Part shown: piece after piece, positions 1 through 64,000 of the stretch
Layout: the number at the start of each line of letters is the position of its first letter
How positions within the stretch are numbered: position 1 is the first letter of the stretch
The notes under the pieces: model-generated
The model's input: the letters and a program-made list of their open reading frames with translations, nothing else
The model's database searches: none
What the model was told of the DNA's origin: nothing
Assembly: GCA_016840405.1 (NCBI GenBank)
Contig: JAEOSK010000009.1
Span: 1-64,000, forward strand
Length of the DNA stretch: 64,000 bases
Direction: 5' to 3'
Source: Candidatus Hermodarchaeum yapensis
Lineage (GTDB): Archaea; Asgardarchaeota; Hermodarchaeia; Hermodarchaeales; Hermodarchaeaceae
Program-made: the position numbers and the translations under genes

Positions 1-112
1 ACACCCTTTGACGCTTACCAAGTCTACATTTGACCGGATTCTATTATGCCAAAAGTCTGGTTAAGAATTGTTGCACTTTGGGACAGTAGAGTCGCCCGAA
101 GTGAAACAAACA

Positions 113-1120
113 ATGGAGGATTTACATTGTAGTGAATGCAAAGGACAGCCGATACTAACAAATGGCGAATATGTCTGCACTCATTGTGGTCTAGTCCTAG
201 CGCGCCAAGTGGTTAATTCGCCATACCAGATGTACAAAGAAGAAGGAAGTTCTTCCTCCCACGGTAAAAGCTATGTTGCTCTTGGACAAAGATCGGTCAT
301 GGTTGGTGGAATGGGAAGCTTCATAGATTACCAATCCAGCCGCTTTTTCTACGACAAAACGGGTAGACCATTAACTCCTCGAAGCCAGCGGTTATTTCGA
401 AGACTAAAGTTTGATTATAACCTCCGTCTTCGAATCGCCAAACGCGAGACAACTTATCGTGCCTTAAGATCCCTGGGTAGAGTGGCAGAATTGCTTTCTT
501 TACCGGACAGTATCAAGGATAAAGCCGCATACTACTATCAAAAGATAGACAGGAAACTTGAAAGCAAAGATATCACAAGTCATCTCACCCTCATGGCCTA
601 TGGATTAATGTTAGCAGTTCGTGAATCGAAAGAAAACGCACCTATCACTTTGCAGGAAATAGCAGATGCATTTCAGAAACTTGGTCACAGAGTGACTAGT
701 AGATCAATCATTCGCCAAGCACTTTCAGTAAAGAACAAGCTTCCACTTGCTCCTGCAAAGAGAATGAGCGAAGACTACCTTCAGCGAATAGTATCTCAGA
801 CCATTAACCACCCCACAATACAACTGAGATTGCGTCGCGCAGGACTTTCAGTTCAAGAGTATCAGGCGAAGCTGATTAAGCACTCCAATCAATTGTTCGG
901 AAGAATTGATGTTTCCGAGCGGGGCGGAAGAAATCCCTTCATATTTGCAGTTGCCGTTGTTTACAGTGCAGATTTTCTCATAGCAAAACTGGCGAAACGC
1001 CGACCGATTCTTACCCAGCGATTAATTTCGAAGGCAACAAACGCTGCTGAATACAGTGTACGAGATCACTATGCTAAGTTACTGAAAGGCCATCTTCTCA
1101 AGATGTTACGTCAAGCCTAA
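113..1120 (+). CDS. tfb: Transcription initiation factor IIB (TFB)
   Basis: General transcription factor that bridges TBP on the promoter and RNA polymerase. The predicted 335-residue protein has an N-terminal zinc ribbon with cysteines at about 6, 9, 22 and 25 (CSEC and CTHC). A linker follows, then two helical cyclin-like repeats from about residue 110 onward. Family members are normally 300-340 residues, so it is full length. I chose ATG 113 because the zinc ribbon then starts within six residues, as is usual; an in-frame TTG at 68 would add 15 residues. The zinc ribbon and linker are clear, but the repeats are divergent, so it may be one of several TFB paralogues. It stands alone upstream of convergent pilus genes. 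Confidence 0.9.
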   Translation: MEDLHCSECKGQPILTNGEYVCTHCGLVLARQVVNSPYQMYKEEGSSSSHGKSYVALGQRSVMVGGMGSFIDYQSSRFFYDKTGRPLTPRSQRLFRRLKFDYNLRLRIAKRETTYRALRSLGRVAELLSLPDSIKDKAAYYYQKIDRKLESKDITSHLTLMAYGLMLAVRESKENAPITLQEIADAFQKLGHRVTSRSIIRQALSVKNKLPLAPAKRMSEDYLQRIVSQTINHPTIQLRLRRAGLSVQEYQAKLIKHSNQLFGRIDVSERGGRNPFIFAVAVVYSADFLIAKLAKRRPILTQRLISKATNAAEYSVRDHYAKLLKGHLLKMLRQA

Positions 1121-1348
1121 TTGCATCACATGAAGAGTGATTATTAAAATTGTGAAGAGCGAAAAAAGAAATACGGCTCGAAATACTACTGAGCCTATCA
1201 CCCAGGCAATCATAAGAACCAATGGTATTGATGTAATAATTGTTCCTGAAATTAGTATTATACTGATTGTATCATTAGTTATTGATTGGATTATGAGAAG
1301 CAGAATCCAAGAACAAAGTAGAATTTTCAACACCTGAAATAAAAGCAT
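1106..1348 (-). CDS. Small membrane protein beside pilin-like gene
   Basis: Eighty-residue, almost entirely hydrophobic protein with two or three predicted transmembrane helices and no recognised domain. An open frame extends further upstream, but that part is the shadow of the neighbouring pilin-like gene. I place the start at ATG 1348, 11 nt after that gene's stop, with a weak GAAGTG ribosome site between them. The two genes are probably co-transcribed. Its tail overlaps the end of TFB by about 15 nt. A pilus-related function is only suggested by position. Confidence 0.5.
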   Translation of the reverse strand: MLLFQVLKILLCSWILLLIIQSITNDTISIILISGTIITSIPLVLMIAWVIGSVVFRAVFLFSLFTILIITLHVMQLGLT

Positions 1349-1359
1349 GTATTCACTTC

Positions 1360-1800
1360 TTACACGGATTGGATTATTACTTGGATTACTGTGTCTGTTG
1401 CATTCACTGTTAAAATTTGGAGACCCCCTTTTACAGAACCAGATAGTCGAATGGTACACCGATATGTCCGCGTGAGGATATGCCAAGAATCTATGTAAAT
1501 TTTGAAAATGAGCTGATTATACTCTGTTTCAAGAGTTACGTTGCCCGGTGTGATTAACTGTCTTGTTTGAATAGTTCGGTTGTAATCGGCTACCAAAATT
1601 GTTTCATCTACAGCATTAACAAACTGCTGAAATGAAAGAGATTGTTCGGTTTCTGTAATTACTTGTGTAGTTGTGAGAAAAAGTGGAACACCTATTGTGA
1701 CAAGCAGCGTAAGATTCAAACCAATTATGATTATTTTCTCAAGACTTTGATTCACATAAGTCCCAATAACTACTCTCAGTAAAGGGAATTTAAAGTCCAA
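1360..1800 (-). CDS. Pilin-like / TadE-like single-pass protein
   Basis: A 146-residue protein with a short basic N terminus, one strong hydrophobic helix at about residues 22-45, and a polar, beta-rich remainder with N-glycosylation-type sequons. This is the shape of a minor pilin or TadE-like pseudopilin, although I see no clear class III peptidase (PibD) cleavage motif. It is divergently placed 47 bp from the pilus ATPase gene, which supports a role in the same surface structure. I do not recognise a specific family. Export and function are inference from shape and context. Confidence 0.5.
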   Translation of the reverse strand: MDFKFPLLRVVIGTYVNQSLEKIIIIGLNLTLLVTIGVPLFLTTTQVITETEQSLSFQQFVNAVDETILVADYNRTIQTRQLITPGNVTLETEYNQLIFKIYIDSWHILTRTYRCTIRLSGSVKGGLQILTVNATDTVIQVIIQSV

Positions 1801-1847
1801 GTTTTTCTTGCTTTAAATATGAATCTACGAAATGACAAACGATAAAG

Positions 1848-3920
1848 ATGGTGTGCCCATTTCAGTTGCATGACGCTTCACCAGATATGAAAACGATTCA
1901 ATTTAGCTGCGATCTATGTTCGTTCCAAGGACCAGCAAAAGGTGATATCACTCTCAACCCTTTTTGTCGCCAACAATTCCTTCAAGTAATTTCTTTTACA
2001 GATTCCTCTCTTCCTTGCTGTTTCAACACTAGAAATCAAGTAGTTTCACTACCAGCACTGTCTACAAAAATTCTCAAGGATTACATCACAACTGTTACAA
2101 AACATGAGAGAAGAATACAAGATATTTTCAGACAACATCCTGAGATTAAACAAAAGTTGTATTCTGATCCGGTAGCAGCTTATCAAACGATTATATCCAA
2201 TTATAATTCAACACCTAAACGAGGCATTCGAGAATTCATTAAAGATCTCGAAAAAACTAGCCTGATTTCACTTTTGAATTCCCAATTTGGTGATAATCAC
2301 TCTTCTGAAAAAAACGTCTTCTACGAGGTCCTATTAAAAATTAAAAGAACTCCAATTGGGTATGATGATTACAAAAGCCTGGAAGAAAATTGCCGTCTAC
2401 TTAGCTCTTATGATGTAGGCCCATTTAATATCAACGTATATGAGTACCTTCCCATTCCACTCGAAAAATACTATCGAGTGTCTGTCCGCTTGGATGAAAT
2501 ATTATCTCCAAGAATTCTCCAATATCTTTTTTCTCACCATAATTCGAATCACATAGAAGGAGTGCGCCTTCAGAATCTAGACGAACTATTGGATAGAAGG
2601 ATTTCTGAATTCCAAAACTATCTTCGTTCTAACTTTGTCGAATTAACTGATGAAGAACAAAAAAATCTAGCCATCTATGCAACTGCTCAATCAATTGGGT
2701 TAATAAAAACCATGCCATTATTGCTTGACGACGACGTTCAAGAAGTGTATCTCGATAAGCCTGGTCACGCATACTATTTGGACCATGCAGTTTGGGGACG
2801 CTGTAAGTCGAATCTAGTGCCTTCTGATTCAGAATTGTCACATATCATTACTCGACTTCGTCTAGAAAGCCGCAGACCGCTTGATGAGAAGACTCCTTCA
2901 CTCAAAACAGAACTACAGACTAGTCTTTTCCATGTTCGTGCTGCAGTTGACATTCCTCCTTTAGCACATGAAGGTCCACATCTAAATATTCGAAAAATCC
3001 GAATGCGGACACTAACACTTCCTGAACTTATCAGGAATGGGACTATCTCGCTTACTGCCGCAGCTTTTTTGATTTTATGCATGACATTACGAATCAACAT
3101 TACTATTGGAGGTGAGCCTGCCACTGGAAAAACAACTTTAGCCAATGCTATCAATCTTCTAGCTCCACCAAATTGGCGAAGAATTGCCATCGAAGATGCT
3201 CTAGAAAGCGTCACTGTTAATGAAAAGGGGAGGCACAAAGTTACATTTCGAGTTGACCCATTTGATTCACTAGAGAAAAGTGGCTCAACAAAATCAAAAG
3301 AGATAACTCGGTTGTTGCATCGATCACCTGATTGGGTGTTTTTAGGTGAAATTCAAACTGCTGAACATAGTGCTGCAATGTTTCACGCATTAAGTGCAGG
3401 TATCAGAGGAATTCAGACTTGTCATGCAAATTCGAATAATGAACTCTTATTACGCTGGAAAATTCACCACAACATTCCTGAAGTTTGTTTTGAAAGTCTT
3501 GGACTTCTTGTTCACATGGTGAAAGAGGTAATACAAGGGCGAATTATTCGTAGAGTGGCTCAAATTAGTGAAATAAAACCGGGGGAAACCTCCTCCTCCT
3601 CATTAGTAACTCTATATGACTGGAATAAGGCGTCAGGGCATCTTGAACAACAATCTGATGATATTATTACTTCATTAATTATTAGAGCGTGTCAATTCCA
3701 GAAGATTACTCAGCTCGATGTTCGTAAACGGTTTGAGACCTATAAAGAAACTTTAGCCACGCTTATTTCCAAGCAAGAAAATACCCCGAGCACGATCGTT
3801 TCGACCTTTGACAAAACACATGCGCGTATCTTTTCTGGTACAAAGAATCCACTAAAAACTCAAAGCAATAAGACAACAAAAGAGGGAGAGGTCATTGGAT
3901 TACATCAAATTACTGGCTAA
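1848..3920 (+). CDS. Type II/IV secretion (Tad/archaeal pilus) ATPase
   Basis: Hexameric motor ATPase of the VirB11/TadA/ArlI superfamily that powers assembly of a type IV pilus-like filament. Of 690 residues, roughly the first 300 form an N-terminal domain with several cysteines near the start. Walker A (GGEPATGKTT) is at about residue 421 and Walker B (DWVFLGE) at about 495. The His box (TCHANSNNE) follows at about 523. The order of motifs is canonical. The next gene begins inside this one's last codons (26-nt overlap), so translation is likely coupled. Other archaeal ATPases of this type are about 500-600 residues; the extra N-terminal part is not assigned. Confidence 0.93.
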   Translation: MVCPFQLHDASPDMKTIQFSCDLCSFQGPAKGDITLNPFCRQQFLQVISFTDSSLPCCFNTRNQVVSLPALSTKILKDYITTVTKHERRIQDIFRQHPEIKQKLYSDPVAAYQTIISNYNSTPKRGIREFIKDLEKTSLISLLNSQFGDNHSSEKNVFYEVLLKIKRTPIGYDDYKSLEENCRLLSSYDVGPFNINVYEYLPIPLEKYYRVSVRLDEILSPRILQYLFSHHNSNHIEGVRLQNLDELLDRRISEFQNYLRSNFVELTDEEQKNLAIYATAQSIGLIKTMPLLLDDDVQEVYLDKPGHAYYLDHAVWGRCKSNLVPSDSELSHIITRLRLESRRPLDEKTPSLKTELQTSLFHVRAAVDIPPLAHEGPHLNIRKIRMRTLTLPELIRNGTISLTAAAFLILCMTLRINITIGGEPATGKTTLANAINLLAPPNWRRIAIEDALESVTVNEKGRHKVTFRVDPFDSLEKSGSTKSKEITRLLHRSPDWVFLGEIQTAEHSAAMFHALSAGIRGIQTCHANSNNELLLRWKIHHNIPEVCFESLGLLVHMVKEVIQGRIIRRVAQISEIKPGETSSSSLVTLYDWNKASGHLEQQSDDIITSLIIRACQFQKITQLDVRKRFETYKETLATLISKQENTPSTIVSTFDKTHARIFSGTKNPLKTQSNKTTKEGEVIGLHQITG

Positions 3921-4719
3921 ACTAGGGAAGAATGCGCCGGGAGTAGCCCAAATTAGTAACCGTATCATATCAAAACAGTTCATTAAAGCTGTGGAATACC
4001 TGTATCATGACTCATTATGTCCAGTCAGCATTTCAGGAGGTGTGGTATTAGTAAGCGGTGCCCTCTTTGGATTAACCACCCTCATTCTGAGTTTATTTGT
4101 TAATCCGATTAGCGCATTTGTTTTGGGTATCACAGTTGCTCTAATGAGTTGTTTCATTATTATGAATGGATTAATTTCTAGGTTCAATAGTCAATTAGTT
4201 CAAATCGAAAAAGTTGCCCCCTATGTTCTTGAAGAATTGGCAACGATTTATCTAACAACTGGGTCCGTATTTGAGGCTATTCAATATGTTTCAAAAGGAG
4301 CGTATTGCCTTGTTTCAGACGAATTCTATAAAATGATTATGCCCCTAAACCAAGGTGAAACACCGGAACAACTTCTGATGGATTTTGCAATTAATCAACC
4401 TTCATTTACCCTTCGTAGGGGCCTTCTTGCGTTTATTCAGTATATTGAATCTTCGTCAAGTAACCTTGACGCTGTTATTGTGGATGCCCATGAGAATATT
4501 CAGCGGAGATATGAAAAGTTAACAATCCAGTGGGAAAGTCGAATGATGGTTTATTCAGGCCTTCTCGTTTTTTTGCCAATTATTATCATATTAGGATTGG
4601 CAATTCGTGGTTTAGCAGATAACCCACTCATTCTACTCTTGCCTGTTTTTCAGTTTGGATTTTCTAAACTGTTACATTCATCCCTTTTTCCAAATGAGAA
4701 GATCTTGCTAGGAGAGTAG
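3895..4719 (+). CDS. TadC/ArlJ-like pilus assembly membrane protein (first)
   Basis: Integral membrane platform protein of the type II secretion F / TadB-TadC family, the usual partner of the upstream ATPase. The 274-residue protein has a hydrophobic pair at about 42-90, a cytoplasmic helical domain, and a C-terminal hydrophobic pair at about 219-262. It begins with TTG at 3895 inside the ATPase gene, preceded by a strong GAGGGAGAGG ribosome site. The family assignment rests on topology and operon position. TadB-like and TadC-like proteins often occur in pairs, as here. Confidence 0.8.
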   Translation: MDYIKLLAKLGKNAPGVAQISNRIISKQFIKAVEYLYHDSLCPVSISGGVVLVSGALFGLTTLILSLFVNPISAFVLGITVALMSCFIIMNGLISRFNSQLVQIEKVAPYVLEELATIYLTTGSVFEAIQYVSKGAYCLVSDEFYKMIMPLNQGETPEQLLMDFAINQPSFTLRRGLLAFIQYIESSSSNLDAVIVDAHENIQRRYEKLTIQWESRMMVYSGLLVFLPIIIILGLAIRGLADNPLILLLPVFQFGFSKLLHSSLFPNEKILLGE

Positions 4720-4727
4720 AAGTTAAT

Positions 4728-5387
4728 TTGGAATCAGATAATGATTTTGACCAATTTGTCGATTTTATGACACACTTTTCCACTGAATTATCTTCAGGAA
4801 ATAGCCCAGAATATGCACTTCTTAGAACTTCGAATTACTTCGGGAGACAAACACCAATAGAGATTACCAGAATCGTAAAAGACATCACTGAAGGAACAAA
4901 ACCATTTCATGTTGCTTGGTCTGATTTGATCAAGGAATATGAGAATAATCGAAATTCTCGATTGGTAGAATTGTTAGGTCGGTTTATCGATAAGGGATCG
5001 ATAGTGGGAGGAGAAAGAATGCTTCTAGTTTTAAAGCAGGTTCGAAAAAACAGTGCTATAACAAAAAACCGGAAGAACCTAGTAAGTGGGCAGAGAGGGA
5101 AGGTGAAGGCCCTTTCTATTGTTTCATCAGTAGTAATTGGAATGATTGCAGCTCTTGCACCAAAATTAACTCTTGCTTTTGTCGAGGGTTTTCTTTCTAG
5201 CCCCGAAATCGGTTCTTCTAGTTCTTTTTCCTTCTCTATTCTTCTGGCATTATTCTTAACTGTCGTGATAACAGGACATCGGTTAAGTCAGACAGTAGGA
5301 GGAGTCCGTCAAACAGTGTTCCTGAGTATGTTTGCCTTTACCACAACTTACATTCTGATAAACCACCTTCTAATGGCTTTCTTGTAA
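4728..5387 (+). CDS. TadC-like pilus assembly membrane protein (second)
   Basis: Second platform-type protein, 219 residues, with a soluble helical N-terminal half (FxxxL/SSGNSPEYAL-type region, typical of T2SSF domains) and three hydrophobic segments from about residue 128 to the end. TTG start at 4728 with GGAG ribosome site, 8 bp after the previous stop. Shorter than the usual 270-300 residues because it lacks an N-terminal membrane pair. Together with the preceding gene it would form the membrane base of the filament. Confidence 0.75.
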   Translation: MESDNDFDQFVDFMTHFSTELSSGNSPEYALLRTSNYFGRQTPIEITRIVKDITEGTKPFHVAWSDLIKEYENNRNSRLVELLGRFIDKGSIVGGERMLLVLKQVRKNSAITKNRKNLVSGQRGKVKALSIVSSVVIGMIAALAPKLTLAFVEGFLSSPEIGSSSSFSFSILLALFLTVVITGHRLSQTVGGVRQTVFLSMFAFTTTYILINHLLMAFL

Positions 5388-5435
5388 TTGTGGAGCTTAA
5401 ATAACGTAATATGAACTGCCTATCGGGAAAACAGA

Positions 5436-5651
5436 ATGAATATACTGAAAGCAATTGTGGGATTTCTTCGTAATAAACGGGGATCACCATTAGTAGAAGA
5501 AGGGTTACTTCTAGGCCTAGCAATTTTAACCATTACTATTCTTATTACAGTAATTCTTGATGTACTGGGTTGGTCTCAAGGGCTTTTCCAATCAATCTTG
5601 GTCCAGCTAGATCAAGTAAGGCAGGCTTTTCTTGGTTGGATTGGTGGCTAG
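5436..5651 (+). CDS. Flp-like class III signal peptide prepilin
   Basis: Seventy-one-residue prepilin. A positively charged leader (FLRNKRG) is followed by SPLVEEGLLLG and then a long hydrophobic helix. This is the class III signal peptide pattern, cut by prepilin peptidase after the glycine, with the conserved Glu near position +5. The rest is short and amphipathic, like Flp pilins. It is the last gene of the pilus operon and the likely main filament subunit. It converges on ftsZ with a 26-bp gap. Confidence 0.8.
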   Translation: MNILKAIVGFLRNKRGSPLVEEGLLLGLAILTITILITVILDVLGWSQGLFQSILVQLDQVRQAFLGWIGG

Positions 5652-5677
5652 TCTTGCTCTTCTAATCTTGTATAAAA

Positions 5678-7018
5678 TTAAGAGCTTGCACTGGAGGCAG
5701 ATTCAATTTTCTTAAGTCCTAATCCTTGTAGAGGTTCATTTGTAAGGATTCCAGCATTAATCGAAATTGGTGGAATCTCCGTTTGAGGAAGGGGTCTGAT
5801 GATTTGTTCATTTGATTCATCGGATTCAACAACTTGAGGAGTAATAATCCGTTCGTTTCTAACTAGATGAGTACCATCCTGCGAAGAATCAGAGGATTGG
5901 GCCACAATACCTGCCTGAGAGTCTATTCGATATAATTGGAGGGCGTTCCAATCGACATCATCAAAGATTTCGATGTTACCACGAAAGCCGGGTAAAACAG
6001 CTGAGTTCCCTTCTAAACCAGTTACAATAAGCAAAACGCGCACATAGCCTGCGAAATCAGATATTATTCGAGCGCCCCAAATTATTCTAGCATCATGTCG
6101 CATTTGTCGTGTGACTACATCAGCAACACGCGTAGCTTCATCCAAGCTTAAATCTGGGCCTCCAATAACATGAATTAAGGCTCCTGTTGCACCTTTAACG
6201 CTTAGATCACCAAGTAAAGGAGAGTGGAGCGCGTTTTTGACAGCCTCTGATATTCGATCTTTATCTTTAGTTTCCGATTTGGTAGCTTCCCCCAATCCGA
6301 CTAAAGCCACTCCACCACCAGCAAGAACACTTCGTACATCTGCAAAATCAAGGTTAATCAGGCTAGGTAGACTGATTGTTTCGGTTACGCCCTTAACCAT
6401 GCTAGCGAGGATTTCATCTGCCACACTGAATGCCTCATCAATTGGTAGATCGCGTGCAATCTCAAGGAGTTTATTATTATCGATTACAATGACAGTGTCT
6501 GCGTATCTTCGCAATCGCTGAAGACCACGATGCGCCTTATCAATTCGTGCTCCTTCAATGGTAAAAGGTGTCGTTACGGTACAGACAACAATTGCACCAT
6601 TCTGTTTAGCAATTTCAGCAATTACTGGTGCAGCGCCCGTTCCCGTTCCTCCACCTAGACCGGCGGCAATGAACAGCAAATCAACACCACGAAGAAGATT
6701 TGTTAGATCTTGTCTGGATTCTTCAGCCGCAGCAGCACCTAGCTCAGGGAACCCACCTGTCCCTAATCCTCTAGTAATTGTTTTCCCAATTAGCATTTTC
6801 TTGTGAGAACGAACATGATCGAGGTGTTGTTGGTCAGTATTCACTGCTATGCATTCGGCCCCTTGTATGCCAATTTGTACTAGCCTGTTGATGGTATTAT
6901 TCCCACCGCCCCCAACGCCCGCTACCATGATTCGAGCGCCGGGTTTTGAATATCTTGGGGTATTCTTTGTTTGGCGTTGGGTTGCATCACGTACAAGCTT
7001 TGATAGTCCGCCGTCCAT
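5678..7018 (-). CDS. ftsZ: Cell division GTPase FtsZ
   Basis: Tubulin-like GTPase that polymerises at the division site. The 446-residue protein has the GVGGGGNNT loop near residues 34-42, the tubulin signature [10 protein letters not shown] at 122-131, and the T7 loop NLDFADVR at 222-229, whose acidic residue completes the neighbouring GTP site. The N-terminal extension of about 27 residues and the roughly 100-residue acidic, low-complexity C-terminal linker are typical of archaeal FtsZ. The last 20 residues (around [12 protein letters not shown]) could be the partner-binding tail. It lies 7 bp after a ribbon-helix-helix gene in the same operon. Confidence 0.97.
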
Positions 7019-7025
7019 TAGATAT

Positions 7026-7208
7026 TCACCTTGCTGTTATTTGTGGAGATTTTTGTGCCCAAAGTTCCCGTTTCAGTAGGTCTCTGACTGCAATTCTAAT
7101 TGCTTCACTTCTATTAGGATAGAGTTTTTCAAGAATTAGTTGTTCGATTCCGTTTACGTATGCCTCGGGGAGGTTGACTGTAATTAGCTTCATCTCAATC
7201 AGAGGCAT
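7026..7208 (-). CDS. cdrS: Ribbon-helix-helix regulator, CdrS-like
   Basis: Sixty-residue CopG-type DNA-binding protein: a beta strand ([10 protein letters not shown]), then helix-turn-helix residues ([17 protein letters not shown]). In haloarchaea the short RHH protein CdrS is encoded directly upstream of ftsZ2 and controls division genes; the position and size here match. Two starts are possible, ATG 7208 or ATG 7193; neither has a convincing ribosome site. The symbol is given by synteny plus fold, so treat it as likely rather than proven. The imperfect inverted repeat just upstream may be its own operator. Confidence 0.8.
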
Positions 7209-7514
7209 ACCTAGATATTATCCTGAAAAGATGCTAGTATTATCAGGGTATTACCGCCAATTGAAAGTGGATAACAAAGGATGTTGAACATGAGAAATCT
7301 TGTGTTCTTTGTGCCTTAAATCGAAAAAGAACGGCTTAATTACAGTATTACCCAAGAGTCGAGCGCAAAGAGGCGAGAATCATGGAATTTGAGCCATTTG
7401 ATGAACACTATTGTTTTAATATTCCCACTAATCTACCTGGGTTGACGAGTTGGCGCCAATAGAGTTAATAAAATTTAAAAAGTGAGGGGATGACGAGATG
7501 GATAAGCCTGCTTT
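7209..7514. other. Intergenic region cdrS to tRNA-Leu
   Basis: The left end holds the divergent cdrS promoter region. A 26-codon frame at 7382-7462 (plus strand) starts MEFEPFDEHY and has a GAGGCGAG ribosome-site-like sequence 4 nt before its ATG; it may be a small gene but has no other support. An AT-rich run near 7468-7482 is a possible TATA element for the tRNA at 7515. Nothing else is recognised. Confidence 0.35.
7219..7250. promoter_or_regulatory. Imperfect inverted repeat upstream of cdrS-ftsZ
   Basis: TATCCTGA and TCAGGGTA form arms (one mismatch) separated by about 16 nt, 10-40 bp upstream of the first cdrS start. The AT-rich spacer could also carry the TATA box of the operon. An RHH protein usually binds such repeats, so an autoregulatory operator is plausible. 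This is inference from position. Confidence 0.3.
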
Positions 7515-7629
7515 GCGGGGGTACCCGAGCACGGTCTATGGAACTTGATAAGAAGTTCCGACTAAAGGGGCAGGACTGAGGCTCCTGTGGTGTAGACCTT
7601 CGTGGGTTCAAATCCCACCCCCCGCACCA
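7515..7629 (+). tRNA. tRNA-Leu (GAG) with D-arm intron
   Basis: Acceptor GCGGGGG pairs with CCCCCGC, followed by A and an encoded CCA. The anticodon stem CAGGA/TCCTG encloses loop CTGAGGC with anticodon GAG at 7578-7580. A long variable arm (GGT/ACC) marks it as class II, and the T arm is GTGGG-TTCAAAT-CCCAC. The D loop carries a 27-nt insertion at 7539-7565 (see separate entry). Without it the D arm becomes CCC-GAGCACGGTCTAA-GGG, a normal archaeal tRNA-Leu form. Confidence 0.93.
7539..7565 (+). other. BHB intron in D arm of tRNA-Leu
   Basis: A perfect 7-bp hairpin (GGAACTT/AAGTTCC, loop GATAAG) sits on a 4-bp helix GGTC/GACT (one G-U pair), with 3-nt bulges TAT (7537-7539) and AAA (7564-7566). 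Cutting after the second base of each bulge removes 27 nt and joins ...GGTCTA to AGGGG. The site is between nucleotides 21 and 22 in tRNA numbering, not the usual 37/38. Such noncanonical introns are removed by archaeal splicing endonuclease of broad specificity. Confidence 0.8.
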
Positions 7630-7680
7630 TTCTCAGTCTACTCAATCTTTTGTTGGTTTTCATAGCGAAAACTGCTCCAA

Positions 7681-7690
7681 TTTATCAAAA
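7681..7690 (+). promoter_or_regulatory. TATA-like box of omegaRNA-like gene A
   Basis: TTTATCAAAA lies about 30 nt upstream of the start of homology between the two omegaRNA-like genes. The identical decamer occurs at the same distance (48 kb away) in front of copy B, while the DNA between box and RNA is not conserved. This is the pattern expected of a shared promoter element. Confidence 0.55.
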
Positions 7691-7712
7691 AAGGAGAAGA
7701 TCCCATTCCTGC

Positions 7713-7906
7713 GGGGCGGAGACGAGTTGTGGAGTTTAAATCGTCCACTGAGAACCTCTCTACAAGGTCCTGGTTCTAGTGGCCGACATCCAAGGTCACT
7801 ATGACCGGACAACATCGCCGGAACGGCTAGCAGATCCTGTGGACCAGTCGACAATGATCGATGGGATGAAGCAGGAAGCCCAGCCCTTCAAGGCGAGGCA
7901 GTTCAC
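7713..7906 (+). ncRNA. Solitary omegaRNA-like ncRNA, copy A
   Basis: About 195 nt, GC-richer than its surroundings, closely related to the copy at 55713-55901 (63 of 70 bases identical over 7810-7879). It has a GCCG-GAA-CGGC hairpin and an ACCAGTCGA...TCGATGG hairpin. It ends with GAAGCAGGAAGC, a terminal hairpin (GCC/GGC arms) and AGTTCAC. This ending is typical of the right end of IS200/IS605-family tnpB elements, whose 3' RNA is the omegaRNA guide of TnpB. No tnpB or transposase frame is present. If it acts as an omegaRNA, the guide would be the bases after 7906. Those bases also carry the GGAG ribosome site of the Roadblock gene. Confidence 0.65.
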
Positions 7907-7920
7907 GGAGCTATCAAACC

Positions 7921-8847
7921 GTGTCCCGAAAAATGTTGGATCAGTTTGGTTTGCATTTGCAAAGTATCAAATCTGTTCCAGGAGTTGAAAACTCTGTATT
8001 AGTCCAGCGTGATGGCTACCCGATTTCCAGTAGTGGTGTGTGGTTATCAGAAAATGAAATTTTTGGATTGTCTTCTTCTGCTGCAGCGATTCTCTCAGTA
8101 GCCCAACGACTCCATGAAGATCTGTATTATGTCTTAATAGAAGGAGAACGCAGTAAATTTTTACTGGCTACATTACCCCGTGCCGTAAATTATTTTATTA
8201 CTGTAACTACACAGAGTAACAGCAATCTTGGTGCTTTATTGTTACAATTGGAACGGACAATTACTCATCTTGATGAAGCCCTTTGGAATGAGCATTTCAT
8301 TCCTCCTTTACGCACATTTGAACAGAATGAAAGAGCCAAGATATTTGATTCTTTTAATGTGCGAAAAGGCCCCCGAAGAACGTGGTCAACAGGAACATTG
8401 AATCTTACAATAACCGAAAATGCTGCTCAGCAAATTACTGATATTGTTTCTGACTTTCTGCACGCCTTACCTTCAGCTCAAACAGGAGAAGTTTGTCTTG
8501 AAGGGGGATACTTAATTCCTACACAAAGATACAACGAAGGCGTTCGTATTCGGAATTCAACTCTTACATATACGCTTTTTGACACTTCCAGAAAAGTTGC
8601 CCAATTAGTAAAACGAACTAGCATTCTACAAGTGCTATGCGATTGCGGTACAAGTCAGCATTTTATTTACAAACTTCAAGGAGGATTGTTTAGCACTTTC
8701 ATAAGAAAAGATTCGACGCGGCTAGGATTACTCCGTTTGATAATTCCCAATTTTATTGCAGAAATTGAATCCGTACTGCAAAAAGCACCAATAGCACAAC
8801 GACCTAACCTCGATGTGGACGGTTTTTTGGAGGCAATAGCTCGATGA
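7921..8847 (+). CDS. Roadblock/LC7 domain protein (MglB-like)
   Basis: The 308-residue protein begins with a Roadblock/LC7 domain (about residues 8-115): IKSVPGVENSVLVQRDGYPI, a central helix SSSAAAILSVAQRL, and a final helix LGALLLQLERTI. Roadblock proteins act as partners or GTPase activators of MglA-type small GTPases, one of which is encoded two genes downstream. The C-terminal 190 residues are not recognised and may be a second, diverged domain. I chose GTG 7921 because GGAG at 7907-7910 is well spaced; ATG 7933 is the alternative. The gene overlaps the next by 4 nt (ATGA). Confidence 0.82.
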   Translation: MSRKMLDQFGLHLQSIKSVPGVENSVLVQRDGYPISSSGVWLSENEIFGLSSSAAAILSVAQRLHEDLYYVLIEGERSKFLLATLPRAVNYFITVTTQSNSNLGALLLQLERTITHLDEALWNEHFIPPLRTFEQNERAKIFDSFNVRKGPRRTWSTGTLNLTITENAAQQITDIVSDFLHALPSAQTGEVCLEGGYLIPTQRYNEGVRIRNSTLTYTLFDTSRKVAQLVKRTSILQVLCDCGTSQHFIYKLQGGLFSTFIRKDSTRLGLLRLIIPNFIAEIESVLQKAPIAQRPNLDVDGFLEAIAR

Positions 8848-9728
8848 ACACCTTTCTTGATAATGTTTTGAATACCCTCGGTAGAAAACAACTTGCAATA
8901 GTTCTAAGGTCTGTTTTGGATAGGTATCCTGTAATCATTCACGGAGATTCACCAGAAGTTATCGATTCAATTGCTGAAACTCTTGTGAATTTAGTTCCTC
9001 ACCGTAAAGAAGTAGTTTTTGGCTCTGATTTCGTTTCCTATTCAGAACATGAGCGAATGATGAACCATGAAAGAAGCGATTACAATGGAGAACGAATAGT
9101 ATACCGTTCTCCGTCAACATCAACTGAGTTACTTCGTAGTCAGATTAACGACTTTCAAGGATGGATTATGGCCATTAATCAGAATGACATAGAGGAAGTA
9201 AAGAGCAAACTTGGTCAAGCTTCTCCAATTATTATGCGATTTGCAGAGGGAGTCCTAAAATTAGAATCGAATGGCACCCCAATGGCAATCACAAATACTC
9301 GCTTTGAGGAAAAGCTGTTAGAAAAAGTAACCTCGGAGACTGGTACAAAAATGGAGAGGATTACTAGGATTTTACGCCGAGCGGCCCAGGGAAAAGTAAG
9401 TGAAAGATTAGAAAAAAGTCTGATTGATCTGAAACAGGAAGAGGAAAGGGTCCGACAGAGCTTATACAGAGAACATATTCAGGGGTTTGTTGAAGCGGCG
9501 TGGAGGGTTATGATCATCTTAATGCGGCTTAGACTATTGCAGGGTGTTGGAGTAAAATCAGTAATCTCTGATAAGATGTTAAGGCAGGCAATAGATTATC
9601 AGGGATCTTCAATTGATCGCCTTATGGATTTTATAAAAGCCGAGTGGGGTGAAGATTTTCGAAGTTCTGTTCAAGATGGGGCAGGACATCAATTTGGCGA
9701 TAGACTGGAAGGGTTTTGGTCAATTTAA
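8844..9728 (+). CDS. Unknown protein between Roadblock and GTPase genes
   Basis: 294 residues, no family recognised. The N-terminal half looks alpha/beta (PVIIHGDSPEVIDSIAETLV, then VVFGSDF) but has no Walker A motif. The C-terminal half is helical with a charged coiled-coil stretch at about 200-235 (EKSLIDLKQEEERVRQ). Start codon overlaps the Roadblock stop, and the GTPase gene follows after 20 bp, so the three probably form one operon. A role as adaptor or effector of the GTPase is suggested only by this linkage. Confidence 0.7.
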   Translation: MNTFLDNVLNTLGRKQLAIVLRSVLDRYPVIIHGDSPEVIDSIAETLVNLVPHRKEVVFGSDFVSYSEHERMMNHERSDYNGERIVYRSPSTSTELLRSQINDFQGWIMAINQNDIEEVKSKLGQASPIIMRFAEGVLKLESNGTPMAITNTRFEEKLLEKVTSETGTKMERITRILRRAAQGKVSERLEKSLIDLKQEEERVRQSLYREHIQGFVEAAWRVMIILMRLRLLQGVGVKSVISDKMLRQAIDYQGSSIDRLMDFIKAEWGEDFRSSVQDGAGHQFGDRLEGFWSI

Positions 9729-9748
9729 GGCCAAGAGGTGAATGACCG

Positions 9749-10339
9749 TTGTTAATAGATTGGAGTCAACATATTATTCAAACAAAGATTGTTTATTATG
9801 GACCAGCGATGAGTGGAAAAACCGAGAGCATACGTGCCCTCTTTAAGCATCTCAATATTTTATCTCGGCTTGAATCAATTGAGACAACATCAGGTCGTAC
9901 CCTCTTTTTTGATTACGGACCGATTGAACTTGTCCATGGTGATTGGATTATTCAGATTCATATTTGGTCTGCAACCGGACAGGACTACTATGCAGAAACC
10001 CGTTCTACTGTTTTAGCAGGAACAGATGGTATTGTATTTGTTGCCGATTCTAACCCGAGTTTGATACATGAAAATTTACGATGTTGGGAGGAACTGAAAG
10101 GGTTTTTTGGACCACAACTTTCAACAAATATTCCCGTAGTTTTCGCTTTGAATAAACGTGATTTGTGGCCGGCTATCAATCAGTTTGATTTTGTAAATGC
10201 CTTGGAGTTGAATGGGACCTCTCTAATCTTTGAAACAGTTGCTACACAAGGAACGTTCGTCATTGAAGTTTTACAAGAGATGTTACGAAACATTTTGCTG
10301 GGCTCGAATCTTGCACAACCCAAAAAGATAGGTACATAG
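9749..10339 (+). CDS. MglA-like small Ras-family GTPase
   Basis: 196-residue small GTPase. G1 is GPAMSGKT (about 19-26); switch I contains TLFFDYGPIEL, diagnostic of the MglA family; G3 is WSATGQDYY, where MglA proteins also lack the usual Asp; G4 is NKRD (about 133-136). No lipidation signal is seen. MglA/Roadblock pairs set cell polarity in bacteria, and Asgard archaea carry many related GTPases. TTG start with AGAGGTGA ribosome site 7 nt upstream; the frame is closed just before it. Its regulator is probably the Roadblock protein of the same operon. Confidence 0.9.
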   Translation: MLIDWSQHIIQTKIVYYGPAMSGKTESIRALFKHLNILSRLESIETTSGRTLFFDYGPIELVHGDWIIQIHIWSATGQDYYAETRSTVLAGTDGIVFVADSNPSLIHENLRCWEELKGFFGPQLSTNIPVVFALNKRDLWPAINQFDFVNALELNGTSLIFETVATQGTFVIEVLQEMLRNILLGSNLAQPKKIGT

Positions 10340-10378
10340 GTCAGCATTTCAAATTATCTCAAATAGGAGATTTTCGAA

Positions 10379-11257
10379 ATGCGCGCTTCTGAGCTAGAGG
10401 ATGTTTTTGTTACGTTATTACGCCTGGCTGTTACTGATTTACCTCAGGATGTAGTAAACAGTTTAGAACAAGCATTGAAGTTAGAAAGTAACTCCACGGC
10501 GCAGAGCCAACTTGAAGCGATAATTGAAAACATCAAACTTGCTCGTCAACGTTCAATTCCAATGTGCCAAGATACCGGAATCCAGATTTTCTATTTAACA
10601 GTCGGATCAAAATTTCCACTGATTAGTGAAATTCCTCAAATACTCGAAAATGCAGTCAGAAAAGGAACCCAAGAAATCCCATTGAGACCAAACACCGTAA
10701 ATCCGTTGTTTCACAAAAACCCTGGTGACAATACCGGTCGATATATTCCTTGGATTAATTGGAAGATTGTAAAAGGGAATGACCTGCAAATAACTGCCTT
10801 CCCTAAAGGTGGGGGGTCGGAAAATGTTTGTCAGTTGAGAATGCTCACCCCAGGTCAAGGTTTGAAGGGAATGAAACAGTTTGTGATTGACGCGGTTATT
10901 GAAACAGGAGCGAAAGCTTGCCCTCCCATAATAATTGGTATTGGAATTGGCGGAGGTGCGGATATTTGTATGAAGCTTGCAAAAGAACAGCTCCTGCGTC
11001 CTGTTGGGCAACGCCATCCTGACCAAAGGATTGCAGACATGGAAGAAGAGTTGTTGGAGGCTATTAATAAAACTGGAATCGGACCAATGGGCTTGGGTGG
11101 AGATACAACGAGTTTGGATGTGCATATTGATTTCGCTATGCGACATCCAGCTTCATTTCCAGTGGGTTTAGCTGTGCAATGTTGGGCTGCAAGGCGCGCA
11201 TCAGCAACGATTACTAGTGAGGGAAGAGTCGAATTTACTTCACACAGAGTTGAGTAA
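10379..11257 (+). CDS. fumA: Fumarate hydratase class I, alpha subunit
   Basis: Iron-sulfur hydratase subunit (N-terminal domain) of the two-subunit class I fumarase/tartrate dehydratase family; interconverts fumarate and malate. 292 residues, with PMCQDTG at 61-67 (a cluster cysteine), PNTVNPLFHKNPGDNTG, GGGSENVC, GIGIGGGADICMKLAK and GPMGLGGDTTSLDVH, all conserved family blocks. The beta subunit starts one base after the stop codon. The pair converges on a fumarate reductase/succinate dehydrogenase-like operon, placing it in the C4 part of the TCA cycle. L-tartrate dehydratase is the alternative substrate assignment. Confidence 0.92.
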   Translation: MRASELEDVFVTLLRLAVTDLPQDVVNSLEQALKLESNSTAQSQLEAIIENIKLARQRSIPMCQDTGIQIFYLTVGSKFPLISEIPQILENAVRKGTQEIPLRPNTVNPLFHKNPGDNTGRYIPWINWKIVKGNDLQITAFPKGGGSENVCQLRMLTPGQGLKGMKQFVIDAVIETGAKACPPIIIGIGIGGGADICMKLAKEQLLRPVGQRHPDQRIADMEEELLEAINKTGIGPMGLGGDTTSLDVHIDFAMRHPASFPVGLAVQCWAARRASATITSEGRVEFTSHRVE

Positions 11258-11258
11258 G

Positions 11259-11858
11259 ATGCCAATATACGAACTAACCACACCGATTGCCGAAGATGAC
11301 GTTAGGAAACTCCGAGTCAATGATTTGATATACATTACAGGTACAATTTTTACAGCACGTGATGAAGCTCATGAACGGGCTTTGGAATGGTTCAAAGCAA
11401 ACAAGCCTTTGCCTATCGACCCAACTGGATTAGCGGTATTTCATTGTGGACCGATTGTGCGACAAATGAAAGAAGGATGGGAAATGATTGCAGCTGGACC
11501 TACTACTAGTACACGAATGGAGATGTTTGAGGATAAATTCATTGAAGCCTTTCAAGTTCGTGTAATTATTGGAAAAGGAGGCATGGGTTCCAAAACCGCA
11601 ACAGCAATGAAAAAAGTTGGAGCCGTTTATGGTGCGTTTACAGGAGGTGCAGCTGTTTTAGCCGCAAAAGCCGTTCGCCGCATCACAGATGTTGCTTGGC
11701 TCGATCTTGGAATGCCTGAAGCTCTTTGGATAATGGAAGTCGAGCGATTTGGCCCGTTAATTGTTGCAATTGACGCTACTGGTGAGAACCTTTTTGAACG
11801 TGTACAAACATCTGTCGAAAAAAACCGTGAAAAAGCTTACAAACTAGCTGGCATCTAA
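11259..11858 (+). CDS. fumB: Fumarate hydratase class I, beta subunit
   Basis: C-terminal (swivel) domain subunit of class I fumarase, 199 residues. It starts MPIYELTTPI and contains LRVNDLIYITGTIFTARDEAH, FHCGPIVRQ, GPTTSTRM and the glycine loop GKGGMG, all typical. Start ATG 11259 directly follows the alpha subunit stop; an in-frame upstream ATG lies inside the alpha gene and is unlikely. The two subunits form the active hydratase. Confidence 0.92.
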   Translation: MPIYELTTPIAEDDVRKLRVNDLIYITGTIFTARDEAHERALEWFKANKPLPIDPTGLAVFHCGPIVRQMKEGWEMIAAGPTTSTRMEMFEDKFIEAFQVRVIIGKGGMGSKTATAMKKVGAVYGAFTGGAAVLAAKAVRRITDVAWLDLGMPEALWIMEVERFGPLIVAIDATGENLFERVQTSVEKNREKAYKLAGI

Positions 11859-11864
11859 ACCATA

Positions 11865-13433
11865 CTATTTCAAACTTTCACCACGATATGACGCCGCCAT
11901 GAGATCGGTAATATTCATCACTTTGATATCCGAACCTGCCTTCTTTACCGCATCTAATAGCTGGATGAAACAAAAAGAACAGCTAGTTGCTATCACATCT
12001 GGTTTTGCTGCACTAAGAATGTCAAATTTAATTCCCGCGATTTCTTCAGAAAGCTCTCTGCGACCTGCTCGCACTCCTCCACCAGCCCCACAACATCGAT
12101 CACTGTCTTCAACATCAATAAATTCAATACCAGGAATCATGCGAAGAAGCCTTCGAGGTTCCTCACTAATTCCTTGATGCCGGTTCAAATGACAAGGATC
12201 ATGATAAACCACCCTAATTGGCAGAGGTTTTAGATCCTTTTGGTTAATTTGTTCAAGCCCAACTTCTCTGACTAAATACTCAGTTATGTCGAAGGGTTCG
12301 AAGTCATAAGGGGGTTTATTTTTCTCGTGGAGAACAATCGGCCAATCCTGTTTAATAGTTGACATACATCCAGGACAAAGACCAATCACTTTTTTGACGC
12401 CCCTTTCTGCGAAGGATTTAGTATTTCGGAGAACCATATCATGAGCAACAGTTCGTGCTCCTGTTCGAAAAGCAACACTGCAGCAACAAACAAAATCCTT
12501 AGGAATGTGTACTCGTACATTGTTGCGTTTCAAGACTTCAACTACATTTAGTCCTACTTGTTGAATTCTCAAATTGATTAGACAACCTGGGAAAAAAAGT
12601 ACCTCATCAATTGGGTTATCAACTTCGATAACTTCAGATAGCAGGTCAGTAAGAGGAGGGGTCTTCACATCAACAGCGTATCCTGTGTCTTCAATTTGTG
12701 AAATAAAGCCTTCATGTCCTTCTAAAGGACCCAATTCACGCTCAACAGCAAGAGCCCGTAGGCCTTCTACTGCTTTTCGTCGAGTATCTATGTGTTTGGG
12801 GATGCAGACCTCCTTACATATTCCACAGCTGGTGCAATCATAAACCCCGCTACTAACTGCCATTTGAACTCGATCACCTTGATCACGAGGGTCAAATTCA
12901 AAGCTTGCCAGTTCACGCATTGCAATAGGACCAGGAAATTCTTGTTTTGCAGACTCGACAGCTGGGCAAGCGGCATAACAGGAGAAACATTCGATGCATG
13001 CTCGTAATTCCATTGCAGATGAAATTTCCTCGCGTGTTAGTATTTCTGGGCGACCAGGCGCAGAGGTTCGTTCAAGGTAAGGACGGAGTTTTTCAATGCG
13101 TCTAAAACCAGGTCCGAGATCTACAACAAGATCTCGGATTATTGGAAATTTAGGTAGTGGTTCTAGCACATAGTTATTGTTAGGATCGACCACTGTACGA
13201 CATGCAAGTCCTGGTACCCCATTGATGTTAATGGCACAAGATCCGCATTGTCCAGTTCTACAATTCCAACGGTAGGCTAGAGAGGAATCAAGATTTCGGA
13301 AGATATAATGTAGCGCATCTAAGACGCCCTGACGATCTGTATAAGGAACTTTATAGGTGACGAATTTCGGTTCATCATCTAAATCTGGATTATATCGTTG
13401 GATTCGAAATTTCACAACTTGGTTTTTTGGCAT
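11865..13433 (-). CDS. TfrB-like fumarate reductase Fe-S subunit with HdrD-type domain
   Basis: 522-residue fusion of an SdhB-type iron-sulfur protein and a heterodisulfide-reductase-like part. In order: a [2Fe-2S] site (CRTGQCGSC plus a fourth Cys, about 58-78), two [4Fe-4S] motifs (CIECFSCYAACP and CTSCGICKEVC), then two CCG-type domains (PGC, CCCSVAFRTGA, CPGC, DPCH, CCGAGGG). This is the architecture of thiol:fumarate reductase TfrB and of non-classical succinate dehydrogenases. ATG 13433 has a TGAGG ribosome site and lies 20 bp past sdhA; a start at 13481 would overlap it. No membrane anchor gene is adjacent, so electrons may come from soluble thiols or from a quinone-independent partner. 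Confidence 0.9.
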   Translation of the reverse strand: MPKNQVVKFRIQRYNPDLDDEPKFVTYKVPYTDRQGVLDALHYIFRNLDSSLAYRWNCRTGQCGSCAININGVPGLACRTVVDPNNNYVLEPLPKFPIIRDLVVDLGPGFRRIEKLRPYLERTSAPGRPEILTREEISSAMELRACIECFSCYAACPAVESAKQEFPGPIAMRELASFEFDPRDQGDRVQMAVSSGVYDCTSCGICKEVCIPKHIDTRRKAVEGLRALAVERELGPLEGHEGFISQIEDTGYAVDVKTPPLTDLLSEVIEVDNPIDEVLFFPGCLINLRIQQVGLNVVEVLKRNNVRVHIPKDFVCCCSVAFRTGARTVAHDMVLRNTKSFAERGVKKVIGLCPGCMSTIKQDWPIVLHEKNKPPYDFEPFDITEYLVREVGLEQINQKDLKPLPIRVVYHDPCHLNRHQGISEEPRRLLRMIPGIEFIDVEDSDRCCGAGGGVRAGRRELSEEIAGIKFDILSAAKPDVIATSCSFCFIQLLDAVKKAGSDIKVMNITDLMAASYRGESLK

Positions 13434-13453
13434 TAACTTTAGCCTCAAATTTC

Positions 13454-15160
13454 TTAATTCGTAACCCAAGGTGGCTGCCATTTTGTGACAATTATTTGTG
13501 TTTTTTTGAGTGCCATCAGACCCTTGCTTTGTGATATTATGATATTAGCAAACCATCTCTTATTATCTGGATTTGGATAATCAGTTCGATAATGTGCGCC
13601 TCTTGATTCCTTGCGGAGAAGCGCAGCTCGAACAATCATCTCTGCAACAAGTGTCATATCTTGTAGCTCTAGGGCACTGATCCACTCTGTATTATAGCGC
13701 GTGGTTTTATTACGAACAGAAAGTTTTGAAGCAATCTGTTCTTGTTGGTGTTTGATAAATTTGAGTGCTGCATTTAGGTCTTGTTCATTTCTGAATAACC
13801 CAGCTTTTTCCCACATTGTGCGTTGTAAACGCTCCGTTTCCTTAGAAGGAATTACGTCTTCCTCCCTTTCCAAGGGCGTCATAACGCGTGAATATTCTTC
13901 CTGAATGATTTTCCTATTAAGAACGGGAGTTGGTGCAGTTGCGGCATATTTTGAAGCGGAATCACCAGCAATTTTACCGAACACTTGACCAGCTGCTAAA
14001 GCATTACCACCTAGTCTGTTGCCACCGTGAACTCCTCCTGCTACTTCTCCTGCTGCGAAAAGACCTTGAAGGTTTGTGCCACAAGAACTATCGATTCTTA
14101 GTCCTCCCATTACATGGTGAGCAGTAGGAGTGACTTCCATTGGTTCTTTTCGAATATCAATACCGATATCAAGGAAGTCCTCTAACATTGTAGGAAGCCG
14201 TTCTTCAATTATTTTCGCAGGCAGAAATGAAACATCTAAATACACTGCTTGATTTTCCGTTCCTCGCCCTTCACGAATTTCAGTAGCTAATGATCTAGCA
14301 ACTTCATCACGTCCAGCAAGCTCCATTTGACGCGGGTTATATCGTTTCATAAACCGTTCGCCTTCTTTGTTCAGAAGAATGCCTCCCTCACCACGAACAC
14401 CTTCAGTCACTAATCGTCCACGAGCAGCCGGAGGAACAGCAGCTCCAGTTGGATGGAATTGAAATTGTTCCATATCAATTAACTCAACACCTGCTTTGTA
14501 AGCCATAGCATATCCACTACCAACATCTGCCTGAGCATTTGTAGTAACATCATAAATTCGTCCTGCACCGCCTGCAGCCATGACTATAGCGGGAGCCCTG
14601 AAAACTTGGAATTTTCCGGTTCGAATGTCTATAACTGAGACGCCAGCTATGCGCTTTTTATCGCGAAAAAGTGACGTGGCAAATACCTCGTCTATGATAT
14701 TAATATCACGTCTACGAAGTTCCTCGGTCAGAGTAGCTAAAACCTCATGCCCTGACCTATCTCCAGCGTAGCATGTTCGGCGAAAAGTTTGGTGCCCAAA
14801 AGGTCGTTGCATGATTAACCCATCAGGGGTTCGAGAAAAAATTGCCCCAAAATATTCAAGATCATATACACGTTGTGGCGCTTCATTCGCCAAGATTTCA
14901 GCAAGATTCTGATTGTTTAGGTAAGCTCCGGCCTTACAGGTATCATTTGCATGAATATCACATAAATCGTCAGGATCCAGATTAGCTAGCGCCGCGTTAA
15001 TTCCTCCTTCTGCCATTACCGTATGAGCTTTTCCAAGAATATCTTTGGTGATTATTGTGATTTCTTGATTAGAATCGGAGGCTGCAATGGCGGCACGACA
15101 TCCTGCGCCCCCCGCACCAATGACTAATACATCTGTTTCAATGATTTCGAAAGTCATCAT
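13454..15160 (-). CDS. sdhA: Fumarate reductase / succinate dehydrogenase flavoprotein (SdhA/TfrA-like)
   Basis: 568-residue FAD subunit that interconverts succinate and fumarate. Rossmann FAD site VLVIGAGGAGCRAAIA at 12-27; GKAHTVMAEGG holds His46, the position flavinylated in this family; substrate/capping region HPTGA...RGEGGILLNKEG; later HHVMGG and the second FAD loop GGNRLGGNAL. It overlaps the preceding small gene by 4 nt and is followed by the Fe-S subunit, forming one operon. L-aspartate oxidase is excluded by the partner subunit. Confidence 0.94.
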   Translation of the reverse strand: MMTFEIIETDVLVIGAGGAGCRAAIAASDSNQEITIITKDILGKAHTVMAEGGINAALANLDPDDLCDIHANDTCKAGAYLNNQNLAEILANEAPQRVYDLEYFGAIFSRTPDGLIMQRPFGHQTFRRTCYAGDRSGHEVLATLTEELRRRDINIIDEVFATSLFRDKKRIAGVSVIDIRTGKFQVFRAPAIVMAAGGAGRIYDVTTNAQADVGSGYAMAYKAGVELIDMEQFQFHPTGAAVPPAARGRLVTEGVRGEGGILLNKEGERFMKRYNPRQMELAGRDEVARSLATEIREGRGTENQAVYLDVSFLPAKIIEERLPTMLEDFLDIGIDIRKEPMEVTPTAHHVMGGLRIDSSCGTNLQGLFAAGEVAGGVHGGNRLGGNALAAGQVFGKIAGDSASKYAATAPTPVLNRKIIQEEYSRVMTPLEREEDVIPSKETERLQRTMWEKAGLFRNEQDLNAALKFIKHQQEQIASKLSVRNKTTRYNTEWISALELQDMTLVAEMIVRAALLRKESRGAHYRTDYPNPDNKRWFANIIISQSKGLMALKKTQIIVTKWQPPWVTN

Positions 15161-15618
15161 GATTTCCTCAATTCATTAGCGATTTTACTGAGTTTTAGTG
15201 GAGAACTAATGATCTTCTCTTTGAAAGTAAATCTTGATTCTAAGGGTTGGATAAGCGTTTGCAACACCCAATCCGAAGCTTTGGTTTGTGCAACCGCATA
15301 ATCTTCAGCTTCAGTGTTTCGGTCTATACGCATGAAGAAATTGAAAGGTTCTTGTTTTGTACTTTCTTTCGAGATAGCCCAGAAGGATTTCCCGCCTTCA
15401 GGAACGTTAATTGCTCCTGTCAGTTCGTACCACTCTTCAATTCTAATTTTCCCTTGCTCCTCTCGATCAAGACGAGCTTTTGTCATCTGAACATTTCGTA
15501 GTTCCGATACGTTTTGTAAAAATTGGTATAACGTTTCACTTGACTTTTTTAAATCAAAATCAGAAGTAGTTAATTTTACATATAGATCTGTTCGAAATAA
15601 TGGCATTGAGTTGTACAC
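15157..15618 (-). CDS. Unknown protein heading the fumarate reductase operon
   Basis: 153 residues, no domain recognised and no membrane segment. Mixed alpha/beta composition with a conserved-looking core (KSFWAISKES, FNFFMRID). The last codons overlap sdhA by 4 nt, so it is very likely translated with it. It could be an accessory or regulatory subunit. An alternative start is ATG 15606 (fifth residue). Confidence 0.6.
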   Translation of the reverse strand: MYNSMPLFRTDLYVKLTTSDFDLKKSSETLYQFLQNVSELRNVQMTKARLDREEQGKIRIEEWYELTGAINVPEGGKSFWAISKESTKQEPFNFFMRIDRNTEAEDYAVAQTKASDWVLQTLIQPLESRFTFKEKIISSPLKLSKIANELRKS

Positions 15619-15760
15619 CTTCTGTGGAGTCTCAGCAGCGGCAAAGTCTTAGAATGTATTAAACTTTACTCATTTTGTTGAATTGAAGCAGTGGATTGTA
15701 GATTAGAAATTTCGTTTTACGAGTTTTTATCACCTGATTTCTAAATTCCTTACGAGAACG

Positions 15761-17197
15761 ATGAGGATTCCTATAGCTAAGAAATATGAGCAGTCGATTT
15801 CAACAATATTTAGTTGCCTCAGTGTCAGCTTTTTCCTGCTTCTTATTCAACGATTTCTGTTTCTTGAGAACGCCATTAGAAACATACTCGTACTGCTAAT
15901 TATTTTCGTTTCATCAATTCTTGTTGTTAGAGTATTCTATTTTGAAAGAACGAACGAAGTCTTTGACCTAACTAACCCAACAATTTTTGAAACGGGTCTC
16001 CTAGTCTTTCAATCTCAACAAAATCGCTGTGCGGTCTTTTTTACATTTCACATATCGTCATGGAAACTGAAAAAAATACTAGCACAACGAACTCTAGCCA
16101 TACTACTCAAAATCTTGCCTGTTTCAACGATCGTAGCCCTTGAATGGACAACAAAAAGACAGTGTTTCATAAATTTCTACATCAAACTAGAGAAGTCTTC
16201 CTTCCTTACTCGAACCAGAGAGTTGGTTGATAACATAGACAGTAGTTTCAAAAAGATACTTGGAACTCCTTATGTTCACAAACTGAATGCCGAAGAATTG
16301 ATGAGGCATTTTTCTCTGGGAATTCCGGGGATTATTCGTCAAATTCAGGGGAAAGGGAAATATTTCATTAATGTACGAACAGATGTTACAGCAGAAAAAA
16401 GAGTGTTATCCCTAATTACTCCGGTGAACCGTGACACAATTAACCGGATTTTCACTGAATTTCCTTCTCAAATTACGAGGTTAATTTTACCAATACAACG
16501 CAAAGATAAGAATTTACAGATAGCTGAATCTTTTGTGATGATTTCAGATGAACCACCTAATAATAGGCGTTACAAACATTTTCAACAAAATGAAATTTCA
16601 CTGAATATACTTCATGCATCAAAATTACTGCGAACATTTGGTGATATATTATCCAGAAATATGATTCAAGATAATTACGAAATATCAGATTTCAAGAACG
16701 CCGTCGATTTCATTTTAAATATTGTCCCAAGAGCTCACCAACGTGAACTAGAGAAAAAACCACCAACTGAGCAAAAACCGCCCATAACTCCTCAGTATAT
16801 AAACCCTTCAACATGGAGGGAATTATTAATTCAATTCTGTACCGACCTAGAACTTTCCTGTGCAATCAATCCCCTTATTCATTTTGACAAAATCCCAATA
16901 AGATTTGATGCAAAAGTTTGTGAAAAAGCGTTTTTCATCGTGTCTCACACCAATGATCAGCAGCTAAGATGGCTAATCAACACATGGACGAAACTACATG
17001 AACCCAACGAGCAAAATGAAATTATTTTCTTAATCACTGAAGGCTCACAGAAGACTATAATAGAAGACATAGTCTCACCAACTTCGAAATCCCACCACCT
17101 CACTATTATTTCCACAGAGCAAGAGTTAAGAAAACAGTTAGAAAAACTTAAGAATCGAATTCTTACCGAAGGGGAAGCAGTAAACCAAGTTACTTAG
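15761..17197 (+). CDS. Unknown membrane-anchored protein
   Basis: 478 residues with two N-terminal transmembrane helices (about 15-33 and 38-56) and a large, presumably cytoplasmic domain. No family is recognised. The middle contains basic, alpha/beta segments; a proline-rich linker (about 328-345) separates a C-terminal alpha/beta domain with a pattern like FFIVSHTND...IIFLITEGS. The domain could be nuclease- or receptor-like, but I see no catalytic motif. It is followed by the S25e gene after 47 bp. Confidence 0.6.
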   Translation: MRIPIAKKYEQSISTIFSCLSVSFFLLLIQRFLFLENAIRNILVLLIIFVSSILVVRVFYFERTNEVFDLTNPTIFETGLLVFQSQQNRCAVFFTFHISSWKLKKILAQRTLAILLKILPVSTIVALEWTTKRQCFINFYIKLEKSSFLTRTRELVDNIDSSFKKILGTPYVHKLNAEELMRHFSLGIPGIIRQIQGKGKYFINVRTDVTAEKRVLSLITPVNRDTINRIFTEFPSQITRLILPIQRKDKNLQIAESFVMISDEPPNNRRYKHFQQNEISLNILHASKLLRTFGDILSRNMIQDNYEISDFKNAVDFILNIVPRAHQRELEKKPPTEQKPPITPQYINPSTWRELLIQFCTDLELSCAINPLIHFDKIPIRFDAKVCEKAFFIVSHTNDQQLRWLINTWTKLHEPNEQNEIIFLITEGSQKTIIEDIVSPTSKSHHLTIISTEQELRKQLEKLKNRILTEGEAVNQVT

Positions 17198-17244
17198 AAA
17201 ATTCTTTATAGGCTTTCTGACTTCCTTCAGAGAAGGTATTTCAA

Positions 17245-17544
17245 ATGGTTAAGAAGAATAAACCCATTTCAAAGCAATCCTCCAAGGGCGAAAAAAAGAA
17301 AGAAGAGACAAAGAGCCGTCACGAAGCCGTAAGACGTGAACTCGTGATCAGTGAAGACCAAAAACAGGAAATGGAAAAAGAAATTCCTACAATGCGTGTG
17401 ATTACACCTAGTGCAATTGCCCAAAAATATGGAGTCCGCGTTAGCATTGCAAAGGCGGTATTAACAGAGTTAGAATCAAAGGGACTAATTCGTCAAGTGA
17501 TCTCTGAAGGAAAATTCAAGTTATATTCTAAAACATCAGCCTAG
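17245..17544 (+). CDS. rps25e: Small ribosomal subunit protein S25e
   Basis: 99-residue protein of the eukaryote-type small subunit. A lysine-rich N-terminal tail (about 1-45) is followed by the S25e winged-helix: TMRVITPSAIAQKYGVRVSIAKAVLTELESKG (residues split across about 49-80) and the closing strand. S25e is present in TACK and Asgard archaea and eukaryotes but patchy elsewhere, a useful lineage clue. ATG start follows an AGAAGG sequence. Confidence 0.9.
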   Translation: MVKKNKPISKQSSKGEKKKEETKSRHEAVRRELVISEDQKQEMEKEIPTMRVITPSAIAQKYGVRVSIAKAVLTELESKGLIRQVISEGKFKLYSKTSA

Positions 17545-17559
17545 CAAAGAGGTATCTAC

Positions 17560-17949
17560 ATGAATGCCTCTACACTCACACCTAAAATCCCTTTAGAAAT
17601 CATAATCAATAATGATATCAAACTTGAGGGAGAGCTACAAAGCATCCTATCCCCTCGAACTATTGACCGGATAGTTCCAAAACTTCCTATCGCCAGCCGA
17701 ATACACCTTTGGAAAAAGGAACTGTACTTTGAAATAGGAATTCGTATGGGATCTGAAAAGTCTGTTTCCACCTGCAACGCAGGTGACATCGTATATTGGC
17801 CCCAAGGTGATGCGGTTTGTCTCTTTTTTGAAGAAATGACGCCATTTAACAAAGTCAATCCATTAGGTCAATTTGAAACGGTTAATTTTGAAAGTGTATT
17901 TAACAAAATTCAATCCGGAATGCCAGTAGTGCTTCGAAAACGGGTTTAA
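17560..17949 (+). CDS. Cyclophilin-like fold protein (TM1367/DUF369 type)
   Basis: 129-residue protein with the cyclophilin-like beta-barrel pattern of the archaeal DUF369 family: an IEIIINN-type first strand, an ASRIHLWKKELYFEIG segment, GDIVYWPQGDAVCLFFEE and a C-terminal region with PLGQ. Prolyl isomerase activity has not been shown for this group. Sits 15 bp after the S25e gene, probably co-transcribed. Confidence 0.72.
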   Translation: MNASTLTPKIPLEIIINNDIKLEGELQSILSPRTIDRIVPKLPIASRIHLWKKELYFEIGIRMGSEKSVSTCNAGDIVYWPQGDAVCLFFEEMTPFNKVNPLGQFETVNFESVFNKIQSGMPVVLRKRV

Positions 17950-18044
17950 CCCATATAAAACTCTGTTTTGCTTCTGAACATTGCGTGTGATTGATTGTAG
18001 AATTTGAGGGGTTTTTAATTTCCCTTCTTAAGAAAGAAAATAGC

Positions 18045-19727
18045 ATGAAACACAAAACACCAGTAATTTCATTATTCATGATTCTACTATTATCCACTTC
18101 GATTTCATTTTGTAATTTGGTGCTAACTCAAGATTGTTTCACACAGATAGTCTCTCTTAGTATAAACAAACCATCACTGGAAATTGGTGAAGTCCTTCAA
18201 GTTCATATTGTATATGATTTGTATTATGATCCTTTAGATCCTCTTGGAATAGGCTCTGTGAGTATCACAATTGGTATCCAAGGCGAAATCGATTTTATTA
18301 CACAATATGAGTTTTCGGACGCAGGTTTCAACATAAACAAAGTGATCACAATGGATATTTCTCCCCCTCACTGGGCACCTAATGGAACTGGACAAATAGG
18401 AATCGTCAGAGTGGAGGCATGGGTACAAGATTCTTTTGGAGCAATGACTGACTCCGTTGAGCACCCATTTACAGTGTTGCGAAGCGCGCTCATCATTGAC
18501 CTTACACCTCTCCCACCAACAATATTCTACCATGAAATAATCAATCTTTCAGGTTCTCTTCATAATCCCAATAATGCTTCAATCCCCATTCCCAATCACA
18601 GAATTGATATTGTGATATTTCAAGAAACCCAAATTATCCAATCATATTTACAAAACACTACACTGCAATCAAGTTTCACTCAAAGTATTGACACTGAACT
18701 TATCGGTACTGGCAGATTCAATTGTAACATTACTGCACAGGCAAATGATGACTATGCACAAGAAAAGACTTCTTTTTCCTTCTTTGTGTCCAACGGTAAT
18801 CTCACACTGTCTATAACATCAAACGCGTCAGTAATACAAACTTACTACCCGTTAATGAATAATTGCTCAGTATTGGTGTCTGCAACTCTTAATTGCCAAT
18901 TAGTTAGCCACAGCGTCGATGATGCTAATGTAACCTGCAGTTTTGGTAATTCGACAAAACCAATGAGTTACCTTGGGCAAAACCAATTTTTTGCTGTTCT
19001 AACTGCACCTTACTATCCTGGTAATTATTCAATCACTGTTCTAGCTTCCCTTCCTAATCATAATCCCATTAACAACTCAATACTAATCCAAGTTGTACAA
19101 CGGAAAGCACTCATCCAGTTGAGATCAAACTGTTCATTGGCTGCATATGGTGATACTATTCAATTGACAATACATGCAATTGATGAGACTACACAGATTC
19201 CTCTCACCAACAAAATCTGCTCCGTTTTCTTTCTTAATCAATCAATTTGGAATTTACTGGCACAATTGATGTTAGATGAAAATGGAATTGCTGAATTATA
19301 TTGGCAAGCACAAAATGTAGGTGATCAAGATTTCATCTTCAAGACAACGCTCAATGGGGATCCTGAGTATGCAACTGAAGAAATTAAACACACTGTAATA
19401 AACACTCATGAATTTCGATTCTTTCTCAACACCTCAATCAATGCTGTTCGTCAAAGTATTACGAACTATTCAATTCAAATCACTACCTTGGATTTCCAAC
19501 CACTTTCAAATATCAATGTAAGCTTGATTGAAATCTTGACCAACATATCATGGTGCACTATCACTACAAATGCTTCAGGATCCGCAATTCTATCCTGGTA
19601 CATCGATAGTCAATATGACCTTGGAATTCATGAATTCCTATTAACCGCACAAGACGAGTCCGTTCCGATTGGTTCAATTCCAATCACGATGGTAATATTT
19701 GAACAAACAATTTTGGAAATAGTGTAA
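18045..19727 (+). CDS. Secreted multi-Ig-like surface protein
   Basis: 560 residues with an N-terminal Sec-type signal (basic start, then a hydrophobic run to about residue 24). The rest is strand-rich, with repeated Ig-like/adhesin-type beta-sandwich units and many Asn-X-Ser/Thr sequons (N-glycosylation). No C-terminal anchor is visible. Start ATG 18045 gives a clean signal peptide; an upstream ATG at 17991 would add 18 residues. Likely a cell-surface protein; the binding partner is unknown. Resembles in style the protein at 25510. Confidence 0.68.
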   Translation: MKHKTPVISLFMILLLSTSISFCNLVLTQDCFTQIVSLSINKPSLEIGEVLQVHIVYDLYYDPLDPLGIGSVSITIGIQGEIDFITQYEFSDAGFNINKVITMDISPPHWAPNGTGQIGIVRVEAWVQDSFGAMTDSVEHPFTVLRSALIIDLTPLPPTIFYHEIINLSGSLHNPNNASIPIPNHRIDIVIFQETQIIQSYLQNTTLQSSFTQSIDTELIGTGRFNCNITAQANDDYAQEKTSFSFFVSNGNLTLSITSNASVIQTYYPLMNNCSVLVSATLNCQLVSHSVDDANVTCSFGNSTKPMSYLGQNQFFAVLTAPYYPGNYSITVLASLPNHNPINNSILIQVVQRKALIQLRSNCSLAAYGDTIQLTIHAIDETTQIPLTNKICSVFFLNQSIWNLLAQLMLDENGIAELYWQAQNVGDQDFIFKTTLNGDPEYATEEIKHTVINTHEFRFFLNTSINAVRQSITNYSIQITTLDFQPLSNINVSLIEILTNISWCTITTNASGSAILSWYIDSQYDLGIHEFLLTAQDESVPIGSIPITMVIFEQTILEIV

Positions 19728-19832
19728 TCTCTTGAAAAGGTTTAATCTGAGAGTAGCTACACTTGTAAGAGAACAGGAAGTAATCGTTACTTCAATATCT
19801 ACATGGTTAGCATAATCGGAGCGTAACAACCC

Positions 19833-21936
19833 TTGAAACGTGATCAACGTTTTAGAGAATTATTACAGCTAATGACTAATCCTGATAATATCCGGAATAT
19901 TGGGATAATTGCACACATAGATCATGGAAAAACCACACTTACTGACTCATTACTTGCTAATGCTGGACTGCTCTCATCAAGTCTTGTGGGTCAAGCACGG
20001 GCATTAGATTTCCTTGAAGAAGAGCAACGTCGAGGAAACGTAATTGCGAATTATCGCAGACGCCTCAATAACGATAAAATCTGCTAACATATCATTGCTC
20101 CATGATTATCAGGGAAAGCGCTATGTGGTCAATTTAGTTGATACTCCAGGACATATCGATTTTAGTGGGAAAGTAACCAGGGCCATGCGTGCCATTGATG
20201 GCGCTATTGTTGTCGTAGATGCAGTAGAGGGAGTAATGGCACAAACAGAAAGTGTAATTCGATCAGCAATCAAAGAACGAGTTCAACCAGTTCTATTCAT
20301 TAATAAAATTGATCGATTAATTCGGGAACTAAAGCTTTCAGCACACCAAATTCAGGAAAAACTAACGGAAATAATTCAAGAAACCAATAATGTTATCGAA
20401 GTAGCATTCGAATCAGAAAATGACTTTGATTGGACTGTGAGCACCCAAGCCAACACAGTTGCTTTTGGTTCTGCACTTCATAAATGGGCTTTCACAGTCG
20501 AGCAAATGAAAAAAGAAAGCCTTCATTTTAAGGATATCATAGAAAGTTATCAGAACAACGAATATGAAAAATTAATCGCTCTGCTCCCCATTCATCTACC
20601 AATCCTGAATATGATTTTAGATCACCTTCCGTCACCAATTAAAGCCCAATCATATCGTACCAAATATATTTGGAAAGGCGATCTTCAATCCCCAGCCGGA
20701 GTTGCATTGCGCAGCTGCAAACCGGAAAACCCTCTTTTTATTGGGATTACAAAAATCGTTACCAAATCAAAGCACGGTCCTGTGGGAGTTGGTCGTATTT
20801 TTTCAGGCACCATTAGAAAAGGGTCTCAAATACAGGTTTTCCCATCAGACCAACTACACAAAGCTCAACGGATAACTTTGTTCATGGGTGCTCGACAAGT
20901 CGTTATTCCTTCTTTGACTGCAGGTAACATATGTGGGATAATCGGTCTTGAAGATATTCAAGCGGGAGATACAATCACTGGGCAAAATATTCCTCAAGGT
21001 ATGGTTTCATTTGAAGAAATCACTTATGCTAGCGACCCCGTTGTGACCATCGCAATAGAGCCAAAACACCCTAGGGAACTACCACGATTGCTATCTCTTC
21101 TTGAAACAATTTCAAAAGGAGATCCTAATTTAATTTTTTCAGTAAATGAGCAAACGGGAGAGAATCTACTCTCAGGTTTAGGTCTATTACATTTAGAAAT
21201 CGCCCTAAAGGACATTGAGGAATTAGGAGTCCAAGTGGACGCTTCTGATCCAATTGTACTCTACCGTGAGACACCTAATACCAGCATCATAATGCCTGAA
21301 ATGCATCAAAGCCCAAATGAACAAAATGAAATAAAATTGGAAATCTCTCCCCACGACACCACTACTATTGAAGATGAGATAATGTATCAGGATAATCGGA
21401 ATAACTTGCTAACGGTTATTTCTTCAATATCAATTCCTGAATCAGATAGTACGTCGATAATCGCCGGTTTTAATTGGGCTATGGAAAGGGGTCCTCTCTG
21501 TTCAGAGCCTATGGGCCTTACACTCATCAAAATCACCGACATTAAACTCAGTGACAATTTAGCTGAAAGAGGAAGAGTAGAACTGATGTCCATGGTTAAG
21601 GAGGCAATTTTCAAAGCCTTTGAAGTAGGATCACCAACGCTTCTTGAACCAATATATACAATACAAGTAGTAGTCCCTAATGAATATTTGAAGAATATTA
21701 CAGGAGTTATTATTTCAAAACGTGGACAAGTTGAAAAAGTTGACCATAAAGAGATACTAGTGACAATAACAGGAGTACTACCTGTAAGTGAATCATTTGA
21801 TTTAGCTGATATTCTTCGATCAAAGTCCGCTGGGAAGGCAATTTGGCAAACGAAGTTTTCTCATTGGAAAGTTATACCAAGTCAGCGGGCTAAAACCATA
21901 ATATCAGAAATTAGGAAAAGAAGAGGTCTAAGTTGA
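19833..21936 (+). CDS. EF-2 paralogue GTPase, interrupted by a 31-nt intron
   Basis: Translation-elongation-factor-2-like GTPase, predicted 690 residues after removal of 20038-20068. G1 is AHIDHGKTT (about 26-34). Switch I RRG-ITIKSAN is restored only by splicing. DTPGH and NKID follow, with domains II-V ending in a typical EF-2 C-terminal region. In domain IV the diphthamide motif (HRGPAQ in archaeal EF-2) is replaced by ERGRVE, so the modified histidine is absent. Asgard archaea are known to carry a second EF-2 lacking diphthamide, which this matches. Read without splicing, the gene breaks into frames of 84 and 630 codons. TTG start at 19833 with GGAG 11 nt upstream. Confidence 0.88.
20038..20068 (+). 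other. BHB intron in EF-2 paralogue mRNA
   Basis: 31 nt, not a multiple of three, carrying an in-frame stop for one side. Flanks fold as a bulge-helix-bulge: GAGG (20032-20035) pairs with CCTC (20063-20066). The 3-nt bulges are AAA (20036-20038) and AAT (20067-20069). The intron stem is CGT/ACG plus TGCGA/TCGCA with loop ATTA. Cutting after the second base of each bulge joins GGAA to TAACG and yields codons GGA ATA ACG ATA (G-I-T-I), exactly the conserved switch I. Confidence 0.85.
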
Positions 21937-21949
21937 GGAGGGATACAAA

Positions 21950-22447
21950 ATCGTTCTTCGAGTTGCCGTGATTGGAAGTAGTGGGAAGATTTCACCTGAG
22001 CTAAGTCGTGTTGCTGAAAAAATAGGTAAAGAAATTGCTCGTAGAGGAGCAATCCTGATTTCTGGCGGGAGAGATGGGGTTATGGAGGCGGTTTCTAAAG
22101 GGGCAAAGGATGAGAATGGATTGGTAGTAGGTATTCTCCCAGAAGATACTGAGGTTAAAGCAAATCCGTATCTTGATATTGCCATTTTAACAGGAATTGG
22201 ATTAGCCCGCAATTATATCAATGTCGTTTCTAGTGATGCAATAATTAGCATTGCCGGGTCAGGAGGAACATTAAGTGAAATTGGATACGCGATTGCTTTA
22301 CAAAAACCATTGATTCTGTTAATGGGGACTGGAGGCGTTACTGACTTGATAGCTAGCCACCATTCGTTGTTTCCAAATGCAACTATTCATTTAGCAGAAA
22401 CACCCTCTGAAGCAGTTAATTTGGTATTTCGTAGTTATTCCAAATGA
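21950..22447 (+). CDS. TIGR00725/LOG-family Rossmann protein
   Basis: Lysine-decarboxylase-fold (LOG-like) protein of the TIGR00725 group, about 165 residues. It has VAVIGSSGK, then LISGGRDGVMEAVSKGA and GSGGTLSEIGYAIALQKP, the family's nucleotide-binding loops. Exact activity is not known for this group; molybdenum-cofactor carrier proteins are relatives. The strong site GAGGAGGGA (21935-21943) is ideally placed for a start near 21950, where the codon is ATC. The first standard start, GTG 21968, would cut away the first beta strand. The start given is therefore a guess. Confidence 0.75.
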   Translation: MVLRVAVIGSSGKISPELSRVAEKIGKEIARRGAILISGGRDGVMEAVSKGAKDENGLVVGILPEDTEVKANPYLDIAILTGIGLARNYINVVSSDAIISIAGSGGTLSEIGYAIALQKPLILLMGTGGVTDLIASHHSLFPNATIHLAETPSEAVNLVFRSYSK

Positions 22448-22467
22448 AAACGACTGCATTTAGAATG

Positions 22468-22734
22468 TTACCCAAAGATATACTGCCACGGTGGGTTAAA
22501 TACAAACCATTGTATTGCGATAAAAAGTATGATTCCCCCAAGAACCATTTTCTTCCCCTTTTTTGGATTAGACCCCGTGAACCAGTTAATGAGCCCTAAT
22601 GCGATGAGGAGTACTGCATTAAATATTCCGATTAAAAGTAGGAGGTTCCAACCTGTAAGTAGGTAATATTCAATTTGTTCGAGGAGTTGTTGAAAGGAAA
22701 GATTTGATTCTGGGATAGTGAACGTAGTTTTCAC
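22468..22734 (-). CDS. Small two-helix membrane protein
   Basis: About 88 residues, with two hydrophobic helices separated by a basic loop (GSNPKKGKK) and a tryptophan-rich end. This hairpin topology recalls TrbC/VirB2-like or pilin-like small proteins, but similarity is only topological. I place the start at GTG 22734; TTG 22761 would overlap the divergent radical SAM gene. The ending is convergent with the LOG-family gene, 20 bp away. Confidence 0.5.
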   Translation of the reverse strand: MKTTFTIPESNLSFQQLLEQIEYYLLTGWNLLLLIGIFNAVLLIALGLINWFTGSNPKKGKKMVLGGIILFIAIQWFVFNPPWQYIFG

Positions 22735-22747
22735 CCAACATTTTCTT

Positions 22748-23929
22748 ATGAAGAGATACAAAAACTCCCAAAAAGGAAGGGAATTAATACAAACAGGTAA
22801 TTACAATCAAATTAGTGAAGAAAATATGTGGCGGTTAACAAGAGGTGATGCTGTCACTGTCTGGTCAAATGAGATAGTTGCTAAAAGATTTGCCAGGTAC
22901 CGATCGATAATTGATCTTCAACTTCCTGCGAGATACCTAATTGCTCGTAACATAGCTGTTGATTATTCTCCCTCAGATACCCTTACAAACCTTTGGAAGA
23001 GCCATAATAAAGCTCAAAGAGAATTCCAAAAGCAATTCTCCAAAATTAAGAATGAAACATTCGAGATGAGAGAGGAACCCATTTCTCCTTCTTTTATTGA
23101 TTTGAAAGCGACAATAGCGGATCGAATTCTCCATCAATGTCATTTTTGTGAACGGAAGTGTAACGTAGATAGGGCTGAAAAACTAGGTTTTTGCAATGTA
23201 GATCACACAAGTTACATCTCCTCTGCTTTTCTGCACACGGGGGAAGAGCCTCCCCTTGTTCCTTCAGGTACGATATTCTTCAGTGGGTGTAACTTTCGAT
23301 GTGCCCATTGTCAAAATTATGATATTTCGTGTAACCCTACCAACGGAAGCAAAGTTTCACAAACACAATTAGCAAAAATTGCAGATGAATTAGCATCACA
23401 GGGTGCCAAGAACATCAATTATGTCGGTGGTGATCCAACCCCTCATCTACACACAATTCTCTCATCTTTAAGATTGCAAAAATTCAACATCACCCAGCTT
23501 TGGAATTCTAATATGTATTTATCCATGGAATCAATGGACCTTCTTACCGACATTATCGATTTCTGGCTCCCTGATCTCAAATATTTCTCTGACCAATGTG
23601 CTGAGAGAATCTCCGATGCACAAGATTATCCAGCAATAGTCACCCGTAACATTAAGATTGCATATGAAAAGGGGACTAAGGAGATGATTATTCGCCTCTT
23701 GGTATTACCCAACCATCTACATTGCTGTGTAATTCCTATTCTAGATTGGATAGCTGAAAACACGCCTTTGGCCCTAGTCAATATAATGGCACAATATCGA
23801 CCTTTATGGAAAGTGTTAGAAAAACCTGAAATCTACAAAGACATCTCACGTCGCGTTAGTAGTGAGGAAATGCATCAAGCCTATGACCATGCAAAAGCAC
23901 TCGGTCTAGAATTTAGATCAGTGAGCTAG
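22748..23929 (+). CDS. Radical SAM protein, PflX/COG1313 type
   Basis: 393 residues. Residues about 125-150 hold a cysteine-rich segment (CHFCERKC...GFC) typical of the COG1313 group. The radical SAM cluster motif CNFRCAHC follows at about 180, then YVGGDPTPH. Proteins of this group resemble pyruvate formate-lyase activating enzymes, but their targets are unknown. About 110 residues precede the catalytic part, longer than usual. Start ATG 22748; an ATG 30 nt upstream lies in the divergent neighbour. Confidence 0.82.
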   Translation: MKRYKNSQKGRELIQTGNYNQISEENMWRLTRGDAVTVWSNEIVAKRFARYRSIIDLQLPARYLIARNIAVDYSPSDTLTNLWKSHNKAQREFQKQFSKIKNETFEMREEPISPSFIDLKATIADRILHQCHFCERKCNVDRAEKLGFCNVDHTSYISSAFLHTGEEPPLVPSGTIFFSGCNFRCAHCQNYDISCNPTNGSKVSQTQLAKIADELASQGAKNINYVGGDPTPHLHTILSSLRLQKFNITQLWNSNMYLSMESMDLLTDIIDFWLPDLKYFSDQCAERISDAQDYPAIVTRNIKIAYEKGTKEMIIRLLVLPNHLHCCVIPILDWIAENTPLALVNIMAQYRPLWKVLEKPEIYKDISRRVSSEEMHQAYDHAKALGLEFRSVS

Positions 23930-23995
23930 ATATTGTTTGATTCAATTTTTTGTGGGGTTTTTGAGCACCAGCCATCAACCTCCTGATGTAGGCAT

Positions 23996-25513
23996 ATGCG
24001 ATTAGATTTGGACTTTGTAGCTAAGCATCTGAAATGCAAGCCATGGCGGAAAATATCCAATCAGACCATATCATCAGCAAGCCAGATACTAGACCATTGG
24101 TTGCCTCCAATATTACCTAACCTAGTTAGAGAAGACTTTCTGGAATTCTTTACAAACAAATTATCGGGAAAACTGGGTTGGCTTCGCAGCTGCGTTGATT
24201 CATCCTTTACAAAATTCAAGGTTGAATTCGGGCTAGGCGGATACCGTGGTTTACCTGACTTTATTGACTGGGATAACAAATTAGATGGACAATTTCTTGA
24301 ACACATGCTTCCTTTACTTCAATCCATTGCTGAATGCACAGATACATCAATTACTACCGCACAATTCTTCATGCTCGCAACTGAGCTTTGTAAGTTCAGC
24401 AATTTTCCTTTAAGTTCCCTTGATGTCAGCATCATCAAAACCTTCAGCCAAATGCCAACAATAACAGTTCCAGCACTAGCCAGGTTACTAGGTAATTCTT
24501 ACAAGAAAGTACGGAAGCGATGGAAGCGTTTGCAGAGACTAGGTATATGTAAGATCCAAGCAAAGGTCAACTATCCCATTTTGGGATTAGTTCCAGTTAT
24601 TATCGAACTTCATGATTCGAAAAGCGCAATAAGAAGCCCTTATCTAGTTTCGCGGCTCGAACTTTCTGGGGATTTAAGATGCAGATTTTTCATGATGGCA
24701 GTCCCCGAAAAAGAGCTTGGCACACTTTCACACTTTCTTGATTCCCATTTTGGAGCAACTCACACATTGTATGTGGTTAAAGATTTGGGACAGATAGTAG
24801 AATTCACACATTATCAAATTAACAAAGAAAATTGGAATATCGATTGGAAAAAATTACTAATTGGCGTCCATTTATTACACAATGATTGGATTGATCAGGA
24901 TACCTCATATTATGACGAGGAGGAGCACCAAACCCTTCGCCTATATTTCCCTGATGACAAAGATAAGCGATTAATTCCTATTTTGATGTCTGATGCTCGT
25001 GTGAAACTAGAAAAACTTGCTCAAATTTCAGGAATGAGTATTGCCCAAGCTAGTCGCCGAAAATCCAAATTAGTTGAACTCGGTGTTTTGAGACTTGAAC
25101 CACTAATAAGACGTGTAGGATTAATCGAAGACATAGTCATTCGAATGAAAAAGGGAGATGCTCGAATACATGGCTTAGTTAAGGAACTACCTCAAGCGTG
25201 GATAAGACACCTTACTGAATTCCGCTCTGGTAACAAGGAAATCTTGGTATACGCGACTCTACCTGCAGGATCTTTTGCTTTAATGCGATACTATCTCAGC
25301 AGATATCTTCAAACAGAATCTGATATCTACATCAGTAGCCCAGCAAGTGGAGGATGGCCACTATCCTTCGAACCCTTTGATGTTAGAAATGGTCACTGGA
25401 TGTGGCAGGATCCTGTTATTGTTGAAGAACCGAAGATATCACAATTCGAAATTCTACCAGAAATCAATCAAAGGCCAAGTGAAGGATTAACCAGTGGTGA
25501 TTCCTTAAAGTGA
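23996..25513 (+). CDS. Two-winged-helix (Lrp-like) regulator, paralogue family member 1
   Basis: 505 residues: an N-terminal helical domain of about 150 residues, a winged helix (TITVPALARLLGNSYKKVRKR, about 155-175), an Lrp/AsnC-like alpha/beta section, a second winged helix (LEKLAQISGMSIAQASRRKS, about 340-360), another alpha/beta section, and a C-terminal GHWMWQDP motif. The same layout and a G-K/H-W-x-W ending occur in the proteins at 48043 and 50126. Probably a DNA-binding regulator; its ligand is unknown. The following gene overlaps by 4 nt. Confidence 0.68.
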   Translation: MRLDLDFVAKHLKCKPWRKISNQTISSASQILDHWLPPILPNLVREDFLEFFTNKLSGKLGWLRSCVDSSFTKFKVEFGLGGYRGLPDFIDWDNKLDGQFLEHMLPLLQSIAECTDTSITTAQFFMLATELCKFSNFPLSSLDVSIIKTFSQMPTITVPALARLLGNSYKKVRKRWKRLQRLGICKIQAKVNYPILGLVPVIIELHDSKSAIRSPYLVSRLELSGDLRCRFFMMAVPEKELGTLSHFLDSHFGATHTLYVVKDLGQIVEFTHYQINKENWNIDWKKLLIGVHLLHNDWIDQDTSYYDEEEHQTLRLYFPDDKDKRLIPILMSDARVKLEKLAQISGMSIAQASRRKSKLVELGVLRLEPLIRRVGLIEDIVIRMKKGDARIHGLVKELPQAWIRHLTEFRSGNKEILVYATLPAGSFALMRYYLSRYLQTESDIYISSPASGGWPLSFEPFDVRNGHWMWQDPVIVEEPKISQFEILPEINQRPSEGLTSGDSLK

Positions 25514-26634
25514 AAGTGTTGTTGATTCTCTTGCTGGTATCCACACTACTTGGTTCTCCTGTGCCTTTACCTGAGCCTTTGACACAAACTGGTGCGTTTA
25601 GAGGAAATCCGTTTACAATTGCAGTTCAACTAAAAGACCAGAATGCTAATCCCATAGATAATGCAACGGTCCTATTTTTCCATGAAACACATGATGAATA
25701 CTTAGGAAGTGGAATAACAAACCTAACAGGCTACACTCAATTTATCTGGGAAATTCCTCCAACACATGAACTTGGACCCATTCAACTAAATGCAACCTTC
25801 CGTGGTGACCCAGAAAGATTTCTCTTACCTAGTATGATTCTAGTTCCAGTTACCATATTTGCACAACTTCAAAATAGTGTAGATATTAAAGATTCAGAAG
25901 GAAATCCAATTGATTCCCCGTTAACAGTTGGACAACAATTGTTTTTTCATATAACTGTTCAAAATGATGAACTGTCTCCCATAGAAGGTATTCTGGTTCA
26001 ACTCATTCTCGAACCAGATCAAATAATCAAAGAAGATACTACTCTACAAAATGGATCGGTAATACTGAGCTGTTTGTTTAATCAAAGTTTAGAAAACACA
26101 GTGAGCTTTACTGTTCGAAGTATGAACTATGATTTTTTCAATGGAACCGAAAGCAGTTATATCTTTACAATCGGCAAAACGTTTACGAATTTCATTGGTC
26201 TTCCTGCATTTTTGAACTTACATGAGGAAACTTTCATCACTAGCCAATTATGTCAGATATCTGGTTCTGGCATTGAAGACGCTTCAATTGAATTATTTTC
26301 CGAAACTGAATCTTTGATTACCTCAACCTTGACAGAGTCTGATGGAAGCTTTCAATTTGATCTACAAGAAATCGTTGATACAATCGAGAATCATAGATTT
26401 CTAATTCTTCGATACAATGGAAGTGGAGGTCACACAAATGCTCAAGCTATTATCGGAATTATACAGGGATTTCATGGAAATCCCTTTTCCCATTTTTTGG
26501 ACATCGTTCCATCAGCAGGGGTTTCCCCCCTTTTACAACAGTTTAGTATCATTATTATCAGTTGTTTAACTATTGGAACTACTGTTCTTACAATACGAAT
26601 GAAACGTAGTACAGGACGAATTGTATCCCACTGA
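25510..26634 (+). CDS. Secreted Ig-like protein with C-terminal anchor
   Basis: 374 residues with signal peptide (VLLILLLVSTLLGSPVP), two or three Ig-like/carboxypeptidase-regulatory-like beta units (ANPIDNATVLFF...; GIEDASIELFSETES) and a C-terminal transmembrane helix at about 343-362 followed by a basic tail. So the bulk faces outside. GTG start overlaps the stop of the regulator gene, suggesting co-expression. Function unknown. Confidence 0.7.
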   Translation: MKVLLILLLVSTLLGSPVPLPEPLTQTGAFRGNPFTIAVQLKDQNANPIDNATVLFFHETHDEYLGSGITNLTGYTQFIWEIPPTHELGPIQLNATFRGDPERFLLPSMILVPVTIFAQLQNSVDIKDSEGNPIDSPLTVGQQLFFHITVQNDELSPIEGILVQLILEPDQIIKEDTTLQNGSVILSCLFNQSLENTVSFTVRSMNYDFFNGTESSYIFTIGKTFTNFIGLPAFLNLHEETFITSQLCQISGSGIEDASIELFSETESLITSTLTESDGSFQFDLQEIVDTIENHRFLILRYNGSGGHTNAQAIIGIIQGFHGNPFSHFLDIVPSAGVSPLLQQFSIIIISCLTIGTTVLTIRMKRSTGRIVSH

Positions 26635-26711
26635 ACCGAACGTTACCTTATTGTACTGTCGAAAACTTAATCGAATAGCACCCCATCAAATGACGCGAGG
26701 TAAACTGCATA

Positions 26712-29003
26712 ATGTCAGAGCATTGGATGTGGACAGAAAAATATCGCCCTATGAAACTTAACGAGATAATTGGACAAAAACCTATTACAGACCGCCTTAA
26801 GAAATTTTTAACAGAGCGAGATTTACCACACCTTCTATTTTCCGGACCCGCAGGAACCGGCAAAACTACAGCAATTCTTGCATTTTCACACGAACTCTTC
26901 GGAGAACAATTTTCAGGAAATTTCTTAGAACTAAACGCAAGCGTTGCTCCAGAGACACCAATTCTGATAAGGGAAAATGGAAAAACAGAGAGAATCAATT
27001 TTGAAATTCTTTCTAAAAGATACTTCAAAAAAGATGAAAAATATGCCAAACCCTCCACTCTTGAAATCCTCTCAATAGATGATAGCTACAAAGTAAAATT
27101 CATGCCAGTAAGTTTGATCTCAAGACATAAGGTGACTAAAATTGCTAGGATAAAATATGGGGGCGGGGAGGTCAAAACAAGTCTAAACCATTCTGTAATA
27201 ATTCTTGATAAAAAGGGAAACTTAACTCCAAGGGAGGTTTCAGATCTAGAAGAAGGGGATTTGTTAATTACTTTCTGTAAAGACATTGAAGGCCAAGAAA
27301 ACATACTCTTAGATTTCGAGGAATATGAACCACAAATATTCAACGAACTACAAAGTGGTCTCGTAAGGAATCCAAAAATTAAGAATATTCTAAAGAACTC
27401 AGAATTAGATGAAGAGCTAGCATGGCTCTTTGGTACATATCTGGCAGAGGGCTGTTTAAGTTTTTGTAGGAATACAAGTGGTGGTCTAGTTTTTGAATTC
27501 GGATATCCAGGCGAAATGGATCAAGTTGAAAGAGTTCAAACGATATTAGAAGAGAAGTTTAATCTTAAGAGTAAAACTAAGTTAGGTGGTTCAGGCTTCG
27601 ACAGGACCAGAATGAGCTCTATACAAATACGAGTGCATAATACCCAATTAGCACGATTTTTCAGAAATAATTTCTATAATGGCTCAGAGGAATTTACTGC
27701 GAAATTTAAGAGAGTGCCAAAATTCATTTACGACTCCCAATTTAAATGGGATTTTTTGAAGGGTTATGCTAATGATGCAATGGGACATTGGGGAGAATAT
27801 CTTAGGTATTCGTCAAAATCAGAAGAAAATCTAATTGATATTACTTGGTTAGGTCGAATCTCTGGTGTGGATACTTCTTGCTTTAAAGAAGAAACAAGAA
27901 TCATTTGGAAAAAACCTTCATTTTCGTACATCAAAACTGATCTCATGCCTGCAGAACCTATAATTAATCTTTGTAAAGAGAACGACGAGAATATTGATTT
28001 TAACTGGAGATATCTCCTAAGGCATCAACTATATTCAAAACAAAGTAAAAGGGTATCAAAGAAACTAGTGAAAGAACTTCTTGAAAGAATAAGAGATAAG
28101 ATAGGTAGGGAAAAGGTAGAGGGATTAATGAAACTAGTGGATTCCCCACTTTCAGTAGTTCTCATAAAGAAAATAGAAATTAATGAATATAATGGTTATC
28201 TTTACGACGTAGCTGTTCCTGGCTCAGAGATGTTCTGGGGCGGAACTGCACCTATTTTATTACACAATAGTGATGAACGGGGCATTGATGTGATTCGGAA
28301 TCGTGTCAAGAGTTTTGCTCGAACCCGCCCCTTGGGAGATGCTCCTTTTAAGATAATTTCATTGGATGAAGCTGATTCTCTAACTCGTGATGCACAACAT
28401 GCTCTCCGAAGAACAATGGAACGATACGTCAGTAGTTGCCGGTTTTGCTTAATTGTAAATTATTCAAGCCGAATTATTGATCCTATCCAATCTCGATGTG
28501 CAATTTTCCGGTTCCCCCGGCTAGACCAACAGCAGCTCAAAAAGAGAATTCACTATATTGCTAAACAGGAAGGAGTTGAACTTTCTGAAGATGGAATAGA
28601 CGCTATTCTTTATGTTTCCAGTGGTGACATGCGACGGGCAATTAATGTTCTTCAAGCAGCGGCAGTAACTAAGAAACTGGTTGATGCTGATGCAGTTTAT
28701 AGTACAACAGGCAAAGCCCGACCAGAAGAAGTAAGAGAGATGATTAATTCTTCCTTAAATGGCGATTTCTTAGAAGCACAGAACAAACTTCGAAATCTGT
28801 TGGTGTGGCAGGGATTATCCGGATCTGATATAGTCCGACAAATTCACAGTGAAGTTTTGAAGCTTGGTGTTGATGAAAAGATTAAGGTCCAACTTGTTGG
28901 ATTAGTGGGCGAAGCGGAATTTCGACTTACTGAAGGAGCTGACCCAGAAATTCAGTTGAGTTATGTTCTGGCAAACTTTGCGTTAATTGGGAATCCCAAG
29001 TGA
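26712..29003 (+). CDS. rfcS: Replication factor C small subunit, with intein
   Basis: Clamp-loader AAA+ subunit that loads PCNA. Extein part: EKYRPMKLNEIIGQ, Walker A GPAGTGKT (about 45-52), Walker B SLDEAD, SSCRF and the arginine finger segment SRCAIFRF; the mature protein would be 320 residues, the normal length. A 443-residue intein (residues 77-519) splits FLELNA|SDERG, a common RFC insertion point. The mRNA start overlaps nothing upstream. rfcL follows with a 1-nt overlap. Confidence 0.96.
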   Translation: MSEHWMWTEKYRPMKLNEIIGQKPITDRLKKFLTERDLPHLLFSGPAGTGKTTAILAFSHELFGEQFSGNFLELNASVAPETPILIRENGKTERINFEILSKRYFKKDEKYAKPSTLEILSIDDSYKVKFMPVSLISRHKVTKIARIKYGGGEVKTSLNHSVIILDKKGNLTPREVSDLEEGDLLITFCKDIEGQENILLDFEEYEPQIFNELQSGLVRNPKIKNILKNSELDEELAWLFGTYLAEGCLSFCRNTSGGLVFEFGYPGEMDQVERVQTILEEKFNLKSKTKLGGSGFDRTRMSSIQIRVHNTQLARFFRNNFYNGSEEFTAKFKRVPKFIYDSQFKWDFLKGYANDAMGHWGEYLRYSSKSEENLIDITWLGRISGVDTSCFKEETRIIWKKPSFSYIKTDLMPAEPIINLCKENDENIDFNWRYLLRHQLYSKQSKRVSKKLVKELLERIRDKIGREKVEGLMKLVDSPLSVVLIKKIEINEYNGYLYDVAVPGSEMFWGGTAPILLHNSDERGIDVIRNRVKSFARTRPLGDAPFKIISLDEADSLTRDAQHALRRTMERYVSSCRFCLIVNYSSRIIDPIQSRCAIFRFPRLDQQQLKKRIHYIAKQEGVELSEDGIDAILYVSSGDMRRAINVLQAAAVTKKLVDADAVYSTTGKARPEEVREMINSSLNGDFLEAQNKLRNLLVWQGLSGSDIVRQIHSEVLKLGVDEKIKVQLVGLVGEAEFRLTEGADPEIQLSYVLANFALIGNPK
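26940..28268 (+). mobile_element. Intein in RfcS with LAGLIDADG-type endonuclease
   Basis: 443-residue protein intron. N-terminal splice residue Ser, block A SVAPETPILI; block B-like RHKVTKIARIK...NHSV; homing endonuclease block C LFGTYLAEGC and block E FLKGYANDAMG (where active enzymes usually have an acidic residue near the end, so activity may be lost); C-terminal block APILLHN followed by Ser as +1 residue. Splicing residues are all intact. The region is AT- and lysine-rich compared with the exteins. Confidence 0.92.
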
Positions 29004-30238
29004 TGATAATGATGATAGATCAGCCTTGGGTAGAAAAATATCGACCACAATCAAGCAAGGATCTTGTAGGTAATACCACTGCGATTTCAAAGATTAAGAA
29101 ATGGCTCAGTAACTGGCCCAAGAGTATTTCTCGAAATAAACGAGCCTTGATGCTCTTTGGTCCTTCAGGTGTAGGAAAAACATTAGTGGCTCATACAATT
29201 GGCTCAGAGCTAGGTTATGACATAACTGAAATTAACGCTACTGTGAAAAGAAGCAAAAAAAGTATGGATGAATTATTACAAACTTCAACGATGACAGGAA
29301 CACTTACCAGCACACGAGGGAGAGTATTATTGGTTGATGAGCTGGCTGGACTAAGTGGTAAATCCGATAGGGGTGCTGCTTCAGCTTTAAAAGAGCATAT
29401 TCAGAAGACGCGCGTGCCCATCATTTTAGTCACAAATGATATTTCTGAGCCCAAGATTCGACCGTTAAGAAAGATTACTACACTTATTGAATTCGAACCG
29501 GTTAAAGAGTCGGAAATAGTTGAGATGTTGAAACAAATATGCAATCAGGAGAAAATAAGATTTGAGGATTCAGCTTTAGATACGTTGGCTTCTCATTCTC
29601 GTGGTGATATAAGAGCTGCAATAAATGACTTGCAAAGCATTTCAAAATCTGTTAGTGTACTAAATAATAGAAATTTGCTCGAGTTCATACAATCAAGAGA
29701 TCAAAGAATTGACTTAAACGAGGCTCTTGACCGGATTTTTTATGCCGAGACATGGAATAAAGCCATCATCGCAGCTAATCAAATAGATGTATACCCTGAT
29801 GAACTAATCAGATGGATTAATGCGAACATACCGCTAGTTTTTCCTGAATTAAAACAACAAATCAAGGCTTTTGATTTCTTATCAAGGGCAAGCATATTTT
29901 CCCGTCGAATAAATCGAACTCAGAATTGGAGGCTCCTCCCTTATTCTAAGGAACTAATGTGCATAACAGGAACAATAACAGATGGAACACCAACACCGAA
30001 ACGTTCTGAATATCGTTTTCCAGATTGGATACAACAAATGGGATTTTCTCGGGGTGTACGACAAAAACGGGTTCTAGTTGGACACGCCCTATCGCCAATC
30101 GTTCATCTATCAGCCAAAAGAGCCTACGAAGAATACATCACCGTGCTCAAAGCTCTTCTCAAAGAAGCGAAACTTAAGGAAAGAGTCAAGAATGACCTAG
30201 ACTTGTCAGAGGATCTTGTTCACTTTATTCTCAAGTAA
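29003..30238 (+). CDS. rfcL: Replication factor C large subunit
   Basis: 411-residue large subunit of the clamp loader. VEKYRPQSSKDLVGN opens the protein; Walker A is FGPSGVGKT (about 52-60), Walker B LLVDELAG, and DIRAAINDLQ marks sensor 2. Helical C-terminal part as in archaeal RfcL. ATG 29003 overlaps the rfcS stop by one base; nearby in-frame ATG or GTG codons are possible. The basic PCNA-binding tail seen in many RfcL is short here. Confidence 0.93.
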   Translation: MIMMIDQPWVEKYRPQSSKDLVGNTTAISKIKKWLSNWPKSISRNKRALMLFGPSGVGKTLVAHTIGSELGYDITEINATVKRSKKSMDELLQTSTMTGTLTSTRGRVLLVDELAGLSGKSDRGAASALKEHIQKTRVPIILVTNDISEPKIRPLRKITTLIEFEPVKESEIVEMLKQICNQEKIRFEDSALDTLASHSRGDIRAAINDLQSISKSVSVLNNRNLLEFIQSRDQRIDLNEALDRIFYAETWNKAIIAANQIDVYPDELIRWINANIPLVFPELKQQIKAFDFLSRASIFSRRINRTQNWRLLPYSKELMCITGTITDGTPTPKRSEYRFPDWIQQMGFSRGVRQKRVLVGHALSPIVHLSAKRAYEEYITVLKALLKEAKLKERVKNDLDLSEDLVHFILK

Positions 30239-30252
30239 TGTCATCCAAGTTC

Positions 30253-30573
30253 TCACTCAGATTTTTCCCAGAGTTCAATGAACCGTCGGAGAGCTAGAGC
30301 ACGCAGATTCTCGATTTTATATCGAAATATCCTTATTCGGCCGAACGTTTTTTCCTGAACGAGTTGCGCACGTTCTAAAAACCGAAGATGCCTCCTTGTA
30401 GTACTGTGATTCAGCTGAGCTCTCCGGGCGATTTCAGAGATATTTAGCTCACCACACTCAGCCAACAGACGAATTATCTTGATACGTCCGCGAGAGGAGA
30501 AAAGAAGTTCAACTGGAATTAGTCGATTATCGGGAACCTGCTCAAGAATAGCTGTCTCAGGTCTATCAATCAC
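30253..30573 (-). CDS. Winged-helix regulator (ArsR-like) linked to orc1
   Basis: 106-residue DNA-binding protein with a winged helix: SSRGRIKIIRLLAECGELNISEIARRAQLNHSTTRRHLRFLERAQLV (split, about 26-73). Its start overlaps the end of the orc1 gene by 4 nt, so it is made with it. It may regulate this operon or act at the origin. No ligand-binding cysteines are seen. Confidence 0.8.
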   Translation of the reverse strand: MIDRPETAILEQVPDNRLIPVELLFSSRGRIKIIRLLAECGELNISEIARRAQLNHSTTRRHLRFLERAQLVQEKTFGRIRIFRYKIENLRALALRRFIELWEKSE

Positions 30574-31778
30574 CTACTGCCACCAACTTTCTTTTTTTCA
30601 ATCTGTAGTTCAAGTTCGCGTTCTAACACTACGGCTGGAATATCAGGAAGCCCAATTAGAGTGGTTTTTCCGCGTTGACCAATGCCAGAAAGTTTCGAAG
30701 ATAGAATTCCTAACCCGACAAGATCTTGAACATACGTCCATATTTGGGTATGAGCGCGTGGCGTTTGGCCATTCTCTTCACAGACAAGCCGATACCGCGC
30801 TTCTAGCTCACCAGTTTTCACGTAGGCATCTTCTGAAGGTTTTAACAATCTGCATACGGCGAGCAGCAGAAATTTCTGGTGAAGCGATAAATCCAAGAGA
30901 ACCTCCCGTCGTATTTCAGGCGTGGTAAAAGCTTTAGCACTTCTCACGAACTCGGGTAAGATGCGAAGTACACCCTTCTCGTCCGCAGCTTTCCCTGCGT
31001 GATACAGAAGTGATAGAGCGTACCGTGCATCTCCTGATGTTCCTGCGATATCAGTGATTAGATCAATTGTGCTTTCAGGAACTGCTCCGTCGAGAACGGC
31101 TTCTTTTACTCGATAGTTCAGGATATCTCGAAGCTGGAGGGAGTTATAACGATTGAATTGTATTAGGTTCTTCTGTAGTGTACTCCAAGTACTTGGATCA
31201 AGAATGTAGCCAAAAAGTGGACTACGGCTTATACCTATTAATGATACTCTTTGTTGCGCGTTTAATTGGTCATCCACAGTACGTGATAAAAGATAAAGAA
31301 GTTCTTCTCCACATCGTTTGAGAAATACACCGAGTTCATCTAGCGTAATGAGCAAATACAGGTTGTTTGTTTCAATAAACTCCAAAATTATTGAAAGTAG
31401 TTCTTGTGTTGAGAGCCCCCGGAGAGGAATACCTGTTTGAAGCGCCGAGAGTATTTTATTTAGAATCATATATTCGGTTCGTTCACGTCGCGCATTAACA
31501 TGAATATACACTAAGTTGAATCCATGACCCTGAGCAATCTCTGTCAGTAGTTTTCCAAATAGCTTTGTTACAGAAGTCTTTCCCGAACCTGTATCACCGA
31601 CGAGTAATACCTTTTGTGAAACATGACCAGGTGCCTCGATTACCCCGCGAAACAGCTGGGTTAGCTTACGGAGATGCTCTTCACGATGGGGGAGGGTGGG
31701 AGGAACATAATCAATGGAAAGCTTCGCTTCATTGATGAATACAGATGGGCGTTGCAATTCATGCCGAATGATCTCCAT
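30570..31778 (-). CDS. orc1: Orc1/Cdc6 replication initiator (paralogue 1)
   Basis: 402-residue AAA+ initiator. N-terminal LPHREEHL is the family's entry motif; Walker A GDTGSGKT at about 61-68; Walker B LLITLDEL at about 140; C-terminal winged helix (about 310-395) binds origin DNA. It is followed by the winged-helix gene in the same operon. I see no ORB repeats in the 108 bp upstream, so it may not mark an origin itself, unlike the paralogue at 44363. Confidence 0.9.
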   Translation of the reverse strand: MEIIRHELQRPSVFINEAKLSIDYVPPTLPHREEHLRKLTQLFRGVIEAPGHVSQKVLLVGDTGSGKTSVTKLFGKLLTEIAQGHGFNLVYIHVNARRERTEYMILNKILSALQTGIPLRGLSTQELLSIILEFIETNNLYLLITLDELGVFLKRCGEELLYLLSRTVDDQLNAQQRVSLIGISRSPLFGYILDPSTWSTLQKNLIQFNRYNSLQLRDILNYRVKEAVLDGAVPESTIDLITDIAGTSGDARYALSLLYHAGKAADEKGVLRILPEFVRSAKAFTTPEIRREVLLDLSLHQKFLLLAVCRLLKPSEDAYVKTGELEARYRLVCEENGQTPRAHTQIWTYVQDLVGLGILSSKLSGIGQRGKTTLIGLPDIPAVVLERELELQIEKKKVGGSR

Positions 31779-31886
31779 CCTGTGTTCTCCATTCGCGGTG
31801 TTCTGAACATACAGAAGGTGTAATAAAAGAGAAGACAGAGTTAGAGATAAGTGAACTCGAGTTTTTGGTAACTGTTGATGGTAGAT

Positions 31887-32426
31887 TCATTTTTCACGAA
31901 TCGGTTCGGAAAAGACTCGTGTTTGTAGATATTCTCCTAATACTGTTAGGGCATAGCTTGCTAGACGGGAATTATCGCAGTGATCGCGTCTATGCCTCCG
32001 AAGCTGTGCCGCGTTAAGAATACGGTTGAGAGTTGTAAACACCTCACGCGAATCGTTCATGAGAAGGGAGATTCGAGCTTCAGGGACATCAAGTTGTTCA
32101 TCTAGAGACACACGACCACCCCAGCCTTCATCGATGAAGAGAATAAGAAAGATAAGAGTTGCGATTCCAGTTACTAGGTAGCGAATCCCTAGTGATGTTG
32201 TAGGAAACGAAGAGCCGGTTACTTCGGCTATGAGGATAAGCAGTTCTGATCCCGCGAAGCTGATAGCCACGACGGCGAGACCAACTAGCGAAAATACAAG
32301 CCGAATACGTCTACGAGCATAGACATCTCTGATTATTGTATCAATAAAAAGGAAATCGCCAACAAGAGGATATAGAATGAAGAGTAAAGTAGCACGCATT
32401 CCCGATACGGTCTTGGATTGAGCCAT
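31887..32426 (-). CDS. Unknown membrane protein
   Basis: 179 residues with about three or four transmembrane helices in the first 110 residues, then a soluble helical tail (about 110-179) rich in Arg, His and Glu. No family recognised. The start has the upstream sequence GAAAGGGG, a good ribosome site. It is upstream of, and in the same direction as, orc1, separated by about 108 bp. Confidence 0.6.
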   Translation of the reverse strand: MAQSKTVSGMRATLLFILYPLVGDFLFIDTIIRDVYARRRIRLVFSLVGLAVVAISFAGSELLILIAEVTGSSFPTTSLGIRYLVTGIATLIFLILFIDEGWGGRVSLDEQLDVPEARISLLMNDSREVFTTLNRILNAAQLRRHRRDHCDNSRLASYALTVLGEYLQTRVFSEPIREK

Positions 32427-32535
32427 AGACTAGCCCCTTTCTCACCGATTTGCCAAACAAAGAGGATACGATGGGAAAGAATATATAGCGTTCGTATGGT
32501 CTAATTCACGCCCACGATAATTCTTTGGTGAGTCG

Positions 32536-32958
32536 ATGTCTGACCTTTGGTGGCCAAAATTCATCCGTAAACCCCGTCTAAAACTACGCGTGCCCCAGTT
32601 CCGAGGAGTGCACATGCCTTCAAAATGGATATTTTTCGCCATTGTACTAGGAATCTATTACTTCATAGTGAGTGGTAGTATTTTCAGTTTATCATATATT
32701 CCCCCACCTTTTGGCGGAACAGAAGAAGCGCTTAGGATCCTTTGGCCAGGACTTAGCCGTCAGTTCCTTCTCGAAGGAATCGTCGGAGGAATCATGTACC
32801 TAATCGGCTTCATTGGATTCTTCTTTATGTACCATAGTACAAGGCACATCTACCGACCACGCTACTCCCAAATGTTGCTAGCCATAGGCATTGTTCTAAT
32901 TCTCGTATCTTTCATTACTTCCCAATACATGGTTAATTACAAGATATTTGTAAGATAG
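32536..32958 (+). CDS. OSTC/DC2-like oligosaccharyltransferase subunit
   Basis: 140 residues with three transmembrane helices (about 30-52, 76-97, 108-130). It shares the layout and motifs of eukaryotic OSTC (DC2) and the membrane part of OST3/OST6: a short LKLRVP-type N terminus, HMPSKW before helix 1 (OSTC has HMPSA), IPPPFGG after it (OSTC EPPSVG), and QFLLEGIVGG leading helix 2 (OSTC QYIMEGL). In eukaryotes this subunit links STT3A to the translocon. Asgard archaea are reported to hold other OST subunits. ATG start preceded by GGTGAG. The match is by eye and should be tested. Confidence 0.72.
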   Translation: MSDLWWPKFIRKPRLKLRVPQFRGVHMPSKWIFFAIVLGIYYFIVSGSIFSLSYIPPPFGGTEEALRILWPGLSRQFLLEGIVGGIMYLIGFIGFFFMYHSTRHIYRPRYSQMLLAIGIVLILVSFITSQYMVNYKIFVR

Positions 32959-32973
32959 GCAGATATTGCCTAG

Positions 32974-33540
32974 TTACCAAGGGACCGTCTTCAACCGTAA
33001 AAGATAGCCTATGAAATTTGCTAATAAGTGGATAATCGGTGTTACAATTAACAGGAAAGCCACAAAAAGTAACGGCAAAGGGGTAATAAGCCACCCAAAA
33101 AGAATTGCCATAATAAGAAAATCCAATTGATCAAGTAAGGGTGCTGGGCGACCTCTTGAGATATTCATTCTTCGTTTAACAAATGAACCAATTAAATCTC
33201 CAATCAAGGCTCCTAAAGCTACCATCATCACAAGTGGAATAGGTAATAACACAATAGGAACAAATTCGGGTGGCAGAATTAAATATTGTACAATCAGAGC
33301 TTCCAAAAATGGTGCAGTAAATACTTGGAGAAGCCCCACGCACACTCCACTAATGAACCCAATAATAAAACCTTCCCAACTCTTCCCAGGACCGAGTATG
33401 AAACGCTCATCCTTGAGAACACGTCCTCCATCAATTGGATGGGGAGAAGCAAAAAATTTGGCAAACACCGCAAACCCATTCGCAACATACGCTGGGAGAA
33501 TATACCAAAAACCTAGAAGAAGCAGAATTGGATGAGACAT
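32974..33540 (-). CDS. carS: CDP-archaeol synthase (CarS)
   Basis: Integral membrane enzyme that activates unsaturated archaetidic acid with CTP in archaeal lipid synthesis. 188 residues with five hydrophobic segments. Diagnostic motifs are ILPAYVANGFAVF, HPIDGGRVLKDERFILGPGKSWEG (here split at about 37-60) and GDLIGSFVKRR; the last resembles the CDP-diglyceride synthase signature. ATG 33540 or 33549 could start it. Confidence 0.9.
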   Translation of the reverse strand: MSHPILLLLGFWYILPAYVANGFAVFAKFFASPHPIDGGRVLKDERFILGPGKSWEGFIIGFISGVCVGLLQVFTAPFLEALIVQYLILPPEFVPIVLLPIPLVMMVALGALIGDLIGSFVKRRMNISRGRPAPLLDQLDFLIMAILFGWLITPLPLLFVAFLLIVTPIIHLLANFIGYLLRLKTVPW

Positions 33541-33559
33541 TGTAATCATCTTGTTGGAG

Positions 33560-34240
33560 TTACCTAAAGCCTGATTCCTGTAATTGCAATACTAGAGTTA
33601 ATGGTTCCGAATCTTGTGACCTAAACAACTTAAATTCTCTGTAACCCTTCGATTCAGCTCTTGAGATTAGGAGAGAGTAGGTACTCCAATACGAAGTTAT
33701 TGAATCCGCAACCGGTCGGAAATTGTTTTCTCCTTCGATATTTCCACGGACCTGATTAATTAGAATTACAGCAACTGATTGAGATATCGCAAAGTTGGCA
33801 ATCATTCCCAACTGTTGATTCAGCTTTCGATTGAGGATGAGATTCTCTGAACTTTCACCAAGTTCCTTCCGGTAAAGAGAAACGATTGTATCAAAAATTA
33901 CCAACCGAGTGCCAGACGGGATTAATGACTCAAACTGTGAAACCATTAGTGCTTGATTATTGAAACTAGTTGGCGAAACTACATTAATCAAAGGAGTAAT
34001 CTTATTGAATTCAGATCCAGACAATTGATTCAACCGAATTATCGGAAATTTCCCCTCTGTGTTTACATAAAACACCTGAAATCCATTTTTTGCTGTGGCA
34101 ATAGCAAACTGCAGAGCCAAGGTTGTCTTTCCAACCCCACCTGGTCCATAAATCTGGAATATCTCAGTGGATCGTAGACCCCCACCCAAGGCCTTATCCA
34201 ACTCAGGAGCTCCAGAAGGGAAATATCTCATAATTGGCAT
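33560..34240 (-). CDS. radB: RadB recombinase paralogue
   Basis: RecA-family ATPase of 226 residues without the N-terminal HhH domain of RadA, the expected size for RadB. Walker A GPGGVGKTT at about 32-40, Walker B RLVIFDT at about 115, and the L2-like region INQVRGN. RadB assists RadA in homologous recombination. Its upstream region has two perfect tandem TTCAATGAA repeats (34256-34273). Confidence 0.88.
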   Translation of the reverse strand: MPIMRYFPSGAPELDKALGGGLRSTEIFQIYGPGGVGKTTLALQFAIATAKNGFQVFYVNTEGKFPIIRLNQLSGSEFNKITPLINVVSPTSFNNQALMVSQFESLIPSGTRLVIFDTIVSLYRKELGESSENLILNRKLNQQLGMIANFAISQSVAVILINQVRGNIEGENNFRPVADSITSYWSTYSLLISRAESKGYREFKLFRSQDSEPLTLVLQLQESGFR

Positions 34241-34255
34241 CTCGGTTAATATTAC

Positions 34256-34273
34256 TTCAATGAATTCAATGAA
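34256..34273. repeat. Tandem 9-bp repeat upstream of radB
   Basis: Two perfect consecutive copies of TTCAATGAA, 16 bp upstream of the radB start. The unit is itself nearly palindromic. Related 9-bp units occur at 36314, 37665, 39485 and 42583, all in spacers of this 8-kb region. Confidence 0.7.
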
Positions 34274-34312
34274 TTTGTTATTATTAATGATTACATAATA
34301 GGATTAGTATTA

Positions 34313-36268
34313 TCATACCTCTGAATAAAAAGATTTCAACTTGTCGAAGAGTACTCCATCGCTATCGTTGGAGCTTTTCAAATTTTCGATAATCCAACTG
34401 GGAAGCAAGCGACTACAAGATGGTGTTGCATAACGATCATCAAGAAACACTATTGCCCCACGATCATCAAGTCGACGAACAGAGCGCCCAGCTGCTTGCG
34501 AAGCACTCCTCAGTGCTGGCAGCTGATAACCGTAAAGTCGCCCTTTACCTGGAAATTGTTGTTCGAAATAATCAATACGGGTGGCTTCTATTGGGTTCGG
34601 TCTGGGATAAGGAACCCCTACAACGATTACTGTTTGCATTTCCCTTCCTGGATAATCTTCACCCTCACTGTTTCTCCCACTCAACACACCCAAGAGCGCT
34701 GCTCCTGCATCAGCCCTGGCTTTATAGGCTTGAATCATGGCATCATTTTCGTTTGATGAACTGCCTGGTTTCTCTACAAAGAGCTCTCGATTGATTTGTG
34801 AGGCAAGACCCGAATTAAGTAATGATTGTAAAACTGAATATGAGGGAACAAAGATTCCAACATTGTGAGTGGTAGCCTGGCATACCTCAACGATACGACG
34901 GGTTATCTTTGTAAACATTCTTGGTGTTCTGTATTTCATTGCTGTTGTTACACCAAGACTAATTACAGGAAAGATCTGATTAGGACTAAAAGGAGACGGC
35001 AAATTCAACACCTGTGTTCCCTTAGGTAATCCCACTAAGTCAATATGAGCACTTATTGGTTGCAATGTCCCTGAAAGGTGAACTGACGAATGACAAGCTT
35101 CAAAAACGGTAACCGTTGCACACCGTGGGTCTAGCGCAATTAGCTCTAGACGAGCAGAGTTTCTCTTGGATTCATTTCTTACAATGAAATACGCGGAATC
35201 AGAACGGTGGAGAGAATTACTCCATTTGACAAAGAATCTGCCTAGTGAATAAATATAGCTTATTGGAGCCAAGCTTTCAGTCAAGAGCTTCTTTATCAGT
35301 TTGTCTCCAAGTTGTAACAACTTTGTAGAAAAAGTCTCTAAATCGTTAGACTTTATCGATTTTGAAATTTGAGTATTGAAAACTTTTGGATCTAATTTTA
35401 TTTCTTGCTCGGAGTGTGTTTCAAGTAGTTTCTGGATAACATGATCTAGTTTGTTACAGAATGTTACGACTGAGTGTAAGTCGTAGCGTTTTGCTTCCCT
35501 CCTTGCTTGACGAATGGAGTTAAGAGAAAGTTTAGCTGATGCCAATTCGACAGCTATCCGGGGGAGGTTATGGGCTTCATCTATGATGAGTATTGTATTT
35601 GAAAATGGTCGGGCGAAGGCCTCTAAAAATGATTGATGGATTTGGGGATCAAAAATCTGAAAATAGGTAGTTGCAACGACGGTAACAAAGGGTAATATCC
35701 GCTTTGTAAGTTCATAGGGACAAACCCGTTCTTTGAGGCATTTTTGACGTAGTTCCGACCCAGTTAGAGGTACCTTATAAAATTGAGTGTAATAATTCCG
35801 ATTTCTTTTTGTCTTCTTTAAGAGATTTTGATAAAATTCACATCGCCCTGCGAGTCTTAATTGAAAACAAATGAACATGGCCTGTTGGGCATTAGATGCA
35901 TATCTTTGAATCAAGGGATTCAAACAGGAAACAGCTCTCCCCCGTAGCACAACTCCGTTCAATCCTGTTGATTCTGAGATAAGCCGTAGTTCATGCATAA
36001 CCCGATCCAGTTGTTTGTGAGTACGGGCGATGTAGACAATGCCATAATTATTCGTTTTAAGGAGAGGAAGCACTCCTGACAATGCAGCGATTGTTTTACC
36101 AAACCCATTCGCGGCTTCGACACACAAGTGCGTTCCGACTGCTGCATATTCTTGAATGGCTCTGATAAGGGTTAGTTGACCTGGCCGAGGAGTCGAATAC
36201 GGAAAATAGGATGAAGCTGCATTAGCACACATTTGCCAAGTCCTCACAGATGAATATGTATCTACCAT
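34313..36268 (-). CDS. XPD/Rad3-type DNA helicase
   Basis: Superfamily 2 helicase of 651 residues: EAANGFGKT (Walker A), IIDEAHN (DEAH box, about 226), four cysteines between them (around SCLNP, GRC, KCLKERVC) as in the iron-sulfur domain of XPD, and C-terminal motifs GVLSGRNSEGEDYPG and QAAGRSVRRLDDRG. It opens DNA in 5'-3' direction in repair. The spacing of Fe-S cysteines is wider than in Sulfolobus XPD. The gene lies next to radB, in the same direction. Confidence 0.88.
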   Translation of the reverse strand: MVDTYSSVRTWQMCANAASSYFPYSTPRPGQLTLIRAIQEYAAVGTHLCVEAANGFGKTIAALSGVLPLLKTNNYGIVYIARTHKQLDRVMHELRLISESTGLNGVVLRGRAVSCLNPLIQRYASNAQQAMFICFQLRLAGRCEFYQNLLKKTKRNRNYYTQFYKVPLTGSELRQKCLKERVCPYELTKRILPFVTVVATTYFQIFDPQIHQSFLEAFARPFSNTILIIDEAHNLPRIAVELASAKLSLNSIRQARREAKRYDLHSVVTFCNKLDHVIQKLLETHSEQEIKLDPKVFNTQISKSIKSNDLETFSTKLLQLGDKLIKKLLTESLAPISYIYSLGRFFVKWSNSLHRSDSAYFIVRNESKRNSARLELIALDPRCATVTVFEACHSSVHLSGTLQPISAHIDLVGLPKGTQVLNLPSPFSPNQIFPVISLGVTTAMKYRTPRMFTKITRRIVEVCQATTHNVGIFVPSYSVLQSLLNSGLASQINRELFVEKPGSSSNENDAMIQAYKARADAGAALLGVLSGRNSEGEDYPGREMQTVIVVGVPYPRPNPIEATRIDYFEQQFPGKGRLYGYQLPALRSASQAAGRSVRRLDDRGAIVFLDDRYATPSCSRLLPSWIIENLKSSNDSDGVLFDKLKSFYSEV

Positions 36269-36313
36269 AAAAACCTCATCACCTGTTCAGTTGTAATTTT
36301 TGATTCATTATAC

Positions 36314-36340
36314 TTATTGAAATTATTGAAATCAATAATT
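36314..36340. repeat. 9-bp-period repeat upstream of XPD-like helicase
   Basis: TTATTGAAA occurs twice in tandem (36314-36331), followed by an inverted unit TCAATAATT. It lies about 46 bp upstream of the helicase start. Same family as the repeats at 34256 and 39485. Confidence 0.6.
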
Positions 36341-36359
36341 TAGAAATTGGTGATAGCCG

Positions 36360-36371
36360 GGTGTTAACACC
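36360..36371. promoter_or_regulatory. 12-bp palindrome between divergent genes
   Basis: GGTGTTAACACC is a perfect palindrome in the 164-bp spacer between the helicase gene and the divergent gene at 36433. Its position suits a shared operator. No regulator is known. Confidence 0.35.
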
Positions 36372-36432
36372 GACGCATTTTTGAGGTGCCATTTCAATTC
36401 GTATACAAAATTGTATCCATGGAGATAGCCAG

Positions 36433-36945
36433 TTGACCCAAAAAAACGAAGTAGAGGAGACGCGCTCTTGGTCTCGCAGAATGCAAGAAGACCCAGTTAC
36501 CCAATTGCTAGCAGAAAATAGCCACCTAACAAATGTGCAACTTGAAACACTCATCATAGACTATTTGCTGGATGGTTTTGGAGAGAAACGTATTGACTAT
36601 AAAACTAAAGCCACCTTACGAGATCCAAGACCTAGAACAAAGAAGCCTAAGGGGATTAGTCGGGGATCGTTCAACCGATCACTCGCCCAAGCCCGAAAGA
36701 ACGTATCAAAGTCGATTTTTACATTAGTTCTCCTAGGTTATTTAGGAATTCTGGAAACTCCATCACTCATGCAATATCAAGACCTCTCCGAAACTATTCG
36801 AAGTTATGCACGAGAATATGACAAGGTAGCCACAACTAAGGAAACTCCAACACCAACTCACCTCAGCTCCCTTAAGCAAACACAACACCGCATCATTGCC
36901 CTAATCGAAGCACTTGCCAAACCGCTTGCCCTGAAACCCGAATAA
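36433..36945 (+). CDS. Unknown basic soluble protein
   Basis: 170 residues, no recognised family. The centre is basic (LRDPRPRTKKPKGISRGSFNRSLAQARKNV), suggesting nucleic-acid binding, followed by a hydrophobic helix of moderate length (SKSIFTLVLLGYLGIL) that may be buried. Helical C terminus. TTG start at 36433 with GGAGAT 9 nt upstream. Divergent from the XPD-like helicase. Confidence 0.65.
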   Translation: MTQKNEVEETRSWSRRMQEDPVTQLLAENSHLTNVQLETLIIDYLLDGFGEKRIDYKTKATLRDPRPRTKKPKGISRGSFNRSLAQARKNVSKSIFTLVLLGYLGILETPSLMQYQDLSETIRSYAREYDKVATTKETPTPTHLSSLKQTQHRIIALIEALAKPLALKPE

Positions 36946-36973
36946 GGAACTTTATTGAAAGCCAAAAAAATAG

Positions 36974-37573
36974 TTAGATTTCTGAAAATTTCATTTTTTC
37001 AGCCAAGATTGTTGCGACTGTTTCTCCAGTATCAGTACACTGAATGACATCCTGATTCTGAAGCACAAGGCCACTCTTTTCTAAATTGGTTATCGCTTGA
37101 TTGATATAGTCAGCATCGAAACCGAAGTTAAGAAGTTCATCGACTTGAATAACTCCTCCGAACCTTTTCAACATAAATAGGACTGAAAGATAACCCAATC
37201 TAGAAATGAGTTTACTAGCCATCAAAAGGTTGTCATCCTCAGCAACCGTCCAAATCGCTGAGGGCACCCAACCAATGAAGTTGTAATAATCGACTTCATC
37301 GAATTTGTGAAGCAATTCAAGTATAGGACCTTCTGTACCAGGTTGAACTCCTAATACGCTTTTTCCCAATTTAACAAACGGTAATTGATCCATAATGCCT
37401 GAATAATGATAAGTACGGGTAACTTCTTTGCCACCTTTTAGCAGCTGTTTAACTTGTTGGGTGTATCCATATAATTCTCGGAAAAAACGGGTCTTTCTAG
37501 ACTGGTTAGAGCCTTTAGGTTGCTTGAAATCAAATGAGACGATCCATAATCTCTTCGTGCCGCTTACTTGCAT
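36974..37573 (-). CDS. Unknown protein with C-terminal winged helix
   Basis: 199 residues. The N-terminal part begins LWIVSFDFKQPKGSNQSRKT and continues RFFRELYGY, a strand-then-basic-helix pattern that faintly resembles ferredoxin-like Cas2/VapD proteins. The C-terminal 80 residues look like a winged helix (FGGVIQVDELLNFGFDADYINQAI). ATG 37573 has a strong GGAGGAAG site; upstream in-frame ATG 37609 is unlikely. Function unknown. Confidence 0.6.
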   Translation of the reverse strand: MQVSGTKRLWIVSFDFKQPKGSNQSRKTRFFRELYGYTQQVKQLLKGGKEVTRTYHYSGIMDQLPFVKLGKSVLGVQPGTEGPILELLHKFDEVDYYNFIGWVPSAIWTVAEDDNLLMASKLISRLGYLSVLFMLKRFGGVIQVDELLNFGFDADYINQAITNLEKSGLVLQNQDVIQCTDTGETVATILAEKMKFSEI

Positions 37574-37664
37574 CTTGCTTCCTCCGGAATTTGCCCAACA
37601 ATTAAACATAAGGTAGTGGATTCCCTAAAAGTTAAACTAAAGAAAATTAACTGAAAGGAATGAC

Positions 37665-37691
37665 TTCAATAATTTCATTAATTTTATTGAA
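37665..37691. repeat. Three 9-bp units upstream of gene 36974
   Basis: TTCAATAAT, TTCATTAAT and TTTATTGAA follow each other without gap; outer units are inverted copies. Lies between the stop of the 122-residue gene and the start of the winged-helix gene. Related to repeats at 34256, 36314, 39485 and 42583. Confidence 0.55.
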
Positions 37692-37711
37692 GTTATTTCT
37701 TTTTATGCTAT

Positions 37712-38080
37712 TTACGATTTGCGTTGAAGCTTTTCGAAGACCTCAGGAAAATCTGATTTTATCTTCGCCTCGAGTGCCTCTGCAATAAACCGCGATTTAC
37801 CACCAAACCCACCATATTTACCTTCTCCTGATTTTGTGGCAGCAATTGCCACATAATCCAAGGCGGCTTTGATCCACGCTGGAATGCTCGCACTTATAGT
37901 TCTGCGTCCTTCGTATTCACTTTCAATGCGTAAGCGTTTAAGACTTGAATCACCGACTCTTGATGATAATTCTTCTAACTCGATATCAGATGTTTTTTCT
38001 GCTGGTTTTTTTGATTCTTTTTTGGGTTTGGTTTCTTTTTCCTTCTTCAATCGTTCTCTTATCAGATCCGTAGCCGACAT
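37712..38080 (-). CDS. Small basic protein, partner of AAA+ ATPase
   Basis: 122 residues. A highly charged, lysine-rich N-terminal tail (about 8-35) is followed by a compact part with RRTISASIPAWIKAALDYVAIAATKSGEGKYGG (split at about 59-90), which resembles a ribbon-helix-helix or ParG-like DNA-binding segment. It lies 12 bp downstream of the AAA+ ATPase gene in the same direction. A DNA-binding adaptor is a plausible role but not shown. Confidence 0.6.
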   Translation of the reverse strand: MSATDLIRERLKKEKETKPKKESKKPAEKTSDIELEELSSRVGDSSLKRLRIESEYEGRRTISASIPAWIKAALDYVAIAATKSGEGKYGGFGGKSRFIAEALEAKIKSDFPEVFEKLQRKS

Positions 38081-38092
38081 GATTTATTCACC

Positions 38093-39406
38093 TCACACAA
38101 ATGTGGAACCCTTGGTCCATAGTTCAGTAGCCTGAATACGTCCCGCTTCAGGACTGTAGATAAGGCCTTGTTTTTCAAATAGATCGAAATCCTCCAATAC
38201 GTTTTCCCAAGAGCTATCATGAATTTGTAGCCAGTCTTCAATTTCATCAAGTGATCTTGCAACAGAAAGGAAACTCAGAAGCTCAGTTTGAAATGAAGAA
38301 AATTCTGCTCTTGCCCGTTTTACCTCTTTTTGTACAAACCGTTGAACGTAGTTGAAGTCTATTTGATATGCTGATAGAATATGATCTAGCGTGTAACCAT
38401 CGTTTACAAGAACTTCAGCACCACGAACTGCATCCTGAAGACAGCGTAATAATAGCTCAAGCATAATCCCGGGATTACCCCCAGAATAACTGAAAATACC
38501 CTCTAGTGCTTCAACTGTATAGGGATACAGTAACTCTTTCACTGTATCAGACTCATAATCTACACTATCCTCCGAATTCGATTGCAGTTTGTCCATTGCA
38601 CCTTTGAGGTAGGCTATTCTCCAGAGCATGACTTTCATTGCACTTGATTTATTCATTCGACGCATATCGTAGATTTCAACGAACCGTCTTCGAATAGCAG
38701 ACTTGGTTCCATGACCTAAGGTTTCTCCAACTGATGAGAGTATTTCAAGAGTCTTAATAGCACTCTCGCCAACACGGGTAATTACTGCCAAGGCTAGGAC
38801 AACGTATCGACGTCCATCTCTGGTTTTGTCGTTTACCATTCGTAATAGCGTATCTACAATACGTACACGATTATCAGGTCTTTGGCGTTCTAATTGTCGA
38901 AATTCATCAATTAAGAAAACATATGAGGTTCCATTTTCTTCTGCATCCGTTCTTAATGCCAATAGTAAACGAGAAAGCCGTTTAGCAACTGAACCACTGC
39001 GTACGACACGAACACCAACTCTGTCAATTAGGAAATCACGCACAGTTTGTTCTCCAATGTTTGCATGAACCAGGTCATCAATTAAAGCATCAGCCGAACT
39101 AACACCTTCAAGTCTTATGGCCCGAATATTTGGTAGACGATTTAATGATTGCTGGATCATTTCTAAAAATGTGGTTTTTCCCGCGCCCAATGGACCAGAT
39201 ACGACCACACTAGCTGTTTGATTACGCAGATAGTTAACGGCTCTCTTTATTGCTAGGGCTTCCCCTTCTGGAACTACATACAGCTCGTCAGAATCAATGC
39301 CAAATAGCTCAATTCTCTCTGTTTTGAATCCCCATTTTGAAAGCATTTGTTGATCGAATTTTTGTGTTCGTTCGACTAATCGATCCAGCTCACTCAGTTT
39401 CATCAC
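38093..39406 (-). CDS. AAA+ ATPase (Orc1/Cdc6-related, origin or partition type)
   Basis: 437 residues. Walker A SGPLGAGKTT at about 69-78, Walker B VFLIDEFRQ at about 165, sensor 1 region VVLALAVITR, and a helical lid with GGNPGIMLELLLRCL. The C-terminal 90 residues look like a winged helix. The lay-out recalls Orc1/Cdc6 and other AAA_16/ATPase-HTH proteins, but it lacks the Orc1 entry motif (PHRE). Preceded by the 9-bp repeats and followed by a small basic protein, a gene order like that of plasmid or chromosome partition loci. Confidence 0.75.
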   Translation of the reverse strand: MMKLSELDRLVERTQKFDQQMLSKWGFKTERIELFGIDSDELYVVPEGEALAIKRAVNYLRNQTASVVVSGPLGAGKTTFLEMIQQSLNRLPNIRAIRLEGVSSADALIDDLVHANIGEQTVRDFLIDRVGVRVVRSGSVAKRLSRLLLALRTDAEENGTSYVFLIDEFRQLERQRPDNRVRIVDTLLRMVNDKTRDGRRYVVLALAVITRVGESAIKTLEILSSVGETLGHGTKSAIRRRFVEIYDMRRMNKSSAMKVMLWRIAYLKGAMDKLQSNSEDSVDYESDTVKELLYPYTVEALEGIFSYSGGNPGIMLELLLRCLQDAVRGAEVLVNDGYTLDHILSAYQIDFNYVQRFVQKEVKRARAEFSSFQTELLSFLSVARSLDEIEDWLQIHDSSWENVLEDFDLFEKQGLIYSPEAGRIQATELWTKGSTFV

Positions 39407-39484
39407 GCCTCAGTTATTTTGGAGAAATGTGGGTTCTGTATTATAAGGATTATTGATAGTATTAAAAACATAAAACTAGATAAA

Positions 39485-39502
39485 TTTATTGAATTCATTG
39501 AA
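39485..39502. repeat. Tandem 9-bp repeat upstream of AAA+ ATPase
   Basis: TTTATTGAA followed directly by TTCATTGAA, then a degenerate unit. It lies about 80 bp upstream of the ATPase start and just after the HTH-CBS gene stop. Same repeat family as 34256. Confidence 0.6.
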
Positions 39503-39521
39503 ATTATTACAAAATCATGTG

Positions 39522-40121
39522 CTAAATTCGTGTAAATGCTATAATATCAATCTTAGTGACGATTCCCACAGGACGTCCTTGATCCTCTATTAATAATGCC
39601 TCAACGCCTGATGCGATTTTGGAGAATGCAAGTTCTACACTCTCGTTAATATCAATTGATGGAAAAGGCTCTTCCATTATTTCATTGACTGATAATGAGA
39701 AGACTCTCTGTGAGTCCATGACCATCAATTTTCGAAGTATAGTACCTTCACTAATACACCCAACAGATTTGTTCTTTTTAATGACAGGAAGTTGTGATAT
39801 GCCATGACGCCTCATCAGTATTACTGCACTTCGTACTTTGTCATTGGGGCTGACCCCGATTAATTGTTGCATCTTTGTAGTTTGGCCTTTCCATTTTAAC
39901 AGCTTTCGTAGACTTGGAGAAACCTGTTCTTGATCTTCGATTGCACTAAGAATTCGTTTAAGCGTAATAATGCTCGGATTCACTTGGCCGTTTTCTATTC
40001 GTGCAACTAAAGACTGACTAATCCCAACTCGAGTAGCAAGTTCTTCTTGCGTGAGCCCAACTTTCTTTCGGAGTTCTTGCAGTTCCTTTGGCGTTGGGAC
40101 ACGAAATTCACTCATCATCAA
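39522..40121 (-). CDS. HTH-CBS transcriptional regulator
   Basis: 199 residues: an XRE-type helix-turn-helix (LRKKVGLTQEELATRVGISQSLVARIENGQ, split, about 18-48) and then a pair of CBS domains (about 75-199) that usually bind adenine nucleotides. This combination is common in archaeal regulators. Divergent from hypF with an 86-bp spacer. Confidence 0.87.
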   Translation of the reverse strand: MMMSEFRVPTPKELQELRKKVGLTQEELATRVGISQSLVARIENGQVNPSIITLKRILSAIEDQEQVSPSLRKLLKWKGQTTKMQQLIGVSPNDKVRSAVILMRRHGISQLPVIKKNKSVGCISEGTILRKLMVMDSQRVFSLSVNEIMEEPFPSIDINESVELAFSKIASGVEALLIEDQGRPVGIVTKIDIIAFTRI

Positions 40122-40207
40122 ACACTAACCGAAAGCATATACTACTTGATGATAACTCCAAAAGAATTAATACTTCGCTTTCGTCGGTTCAAAGGGAGTT
40201 GACGCCG

Positions 40208-42532
40208 ATGACTAATATTCAACAAGCAGAAATTCGTGTTGTCGGCGTTGTACAGGGAATTGGCTTCCGTCCATTTATCTATGCCCAAGCCACACAACGT
40301 AATTTGTTAGGATACGTTTTGAATACTGGAAATTCTGCTGTTTTGATAGTTGTAGAAGGCGATAAAAAGAAAATTATTGAATTCATTGAATCCATTGAAA
40401 AAGATAAACCATATCTTGCCGTAATTGACAGCATCCGCACAATATGGGGAACCCCAACCGGGAAATATACAAACTTTCAGATTCGAATTTCGAAGGACGA
40501 ACAAAAGGCGGGCGGTTCAGTAATTCCCGCTGATATTGCCGTTTGCGAAGATTGTATTAGAGACATGGCTAGTCCGAAGTCGAGACATTATCAATATCCA
40601 ATGACTTGTTGTGCTATTTGTGGTCCACGCTACACAACAATTACCAACACACCCTATGACCGAGAACGAACAACTATGAACGAGTTCCCCCTCTGCAAAG
40701 ATTGCGCAACAGAGTTCGACAATCCATTAGACCGCCGATACAACGCCCAAACCATTTGTTGCCCAATCTGTGGTCCCAAATTTTCACTATTAGAATCTGG
40801 TGGAGTATCCGTTATTGTCGATGACGTTTTCAAAGAAACGGTGAAGCTTCTGAACGAAGGAGCCATTATTGCCGTAAAAGGCTTAGGGGGTATACATCTT
40901 GCAGTTAGAGCTAATCTTGAAGAACCAACTCAACGACTTCGACAATTACGGAAAAAACCCAATAAACCCCTGGCCATAATGTCAACAAATCTCAAAGATA
41001 TTCGACAGTATGCAAAAGTAAATCAAGATGAAGAAAAGCTCTTGACCTCTTGGCGTCGACCGATAGTAGTCTTGGATCAAAAATCTCCTTTCCCACTATC
41101 CCCAGCACTAGCACCTGGATTGAATACAATTGGCGTAATGCTTCCTTATTCAGGAATCTATTTGCGATTATTTGAAGGCCTTGATGATCTCGCATTAGTG
41201 ATGACAAGCGCAAATCCTGTGGGATTACCGACCCTCATCCATGCAACCACCTTCCAAGAACAATTCATGAAAATGGCTGACTACTTCCTCACTCATGATC
41301 GTACTATATACCAACGATGTGATGACTCGGTTGTCATTCCAATTTATGACCAAGCACTTATTGTCCGTCGTTCAAGAGGCTATACTCCTGAACCTATTGA
41401 TACTGCCGATATTGGACCTCCAATTCTCGCTCTTGGAGCAATGGAAAAAAACACAGGAGCAATTTACCACAATAAACGAATCTATCTTACACAGCACATT
41501 GGCGATATTGATACAGTAGAGACAATGCAGTTCCTTCAAGAAAGCCTCACACATCTCCAACAACTTCTTCGAGTAAATACCTTTGATGCTATTGCCTGCG
41601 ATTTACATCCTGATTTTCTCACAACTCAATATGGCGAAAAGATATCTGATGAACACCAAGTTCCCCTTATCCGGGTACAACACCACCACGCACACCTTGC
41701 GGCACTATTAGCTGATCACCAACTCAAAGCGGATGAAGAAATCGTCGCTATCTGTTGCGATGGCGCAGGGTACGGTCCTGATGATACAATTTGGGGAGGC
41801 GAAATCCTCGTAGGTAACGCACAAAAGTACAAACGTGTAGGTCATCTGGAACAACAGCTCATGCCCGGTGGAGATCTTGCTGCTCGTTACCCGCTCCGTA
41901 TGCTCATCGGTATTCTGTCAAGGCATTATTCACAGGATCAATTATATGATCATTTCAAAGAAATTGCCACAAACACCTTACCACAAGGCACATCAGAATT
42001 GAGAATAGCACTCAAACAAGCGTACCAGAAAATCAATGCTCCGTTGACATCAAGTACAGGAAGAGTACTAGATTCACTTGCTGCACTCTTCCAAGTATGC
42101 TATACACGTTCATACGAAGGTGAGCCTGCCATCCGATTCGAGTCTTTTGCAAATTCGGGCTCAGCCAACTCCAAAATTAAATTACAGATTCCCAAGAACA
42201 GACAAGGTAACTTAACAATCTTAGATACTAGCAGCTTCATTAAGCAAATTATGGACTTGCAATCCGACTTTAAGACTCCGGATCTGGCATATGCTGCACA
42301 TCGCGCGCTTGGGTATGCATTGGCTGACACTGCTATTCAAGCAGCACAAAAACAAGGAATATCGAAAATCGGGTTTTCCGGAGGAGTTGCATACAACAAG
42401 ATTCTCACAAGAACTATACGAACAAATATTGAAGACCAAGGTCTTACGTTCCTAATGCACAACAAAGTTCCACCTGGTGACGCAGGAACATCTGTGGGTC
42501 AGGCTCTTGTAGCACGATCCATGATACAATAA
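40208..42532 (+). CDS. hypF: Carbamoyltransferase HypF
   Basis: Makes the thiocarbamate precursor of the cyanide ligands of [NiFe] hydrogenase. 774 residues: acylphosphatase domain (VVGVVQGIGFRPFIY), two zinc-finger-like motifs (CEDC...CCAICGP and CKDC...CCPICGP), a YrdC-like domain and a Kae1-like C terminus with HHHAHLAALLADH. ATG 40208 has GGGAGTTG ribosome site; a farther upstream ATG is unlikely. Implies that a [NiFe] hydrogenase is encoded elsewhere. A tract encoding IIEFIESIEK has the same 9-bp period as nearby repeats, probably by chance. Confidence 0.94.
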   Translation: MTNIQQAEIRVVGVVQGIGFRPFIYAQATQRNLLGYVLNTGNSAVLIVVEGDKKKIIEFIESIEKDKPYLAVIDSIRTIWGTPTGKYTNFQIRISKDEQKAGGSVIPADIAVCEDCIRDMASPKSRHYQYPMTCCAICGPRYTTITNTPYDRERTTMNEFPLCKDCATEFDNPLDRRYNAQTICCPICGPKFSLLESGGVSVIVDDVFKETVKLLNEGAIIAVKGLGGIHLAVRANLEEPTQRLRQLRKKPNKPLAIMSTNLKDIRQYAKVNQDEEKLLTSWRRPIVVLDQKSPFPLSPALAPGLNTIGVMLPYSGIYLRLFEGLDDLALVMTSANPVGLPTLIHATTFQEQFMKMADYFLTHDRTIYQRCDDSVVIPIYDQALIVRRSRGYTPEPIDTADIGPPILALGAMEKNTGAIYHNKRIYLTQHIGDIDTVETMQFLQESLTHLQQLLRVNTFDAIACDLHPDFLTTQYGEKISDEHQVPLIRVQHHHAHLAALLADHQLKADEEIVAICCDGAGYGPDDTIWGGEILVGNAQKYKRVGHLEQQLMPGGDLAARYPLRMLIGILSRHYSQDQLYDHFKEIATNTLPQGTSELRIALKQAYQKINAPLTSSTGRVLDSLAALFQVCYTRSYEGEPAIRFESFANSGSANSKIKLQIPKNRQGNLTILDTSSFIKQIMDLQSDFKTPDLAYAAHRALGYALADTAIQAAQKQGISKIGFSGGVAYNKILTRTIRTNIEDQGLTFLMHNKVPPGDAGTSVGQALVARSMIQ

Positions 42533-42582
42533 GCATATTCAACAGTAGTTCGCTATTTTTCCACATTCTGAAACTCATTTAT

Positions 42583-42612
42583 TTCATTGAATTCATTAAG
42601 TTCCAGTGGAAA
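42583..42612. repeat. 9-bp repeats joined to a mini-ORB
   Basis: TTCATTGAA and TTCATTAAG are followed immediately by TTCCAGTGGAAA (42601-42612), the dyad core of an origin recognition box, but without its G-rich tail. The joining of both motif families is notable. It marks the left side of the probable origin. Confidence 0.6.
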
Positions 42613-42668
42613 TTATCCACAACTAATATAAATAACCGTAAATTATCTAGACGTAGAGTTGTGGTATT

Positions 42669-42962
42669 ATGGCTGCTACCCGAACCACCCAACGAACACC
42701 CCACAGTACTCAAAAAACGAAACAACGTACCCGAACAACTACCCGTCCACCTGAGCCAGGCGACGTCAAAAGTCATATTACTAGCCTACTCCGAGATCAA
42801 GGTGCCTTAACGCGGGGAGAGATTACCGTCAGGACAGGGATCCCAAGAACAACTGTCTATGATACTCTAATGAATTTACTGATTTCCGGAACTGTTGAGA
42901 AGTATGTTGAACGAAACGGTAAGCGTGGTAGGCCCTCTGTATACTATCAACTGGTAGCTTAG
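42669..42962 (+). CDS. Small winged-helix protein at origin
   Basis: 97 residues: a Thr/Arg-rich, basic N-terminal tail (about 1-30), then a winged helix (DVKSHITSLLRDQGALTRGEITVRTGIPRTTVYDTLMNLL, split, about 32-72). TrmB/MarR-like in form. It lies between a mini-ORB and a full ORB, so it may bind origin DNA or control neighbouring genes. Confidence 0.7.
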   Translation: MAATRTTQRTPHSTQKTKQRTRTTTRPPEPGDVKSHITSLLRDQGALTRGEITVRTGIPRTTVYDTLMNLLISGTVEKYVERNGKRGRPSVYYQLVA

Positions 42963-42974
42963 GAGACTAGGTAT

Positions 42975-42995
42975 ACCCCTTAATTTCCACTGGAA
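42975..42995 (-). repeat. ORB element (minus orientation)
   Basis: Read on the minus strand: TTCCAGTGGAAA, then TTAAGGGGT. Dyad plus G-run as in archaeal origin recognition boxes. It faces away from the ORB at 43181. Confidence 0.8.
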
Positions 42996-43180
42996 CTGCT
43001 TTTTAGTCGGATTTTTTGTTACCCTTTCAAATAAGTGGAAAATGCGCAAAAACAACTTCTATACTATTAAAGAAAACGTGTTAGAGAAGGTAAACTATTA
43101 ATATAACAATAGTAGAAAACTACTGGGGAAGATTCTTCGAATTATATAAAAACAAGACCAAACTTTCTTTGTTCTTCGAC
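42996..43180. other. AT-rich candidate DNA unwinding element
   Basis: About 185 bp, strongly AT-rich (for example TATTAATATAACAATAG and AATTATATAAAAAC), bounded by two inverted ORBs. No reading frame of note. Likely site of origin opening, by analogy with other archaeal origins. Confidence 0.6.
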
Positions 43181-43204
43181 TTCCAGTGGAAACAAAGGGG
43201 AGTG
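43181..43204 (+). repeat. ORB element (plus orientation)
   Basis: TTCCAGTGGAAA followed by CAAAGGGGAGTG. A full match to the dyad and G-string of archaeal ORBs. The 130 bp to its right are again AT-rich and contain no gene. Confidence 0.85.
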
Positions 43205-43335
43205 ACAATTGATTCTATTTTTCCATTGATCTCTGAGGCCTTGTTACTTTGCCAATAGTAGATTAATTTTTTAAAGTTTATAACTATAGTTCATAATTTT
43301 TTTCCTATGAAATAAAAAGTTTGAAAGAAACTGTT

Positions 43336-43791
43336 TTAGACTTTTGTGGCCAGGATAGCTGCAATCTCTTCTGTTAAATCTTCGATTTTAACTCGATACT
43401 CGCGTTGGGCAGCTGATCCACGACGTGTAAGAGTGCCATTGTCATGCATTCTTTTAAGGTATTGTGAGGCGGTGGCTAGTCGTAGGGGTGGGTGAAAGGT
43501 TCTTTCATAGAGTTCTTGGATATCTTTGGAAGTGAACCATCCGTGACGACAGTGGCGAAGAGTGATATAGCGGACTTTTTGAAACACGGTCCAGGAATCC
43601 ACATCAGCTAGGGGTTGTATCTCAGTTGTGGGTTCGTGGGCTGGAACCTCGGTGCCGGATTGACTGAGGGCTGTGACCAGAGATTCGGTGATGGAAGAGG
43701 GTAATCCGTCTGTAAAAGTGATAGTTACGTCACAGGTTTTTCCTTCGATGGTAAGTCCTTCGATGGTAATCTTTTGTTTACGTTTTTTCAT
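43336..43791 (-). CDS. Winged-helix protein beside origin
   Basis: 151 residues. A basic KKRKQK start leads to two beta strands (KITIEGLTIEGKTCDVTITFTDG, split), then an acidic linker and a helical winged-helix-like C-terminal domain (SKDIQELYERTFHPPLRLATASQYLKRM, split, about 85-115). No family name is known to me. ATG 43791 with GGTGAG upstream is preferred to GTG 43806. Its position inside the origin suggests a replication or regulation role. Confidence 0.65.
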   Translation of the reverse strand: MKKRKQKITIEGLTIEGKTCDVTITFTDGLPSSITESLVTALSQSGTEVPAHEPTTEIQPLADVDSWTVFQKVRYITLRHCRHGWFTSKDIQELYERTFHPPLRLATASQYLKRMHDNGTLTRRGSAAQREYRVKIEDLTEEIAAILATKV

Positions 43792-44097
43792 GGGAGGCTC
43801 ACCCACTGGTGACTAGCTGGCTCTCCATGTCCCCACTAGAGAGGCGTGTTCACAGTGATAAAAGTGTGACGGTGTGAAGAGTGGTTGTATTGTAGCACTG
43901 ATTATTTGCATGGTGCTGCTTACTTCTGTTGTATAATAAGCTAAAGCGTTCTTCTGCTTGTTCTGGTGTGTTATGAAAAATAAGGTGTCTCCGGTGTTCT
44001 TTTTACCTTTCAAGGATTTTCTCCATAGCCCGAGTGTGTTCACAGATTCTTCACGTGTTGATAATAATTTCTAAGAATCTAAGGCTTTATTGGATAG

Positions 44098-44119
44098 TTC
44101 CAGTGGAAACAAAGGGGTG
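44098..44119 (+). repeat. ORB element near orc1
   Basis: TTCCAGTGGAAA followed by CAAAGGGGTG; identical to the ORB at 43181 over the first 20 bases. Lies about 245 bp upstream of the orc1 start. It may serve both origin function and autoregulation of orc1. Confidence 0.85.
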
Positions 44120-44201
44120 AGTCTTTGTTGATTTGAAAATATACTAAATTTGGCTGTTTTTAAAAGAAAAAAGTGTTCTAAATCAGTTTATGATATTGAG
44201 A

Positions 44202-44229
44202 GTTCACAATTAACGCGCCAATTGTGAAC
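44202..44229. promoter_or_regulatory. Perfect inverted repeat upstream of orc1
   Basis: GTTCACAATT and AATTGTGAAC are perfect 10-bp arms around an 8-nt spacer (AACGCGCC), about 135 bp before the orc1 start. Could be an operator or a cruciform within the origin region. Confidence 0.5.
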
Positions 44230-44362
44230 AAATTAAACCTTGTTTATTGAAGAAGATAGTTAATAAGAGTTATTTCTGCGAAACCCTAATATTGGAGGTG
44301 CGTGCACTTCCAAAAGAAACGCTAGTATTTCCTATGGGAGCATTCTGGAGGAAATCTATTAA

Positions 44363-45598
44363 ATGGACGACCCACGGCCTTTGGACAGGATTTTTGAACG
44401 TTTTAGTACTGGCCCAACTCTTATTCGTGATCGTAAAGTTCTTTGGCATTCATATGTTCCAGATGACCTTCCACATCGTGAGGAACAGATTACACAAATC
44501 GGAAGCATATTAGCGACGGGGTTGAAAGGGAGTCGTCCATCAAACGTTTTTGTTTATGGTAAACCGGGAACTGGAAAAACAGCAGTGACTCGGTATGTTC
44601 TTCGGGAACTAACTACTAAGTTTGGTGAACTACAGTTACCCTTCAAAGCTGTGTATTTGAATTGCCGGAATGTGGATACAGATTATCGTGTATTGGCGCG
44701 CATCTGTGCGGAGTTGGGTCAGAAAGTTCCGTTTACAGGGCTGCCAACTGATGAAGTTCATTCACGCTTGGTCGAGTTGCTAGAAAGCCAAGATCTCTTA
44801 ACCATTATTGTACTCGATGAAATCGACCGTTTAGTTTTGAAGAGCGGAGATGACACGCTCTATAAGTTGACTCGAATTAATTATGATCTTACGAGTGCTC
44901 GTGTCAGTTTGATTGGAATATCCAACGATCTTCGCTTCCCTGAGTATCTTGACCCTCGGGTGTTGAGTAGCTTAAGTGAGGAGAAGGTCATTTTTCATCC
45001 TTACACCGCATTACAGCTACAAGATATTCTTCGGCGTCGAAGTTCTCATGGACTGAAAAATGGTATTTTAGAAGAACCAGGAGTAATCAACCTATGTGCT
45101 GCTTTGGCTGCACGTGAAGAAGGTGACGCACGACGGGCTCTTGATCTCTTTCGTGTAGCAGTAGAAATTGCTGAACGTGAGGGAAGTAAAGAGGTAAAAG
45201 TTGACCATGTTGAAAAGGCACGTTTAAGCATTGAACGTGATACTGTTCTTGAAGTACTAAGGACATTACCCGTGCAACAGAAACTTGTTCTTTATGCGGT
45301 GTATGTATTAGAACGTCATAAACATCCACATCCAGTTACAGGAGAGGTGCAAGATGTGTACGGTGAATTTTGTTCGCAGTTGGGTATGGATCCTTTAACC
45401 CAGCGTCGGGTTAGCGATCTCATCAATGATCTTGATGCCATTGGAGTAGTTAATGCTAAGGTTGTAAGTAAAGGACGATATGGACGAACCAAAATTATCC
45501 GGTTGAGTGTCCCGAAAACAATGATTGCAGATGTATTAGAACGAGATAGTCGAATTAAGGCGCTATCAAGTTATGTTCCAGCAACCCCGGGTAAATAG
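44363..45598 (+). CDS. orc1: Orc1/Cdc6 replication initiator (origin-linked)
   Basis: 411-residue AAA+ initiator that binds ORBs and recruits MCM. Entry motif DDLPHREEQ, Walker A YGKPGTGKT at about 66-74, Walker B IIVLDEIDRL at about 150, sensor 1 GISNDL, and sensor 2 EEGDARRALDL; C-terminal winged helix from about 300. GGAGGAAAT ribosome site 9 nt upstream. Its gene borders the ORB cluster, so it is probably the main initiator for this origin. The next gene starts 22 bp after its stop. Confidence 0.95.
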   Translation: MDDPRPLDRIFERFSTGPTLIRDRKVLWHSYVPDDLPHREEQITQIGSILATGLKGSRPSNVFVYGKPGTGKTAVTRYVLRELTTKFGELQLPFKAVYLNCRNVDTDYRVLARICAELGQKVPFTGLPTDEVHSRLVELLESQDLLTIIVLDEIDRLVLKSGDDTLYKLTRINYDLTSARVSLIGISNDLRFPEYLDPRVLSSLSEEKVIFHPYTALQLQDILRRRSSHGLKNGILEEPGVINLCAALAAREEGDARRALDLFRVAVEIAEREGSKEVKVDHVEKARLSIERDTVLEVLRTLPVQQKLVLYAVYVLERHKHPHPVTGEVQDVYGEFCSQLGMDPLTQRRVSDLINDLDAIGVVNAKVVSKGRYGRTKIIRLSVPKTMIADVLERDSRIKALSSYVPATPGK

Positions 45599-45620
45599 AA
45601 CCGCGTTAAAGGTTGTCAGT

Positions 45621-46199
45621 ATGTTTAGTGTACCACGTAATCCAGTTGGCCTTGTGGATTATGCACTTCGTGCTCTCGGTAAAGATCATGTACCAATTCA
45701 ACAGCTAGTATTCTTTCTTTCCTTTGATATCCGGCAGATGGCTCCTTCGCAGGCACTTAAACTTATTAAACGCCTTCAATCTGAAGGGCAGATAAGTATC
45801 GAAAACGGTTTGGTAAAAGTGTCTCATGAAATGGTGGTTGATACCGAAATCCCCACTCAGACAGCTTCAACAAATTTGGGTGAGCATCTACGATTATTTG
45901 TTAGCTCATCCCGTTTATCTCGTGCAGTGGGAATGAACAATCAAGCCATTGAATTCATCCGCGTGTCTCAAAATCCATTGAAAGTGGAGGCCACGGTTCA
46001 TGGATCTCAAGATTATATTCTCATCCTTGATGAAGCTAGCCGACGGATAGCTCATAATTGCCCTGACTGGCGAAAAGTCAGTTTGCTTCATCGATTCTGC
46101 AAACACGTGGCGAAATTATTCTTGATTTTAGAAAAGGAAGAATCTATTCGACTTCTCCAGTCGTTGCAGGTGGAATCGTGGGAATTCGAACAACTCTAA
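45621..46199 (+). CDS. DUF2240-like protein
   Basis: 192 residues. N-terminal winged-helix-like part (PIQQLVFFLSFDIRQMAPSQALKLIKRLQSEG, split, about 24-56), as in the archaeal DUF2240 family. The C-terminal end has C-P-D-W...HRFCKHVAKLFLILE, reminiscent of a SWIM-type zinc motif. In other archaea DUF2240 genes often neighbour the DP1 polymerase gene, as here. ATG 45621 is chosen because an earlier ATG lies within orc1. Converges with polB; ends overlap by 4 nt. Confidence 0.65.
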   Translation: MFSVPRNPVGLVDYALRALGKDHVPIQQLVFFLSFDIRQMAPSQALKLIKRLQSEGQISIENGLVKVSHEMVVDTEIPTQTASTNLGEHLRLFVSSSRLSRAVGMNNQAIEFIRVSQNPLKVEATVHGSQDYILILDEASRRIAHNCPDWRKVSLLHRFCKHVAKLFLILEKEESIRLLQSLQVESWEFEQL

Positions 46200-47746
46200 G
46201 TAAAATTCAGTGTTTTCACATTGAGGGTTTGTAGGTTTACAAGAGGGACGATTCCCGGTGTAGGTTCTACACCTATCAATCGTTGATAATCTGTTTGGCT
46301 TTGAAAGGTTCCCGAATTAAGAATTAGGGTTTTTCGGTAACTGCCCACGCTAGTTACATGGACATGACCACAATGAAGAATATCTGGTACTTCATCAATG
46401 ACGAGCCAATCTCGCGGCTCAGCTACAATGGTTGTACTCTTCCCATATATGGGAGCAAGATGTCTCCCACGGAGCATCTCTCTCATTGCAGCAAAACTTG
46501 CTTCTAACTCGGGTCTCGAAAGTGCAGCCATTATGTCGACAAGGCTGTCCCCATGGTAAATCAATAAATTCACATCATGAAGGCTCACTTGCGAAGGACA
46601 ACCAAGAGACGTTATTTGTAATCCCGTATCTTTCAACGAAGCGAGAAAGCGATCTTCTATTGCTGGTCTTGGAATAGCCAACCGAACCCCATCATGATTC
46701 CCCGGGGCAATGAGGAGATGCATGTGAGAAGGAATTTGTTGGAGAAGTTTGTTAAGACCGTCAAATTGACTATCAAGATCGAAAAGTGTAATTTCTGCAA
46801 TTTGATTTGGGTACACTCCGATTCCGTCTACAAGGTCACCATTAATGACAATATATTTTACCGTGCTAGCCAACTCGACGTGTTCTTCATCGCCTTCATT
46901 TCCTTGAAGCCAATCTAGTACCCGTTGAAAAATCTTGTCGAGAAAATTCCGGCTCCCAAAATGAATATCAGACAGCAGCAGGGCACTTACAGGTTCATTT
47001 GCTCGATTATTTTTTCGATTCGAGGGAATATCTGGTAAAAAGAGATCCTTAGCAATCATCATCTCCGAACTCACTAAGGCTCCCTCAACACACAGTGCCT
47101 GATCGAGTAGCACAAGACGTGCCTTTGAAAATAAGTTCGGATCACGTTGTTGGACAATTACAGAGATGCGTCCTGTGGGGTCTTCTAATTCCAACGCAAT
47201 ATTTCCACTCTTTGTTGTATTTTTACTGGTGATTAATCCTACAATCTTTACAGTCGCTACTTTCCCCTTTTCTTGGATATTATTTCCCTCTGCTACGTCA
47301 TTGATATCTATGACACCTTTTCCATCCACCCGTTGTGAGATGATGTCTCGTAAACGATAATACCGATCTCGGAAATTTGAAACGAAATCTTCTACTGTCC
47401 CCTTACTCTGCAATTGGGGTGTTGGGTCTTTTCTGATTTTTATTCTTGTTTTTACTCCCTCTGCTTGGAATCTAGGGTGTGTAAGTTGAGGGGTTTGGGA
47501 ATCTTGCAGAAGTTCTTCTTGTGTTGGTTCTTGTGGTTTCTCTTTGGGTAGGTCAAAATGAATTGGTTCGAGAACGGGTGTGTCATTAGGGTGTACTATG
47601 TCAGAGGCTAGAAACTTATCGACAATCTGTTGGGGGTTGGATGCGGTTTGGAGCATTTGTAATGTCGCTGGGCTGACTTGAAAGCCCGCTCTAAGCAGTT
47701 TTGTAATAGCGGTTTGAACATCAGAGTCTTCTACTGACAAACTCAT
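46196..47746 (-). CDS. polB: DNA polymerase D small subunit (DP1)
   Basis: Proofreading 3'-5' exonuclease subunit of PolD, 516 residues. About 150 residues of linker (Pro/Gln-rich) come first, then an OB fold (VATVKIVGLITSK...IALELEDPTGRI). The Mre11-like phosphoesterase follows with LLLSDIHFGS, INGDLVDG, APGNHDG, IYHGDS and CGHVH, all metal ligands intact. Archaeal replicative polymerase, here next to orc1 and the origin. Confidence 0.95.
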   Translation of the reverse strand: MSLSVEDSDVQTAITKLLRAGFQVSPATLQMLQTASNPQQIVDKFLASDIVHPNDTPVLEPIHFDLPKEKPQEPTQEELLQDSQTPQLTHPRFQAEGVKTRIKIRKDPTPQLQSKGTVEDFVSNFRDRYYRLRDIISQRVDGKGVIDINDVAEGNNIQEKGKVATVKIVGLITSKNTTKSGNIALELEDPTGRISVIVQQRDPNLFSKARLVLLDQALCVEGALVSSEMMIAKDLFLPDIPSNRKNNRANEPVSALLLSDIHFGSRNFLDKIFQRVLDWLQGNEGDEEHVELASTVKYIVINGDLVDGIGVYPNQIAEITLFDLDSQFDGLNKLLQQIPSHMHLLIAPGNHDGVRLAIPRPAIEDRFLASLKDTGLQITSLGCPSQVSLHDVNLLIYHGDSLVDIMAALSRPELEASFAAMREMLRGRHLAPIYGKSTTIVAEPRDWLVIDEVPDILHCGHVHVTSVGSYRKTLILNSGTFQSQTDYQRLIGVEPTPGIVPLVNLQTLNVKTLNFT

Positions 47747-47961
47747 TCGCCAAACAAGCCTATGTCACTATTGCTTTTCTAAAATTCGGTTGTAAATCTG
47801 GCTATAAATGCAAATGTGTACCCATTTCAGTGCTAATTCTTAATAAAAAATAAACAAAGAGTAGCTAAAATTAAACCATTTTTTGCATGTCATTTTTTTG
47901 GTTTAAAGGGGGTTCTGAAATTGACTCATTAAATCACACAAATTTTGGAGGTATTCAATTA

Positions 47962-48000
47962 ATGAGTTACCCACGAATTCGTCCTTTACCAGGTAATTAA
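47962..48000 (+). CDS. Possible 12-residue microprotein
   Basis: ATG followed by 11 sense codons (MSYPRIRPLPGN) and TAA. A strong TTTGGAGGT ribosome site lies about 12 nt upstream and a 20-bp palindrome with a T run follows at once. The compact set of start signal, frame and stop looks like a tiny gene or leader peptide. No homologue is known to me. Confidence 0.35.
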   Translation: MSYPRIRPLPGN

Positions 48001-48002
48001 AT

Positions 48003-48035
48003 TGAAGGCATTAATGCCTTCACCCTCTTTTTGAT
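48003..48035. terminator. Palindromic terminator-like hairpin
   Basis: TGAAGGCATTAATGCCTTCA (48003-48022) is a perfect palindrome, followed on the plus strand by CCCTCTTTTT. It may end both the micro-gene at 47962 and the minus-strand gene that stops at 48043. Confidence 0.5.
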
Positions 48036-48042
48036 GGGGAAA

Positions 48043-49773
48043 TTACGGTAAAGTGTGAGGTCCCCATTTCCATTTACCATTTATAAAATCATAATTCGAA
48101 GAATTTAGTGGCGGCTCAAAATCCGTTAATGTCTGCCATGCTGGATTAATACTAATGTGTGCGTTTAGCCCCATTTCTATTATTGTCTCTCTCATCGTCG
48201 AAAGTGTATCAACAGCGCTTTGATTTGGAACACAGATGTGAACATGTCCATTTCCGTTTTCGACGATTCTTCCACTAATCAATGGGAATAGTTGTAATGC
48301 TCTCATTATTGACTCGGTTGTTTCCTTAGGTTCAAAGATTAGAAGATGAATCGTTGTATTGAGATCGATGTGCTGTAACCAGAAATTTCCAGGGATGCCG
48401 ATCTGTTGTTTTTCGAGTTTTTGTACACGTCTTCGATAACGCATGTGACTTGTTTCTAAGAGACCTGCTTTACGAACTTCTTGAGATGGTCGAGGTGTTA
48501 CCCGTTCGGTTGTTCGGAACATTTCAGACGAGCGCCCAAAATATGTAAAGTCCTCTTGACGTAGCTTAATTGGGAATGTTTGATGTTGTTTAAGTAGATC
48601 ATAAGAATAGCTGTGGCTTTTCAGTGGTGGTAACGAGAAGCCGTGGTTTCCAAGTATTAATGATTGAAATTGATTAAGTTGAATTGAAAAATCGGTGGGC
48701 CATCCTTGTTCCGGAATATATGTTCTGAAATTCCAAGTAAAAGATTGATGTATAACTTTGTATACCCCAATTGGAGCTAGATTTTCTTTAGCTCTTATTG
48801 CATAAATCCAGCTCTTAAATTCGTCCACCCGATTATATGGTATGACGAATCTGGATATCAAGAATTGTTTGGTATCGATGATGAAGTCAATATAAGGGGT
48901 TTTTGATAGTAATGTCATGATTCTTCTTTTTTGCTTCATGTCAGAAACTTGAAGTTTAATCTCTAAAGGAATTAGTCCCAGCAAAGGAAGATTAATGAAT
49001 GAAAAAATTCTGAGCAATTGTCTTTGGGATAATCTATTGAGGGCTTGACTAATTGCAGAATCGCTAAGATTCAATATCTTGGCTAATTGACTCTGAGAGA
49101 AGTGATCAATTGTACAAAGTGCGTTGAGAATACGTAATTCGGTTTTATTTAGAGGGTTATGGGTTTCCTGCATCCATCTCTCCAAGGCAGCGGTATAGGT
49201 GGATGAAGAGAGCGGCTGGAAGCTGCTTGGGCGAATCGAGTTCAGCCAAAACAGGACGCGGTGAAGAAATAAATCACTAACAACTTGGTCAAAGATTGGA
49301 AACCCGAAAGGCGCATCATAGTTGTAATATAAATGGTATTGTGTTGGGGACACACGAGCCCACAATTCAAATATTTGTTTCTTTTCTTCGGTGTTATATT
49401 CACCAAATTTTAAACCTGCATAAAGACCCAAGTCCGCAGCTTCGTGAATTTGGCGTATATTAGGAACAAGGTAGCTGAGAAATGCCTCCCGCCACAAAAC
49501 CCATGACAAAACGTGGGGAGACGCGACTTTGAGATCTTCTGAAAGAGTTACAGTCCAACCACCTCGAGATCCTTCTTCGGAGGGTATTTCAGTAGTACCA
49601 AATCGAGGTCCTACAAATTTCAATGATTTTGGTACAAATTGTAATTGAGTAATTCGATCTCGAACTCGGGGTAAAGGTTTGATATTAACTAAAGTTGCAA
49701 GTCGCTTCTGTAACACCCGAAACTGGGACCAAATTGAATTGGTATTAACCCGAGAAATGGTCAACCCATCCAC
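48043..49773 (-). CDS. Winged-helix regulator, paralogue family member 2
   Basis: 576 residues: N-terminal domain with WREAFLSYLVP, a region conserved with the next gene (VGPRFGTTEI, YNYDAPFGFPIFD), a winged helix (SQSQLAKILNLSDSAISQALNRL, split, about 228-250), an Lrp-like alpha/beta section, a conserved HMRYRRRV motif, a second alpha/beta domain with GRIVENGNGHVHI, and the C-terminal NGKWKWGPHTLP. GTG start at 49773, with no ribosome site; may be leaderless. Clearly paralogous to the gene at 50126. Function unknown, likely a regulator. Confidence 0.7.
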   Translation of the reverse strand: MDGLTISRVNTNSIWSQFRVLQKRLATLVNIKPLPRVRDRITQLQFVPKSLKFVGPRFGTTEIPSEEGSRGGWTVTLSEDLKVASPHVLSWVLWREAFLSYLVPNIRQIHEAADLGLYAGLKFGEYNTEEKKQIFELWARVSPTQYHLYYNYDAPFGFPIFDQVVSDLFLHRVLFWLNSIRPSSFQPLSSSTYTAALERWMQETHNPLNKTELRILNALCTIDHFSQSQLAKILNLSDSAISQALNRLSQRQLLRIFSFINLPLLGLIPLEIKLQVSDMKQKRRIMTLLSKTPYIDFIIDTKQFLISRFVIPYNRVDEFKSWIYAIRAKENLAPIGVYKVIHQSFTWNFRTYIPEQGWPTDFSIQLNQFQSLILGNHGFSLPPLKSHSYSYDLLKQHQTFPIKLRQEDFTYFGRSSEMFRTTERVTPRPSQEVRKAGLLETSHMRYRRRVQKLEKQQIGIPGNFWLQHIDLNTTIHLLIFEPKETTESIMRALQLFPLISGRIVENGNGHVHICVPNQSAVDTLSTMRETIIEMGLNAHISINPAWQTLTDFEPPLNSSNYDFINGKWKWGPHTLP

Positions 49774-50125
49774 AGACAGTTTAGAATATCATAGGATAGC
49801 ACCTAATTCTACCTTCCGATATCCATGCAACAACAATGAAAAAGAAAAAAGGAAGGAACCCAAAACCCGGGTTCCAGGGCATCTAATTTCGGGGGCAAGG
49901 AACCTTGTGCCAGTTAATTCAGGTGATAATTAAACATTTTACGGATCCGGATAAGGTCGAATAGGGGGCCATTGCATGAGGGATTTACCTCCATAAACCT
50001 CTGAGACTATTGGCAGAGAAATTCCATAAAAATCCCTAAAGGAAAATACAAAAATTTGAATGAAAGAGAATCAAAAATGGCTTTTTCTTACATCCTGGAT
50101 TGTCACTTTTAGTGATTACTTATCA
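49774..50125. other. Spacer with two hairpins between paralogues
   Basis: No gene. On the minus strand a GGAACCC/GGGTTCC hairpin (49855-49875, 7-nt loop) is followed by a long T-rich run (49856 down to 49834); a second hairpin is at 49894-49911 (GGCAAGG / CCTT-GCC). This may be a transcription terminator for the gene ending at 50126 or an attenuator in front of 48043-49773. Confidence 0.4.
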
Positions 50126-51865
50126 TCAATCATCAGATGATAGTGTTGGTAAAGTGTCTTTTGTCCAAATCCACTTTCCCTTATCAAAATGATAATTGCT
50201 TGGAATAATGGGGTTCCCAGTTACCCAACCAAATGATTTCCATGCTGGTTTAATAGCCGTCCTAGTATGATATTCTAATTCTTCGAAAATATTTCGTAGA
50301 GCTGTTTGCACAGTGACTGCTGTTCCACTAGGTAATAGAATCATCATTGTTCCTGAGCCATTATCGAAAATCTTACCACTTACAGACGGAAGTAATTGAA
50401 AGGCAGAAATTATATCTTTAGTCCTATCATAAGGCGTTTCAATAAAAACGTTCACAGCCTCATTTAATCCGATATGCATTAAACCTAATCCCATTGGTTG
50501 ACTCATAATGTTTTGTAGGTTTAGAAAATCGACACGACGTCTATAGGTCATGTGCTCGGTTTCCCGATAACCTGCTTTCCGTGCTTCATGTGACTCATAA
50601 AATCGGGCTTGACTTGTTACCAAAAAGGCATCTGTTGCCCTTTGCATGTAAACAAAATCCTGAGGTTGAAGCGTTATTGATTTCGTTAATCTTGAGGGTG
50701 AAAACTTGAAGACATTTAGTTGAGGAATGTGAGAAGCCCACTCTTCCTTGATTATTCTGAAACAATTATCCAAGATTTGTTCATATTCTTCAGGCCAACC
50801 GCCTTGTTCGGGGTTGTAAAGATCAAAGTTCATCGAGTTTACTCTTTCTGTAGTAATGAAAATTTTAGGTGGAAATAGGTCATACCTCGCCGATATTTGT
50901 CTTATCCACTGCCGTAATCGCGATGTCCTTTCTTTTGGAATAACGAATGAGGCGAGAAAACTGTCAGTAAATTCTTGAATGCTTTGCGTGTACCGAATTT
51001 TTGCGACCAGGCTTTTGAGTGAATTAATAACTGTTTGATTGCTGCTAGAAAATAGTACTGTTATGGGTTGAAGACCTAGCACTGGATAGTTTTCATAAAC
51101 GAAAAATCGAAGAAGGTGTTTAGTAGCAAGTGATTTAATAACTCGACTGATTGTTGGCTGGCGAAGATCAGTGTTTTTTGCAAGTTGTTTTTGTGTGCAA
51201 TGCAGACAAGCATTTAGACCCCTAAGGATTTTCAACTCAATAGTTTGAAGGATGATATGGTGGTTGAAGATCCAACGTTCAAGATTGGCTGTGAACATTT
51301 GAGAGGACATCTGGGTTGATGATTCTTTGAATGGTTCGAACCATTTCAAGACCATTTGAAGGAATGTACCATTAACGCTCCTATCAAAAATTGAAAATCC
51401 TGCAGTTGGGTAGTAATAATAGGACTTGTATCCTTGTGGAGGGGAAACACTCTCCCATAATTGTTGAAATTTTTGACGTTGTTTTGAAGTCCTTAGACCA
51501 TATCGATAATAACAATAGAACCCAAGATCTGACGATTCAGGAACCTTTCGGATAATACGGGGTAAATGAAGTAGGAATGCTTCACGCCAAAGGACTGGTT
51601 CTAAAAATTCATTCCGATTTGAAAGTAGTTCTTCGGAGAGTTCCAGTATTGATTGATCATCTTTATTAGTATAAGCAATTGCTCCAAACCGAGGTCCTTT
51701 AAGCATAAATGGTGAGGGTTCCCAATGGATAGCAATATAGTGATCCAACGGCTCAGCTGCTAAACGATTACTAATTGTTTGGACTATGTGAGAAAATCGT
51801 TTAGTAGTCTCATCTTTTTGATGATCAGAATTGGTATCTTGCGGATTTGACTTTTTTAAACTCAT
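50126..51865 (-). CDS. Winged-helix regulator, paralogue family member 3
   Basis: 579 residues with the same order as the gene at 48043: charged tail, LKGPRFGAI region, WREAFLLHLP, winged helix (TQKQLAKNTDLRQPTISRVIKSL, split), Lrp-like section, HMTYRRRVDFL, a repeat of GKIFDNGSGTMMIL, and the ending DKGKWIWTKDTLP. A duplicated pair in tandem. Likely a regulatory protein whose large C-terminal part senses something unknown. Confidence 0.7.
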   Translation of the reverse strand: MSLKKSNPQDTNSDHQKDETTKRFSHIVQTISNRLAAEPLDHYIAIHWEPSPFMLKGPRFGAIAYTNKDDQSILELSEELLSNRNEFLEPVLWREAFLLHLPRIIRKVPESSDLGFYCYYRYGLRTSKQRQKFQQLWESVSPPQGYKSYYYYPTAGFSIFDRSVNGTFLQMVLKWFEPFKESSTQMSSQMFTANLERWIFNHHIILQTIELKILRGLNACLHCTQKQLAKNTDLRQPTISRVIKSLATKHLLRFFVYENYPVLGLQPITVLFSSSNQTVINSLKSLVAKIRYTQSIQEFTDSFLASFVIPKERTSRLRQWIRQISARYDLFPPKIFITTERVNSMNFDLYNPEQGGWPEEYEQILDNCFRIIKEEWASHIPQLNVFKFSPSRLTKSITLQPQDFVYMQRATDAFLVTSQARFYESHEARKAGYRETEHMTYRRRVDFLNLQNIMSQPMGLGLMHIGLNEAVNVFIETPYDRTKDIISAFQLLPSVSGKIFDNGSGTMMILLPSGTAVTVQTALRNIFEELEYHTRTAIKPAWKSFGWVTGNPIIPSNYHFDKGKWIWTKDTLPTLSSDD

Positions 51866-52045
51866 TTAGGGTTTTCCTGCTGTTGTGTAGCTCTAGGACC
51901 GTGCTAAAGTAGGACAAGCCGTCTTAAGAGTATTCGGCATTTGGACCTTGTATGAGTGAGGGTTTTACTGCCCTTTAGCATGAATAACACTAAAGCAACT
52001 TTTCACAGTTTCATAGAGTTGATGTCTGTTAATGAGAAAAAGGAA

Positions 52046-52123
52046 TGGTAGCGGGGGATTGATTTGAACAACCGATCTCGGGGTTATGAGCCCCGCGGGA
52101 TATCCTGGCTACCCCACCCCGCT
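52046..52123 (-). tRNA. Initiator tRNA-Met (CAT)
   Basis: Acceptor AGCGGGG/CCCCGCT, then A and encoded CCA. Anticodon stem CGGGG/CCCCG with loop CTCATAA; three consecutive G-C pairs and the A1-U72 pair mark it as initiator. T stem has one G-U pair. No intron. Confidence 0.93.
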
Positions 52124-52282
52124 GCGGACTTGGATGAGAACGGTACAGAAGAGCTGTGGTGGTCGATAAAAGCTTTGTGCCTTAATGTAGGCGGAGCTCT
52201 GTTTGGTTTTGTTTCGATACTATAGTGCGAAACTCTTGTGGTGTTTAAGTAATCAAATCCGGATTCATTGTTGGTGAAAATT

Positions 52283-52378
52283 ATGTATCCAATACCAGGA
52301 ACTGAAATCGGTCCATTGATGGCAATCTTTTGGGTTTTCTTTACTGTGCTGTTCTACGTCCTGTCACGTTTGGCGTAG
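52283..52378 (+). CDS. Possible 31-residue membrane microprotein
   Basis: Short frame starting MYPIPGTEIGPL and continuing with one hydrophobic helix (MAIFWVFFTVLFYVLSRL). A GGTGAAAATT ribosome site precedes ATG 52283. The stop overlaps the end of the convergent VWA gene by 15 nt. The N terminus slightly resembles that of the micro-frame at 47962. No homologue known. Confidence 0.45.
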   Translation: MYPIPGTEIGPLMAIFWVFFTVLFYVLSRLA

Positions 52379-53404
52379 GAGCCGCATGAGGGCACGAGGT
52401 ATCTCCGTGTATGAGTTGACTTTGATATAGCGTCCCCTACCAAGCTGGGCAATCTGCTGGCAGGTTTCTTCACCTTGCGGATGTGTACCTGGTGTTTGTA
52501 ATACATGGAGATTGTGATACTTCCGTGCGTGGGGCTCTGGTGGTCCACCACGGTTGGCGATGCCATCGGTGATGAGGATAGCCCAAGATTCTTGTCGGTG
52601 AACACGTTGGTATTGAGTAAATGCAGTTTTTAGGGCATCGGCAATGTTGGTGTAGCCCGCAGGTTCTGTATCAAGGATTGTATCAACGATAGTATCTATT
52701 GTAGTGGGTTGATCGATGGTTTTGATAATGCTAGCAACGGTGTTGAAAGCAACAAGGGCATACTTGTCATGACGTAGGTGATATGCCGCAACAGCGGCTG
52801 CTGTAGCGGCTGTAAGAAGTTTTGTCCCGGCCATGGATCCGGAGGTATCTAAAATGATTGTGCCAATTTTTTTCCGTGCTACTCGTTCAACACCGACGAT
52901 TTCATTATAATTCACATAGTCGGGTTCTAGGAGTGTTTCTTCCAATGTTGCATCAAGGTCAAATTCGTCAAGACCTGGGTAAAAAGGGACGGTTTTGATA
53001 GTTTCAGGGCGCAGTCCACGTCCACTGATTCTTAGAGCTGAATGAATTATGGTAGCACGGGCCAGCTCACGAAATTTCTGGCGGTATTGTCCACGAATTT
53101 GATGTCGGAGTTGAAAGAAGAGTAGTGGTGCAGCAACATTCCCTTCATGGGCAGACTTTGCAATCAGGTGAACACCGTCTTGACTTGAAATGGCTTCACT
53201 TGTAGCAATAGGTTGGAGCTGAGCGAGGGCTTGTAATGCAGTGACATTTCTTTGTTCTATGGCAAGTTCAGCCATTTCTTTTGCTTTGGGGTAATCAAAA
53301 GTACGACCTAAACGGAGGTAGTATTGGAAATCACGTCCATTGGCTCTGATTTCCGATTCGAAGAGTTTCTCATCTGAGATGGTTCCGGAGAGAACGATGG
53401 GCAC
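52364..53404 (-). CDS. VWA-domain protein of MoxR/VWA pair
   Basis: 346 residues. The C-terminal half is a von Willebrand A domain with the metal site (MIDAS) ILDTSGSMAG at about 182-191, plus ITDGIANRGG. The N-terminal half is helical, as in CoxE/YehP-like proteins. Encoded 29 bp after a MoxR-type ATPase; such pairs act as chaperones for metal-cofactor insertion or complex assembly. The client is not evident from neighbours. Confidence 0.87.
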   Translation of the reverse strand: MPIVLSGTISDEKLFESEIRANGRDFQYYLRLGRTFDYPKAKEMAELAIEQRNVTALQALAQLQPIATSEAISSQDGVHLIAKSAHEGNVAAPLLFFQLRHQIRGQYRQKFRELARATIIHSALRISGRGLRPETIKTVPFYPGLDEFDLDATLEETLLEPDYVNYNEIVGVERVARKKIGTIILDTSGSMAGTKLLTAATAAAVAAYHLRHDKYALVAFNTVASIIKTIDQPTTIDTIVDTILDTEPAGYTNIADALKTAFTQYQRVHRQESWAILITDGIANRGGPPEPHARKYHNLHVLQTPGTHPQGEETCQQIAQLGRGRYIKVNSYTEIPRALMRLLRQT

Positions 53405-53433
53405 GTCATCGGAGGCAGGGGCCTCCTCAGCGA

Positions 53434-54282
53434 TTAAAAATTTGCTAACACAGCTTTAACGAGTGTTTTGATGACCTCGATTGCAGATTTCTGCGCGTCA
53501 TCGTGTAGTTCAATTTTCGGGACAAGTGACATGATGGCTGCTTGTTCCCACACATCGTAACCTTCACCAGGTAGTTGTGTGTAGAGACTTGTAATATCGA
53601 TTGCGCCCCGAACGCTAGCCCCGCGACGAATGTCTGTATAATCACGTGTTGCTCGGGTGATAGCCACGGCCAATTCTACGATTTCCTTGTCTTCAACTCC
53701 AGTATTGATATGAACGATTTCTTTTTCTTCAGCTTCGGTATGATAGTCGAGATAAAGCCAGACGTAGCGATCCCGTAGAGCTTCTCCGAGTGGTGTTACA
53801 CCTACGCTGGCCTCAGGATTTTGGGTAGCGATTATTCGGAATCCATTTTTTGCTTTTATAGTGCCTAGCTTTGGTACATGTAACGTTCCCTCGTCCATGA
53901 CTGGGAGAAGTGTATTCTGTGTTGCTTCTGGCATACGGTTAATTTCATTAATGAAAAGCACTCCACCTGTTTCCATCGTTTCTACAAGAGGACCGGGAAC
54001 GAAGGTGTCGCGGGTATATCCGTTTTTGAGTACAACCGGGGGATCGAACCATCCCACTAGCTTCGCTGAGGTATAGCGTTCATCTCCATCCACACGGAAA
54101 AATGAACGTCCTAAGAAATTAGTAATGGCAGAGGCGATTGTGGTTTTCCCGACACCAACTGGGCCTTCGATGAGCATGTGTTTATCTGCCTTATCGGATG
54201 CTAGACATTGCGTAATAAGGTCTTGGCGACCAATGATTTTATATTCCCGTTGAATTGTTTTGATGTCTTTGGAGAGGACCAT
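53434..54282 (-). CDS. MoxR-type AAA+ ATPase
   Basis: 282 residues. Walker A GPVGVGKTT at about 40-48, Walker B VLFINEINR at about 108, and sensor 1 IATQNP at about 150, the typical MoxR motif set. Works with the adjacent VWA protein. The order MoxR-VWA and short gap indicate one operon. Confidence 0.92.
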   Translation of the reverse strand: MVLSKDIKTIQREYKIIGRQDLITQCLASDKADKHMLIEGPVGVGKTTIASAITNFLGRSFFRVDGDERYTSAKLVGWFDPPVVLKNGYTRDTFVPGPLVETMETGGVLFINEINRMPEATQNTLLPVMDEGTLHVPKLGTIKAKNGFRIIATQNPEASVGVTPLGEALRDRYVWLYLDYHTEAEEKEIVHINTGVEDKEIVELAVAITRATRDYTDIRRGASVRGAIDITSLYTQLPGEGYDVWEQAAIMSLVPKIELHDDAQKSAIEVIKTLVKAVLANF

Positions 54283-54402
54283 TAAAGTTCACCCTGATGC
54301 GTTTTGGGAGCCGTCCCTCTAAGTAAAGTGTTTGGGTAGAACAGCAATCGAATAGAAGAGAAAAAAATGTTTATTGGTAAGGAAAATCATAATTAAAGGC
54401 TA

Positions 54403-54499
54403 GCGGAGTTGGCGGAGCGGTAACGCGCTGGACTCGAGATGACCGAGTCATCCAGTGACCTTCGTGGTCGCAAGGGTTCAAATCCCTTACTCCGCGCCA
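54403..54499 (+). tRNA. tRNA-Ser (CGA) with 11-nt intron
   Basis: Acceptor GCGGAGT/ACTCCGC, G discriminator and encoded CCA. Anticodon stem CTGGA/TCCAG; anticodon CGA at 54435-54437; a long variable arm (GTGACC...GGTCGC) fits Ser. The anticodon loop holds an 11-nt intron (54439-54449) after G37. Confidence 0.92.
54439..54449 (+). other. Canonical-site tRNA-Ser intron
   Basis: Eleven nt between positions 37 and 38. CTCG of the loop pairs with CGAG of the intron; bulges are AGA and TCA. Cutting AG|A and TC|A gives loop CTCGAGA. Unusually short; a relaxed BHB without an intron stem. Confidence 0.8.
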
Positions 54500-54512
54500 C
54501 TTTCCTTTTCTG

Positions 54513-55508
54513 CTATATCACAAGGTCGGCTATGTCAATACTCGATTCAAAAATTCGTTCCACATTATGGATTACCCGATCGAACACTGGTAAAACAGAC
54601 AAATCCTGTCTCGCTAGCACTTCAGTAAGTTCGAAAACCAGTTTAGAAATCGATTGTTTCTGGGCAATTACCTTTCGAGCTCGAACACTATTTTGTTGGA
54701 GGACAGCTGTAATTGCTTCTCGATGCGCGCGTAAAACTTGATCACTGAGTTTTGTTAATACTTGTGAAAACGGCCGCGGAGGAAAAATATACCCTTCTGT
54801 GACTACTTGTTCTGCTATACTCGCACACCCATCTGCAATTGCTTCTACTTCCTTTGCGACCAGCCGATAATCCAAGAGGTTGAGTGGAGAAAGCAGTAAA
54901 TCACCACTTGGTGAGGCAATTGCTTTCCGAAGTTGTCGGACGACCAAGAAATACAACCGATCTACTTCCCGATCTCGGGCAATAACATCTTGTGCCAGCT
55001 CTTGGTCATTACGAATAAACGCATGAATCGCGTCTTCGTGCATCTTTGCTGCAATCCCATAGGTTCGCCGTAAATAGGTCCGTAAATCGATACTCCTGGG
55101 AATCATACACTGCAAAGTCATGCTAGAGGCTTCTTCTTCCATAATTTCAACTCCGACAAGGAACTCAGCCATTCCTTTCACTTCGCGCTTCAAGGTGGGC
55201 GTCATCGCTTCTCCGAGATTAACTTCAATCACATCGTTGCCAGCCAAATAACAAGCAAGTATGTTTCGAGAAACATTGGATGGATCCGAGATAACACTAC
55301 GGAGTCGAAGTGGTTCCTCTTCAAGTCTAGGATTGATGATAAGCATTCCATCTGCCCGTTCATGAACCAAAATCATTGAACCTTTCTTTAGTCCCTGTTC
55401 CTCCACCCACTGCTTTGGAACCGAAAGAAGAAATGAAGCTCCCACACGTTGTAGTTTCCGGGCTTCCATATTATTCACCACATATGAATTCTCTTTTCCC
55501 TTCACCAT
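54513..55508 (-). CDS. AbrB/PhoU-domain phosphate regulator
   Basis: 331 residues: an N-terminal AbrB/SpoVT-like fold (ARKLQRVGASFLLSVPKQWVEEQGLKKGSMILV, split, about 15-48), and then two PhoU-like three-helix bundles (about 115-331) with E/DxxxD metal-binding-type repeats. Such archaeal proteins regulate phosphate uptake. No pst genes are next to it. tRNA-Ser lies 13 bp away on the other strand. Confidence 0.87.
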   Translation of the reverse strand: MVKGKENSYVVNNMEARKLQRVGASFLLSVPKQWVEEQGLKKGSMILVHERADGMLIINPRLEEEPLRLRSVISDPSNVSRNILACYLAGNDVIEVNLGEAMTPTLKREVKGMAEFLVGVEIMEEEASSMTLQCMIPRSIDLRTYLRRTYGIAAKMHEDAIHAFIRNDQELAQDVIARDREVDRLYFLVVRQLRKAIASPSGDLLLSPLNLLDYRLVAKEVEAIADGCASIAEQVVTEGYIFPPRPFSQVLTKLSDQVLRAHREAITAVLQQNSVRARKVIAQKQSISKLVFELTEVLARQDLSVLPVFDRVIHNVERIFESSIDIADLVI

Positions 55509-55567
55509 AATAGCTTATCATGTGTTCGATGAAGGTGTGCTATTAATCAATCCCGAAAAACGTAAAA

Positions 55568-55644
55568 TGGTGGGCCGGACGGGCTTCGAACCCGCGACCT
55601 CTCGGTTATCAGCCGAGTGCCCTACCAAGCTAGGCCACCGGCCC
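55568..55644 (-). tRNA. tRNA-Ile (GAT)
   Basis: Acceptor GGGCCGG/CCGGCCC, A discriminator, encoded CCA. Anticodon stem CTCGG/CCGAG with loop CTGATAA; T arm GCGGG-TTCGAAG-CCCGT. No intron. A short T-run follows the 3' end. Confidence 0.94.
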
Positions 55645-55680
55645 ACATGAAGTACGTGGATGCGCGTAGACTCTTTTCGT

Positions 55681-55690
55681 TTATCAAAAG
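55681..55690 (+). promoter_or_regulatory. TATA-like box of omegaRNA-like gene B
   Basis: TTTATCAAAA, identical to that at 7681, at the same distance from the conserved RNA. The next 30 nt differ between the copies, as expected of a promoter spacer. Confidence 0.55.
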
Positions 55691-55712
55691 CTTTGAGACG
55701 ACTTTTTCTTTA

Positions 55713-55901
55713 GGTCGGGGATGAATCATGGAGGTTAAATACGTTTCTGCAATTCATTTAGTGAGGTCCTAGTCGGGGTCCGAGAACCAAGGAACCTGAC
55801 TGGGCAACATCGCCGGAACGGCGAGTAGAGCCTGTGGACCAGTTGACAGTGGTCGATGGTATGAAGCAGGAAGCTCCATCCTTCGGATGGGGTAGTTCAC
55901 A
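55713..55901 (+). ncRNA. Solitary omegaRNA-like ncRNA, copy B
   Basis: Second copy of the RNA at 7713-7906. The core 55806-55875 has 63 of 70 bases in common. CGCCG-GAA-CGGCG is one base pair longer than in copy A. The central hairpin keeps pairing through a C-to-T change opposite G. The terminal stem CTCCATCC/GGATGGGG is different in sequence but again paired, a sign of covariation. It ends with AGTTCAC. It lies on the opposite strand to its neighbours, so it must have its own promoter. No tnpB is present. Confidence 0.65.
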
Positions 55902-55928
55902 TGGATTTTGCCGAAGCATATTGGGTGT

Positions 55929-56003
55929 TGGTGGAGTGGCCGGGATTTGAACCCGGGGCCTCGTGTGTGCGAGACACGCGATCTACCACTGATCTACCAC
56001 CCC
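55929..56003 (-). tRNA. tRNA-Ala (CGC)
   Basis: Acceptor GGGGTGG/CCACTCC contains the G3-U70 pair, the identity mark of alanine tRNA. Discriminator A and encoded CCA. Anticodon stem CGTGT/ACACG with loop CTCGCAC. No intron. Lies 13 bp downstream of the ValRS stop, same strand. Confidence 0.94.
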
Positions 56004-56016
56004 TTTGGTTTCGGGG

Positions 56017-58413
56017 TTATTTTGGTGGGGGTATTTTTGTGTTGCCCTTTGTGGTGAATTTGATGGTTTTTATGTTATGCATCCGTTTAAGATCCTCGGC
56101 GTAGGGTTTGAGAGTCTTCGTTGTTGAAACTGTTGAGATAGGCGCACGGAGACTCATTTTGTGGTCTTTTTTGTGTTTCCAGAGGTCAGCGTTGAATTGG
56201 ATCAAGGTATCGGTGGGGTGGTCTTTTTCAATTCCATCAATAGGTTCAGGGAAGTATAATTTGTGAATAGATGTGTCCGTGTCATAGAGGGTACGGTGAA
56301 TTTTCTCGGTGATGAAAGGGCAAATCGGTGCCAAGAGTTTGAGGATGGCATGCAGGATCGTATGAAGAGTGAACCAGGCAGCGTTACGTCCTAGTTCATC
56401 CTCTTTGGAATAGGCACGTCCTTTGACGAGTTCAAGATAATGACTCGCAAAGAGGTCCCAAGTGAAGGTGCGAAGTTCACGGGCAGGAATGATGAAATCG
56501 AGTTTGCTATAACCGGCTCTGGCGCGATGGATTAAATCGTTTAGTTCAGAGAGAATCCAGTGATCAGCAGGTTGGAGTTCAATGTCATCGCCTTTGATTT
56601 GTGGGAATCCAGAGATGAATCTGGAAATATTCCAAAGTTTAGTAAGAAACCGATATGCCCCTGCAAGCCGACCTTCACTGAATCGGAAATCAGAACCTAA
56701 AGAGGCTTCAAGAGCACCCCAAAGACGTAATGCGTCTGTGCCATATTGGTCGAACAATGGGTTAGGATCAATACTATTTCCACGGGATTTACTCATTCTT
56801 TCTCCATGCTCATCAAGACCCATCCCACTGATCCAGATGTATTCGAAGGCGGGAGCCTTGAAAAGCTGGTAAACACGTAAAATTGAATAGAAAAGCCAAG
56901 TGCGAACTATATCCTTCCCCTGGGGACGAATGCTAGCTGGAAAAAGACGTTGAAAGAGTTCATTGTCTTTAGTGTAGAAAGTGACAATAAGGGAGCTGAT
57001 GGATGAGTCCATCCAAGTGTCCATAGTCCGAGTTTCCCCTTCGAAACTTTCCGAAGCCCCGCATTTTGGGCAATTCTTAATTGGTGGAGGAGTCTTCCAC
57101 GGTTGATAATATGGACCAACTGGTGGAACAATTGTCTCGTCACATTGTGTACAATACCAAAGGGGGATTTCGGTACCATAAAACCGACGACGGCTAATAG
57201 GCCAGTCCCGATTGACGCTATTTATCCAATCGATGAGAATCTGCTTGTTTGCGGTGGGAAAGAAAGTCATTTTATCGATGACGTTGCGAAGTTCATCAAG
57301 GTATGGTGTTTGTTTCAGGTAGTATTCTGGCATGGCAATGAATTCAATGGGGTTTCGACTCCGCCAACAGGTAGGTGTTCGATGAGAAATTGTCTCTTGT
57401 TTGATAACGAGGTCCTTCTTGTGGAGGTCGTCGAGGATTGCTTTTCGTGCTTCCTTAATAGTCATGTCTTTGTAAGGGCCTGCAGCTTCTGTCATTTTCC
57501 CATCGGCATCTAGGGCGTTGATTGGTTGGAGCTGTAGTTCTCTAAATAGTCTAACATCTGTATAATCGCCATAACTACAAACCATAACGACGCCGGTACC
57601 GAATTCAATTCGAGCTTCGTGGTGCGGAATGATAGGAACTCGTTTATTGTATAACGGTGTGAGCGCGGTTTTATTTTGAAGATGTTGGTATCGTTCATCA
57701 TCGGGGTTAACGAGGACAGCTGCGCATGCTGATAGGAGTTCAGGTCGTGTAGTAGCAATGAGTAATTCTTCACCTGAATCCTCAATAGTGAATTTCAGGG
57801 TTGTAAGGGTGGTTTGAATGTCTTTATATTCAACTTCAGCATCTGCGATGGTAGTTCCGCATTCGGAACACCAGTTATTGGGACGATCATCGATATAGAC
57901 GAGTCCTTGATTGTATAGTTCAATGAACGTTCGTTGTGTAACTGCACGATAATCTGGATGATCAGTACGATACATCTCGTCGTGTTTGAAGGAGTTACAA
58001 CTCAAACCCAAACGTTGAGCCATTGCAACAATGAGTCTTTCATTTTGGTCCAGAAATTCAGCACACTTATTCAGAAACTCTTGACGAGGAATATCGTGCA
58101 TACTTATGTTGTAAGCTTTTTCCACTTGAACCTCGATGGGTAGTCCATTACGGTCTAGCCCCATAGGGAAAATGACCTCATAACCTTCCATGCGTTTTGT
58201 TCTGGCAATCGTATCAATTTGAGCATAATGAATAGCACCGCCAATATGCCAAGGTCCGCTTAGGTAAGGAGGAGGTATGTCTATGGAATAGATGGGGCTC
58301 TGGGTTTCCCGGTGGAATGTGTAAAGCTGATCTTTGGTCCAAAGCTCAAGGATTTCTAATTCGATTTCTGGTTGCCAGCGTTTTTCCTTTAATTGTGTAT
58401 TTTGCCCCATCAT
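56017..58413 (-). CDS. valS: Valyl-tRNA synthetase
   Basis: Class I synthetase of 798 residues. PPPYLSGPWHIGG (about 46-58) is the HIGH-type motif and RMSKSRGN (about 545) the KMSKS motif. It has the editing (CP1) domain with TTRPELLSACAAVLVNPDDERY, four cysteines of zinc type (CTQCDE...CPKCGA) and an anticodon domain. DRNGLPIEVQVEK is typical of a ValRS branch seen in Thaumarchaeota and Asgard. It is full length. Isoleucyl-tRNA synthetase is less likely by these motifs. Confidence 0.93.
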   Translation of the reverse strand: MMGQNTQLKEKRWQPEIELEILELWTKDQLYTFHRETQSPIYSIDIPPPYLSGPWHIGGAIHYAQIDTIARTKRMEGYEVIFPMGLDRNGLPIEVQVEKAYNISMHDIPRQEFLNKCAEFLDQNERLIVAMAQRLGLSCNSFKHDEMYRTDHPDYRAVTQRTFIELYNQGLVYIDDRPNNWCSECGTTIADAEVEYKDIQTTLTTLKFTIEDSGEELLIATTRPELLSACAAVLVNPDDERYQHLQNKTALTPLYNKRVPIIPHHEARIEFGTGVVMVCSYGDYTDVRLFRELQLQPINALDADGKMTEAAGPYKDMTIKEARKAILDDLHKKDLVIKQETISHRTPTCWRSRNPIEFIAMPEYYLKQTPYLDELRNVIDKMTFFPTANKQILIDWINSVNRDWPISRRRFYGTEIPLWYCTQCDETIVPPVGPYYQPWKTPPPIKNCPKCGASESFEGETRTMDTWMDSSISSLIVTFYTKDNELFQRLFPASIRPQGKDIVRTWLFYSILRVYQLFKAPAFEYIWISGMGLDEHGERMSKSRGNSIDPNPLFDQYGTDALRLWGALEASLGSDFRFSEGRLAGAYRFLTKLWNISRFISGFPQIKGDDIELQPADHWILSELNDLIHRARAGYSKLDFIIPARELRTFTWDLFASHYLELVKGRAYSKEDELGRNAAWFTLHTILHAILKLLAPICPFITEKIHRTLYDTDTSIHKLYFPEPIDGIEKDHPTDTLIQFNADLWKHKKDHKMSLRAPISTVSTTKTLKPYAEDLKRMHNIKTIKFTTKGNTKIPPPK

Positions 58414-58534
58414 TAGAAACCTCTAATTCAATAGTTGAGGTGGTGGTAAACGGGTTTTAATTGATTATTTTTTATTTGACCAGTGGACGGCATTCTTTCG
58501 CATGTTAAAAAGGCTTTCTCCAAGATTTTTTAAC

Positions 58535-59794
58535 CTAAGCCTGATCAGCCCAACGAAGGAGGGCACCAATACCTCGAAATGCGATGAGGAGTTGTTTCCC
58601 TTCTTCAGTTTCAGGTGATATGATTTCGATTTTCGCTCCTGTTTCGTTCGATAATTCCCCTAACTCTTCAATTAGATCTTGCGTTTCAGTAATTTGCAAA
58701 GTCTGGTTCTGACACTTTGTACACTGTTGGTTGGCTAGATCATTCTCAAATCGTGTTATCACATCGGGTGTCAGCGTTCTCTCAGTAGTGTGACCGCAAG
58801 AGCTACAATTAATTGTGACTCTTGATAATTCGATACCCTCGGAGACTAAGATGATTTCAACTGCACCTCGGTCGAGTGCTTCTCGGACCTGTCTTTCACC
58901 GTATGTAGCCCGACCAGTATCGCGAGCCAATTCACCCAGGAAGCGTTGGACGAGACGTTTTTCTTTCATTAAGCGTTGGTTTCGAAGAATCTCTCCTGAT
59001 TTTTCCACTAAGGCTCGGATGCCCTCTTCTCCAGAGTAGGCTGTGTCAAGAACTGCTAATACCTTGTCCTTCAACGGAGAAGTCAGGTAGCCCTTCTCTG
59101 AAAAGACTTCTTTGGTGAAACCTGGACCCCCTATGATTATTCCCCTTAAATCCGGAATATCTTCGAATAGTTCTCTTGTTAATTCGCTGGATCGAGTGAG
59201 AAATTCATGGGCTGCCTGTTCTATGAGACGTTCGAACCGTCGCTGACTCTGCCCACCTGCTCGGTGTTTGCCCATAATCCCTGATTTAACCGTTTTTACA
59301 ACCTGTAAGTTGGTTCCGCGTAATAGGGCCCAAGCAGCGGCACTTCGGTCAATTGAGATTAAACCATAGCTATCCTTTGGGGTTAACATTTCGTGCAGAG
59401 GATTGAGCCAGAATTCTGCAGCACACCGGTAGATGTATACATTCACTGGCTCAGGCGGTTCAATCAGATATATTTCCATTTTTTCGCTACCAGGTGCTCC
59501 ATGAGGAATGGCCCCTGCGAACACGGCTAATCCGTTAGGTGGAGGTTTAGGAATGATTTTCAAACGTTGGATTACCGTTTGGATTGCATCCATCACATTC
59601 TTTCTTGTTGATTTAGATTTGATGTTGGTTGCAGTTCCATATTCCGTTCGTAGTGTTGAGAGTACATCGCTCATTTGACGTTCGGGTGGAATGTAAAGGG
59701 TTATTAACTCCGTATGAAGTCCTTTTTTCTCTGCGAGAGTGTCCACTACCTTCTTGAGCCTGAACCGCCGATATGATTCGCTAGTAGTGGACAT
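58535..59794 (-). CDS. prf1: Peptide chain release factor aRF1
   Basis: 419 residues. Decodes all stop codons: NIKS motif at about 57-60 in the decoding domain and GGQ (HRAGGQSQRRFER) at about 180 in the catalytic domain. A C-terminal domain contains a zinc-type CSSCG...CTKC. ATG 59794 fits the family's N terminus (SYRRFRLKKVVDTLA); an upstream in-frame start at 59824 adds ten residues. Confidence 0.95.
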   Translation of the reverse strand: MSTTSESYRRFRLKKVVDTLAEKKGLHTELITLYIPPERQMSDVLSTLRTEYGTATNIKSKSTRKNVMDAIQTVIQRLKIIPKPPPNGLAVFAGAIPHGAPGSEKMEIYLIEPPEPVNVYIYRCAAEFWLNPLHEMLTPKDSYGLISIDRSAAAWALLRGTNLQVVKTVKSGIMGKHRAGGQSQRRFERLIEQAAHEFLTRSSELTRELFEDIPDLRGIIIGGPGFTKEVFSEKGYLTSPLKDKVLAVLDTAYSGEEGIRALVEKSGEILRNQRLMKEKRLVQRFLGELARDTGRATYGERQVREALDRGAVEIILVSEGIELSRVTINCSSCGHTTERTLTPDVITRFENDLANQQCTKCQNQTLQITETQDLIEELGELSNETGAKIEIISPETEEGKQLLIAFRGIGALLRWADQA

Positions 59795-59904
59795 AGATAG
59801 CAACTCCTTGCTCGCATAAAGCAAAAAGGCATGTATGCGATATTAAGTGCGAGCAGCAACCGTTAAAGGTATCCAAAAACTTTTCGAACTACAGAGGCGT
59901 TCCG

Positions 59905-60600
59905 ATGAAACTCGTAATAAAAATTGGTGGTTCCCTTCTATTTGATGAGGATGAACAGTTCGATATTGCCCGATATCAGGGATTTGCCAACGCAATTCAA
60001 CAAATTAAGGAACTTGGGCATAACATCGTATTGGTAATCGGAGGAGGCGTTCTTGCGAAATCCTTGGTGAAAAATGGAAAATTATTAGGTGCAAACCGTG
60101 ACATACTGGACCAGCTGGGTATCGCAGCAACTTGGGTTTGTGCCCAACTGATGATTACAGCATTGCGAGATGTAGCCTATCCAACTCCAATAATGAGTGA
60201 AGAACAACTAGCTAACCTTCAAAATGATGAACGTCTTCTTATTCTCGGTGGTCTTCGTCCTGGTCAATCGACCAATGCTGTCGCTGCCCAAGTTGCTGAA
60301 TTAACGAATTCAAAAATTCTGCTTAACGTCACTGATGTCGAAGGCGTCTATGACAGCGATCCTAAAGAGTTCACTCAAGCAAAGCTTCTGTCAGAAATCA
60401 CCATTGATCAATTACGAAAAATTATCGCCCCCCTAGAAAGCCAACCTGGAACTTACCCTCTCTTTGATAAACCCGCCCTAGATATAATCCAACGGGCCCA
60501 AATCGAAGTCTGGTTTGTCAATGGAACAACCCCCGAAAACATTGTCCAAGCCTTAGAAAAGGGAAAAATTGGTACTAGAATCGTGCCATCAGAGGTTTAG
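59905..60600 (+). CDS. pyrH: UMP kinase (archaeal PyrH)
   Basis: Amino-acid-kinase-fold enzyme phosphorylating UMP. 231 residues, KLVIKIGGSLLF at start, VLVIGGGVLAK, LGGLRPGQSTNAVAAQVAE and NVTDVEGVYDSDPK, FDKPALDII; all archaeal PyrH blocks present. Isopentenyl phosphate kinase is excluded by the missing catalytic histidine pattern. Confidence 0.92.
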   Translation: MKLVIKIGGSLLFDEDEQFDIARYQGFANAIQQIKELGHNIVLVIGGGVLAKSLVKNGKLLGANRDILDQLGIAATWVCAQLMITALRDVAYPTPIMSEEQLANLQNDERLLILGGLRPGQSTNAVAAQVAELTNSKILLNVTDVEGVYDSDPKEFTQAKLLSEITIDQLRKIIAPLESQPGTYPLFDKPALDIIQRAQIEVWFVNGTTPENIVQALEKGKIGTRIVPSEV

Positions 60601-60677
60601 ACTATGTTGATGGCTTTCGCGGCAAACCTTTTTTGTAAGAGCTTCCCATTATTGACATTAGGTTCATTTCCAGAGCG

Positions 60678-60983
60678 GTGAGTTGGCTACATCCAATGGG
60701 TCGATTAAAAGAGTTGTTCGGTGACACTCCACAGATTCGGCTTCTCGAAGTGCTCATTCAACAGAAGGATACAACGATGCATCTTTCCATGCTTGCCCGA
60801 CGCGCGAAGGTTTCAGTATCATCCGTTGAAAGGTGTCTTCTTCCTCTGATAAAAGCGGGAATTGTTTCGGATATTCGATTTTTTCGACGTAGACGAATCC
60901 TCCATTTAAACCCAAAACATCCTGTCGCACAATTACTTGTTAGCTTTGCTCAAGAAATTGATAATGACTGGGGTTCTAAGTAA
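60678..60983 (+). CDS. Small winged-helix protein
   Basis: 101 residues: winged helix (TPQIRLLEVLIQQKDTTMHLSMLARRAKVSVSSVERCLLPLIKAG, split, about 17-60) and basic strand FFRRRRILHL. Likely DNA-binding regulator. GTG start at 60678; ATG 60696 is possible. Confidence 0.7.
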   Translation: MSWLHPMGRLKELFGDTPQIRLLEVLIQQKDTTMHLSMLARRAKVSVSSVERCLLPLIKAGIVSDIRFFRRRRILHLNPKHPVAQLLVSFAQEIDNDWGSK

Positions 60984-60998
60984 GGGAATTTAATCTGT

Positions 60999-62138
60999 TT
61001 ACATATTTGCCTGTTTCTTGATTTGGGTGAGCAGTTTCTTCGGGTGATAGATTTCAGCCCACCGTTTCTTCTTTCCTATCTCAATATGCACAAGGGTTTC
61101 TGATATCCGGAAGGCCCGGTTCACATACCCTAAGGCTACGCCTTTTCGGAGAAGCGGAGAAATGGATCCACTTGTGACTTCTCCAATCACTTCACCTTTT
61201 GCGTAAATTGGGTTACCCGTTCTTGGTATTCCCTTCTCCAACATAATGAGCCCCACCCGAAGTCGTTGGGGTTTTTCCGCCTTCTCGGTAACCAGCGCCT
61301 CTTTACCTATGAATTTTTCTTTTTTCAAATGGACAATAAATCCAATCCGTGCTTGATATGGGCTAGTATTCTCGTTGATATCGTTTCCGTAAAGAGCCAT
61401 TCCCGCCTCAAGACGAAGAGTATCCCGTGCAGCTAAACCGACTGGGACGAGTCCTTCTCCCTTCCCGTGCTGAAGAATATCTTCCCACAATTGAACTGCC
61501 AACTTTTTTTTATCAAGATTTACATTGAGCTGAGCAATCTCAAATCCATCCTCTCCTGTATACCCACTACGGGTGGCGATGACATCAAATCCGTTTAGCT
61601 TCGTTTTCACCGAGTGAAAACGGGGGACTGAATTCAAATCACTTGATGTGAGTTTCTGTAAGATCTTTACCGCTGCAGGTCCCTGAAGAGCAAACATCGG
61701 AGTGCTATCAGAAATATTCGAAATCTTGACATTAAATTCCTTAGTGTGTTTTTTCATCCAACCAAAGTCTTTCTTTCGGTTCGCTCCATTGACTACCATA
61801 TAGTATTCATTATCTGCTAAGCGGAACAGAAAGAGGTCATCAACGATACCGCCATTTTTGGTGCAGAAAGCACTGTATGTTCCCCCACCGTTTTCCAAAC
61901 GGTGAATCCGTGTAGGTAAGAGGTTGTCAAGATATTGAGTGGCTTCAGAACCGGTGATCATCGCTCTACCCATGTGGGTTACATCAAAAATCCCCGCAGC
62001 TTTCCGAGTAGTAATATGCTCTGTAGTGATGGCTTGGTACCATAAGGGCATATGAAACCCTGCGAATGACACCATTTTAGCTCCATGATCCTCATGCCAA
62101 TCGTGTAAATGTGTTGTAAGTAATTTTGATTTAGTCAA
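60999..62138 (-). CDS. gcvT: Glycine cleavage system T protein (aminomethyltransferase)
   Basis: 379 residues. Transfers a methylene group from aminomethyl-lipoyl H protein to a tetrahydrofolate-type carrier. GIFDVTHMGRAMITG, GGIVDDLFLFR, MFALQGPAA, RSGYTGEDGFEI, RLEAGMALYGND and GEVTSGSISPLLRKG are all family motifs. TTG start at 62138 with AGAGGTT ribosome site 8 nt before. Other glycine cleavage genes are not in the window. Confidence 0.94.
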   Translation of the reverse strand: MTKSKLLTTHLHDWHEDHGAKMVSFAGFHMPLWYQAITTEHITTRKAAGIFDVTHMGRAMITGSEATQYLDNLLPTRIHRLENGGGTYSAFCTKNGGIVDDLFLFRLADNEYYMVVNGANRKKDFGWMKKHTKEFNVKISNISDSTPMFALQGPAAVKILQKLTSSDLNSVPRFHSVKTKLNGFDVIATRSGYTGEDGFEIAQLNVNLDKKKLAVQLWEDILQHGKGEGLVPVGLAARDTLRLEAGMALYGNDINENTSPYQARIGFIVHLKKEKFIGKEALVTEKAEKPQRLRVGLIMLEKGIPRTGNPIYAKGEVIGEVTSGSISPLLRKGVALGYVNRAFRISETLVHIEIGKKKRWAEIYHPKKLLTQIKKQANM

Positions 62139-62207
62139 AGCAATAACCTCTGTGGAACGGTCGATTTCTTATTTGGGCAAGTGGCATTAAGTTTTCGGTG
62201 ACCACTA

Positions 62208-63041
62208 ATGAGTTCTTCTCAAGCACAGCTTGGTTCAGTAAGTGTAGGTGACAATCAGCCAGTAGCCATAATGGGAATTATCAATCTGGATCCCCACTCT
62301 TTCTATCAGAACTCCTACCATGCCTCTTCCAAGGAAGTTCTATCAGCCGTTGAGAGAATGGTAGATGAGAATGTTGATATGATTGACGTTGGTGGTGTAT
62401 CAACCGCACCTGGTTCTCCTATACCGCCAGTTGAGATAGAAAAAAAGCGCGTAGTCAAGATTATTCAATCAATTGTAAAAAACTGGGACGTACCAGTATC
62501 AATCGATACATACCGGGCATCAGTTGCACAGGTTGCCCTAGTAAAAGGTGCAACTATTGTCAATGATGTATCTGGGTTGAAATTTGATCCCAATATGGCT
62601 AAAATCATCCAAGATTTTGGCGCAAGTTGCGTGCTAATGGCTACAAAAAACCGACCTGGTGACCGGACTACTAGTACTCAGGTAGTATCCGCATTGAGAA
62701 GGAGTCTCCATATTGCTCATACTGCAGAAATTCCCTCAAACTTTATTGTTGTAGATCCAGGTCTTGGATTTGGCAAACCGTTCCAAAATGACTTGGAACT
62801 TATTCGGAACTTAAGGAAAATCCGGATTCTGAAAAAACCAATTTTACTGGGCGTGTCTAGAAAAAGTTTCATCGGCAAGGTTTTGGGCTATCCTTCTCCC
62901 CAAGACCGTCTATTTGGGACACTTGCAGCTGTGACAATTGCCATACTGGAAGGTGCTCATGTTATTCGGGCTCATGATGTTCGCGCAACGAGTGACTGCG
63001 CAAAAATGGTCACTGCGTTTTCTAGTAACTTAAGAATGTGA
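62208..63041 (+). CDS. folP: Dihydropteroate synthase-like protein
   Basis: 277-residue TIM barrel: MGIINLDPHSFYQ, MIDVGGVSTAPGSP, SIDTYRASVAQ, INDVSG-type IVNDVSGL, DPGLGFGKPFQNDLELI, and GVSRKSFIG; these line the pterin pocket in DHPS. Canonical enzymes have NVTPDSF; here NLDPHSF. It could serve folate or tetrahydromethanopterin synthesis. Six bp before cofE, so co-transcribed. Confidence 0.85.
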   Translation: MSSSQAQLGSVSVGDNQPVAIMGIINLDPHSFYQNSYHASSKEVLSAVERMVDENVDMIDVGGVSTAPGSPIPPVEIEKKRVVKIIQSIVKNWDVPVSIDTYRASVAQVALVKGATIVNDVSGLKFDPNMAKIIQDFGASCVLMATKNRPGDRTTSTQVVSALRRSLHIAHTAEIPSNFIVVDPGLGFGKPFQNDLELIRNLRKIRILKKPILLGVSRKSFIGKVLGYPSPQDRLFGTLAAVTIAILEGAHVIRAHDVRATSDCAKMVTAFSSNLRM

Positions 63042-63047
63042 AGAAAA

Positions 63048-63827
63048 ATGGAGCTAATAGGTATTAGGACTCCAATTATCCAGCCTGGAGATGACTTAAT
63101 TGAACATCTGGTTTCTGCCATTACTGAACAAGGGCTAACAGTAGAATCTCAGGACATCATCGTTGTGGCTGAAACGGTTGTTGCAACAGCGCAAAACCGG
63201 CTTCGTAAATTGTCGACGGTTTCGGTTTCCCCTCAAGCTCAGGAATTAGCTGAGCGTTATGAAATGGATGTGCATTTGGTTCAAATCATCTTGGAAGAGG
63301 CGGATGAAATACTCGGGGGTGTACCTCATGTACTCCTGACCATTAAGGATAACACCTTGATGGCCAATGCTGGAATAGATCGGTCGAATGCACCATCAGG
63401 TCATGTGGTACTTCTCCCATCCAAAACTACAGAGACCGCTTGGCAAATTAAAAACGAGTTAGAAAAGAAAACTGGTCATGAGCTGGGTATTGTGATTGCA
63501 GACAGTCGGACACAGCCCTTACGACTCGGTACCGTCGGGCTCGCGGTAGCTGTTGCCGGAATTGAACCAATCAAAGACTATCGTGGGCAATCAGACCTCT
63601 TTTCATATCCTCTTCGTATCACCCGATCTGCCATCGCAGATAATCTCGCTTCAGCAGCACAACTCATCATGGGAGAAGCTGATGAACAAATTCCAGCGGT
63701 CATAATTCGGGGAGCACCTGTTACTTTCACGAAAAGACGAGTTTCACCCAACGAGCTGACAATCTCTCGGCAAGAATGTTTGTATATGGCAATTTTTGAA
63801 CAATACAGAAATTCAGCTACGATATAA
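63048..63827 (+). CDS. cofE: Coenzyme F420-0:L-glutamate ligase
   Basis: Adds glutamate residues to F420-0 with GTP. 259 residues: GIRTPIIQPGDDL, DIIVVAETVVATAQ, TANAGID-like LMANAGIDRSNAP, VLLPSKTTETA, VIADSRTQPLRLGTVGLAVAVAGI; all typical CofE blocks. Shows that the organism makes F420. Start ATG 63048. Confidence 0.93.
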   Translation: MELIGIRTPIIQPGDDLIEHLVSAITEQGLTVESQDIIVVAETVVATAQNRLRKLSTVSVSPQAQELAERYEMDVHLVQIILEEADEILGGVPHVLLTIKDNTLMANAGIDRSNAPSGHVVLLPSKTTETAWQIKNELEKKTGHELGIVIADSRTQPLRLGTVGLAVAVAGIEPIKDYRGQSDLFSYPLRITRSAIADNLASAAQLIMGEADEQIPAVIIRGAPVTFTKRRVSPNELTISRQECLYMAIFEQYRNSATI

Positions 63828-64000
63828 TTTTTGTAAAAAGGCGGAGAGCGGCTCAGTACTCAAGATCCCTGTCATTCCTATAGAGTTCTATAGGTCGTAA
63901 GGGTCAGGTCTTCACAGCCATTCTCCAGCTAAAATCAGGTTTTCTTGCCTTTTATGCCTTGAGCATCAAAAAAGAATGGTGCGGCTTCCGGGAATTTCGG

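Follow-up and report, generated by a model that had tools for sequence, protein, structure and literature searches.

How can a translation factor be made from a gene that changes frame part of the way through its coding sequence? At 19833-21936(+) of the window (the whole 64,000-nt stretch of DNA analysed here), the ORF list placed an EF-2 paralogue that is open in two frames, with 31 extra nucleotides between them. The source genome, labelled G000, is a 2.7-Mb metagenome-assembled genome (MAG) of the archaeal phylum Asgardarchaeota.

The interrupted gene and the structure of the insert

Exon 1 (19833..20037, +) was taken from the ORF list; it ends in ...LEEEQRRG and matches residues 1-58 of relatives. 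Exon 2 (20069..21936, +) is an open frame that runs from ITIKSANIS... to a stop codon at 21934-21936, and its product shared 64-69% identity with those of the sister genes across residues 55-676. The two frames and the surplus of 31 nt are real, as originally described. When the gene is read without splicing, translation terminates at 20085-20087; excision of the 31 nt produces a single frame of 677 aa from a conserved ATG at 19872, or 690 aa from a TTG at 19833. This upstream TTG is likely the start codon, because the G001 gene has an ATG at the matching place and the aEF-2 profile match begins at residue 3. Calling the host an EF-2 paralogue was apt, since its protein scored 682 bits against TIGR00490 (the aEF-2 equivalog), under the curated cut-off of 738, the diphthamide motif HxDxxHRG is absent from it (LSDNLAERG stands where LHEDPxHRG is expected), and another, eEF-2-like EF-2 is encoded in the same genome. 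The solved structures closest to the host protein were those of EF-2, and a quick EF-2 tree joined the four genus members in one group with full support. Segments of the window were also syntenic with G003 by tblastn, a comparison too noisy for listing frame breaks.

The two frames could in principle be two genes, with exon 1 encoding a short peptide and exon 2 a protein with its own start, as an in-frame TTG at 20044 would open a 630-aa ORF. That codon, however, lies inside the insert, in surroundings that are not conserved as coding sequence, and the relatives encode a single continuous protein. In addition, the division would separate the P-loop from the remainder of switch I within the G domain, so that neither half would be a GTPase. 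We consider two genes very improbable. A group I or group II intron or an intein was excluded, given that the insert is 31 nt long, out of frame and without an Rfam match; a similarity to snoU30 in Rfam (23 bits against a cut-off of 45) was regarded as chance.

The predicted intron (31 nt, ACGTAATTGCGAATTATCGCAGACGCCTCAA) occupies 20038..20068(+), within the range of 20028-20073 given by the original prediction, and its excision restores both the conserved switch I and the frame. A central helix of 4 bp, present in four of four genomes, pairs GAGG of exon 1 (20032..20035, +) with CCTC of the intron (20063..20066, +). Next to it lie the 5′ bulge AAA (20036..20038, +) and the 3′ bulge AAT (20067..20069, +), both invariant in the four genomes, and an intron hairpin (20039..20062, +) with stems 20039-20042/20059-20062 and 20046-20049/20054-20057 and a loop at 20050-20053. 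The splicing endonuclease EndA cleaves 3-nt bulges between their second and third nucleotides, which places the expected cuts after 20037 and after 20068. Applied to the sequence (GGAA|...|TAACG), this rule produced the junction RRG|ITIK and regained the frame in all four genomes, bearing out the claim that standard cleavage gives the conserved EF-2 sequence.

The region had also been described as a textbook bulge-helix-bulge (BHB), a claim that held only in part. The GAGG/CCTC helix, the AAA and AAT bulges and the intron stem stood, and a 4-bp central helix, 3-nt bulges on opposite strands and a closing intron helix were found in all four genomes. The outer exon-exon helix (CGU/ACG), in contrast, pairs in G000 only, with 50% of its cells paired versus 94-100% in the other helices; the canonical hBHBh′ form is thus missing in three of the four genomes. 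Given this lack of conservation, the motif is of the relaxed HBh′ form and not a textbook hBHBh′. The outer helix sets the canonical subtype, not membership of the BHB family, and relaxed hBH and HBh′ motifs are recognised members of that family (PMC6379350). With the outer helix gone in three of four genomes, the motif is predicted to depend on an enzyme with relaxed specificity.

Sister genomes and the splicing enzymes

The original prediction had proposed an alignment with sister genomes as a check, and the result was favourable. G001, G003 and G004 have inserts of 31 nt at exactly the codon base interrupted in G000, and excision gave the matching 677-aa product, counted from the conserved ATG, in all four. 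The three sisters are at near-saturation divergence from G000 at synonymous sites; the insert sequences differ among the four genomes and the loop is variable, while the helices are kept. Specifically, the central helix GAGG/CCUC became GGGG/CCCC in two genomes, an A-U to G-C double change whose exon side is the third codon position of an arginine and whose partner lies in the intron. Similarly, the inner stem changed from GCGA/UCGC to GCGG/CCGC. Across the four genomes, 94-100% of cells in the intron hairpin were paired, with compensatory and G-U changes, and pairing occupied 98% of cells in register versus 27-46% once the partners were slid. Covariation relative to column shuffles was modest (43/500), with four sequences only. 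Shuffled inserts satisfied the BHB rule at the junction in 0/4000 cases in G000 and in 0-2/4000 in the sisters. The fold energy of the region was unremarkable (z = -1.8; 10 of 200 shuffles folded equally well), and the remarkable feature is a BHB whose register matches the frame-restoring junction exactly, not the fold energy. Using a covariance model of the EF-2 paralogue intron (R1), we found it only in the four genomes of genus g1 among the 228 genomes searched.

The G001 gene was read from two contigs (C47 and C86; L033/L034), both of which end inside the EF-2 paralogue and share 127 nt that span the intron. These contig ends, together with the MAG origin of the data and an unspliced frame that stops soon past the insert, would suit an error of sequencing or assembly, or a pseudogene in decay into which 31 nt had been inserted at random. 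Such an origin is hardly credible for four separate genomes in which a 31-nt insert of different sequence occupies the same base. The exons are moreover conserved and the pairing is kept: the spliced gene had Ka/Ks values of 0.09-0.16 among the four genus members, where computable, and the exons evolve under purifying selection.

The genome also encodes the enzymes that splicing would call for. Two PF01974 (EndA) proteins, an alpha in which the catalytic His and Lys are present and a beta that lacks the His, make up a predicted heteromeric EndA. RtcB lies in two contig-end pieces (G000:C74:10768-11895 and G000:C61:3858-4367) that overlap at family residues 263-365, and the sister genomes hold a whole RtcB. 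About ten tRNAs of G000 bear introns, of 11-55 nt. The window itself contains a tRNA gene of 97 nt (54403-54499, +), which ARAGORN read, depending on the setting, as an intronless Leu(GAG) or as a Ser(CGA) with an 11-nt intron. An earlier study connected relaxed motifs in pre-mRNA introns with a hetero-oligomeric EndA (PMC2738675). Once transcribed, GAGG of exon 1 would pair with CCUC at the 3′ end of the intron, and two 3-nt bulges, one per strand, would remain next to the small intron hairpin. The heteromeric EndA, with one catalytic and one degenerate subunit, would cut each bulge 3′ of its second nucleotide, and RtcB would ligate the exons to restore switch I and the full frame. We infer cleavage, ligation and translation of the spliced product from sequence. 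The 31-nt insert is almost certainly an intron removed by tRNA-splicing enzymes.

Predicted introns in EF-1A, canonical EF-2 and DnaG

Further introns were sought by a PF00009 search combined with a BHB scan. The EF-1A gene of G007 has two BHB introns of 29 and 31 nt (G007:C10, about 75365-75395 and 75524-75552, minus strand; L175), whereas that of G006 is intact. In family f2, a break in the P-loop of EF-1A lies at GHIDHG|KST in G049, G160 and G158, where the central helix is AUGG/CCAU, and G160 alone passed the strict test at this position; in G161 and G151 the gene is broken at different positions close by (family f2 loci L312, L314 and L316, also L313 and L315). This amounts to about five EF-1A intron sites in Asgard MAGs. 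In families f22 and f24 (G089-G111), the EF-1A matches were weak or in several pieces, and these genes may hold more introns.

The intron of the EF-2 paralogue is not unique, as a second EF-2 intron is present in the canonical EF-2 elsewhere in the phylum. The EF-2 genes of G011, G052 and G047 (family f5), which encode the diphthamide motif, carry a 29-nt BHB intron at TPGHV|DF (L035:2936-2964(-), L036:3505-3533(-) and L037:2212-2240(+)), and the interrupted gene is the only long EF-2 found in each of these genomes. G027 belongs to the same genus and lacks the intron. When 228 genomes were searched with a covariance model of the intron (R2), it was recovered only in three genomes of genus g6; two intronless EF-2 exon stretches also gave weak matches.

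DnaG contains a BHB intron of 28-31 nt in all eight genomes of family f1 (G000 and seven others), with the junction GGCCTAC|TCGG, which restores FGQTEGL|LGEDLDLREL. In G000, this intron measures 28 nt (G000:C11:6934-6961; L212:935-962), and both the BHB and the restored frame were observed; in the other f1 genomes it occupies the same site (L193, L211, L213-L217). A second DnaG site, FGQ|TEGL, lies ~10 nt upstream of the f1 site and is used in families f2, f5 and f10 (L207-L210; G011, G016, G008 and G017). The strict BHB rule held there for G016, and G008, G017 and G011 passed a looser rule only. Split DnaG matches were also seen in several further f2 genomes. In the genomes searched of families f3, f4, f6, f7, f8, f11, f12 and f13, DnaG was uninterrupted.

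These inserts also bear on whether the frames of the EF-2 paralogue could be joined by +1 programmed frameshifting through the insert, which would add ~10 residues in switch I. Since 31 equals 1 modulo 3, one +1 shift would suffice. The variable stretch would, however, fall inside RGITI, which is invariant in EF-2 relatives, and the inserts of the other genes (28, 29, 31, 32 and 33 nt, some with stop codons) fit no single shift. Frameshifting would also leave unexplained why the helices are conserved together with the cutting rule, and we give it scarcely any chance. The original proposal of an endonuclease-spliced BHB intron is instead supported by the shared site and compensatory changes in four genomes, by purifying selection on the spliced frame, by a cutting rule that gives the conserved protein, by the presence of EndA and RtcB in the genome, and by introns alike in form, placed exactly at frame-restoring junctions of three other genes, for which intronless homologues served as controls. 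We therefore hold it to be highly probable that the mRNA of the EF-2 paralogue has a BHB intron spliced by EndA and RtcB, one of several in Asgard core genes.

Such introns are rare. A permissive BHB scan returned hundreds of chance structures, which were discarded. A stricter scan of ~670 kb of family f1 gave 430 BHB-like structures in a coding context, and among these a homologue in another genome, gap-free across the spliced junction, was found only for the EF-2 paralogue, DnaG and EF-1A, if one intron is not counted again in its alternative register. The homologue test is blind to in-frame introns, and introns common to every compared genome may escape it. BHB introns in protein genes number few per genome, which bounds the false-positive rate of the argument.

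Intron 1 of the G007 EF-1A gene (GCCTAC|ACTTCATATCACACGATATGAAGGGGTAA) could be aligned over its full length with the DnaG introns, including six exon bases before the cut; the G000 DnaG intron in that alignment reads GCCTAC|ACTTCATATCACAGATGTGAAGGGGTAA. A covariance model built on the DnaG and EF-1A set (R3), searched against 226 genomes, had convincing matches in no gene but these two. Weak R3 matches in five other genomes (E 0.01-0.45) were treated as chance, the BHB scan yielding no convincing intron there. The near identity of the EF-1A and DnaG introns suggests transposition, and the simplest reading of the alignment is that one was copied into the other gene at a matching site. The similarity could, less probably, reflect convergence, as part of it (GGGGUAA versus GCCUAC) is imposed by pairing.

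The presence of introns in some genomes and their absence from related ones fit near-neutral elements. This pattern matters for the claim that splicing would gate production of the translation factor, according to which the intron is kept for regulation and splicing efficiency sets the level of the EF-2 paralogue. All four genus genomes in which the gene was detected do have the intron, with a partly conserved sequence. The conserved bases, however, are mostly those constrained by pairing or coding, and the contrasts elsewhere (EF-1A in G007 versus G006, EF-2 in G011 versus G027) look like those of near-neutral elements. The gate went unsupported, and we regard a regulatory role as unlikely. 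With a second, eEF-2-like EF-2 encoded in the genome, translation may not even depend on the EF-2 paralogue. Altogether, we consider it likely that Asgard core genes (EF-1A, EF-2, the EF-2 paralogue and DnaG) harbour a standing, turning-over set of BHB introns at many conserved-motif sites, with spread between genes.

Relation to known splicing systems and significance

Work by Watanabe in 2002 and Yoshinari in 2006 reportedly described an intron in the cbf5 pre-mRNA of Crenarchaeota. By 2009, splicing of archaeal pre-mRNA had been confirmed only for this gene, in this group (Yokobori 2009, PMC2738675). The Asgard introns resemble that of cbf5 in being short, out of frame and located in a protein gene, with a BHB-like motif that is often relaxed, and in their association with a hetero-oligomeric EndA and with gain and loss between relatives (PMC2738675). 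They differ in their host genes (the EF-2 paralogue here, and EF-1A, EF-2 and DnaG in relatives), in phylum, in occupying many sites and in one apparent transfer between genes; moreover, cbf5 splicing is proven, whereas splicing of Asgard protein genes is deduced from sequence. The insert also shares with archaeal HBh′ tRNA introns the 4-bp central helix, two 3-nt bulges, an intron hairpin and a similar length. Its host, unlike theirs, is an mRNA, so no tRNA fold keeps the exons together. Group I and II introns and inteins likewise interrupt conserved motifs of core genes, but they have a catalytic RNA core or an in-frame domain and span hundreds of nucleotides, against 31 nt here. tRNA introns are abundant in some Asgard genomes (PMC11291895), and, in a provisional search of the literature without preprints and most subscription papers, we found reports of tRNA introns only and none of BHB introns in Asgard protein genes. 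The mechanism is known. As far as checked, novelty lies in the host genes and phylum, in the number of sites and in the apparent spread.

Introns in Asgard EF-1A, EF-2 and DnaG would show endonuclease-type splicing of mRNA to be more widespread. The affected genes are phylogenetic markers, and gene callers would miss such introns, leaving EF-1A, EF-2 or DnaG truncated or apparently absent. With near-identical introns in EF-1A and DnaG, the transfer of introns from one protein gene to another becomes open to test. On present evidence, Asgard BHB introns are not ancestors of spliceosomal introns. Their occurrence in the phylum closest to eukaryotes nevertheless bears on how far any mRNA splicing was tolerated before the spliceosome and, if true, would mean that the lineage nearest to eukaryotes has a second mRNA splicing system, one based on protein enzymes.

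Follow-up and report, generated by a model that had tools for sequence, protein, structure and literature searches.

The window analyzed in this work, a stretch of 64,000 nucleotides on contig C3 of a 2.7-Mb Hermodarchaeota (Asgard) MAG (G000; 86% complete), contains two copies of a short sequence resembling an omegaRNA gene that stands alone, without tnpB. How such a gene comes to stand alone, and at what its variable 3' end is directed, are the questions raised by the second copy (copy B). We consider it likely that copy B is a non-autonomous IS200/IS605-type insertion, similar to palindrome-associated transposable elements (PATEs), whose only gene is an omegaRNA.

Copies in the window and in the genome

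Copy B lies between two opposite-strand tRNA genes (Ile, 55568 to 55644; Ala, 55929 to 56003). A DNA search of its own genome with positions 55713 to 55920, the bounds first given to this feature, returned ∼19 significant matches; the element is better bounded as 55685 to 55900 (Table 1). The RNAs of copies A and B share 109 of 143 aligned positions, and the identity first reported for their 70-nt core (63/70) was reproduced. A covariance model (R1) built from the 15 stand-alone copies in G000 (L001 to L015) recovers exactly these 15 plus 8 RNAs at the 3' ends of tnpB genes, with E values below 1e-16 (3e-40 to 2e-17 overall; 1e-21 to 1.5e-17 for the tnpB 3' ends), so that the family proposed from the two window copies does extend across the genome.

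TABLE 1 Positions of the copy A and copy B features in the window (a slash marks an empty-site junction)
Feature	Position	Strand	Evidence or remark
Copy B insertion target TTTAT, presumed TAM, outside the element	55680..55684	+	Also in relatives' empty site (G003, G004: GTTTAT/ATGGGTTTTGCCGA)
Copy B whole mini-element, 216 bp, without a protein gene: left end, presumed promoter, RNA, right end TTCAC	55685..55900	+	Three matching contigs from two congeneric genomes lack the whole block
Copy B palindrome CGACTT...AGGTCG, subterminal at the left end (LE) and weak here	55699..55717	+	Read from the sequence; homologous LE region precedes tnpB genes and other copies
Copy B presumed archaeal TATA box GTTAAATA (consensus TTTAAATA)	55734..55741	+	Pairwise identity 0.78 across copies versus 0.35 in the adjoining linker
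Copy B stand-alone omegaRNA-like scaffold, 138 nt, 5 helices	55763..55900	+	R1 E = 1.0e-37; fold z = -4.2; covariation
Copy B presumed guide ATGGATTTTGCCGAAGCATA, the insertion-site flank	55901..55920	+	Matches relatives' empty site next to TTTAT
Copy A target TTTAT	7681..7685	+	In relatives, GGAGC directly follows TTAT, CTGT, or TTGT
Copy A mini-element, 221 bp	7686..7906	+	All four congeneric genomes lack the whole block
Copy A presumed TATA box TTTAAATC	7735..7742	+	Sequence and copy alignment
Copy A omegaRNA-like scaffold	7764..7906	+	R1 E = 3.5e-34

Empty sites in congeneric genomes

For the empty-site test, the sequences on either side of the G000 copies were joined with the element left out and searched against four congeneric genomes: the Candidatus Hermodarchaeota MAGs YT2_032 (G003), YT1_028 (G002), and H03M_Hermod_104 (G004), and a fourth genome of the comparison set (G001), all of them incomplete. 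The flanks of ten copies (L001 to L004 and L008 to L013) match relatives as continuous DNA at 68 to 87% identity. Junctions are readable to the base at six loci, which include both window copies and L003, L004, and L011, and are less exact at L008, L009, L010, and L013; L005, L006, L007, L014, and L015 gave no clean test, the last two lying outside the joined-flank query. At the copy B locus, relatives carry the empty site TTTAT/ATGGGTTTTGCCGA, and G000 carries TTTAT, the element, and ATGGATTTTGCCGA. In the alignment, the occupied sequence runs from TTTTCGTTTAT through the element (CAAAAGC...TAGTTCAC) into ATGGATTTTGCCGAAGCAT, and the empty sequence in G003 and G004 reads TTTTTCGTTTAT/ATGGGTTTTGCCGATGCA. 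The empty site of L002 is TTTAT/AACCCC or CTTAT/AATCCC, and that of copy A is given in Table 1. The reciprocal case, a G003 insertion whose site is empty in G000, was also found. Exact TTTAT precedes 14 of 25 copies, compared to 4% of random control segments. Insertion 3' of a short fixed pentamer without target duplication is the pattern of IS200/IS605-type elements. As read from these alignments, CAAAA is the left end of the element, and TTTAT is a pre-existing insertion target and presumed TAM.

The initial annotation had taken TTTATCAAAA, equally distant from both RNAs, for a promoter box. In copies A and B it does precede the RNA start by 83 nt, but this is not a rule: across copies with exact TTTAT, the pentamer lies 78 to 86 nt upstream, and it is already present in the relatives' empty sites. 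The promoter reading of TTTATCAAAA was therefore rejected, "TTTATC" being the target site (TAM) followed by the first base of the element.

RNA structure and conservation

The copy B scaffold folds better than all 200 of its shuffles. Across 40 RNAs, both stand-alone and tnpB-linked, 27 pairs were found with 95% of cells paired; their 154 two-sided changes exceed the 49 of the shuffles and the 23 or fewer of the slid controls. For the 27 stand-alone RNAs, 34 pairs were found with 93.6% paired (51 versus 18.6 two-sided changes). Relatedness is left in place by the shuffle control; the slid control removes it and points the same way. In the central helix with its CCA/UGG base, a bulged G is kept while the flanking pairs change on both sides. 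No Rfam match to the RNA was found among the curated RNA models up to E = 1.

When the 15 copies are compared in pairs, the scaffold and the TATA box are on average 0.77 and 0.78 identical, respectively; identity falls to 0.35 in the linker that separates them, to 0.31 upstream, and to 0.26 in the 30 nt past the RNA end (the guides). Since scaffold and linker belong to the same element, and given the divergence of the guides, the RNA is under selection; recent duplication of the copies was rejected on the basis of linker identity. The proposals that this is an omegaRNA-like scaffold with covarying stems under structural selection, and that the family has unrelated 3' ends, were thus upheld. 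The center of the TATA box lies ∼25 nt before the copy B RNA 5' end, and this internal box is likely to be the promoter of that RNA.

The ends of IS605 elements function as folded single-stranded DNA. Covariation could, then, reflect a DNA hairpin kept because the transposase requires it rather than an RNA fold, a reading with which the terminal hairpin and the LE palindrome would agree. However, five covarying helices extend over 138 nt, most of them far from the element end, the fold is common to the omegaRNA region linked to tnpB, and a conserved TATA box sits at the right distance. We find this DNA-level explanation extremely improbable.

Guides and predicted targets

The structured scaffold ends exactly at the right boundary TTCAC and is followed by a flank-derived guide, as in an omegaRNA: the 3' extension of the copy B RNA is the flank of its own insertion site, and it matches the relatives' empty site next to TTTAT. 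The presumed target of the copy B RNA is thus TTTAT plus ATGGATTTTGCCGAAG (TAM plus guide; TTTATATGGATTTTGCCGAAGCAT). It had been suggested to check whether such 3' segments match the chromosome, plasmids, or viruses. For the 15 guides, only their own places rose above chance in a search of G000, which would miss short seed-only matches; the next-best guide match (18/19, E = 0.66) is at chance level. Likewise, an exact-pattern search with one guide, that of copy B, and its TAM gave no match in viral contigs. As such, the initial proposal of an undescribed trans-acting guide system holds in part: a TnpB guide acting in trans is probable, and the genome has many TnpB genes, but a system aimed elsewhere is not supported, as the guides match only their own insertion sites.

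These results also bear on whether the RNAs might be domesticated guides that, in regulation or defense, direct active or dead (TldR-like) TnpB in trans to sequences of the host or of foreign DNA. While a promoter of their own, variable guides, and numerous TnpB genes are what domestication would lead one to expect, the guides are flanking DNA with otherwise chance-level matches in the genome, and the viral contigs lack the copy B target. In addition, no G000 stand-alone copy was found at an orthologous occupied site in another species. A TldR guide RNA, which would target a conserved host promoter together with a TnpB lacking its nuclease residues, is not indicated either: no second genomic target exceeds chance in a search that would miss short seed-only matches, and the intact partner TnpB keeps its catalytic residues (D/E/D). 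We regard domestication as very unlikely.

Relation to tnpB elements and candidate TnpB partners

Upstream of family-I tnpB genes, the order is TTTATC..CGAGAAGA-palindrome-GATGAATC-GGACTTCAAATA, followed by the start codon. Stand-alone copies have the same left part, followed by TTTAAATA and then the RNA, and right ends are alike in the two kinds of element (GAAGCAGGAA-hairpin-TAGTTCAC). Because both parts match, LE and right end (RE) are common to stand-alone and tnpB elements; those of the stand-alone copies are homologous to the ends of the local tnpB elements, although the LE stem is weak in copy B. One kind therefore holds an omegaRNA where the other holds tnpB plus omegaRNA, and the RE of the 8 tnpB genes carries the homologous RNA. 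The 3' half of the RNA is common to both, whereas the 5' domain of the stand-alone RNAs is absent from the tnpB-linked ones. Recognition by the local TnpB family is assumed from this common 3' half.

Several of the 8 tnpB partners are no longer intact. One of the TnpB proteins (L029) is full length (408 amino acids), can be aligned with ISDra2 TnpB across all three catalytic motifs (D, E, and D: GVDVG, VESLN, and DRDINAA), and, among natural TnpBs with solved structures, is closest to the ISDra2 type. G000 as a whole encodes at least 28 TnpB C-terminal domains above the Pfam cutoff (L029 to L056), which belong to several families with differing right ends; many of these genes are broken by stops or frameshifts.

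A search for Y1 transposases (PF01797) gave no match in G000 to G003 and one in G004. The incompleteness of the G000 to G003 MAGs may explain the missing transposase. The G004 transposase (L208, contig C208), the only TnpA seen in the genus, adjoins, in divergent arrangement, a TnpB of another family; this locus was considered as a TnpA source, but, given that other family, it is not an obvious one.

Phylogeny and spread of the stand-alone RNAs

A maximum-likelihood RNA tree separates 27 stand-alone copies from three species from 13 tnpB-linked RNAs by a 100/100 branch. Species are intermixed inside the stand-alone clade, in which most inner forks are weak. A single clade of mixed species with its own 5' domain points to one old self-propagating lineage rather than repeated deletion of tnpB. 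Stand-alone and tnpB-linked RNAs occur together in G000, G002, and G003; G004 has one tnpB-linked RNA only, and G001 has neither.

Alternatively, the copies could be dead MITE or PATE remnants in which the RNA is an unused leftover of a tnpB right end and any movement depends on TnpA alone. Transposase-free, IS605-derived PATEs are known (PMC3119063 and PMC7290912), and the many broken tnpB copies in G000 would fit such decay. Against this, the scaffold retains 0.77 identity and compensatory changes next to a linker at 0.35, the TATA box is kept, and the 27 stand-alone RNAs group in a single clade whose 5' domain is foreign to tnpB elements, which argues against repeated deletion products. Decay of this kind strikes us as unlikely. 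The stand-alone copies are an old RNA-only lineage of PATE type, probably served by TnpB in trans for homing or retention.

In two other Asgard families, a motif scan found copies without an upstream tnpB motif beside tnpB-linked ones, at least 7 in G016 (L209 to L211, L213, L219, and L220 among them) and 3 in G014 (L225, L227, and L228). The G016 copies are near-identical and are probably the product of a recent burst.

Proposed mechanism and comparison with known systems

We propose the following mechanism as the best explanation of the structure, insertion, target, guide identity, and partner gene documented above. Transcription of the RNA would be driven by the internal TATA box and run past the right end into the flank, and TnpB from another element would load the RNA in trans. 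The loaded TnpB would then cut chromosome copies carrying the empty site (TTTAT plus guide), and repair from an occupied copy could restore the element after excision. Movement would require a Y1 transposase, likewise supplied in trans. Cutting by TnpB with copy-back is the simplest mechanism in view of its published retention role, which PMC11870625 summarizes together with a gene-drive test in plasmids. That a satellite without protein cost keeps its RNA fold implies that the RNA itself confers a retention benefit. In its broadest form, the proposal is a long-lived, protein-free Asgard transposon lineage that carries a single gene, for a guide RNA equipped with a promoter and a 5' domain of its own. 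Every copy would turn host or foreign TnpB against chromosomes that lack that copy, amounting to an RNA-only homing drive that parasitizes TnpB and TnpA and has more than one origin in Asgard families; to this extended version we give roughly even chances.

The 3' scaffold of the stand-alone RNAs is the same as in the local tnpB-linked RNAs of IS200/IS605 type. As in the ISDra2 TnpB-omegaRNA system (PMC8612924, PMC10097598), the guide is the right-end flank and the TAM is the left-end insertion target. Unlike in ISDra2, the element carries no tnpB, its RNA has a presumed promoter of its own and a 5' domain that does not derive from cleavage of tnpB mRNA, and the presumed TAM is TTTAT. Altae-Tran and colleagues reportedly described in 2021 stand-alone, trans-acting IscB omegaRNAs at many loci away from the nuclease gene in Ktedonobacter racemifer; the RNAs examined here differ in being TnpB-type, archaeal, and part of a mobile element with empty sites. 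Meers and colleagues are said to have shown in 2023 that TnpB and IscB retain transposons after TnpA excision. The role proposed here, cutting of the empty donor joint, is alike, except that a guide-bearing element must use the TnpB and TnpA of others.

PATEs are known from Haloquadratum and Halanaerobium and, as described in passages of PMC3119063 and PMC7290912, resemble the Hermodarchaeum element in being short and IS605 derived, with subterminal palindromes, no open reading frame (ORF), and no target duplication; many copies occur in Haloquadratum, and mobilization in trans is supposed. In those passages they figure as element ends that lack an RNA gene, some of them products of core deletion, whereas the Hermodarchaeum element has a covarying omegaRNA that is promoter-borne and possesses a separate 5' domain, and it forms an old lineage apart. 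ORF-free, IS605-derived PATEs are, on those descriptions, already known. What seems new, tentatively, is that a PATE-type lineage of Asgard archaea carries a promoter-borne omegaRNA under selection, with its insertion documented. A literature search for RNA-only omegaRNA elements gave only PATE and general TnpB papers, although earlier accounts may lie outside its reach.

The guide RNA half of a TnpB system would thus be able to live as a selfish element, here in an Asgard archaeon, and guides and TAM-bearing empty targets are available as natural pairs for direct testing. Because RNA supply is separate from nuclease supply, the question of why TnpB persists becomes testable. The locus also advises caution: where variable 3' guides lie near structured RNAs, they may represent the flanks of insertion sites and not targeting information that was acquired.

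Genomic neighborhoods

In one neighborhood, L169 (G000, contig C73) and L145 (G003, contig C21) are separate, species-own insertions ∼1 kb apart; beside L169, G003 has ∼0.9 kb of other sequence. Window positions 7392 to 7691 and the left flank of L011, which adjoin two elements, read as intron-containing tRNA genes that were left uncalled by ARAGORN under bacterial settings. In all, 3 of the 15 elements adjoin tRNA or tRNA-like genes.
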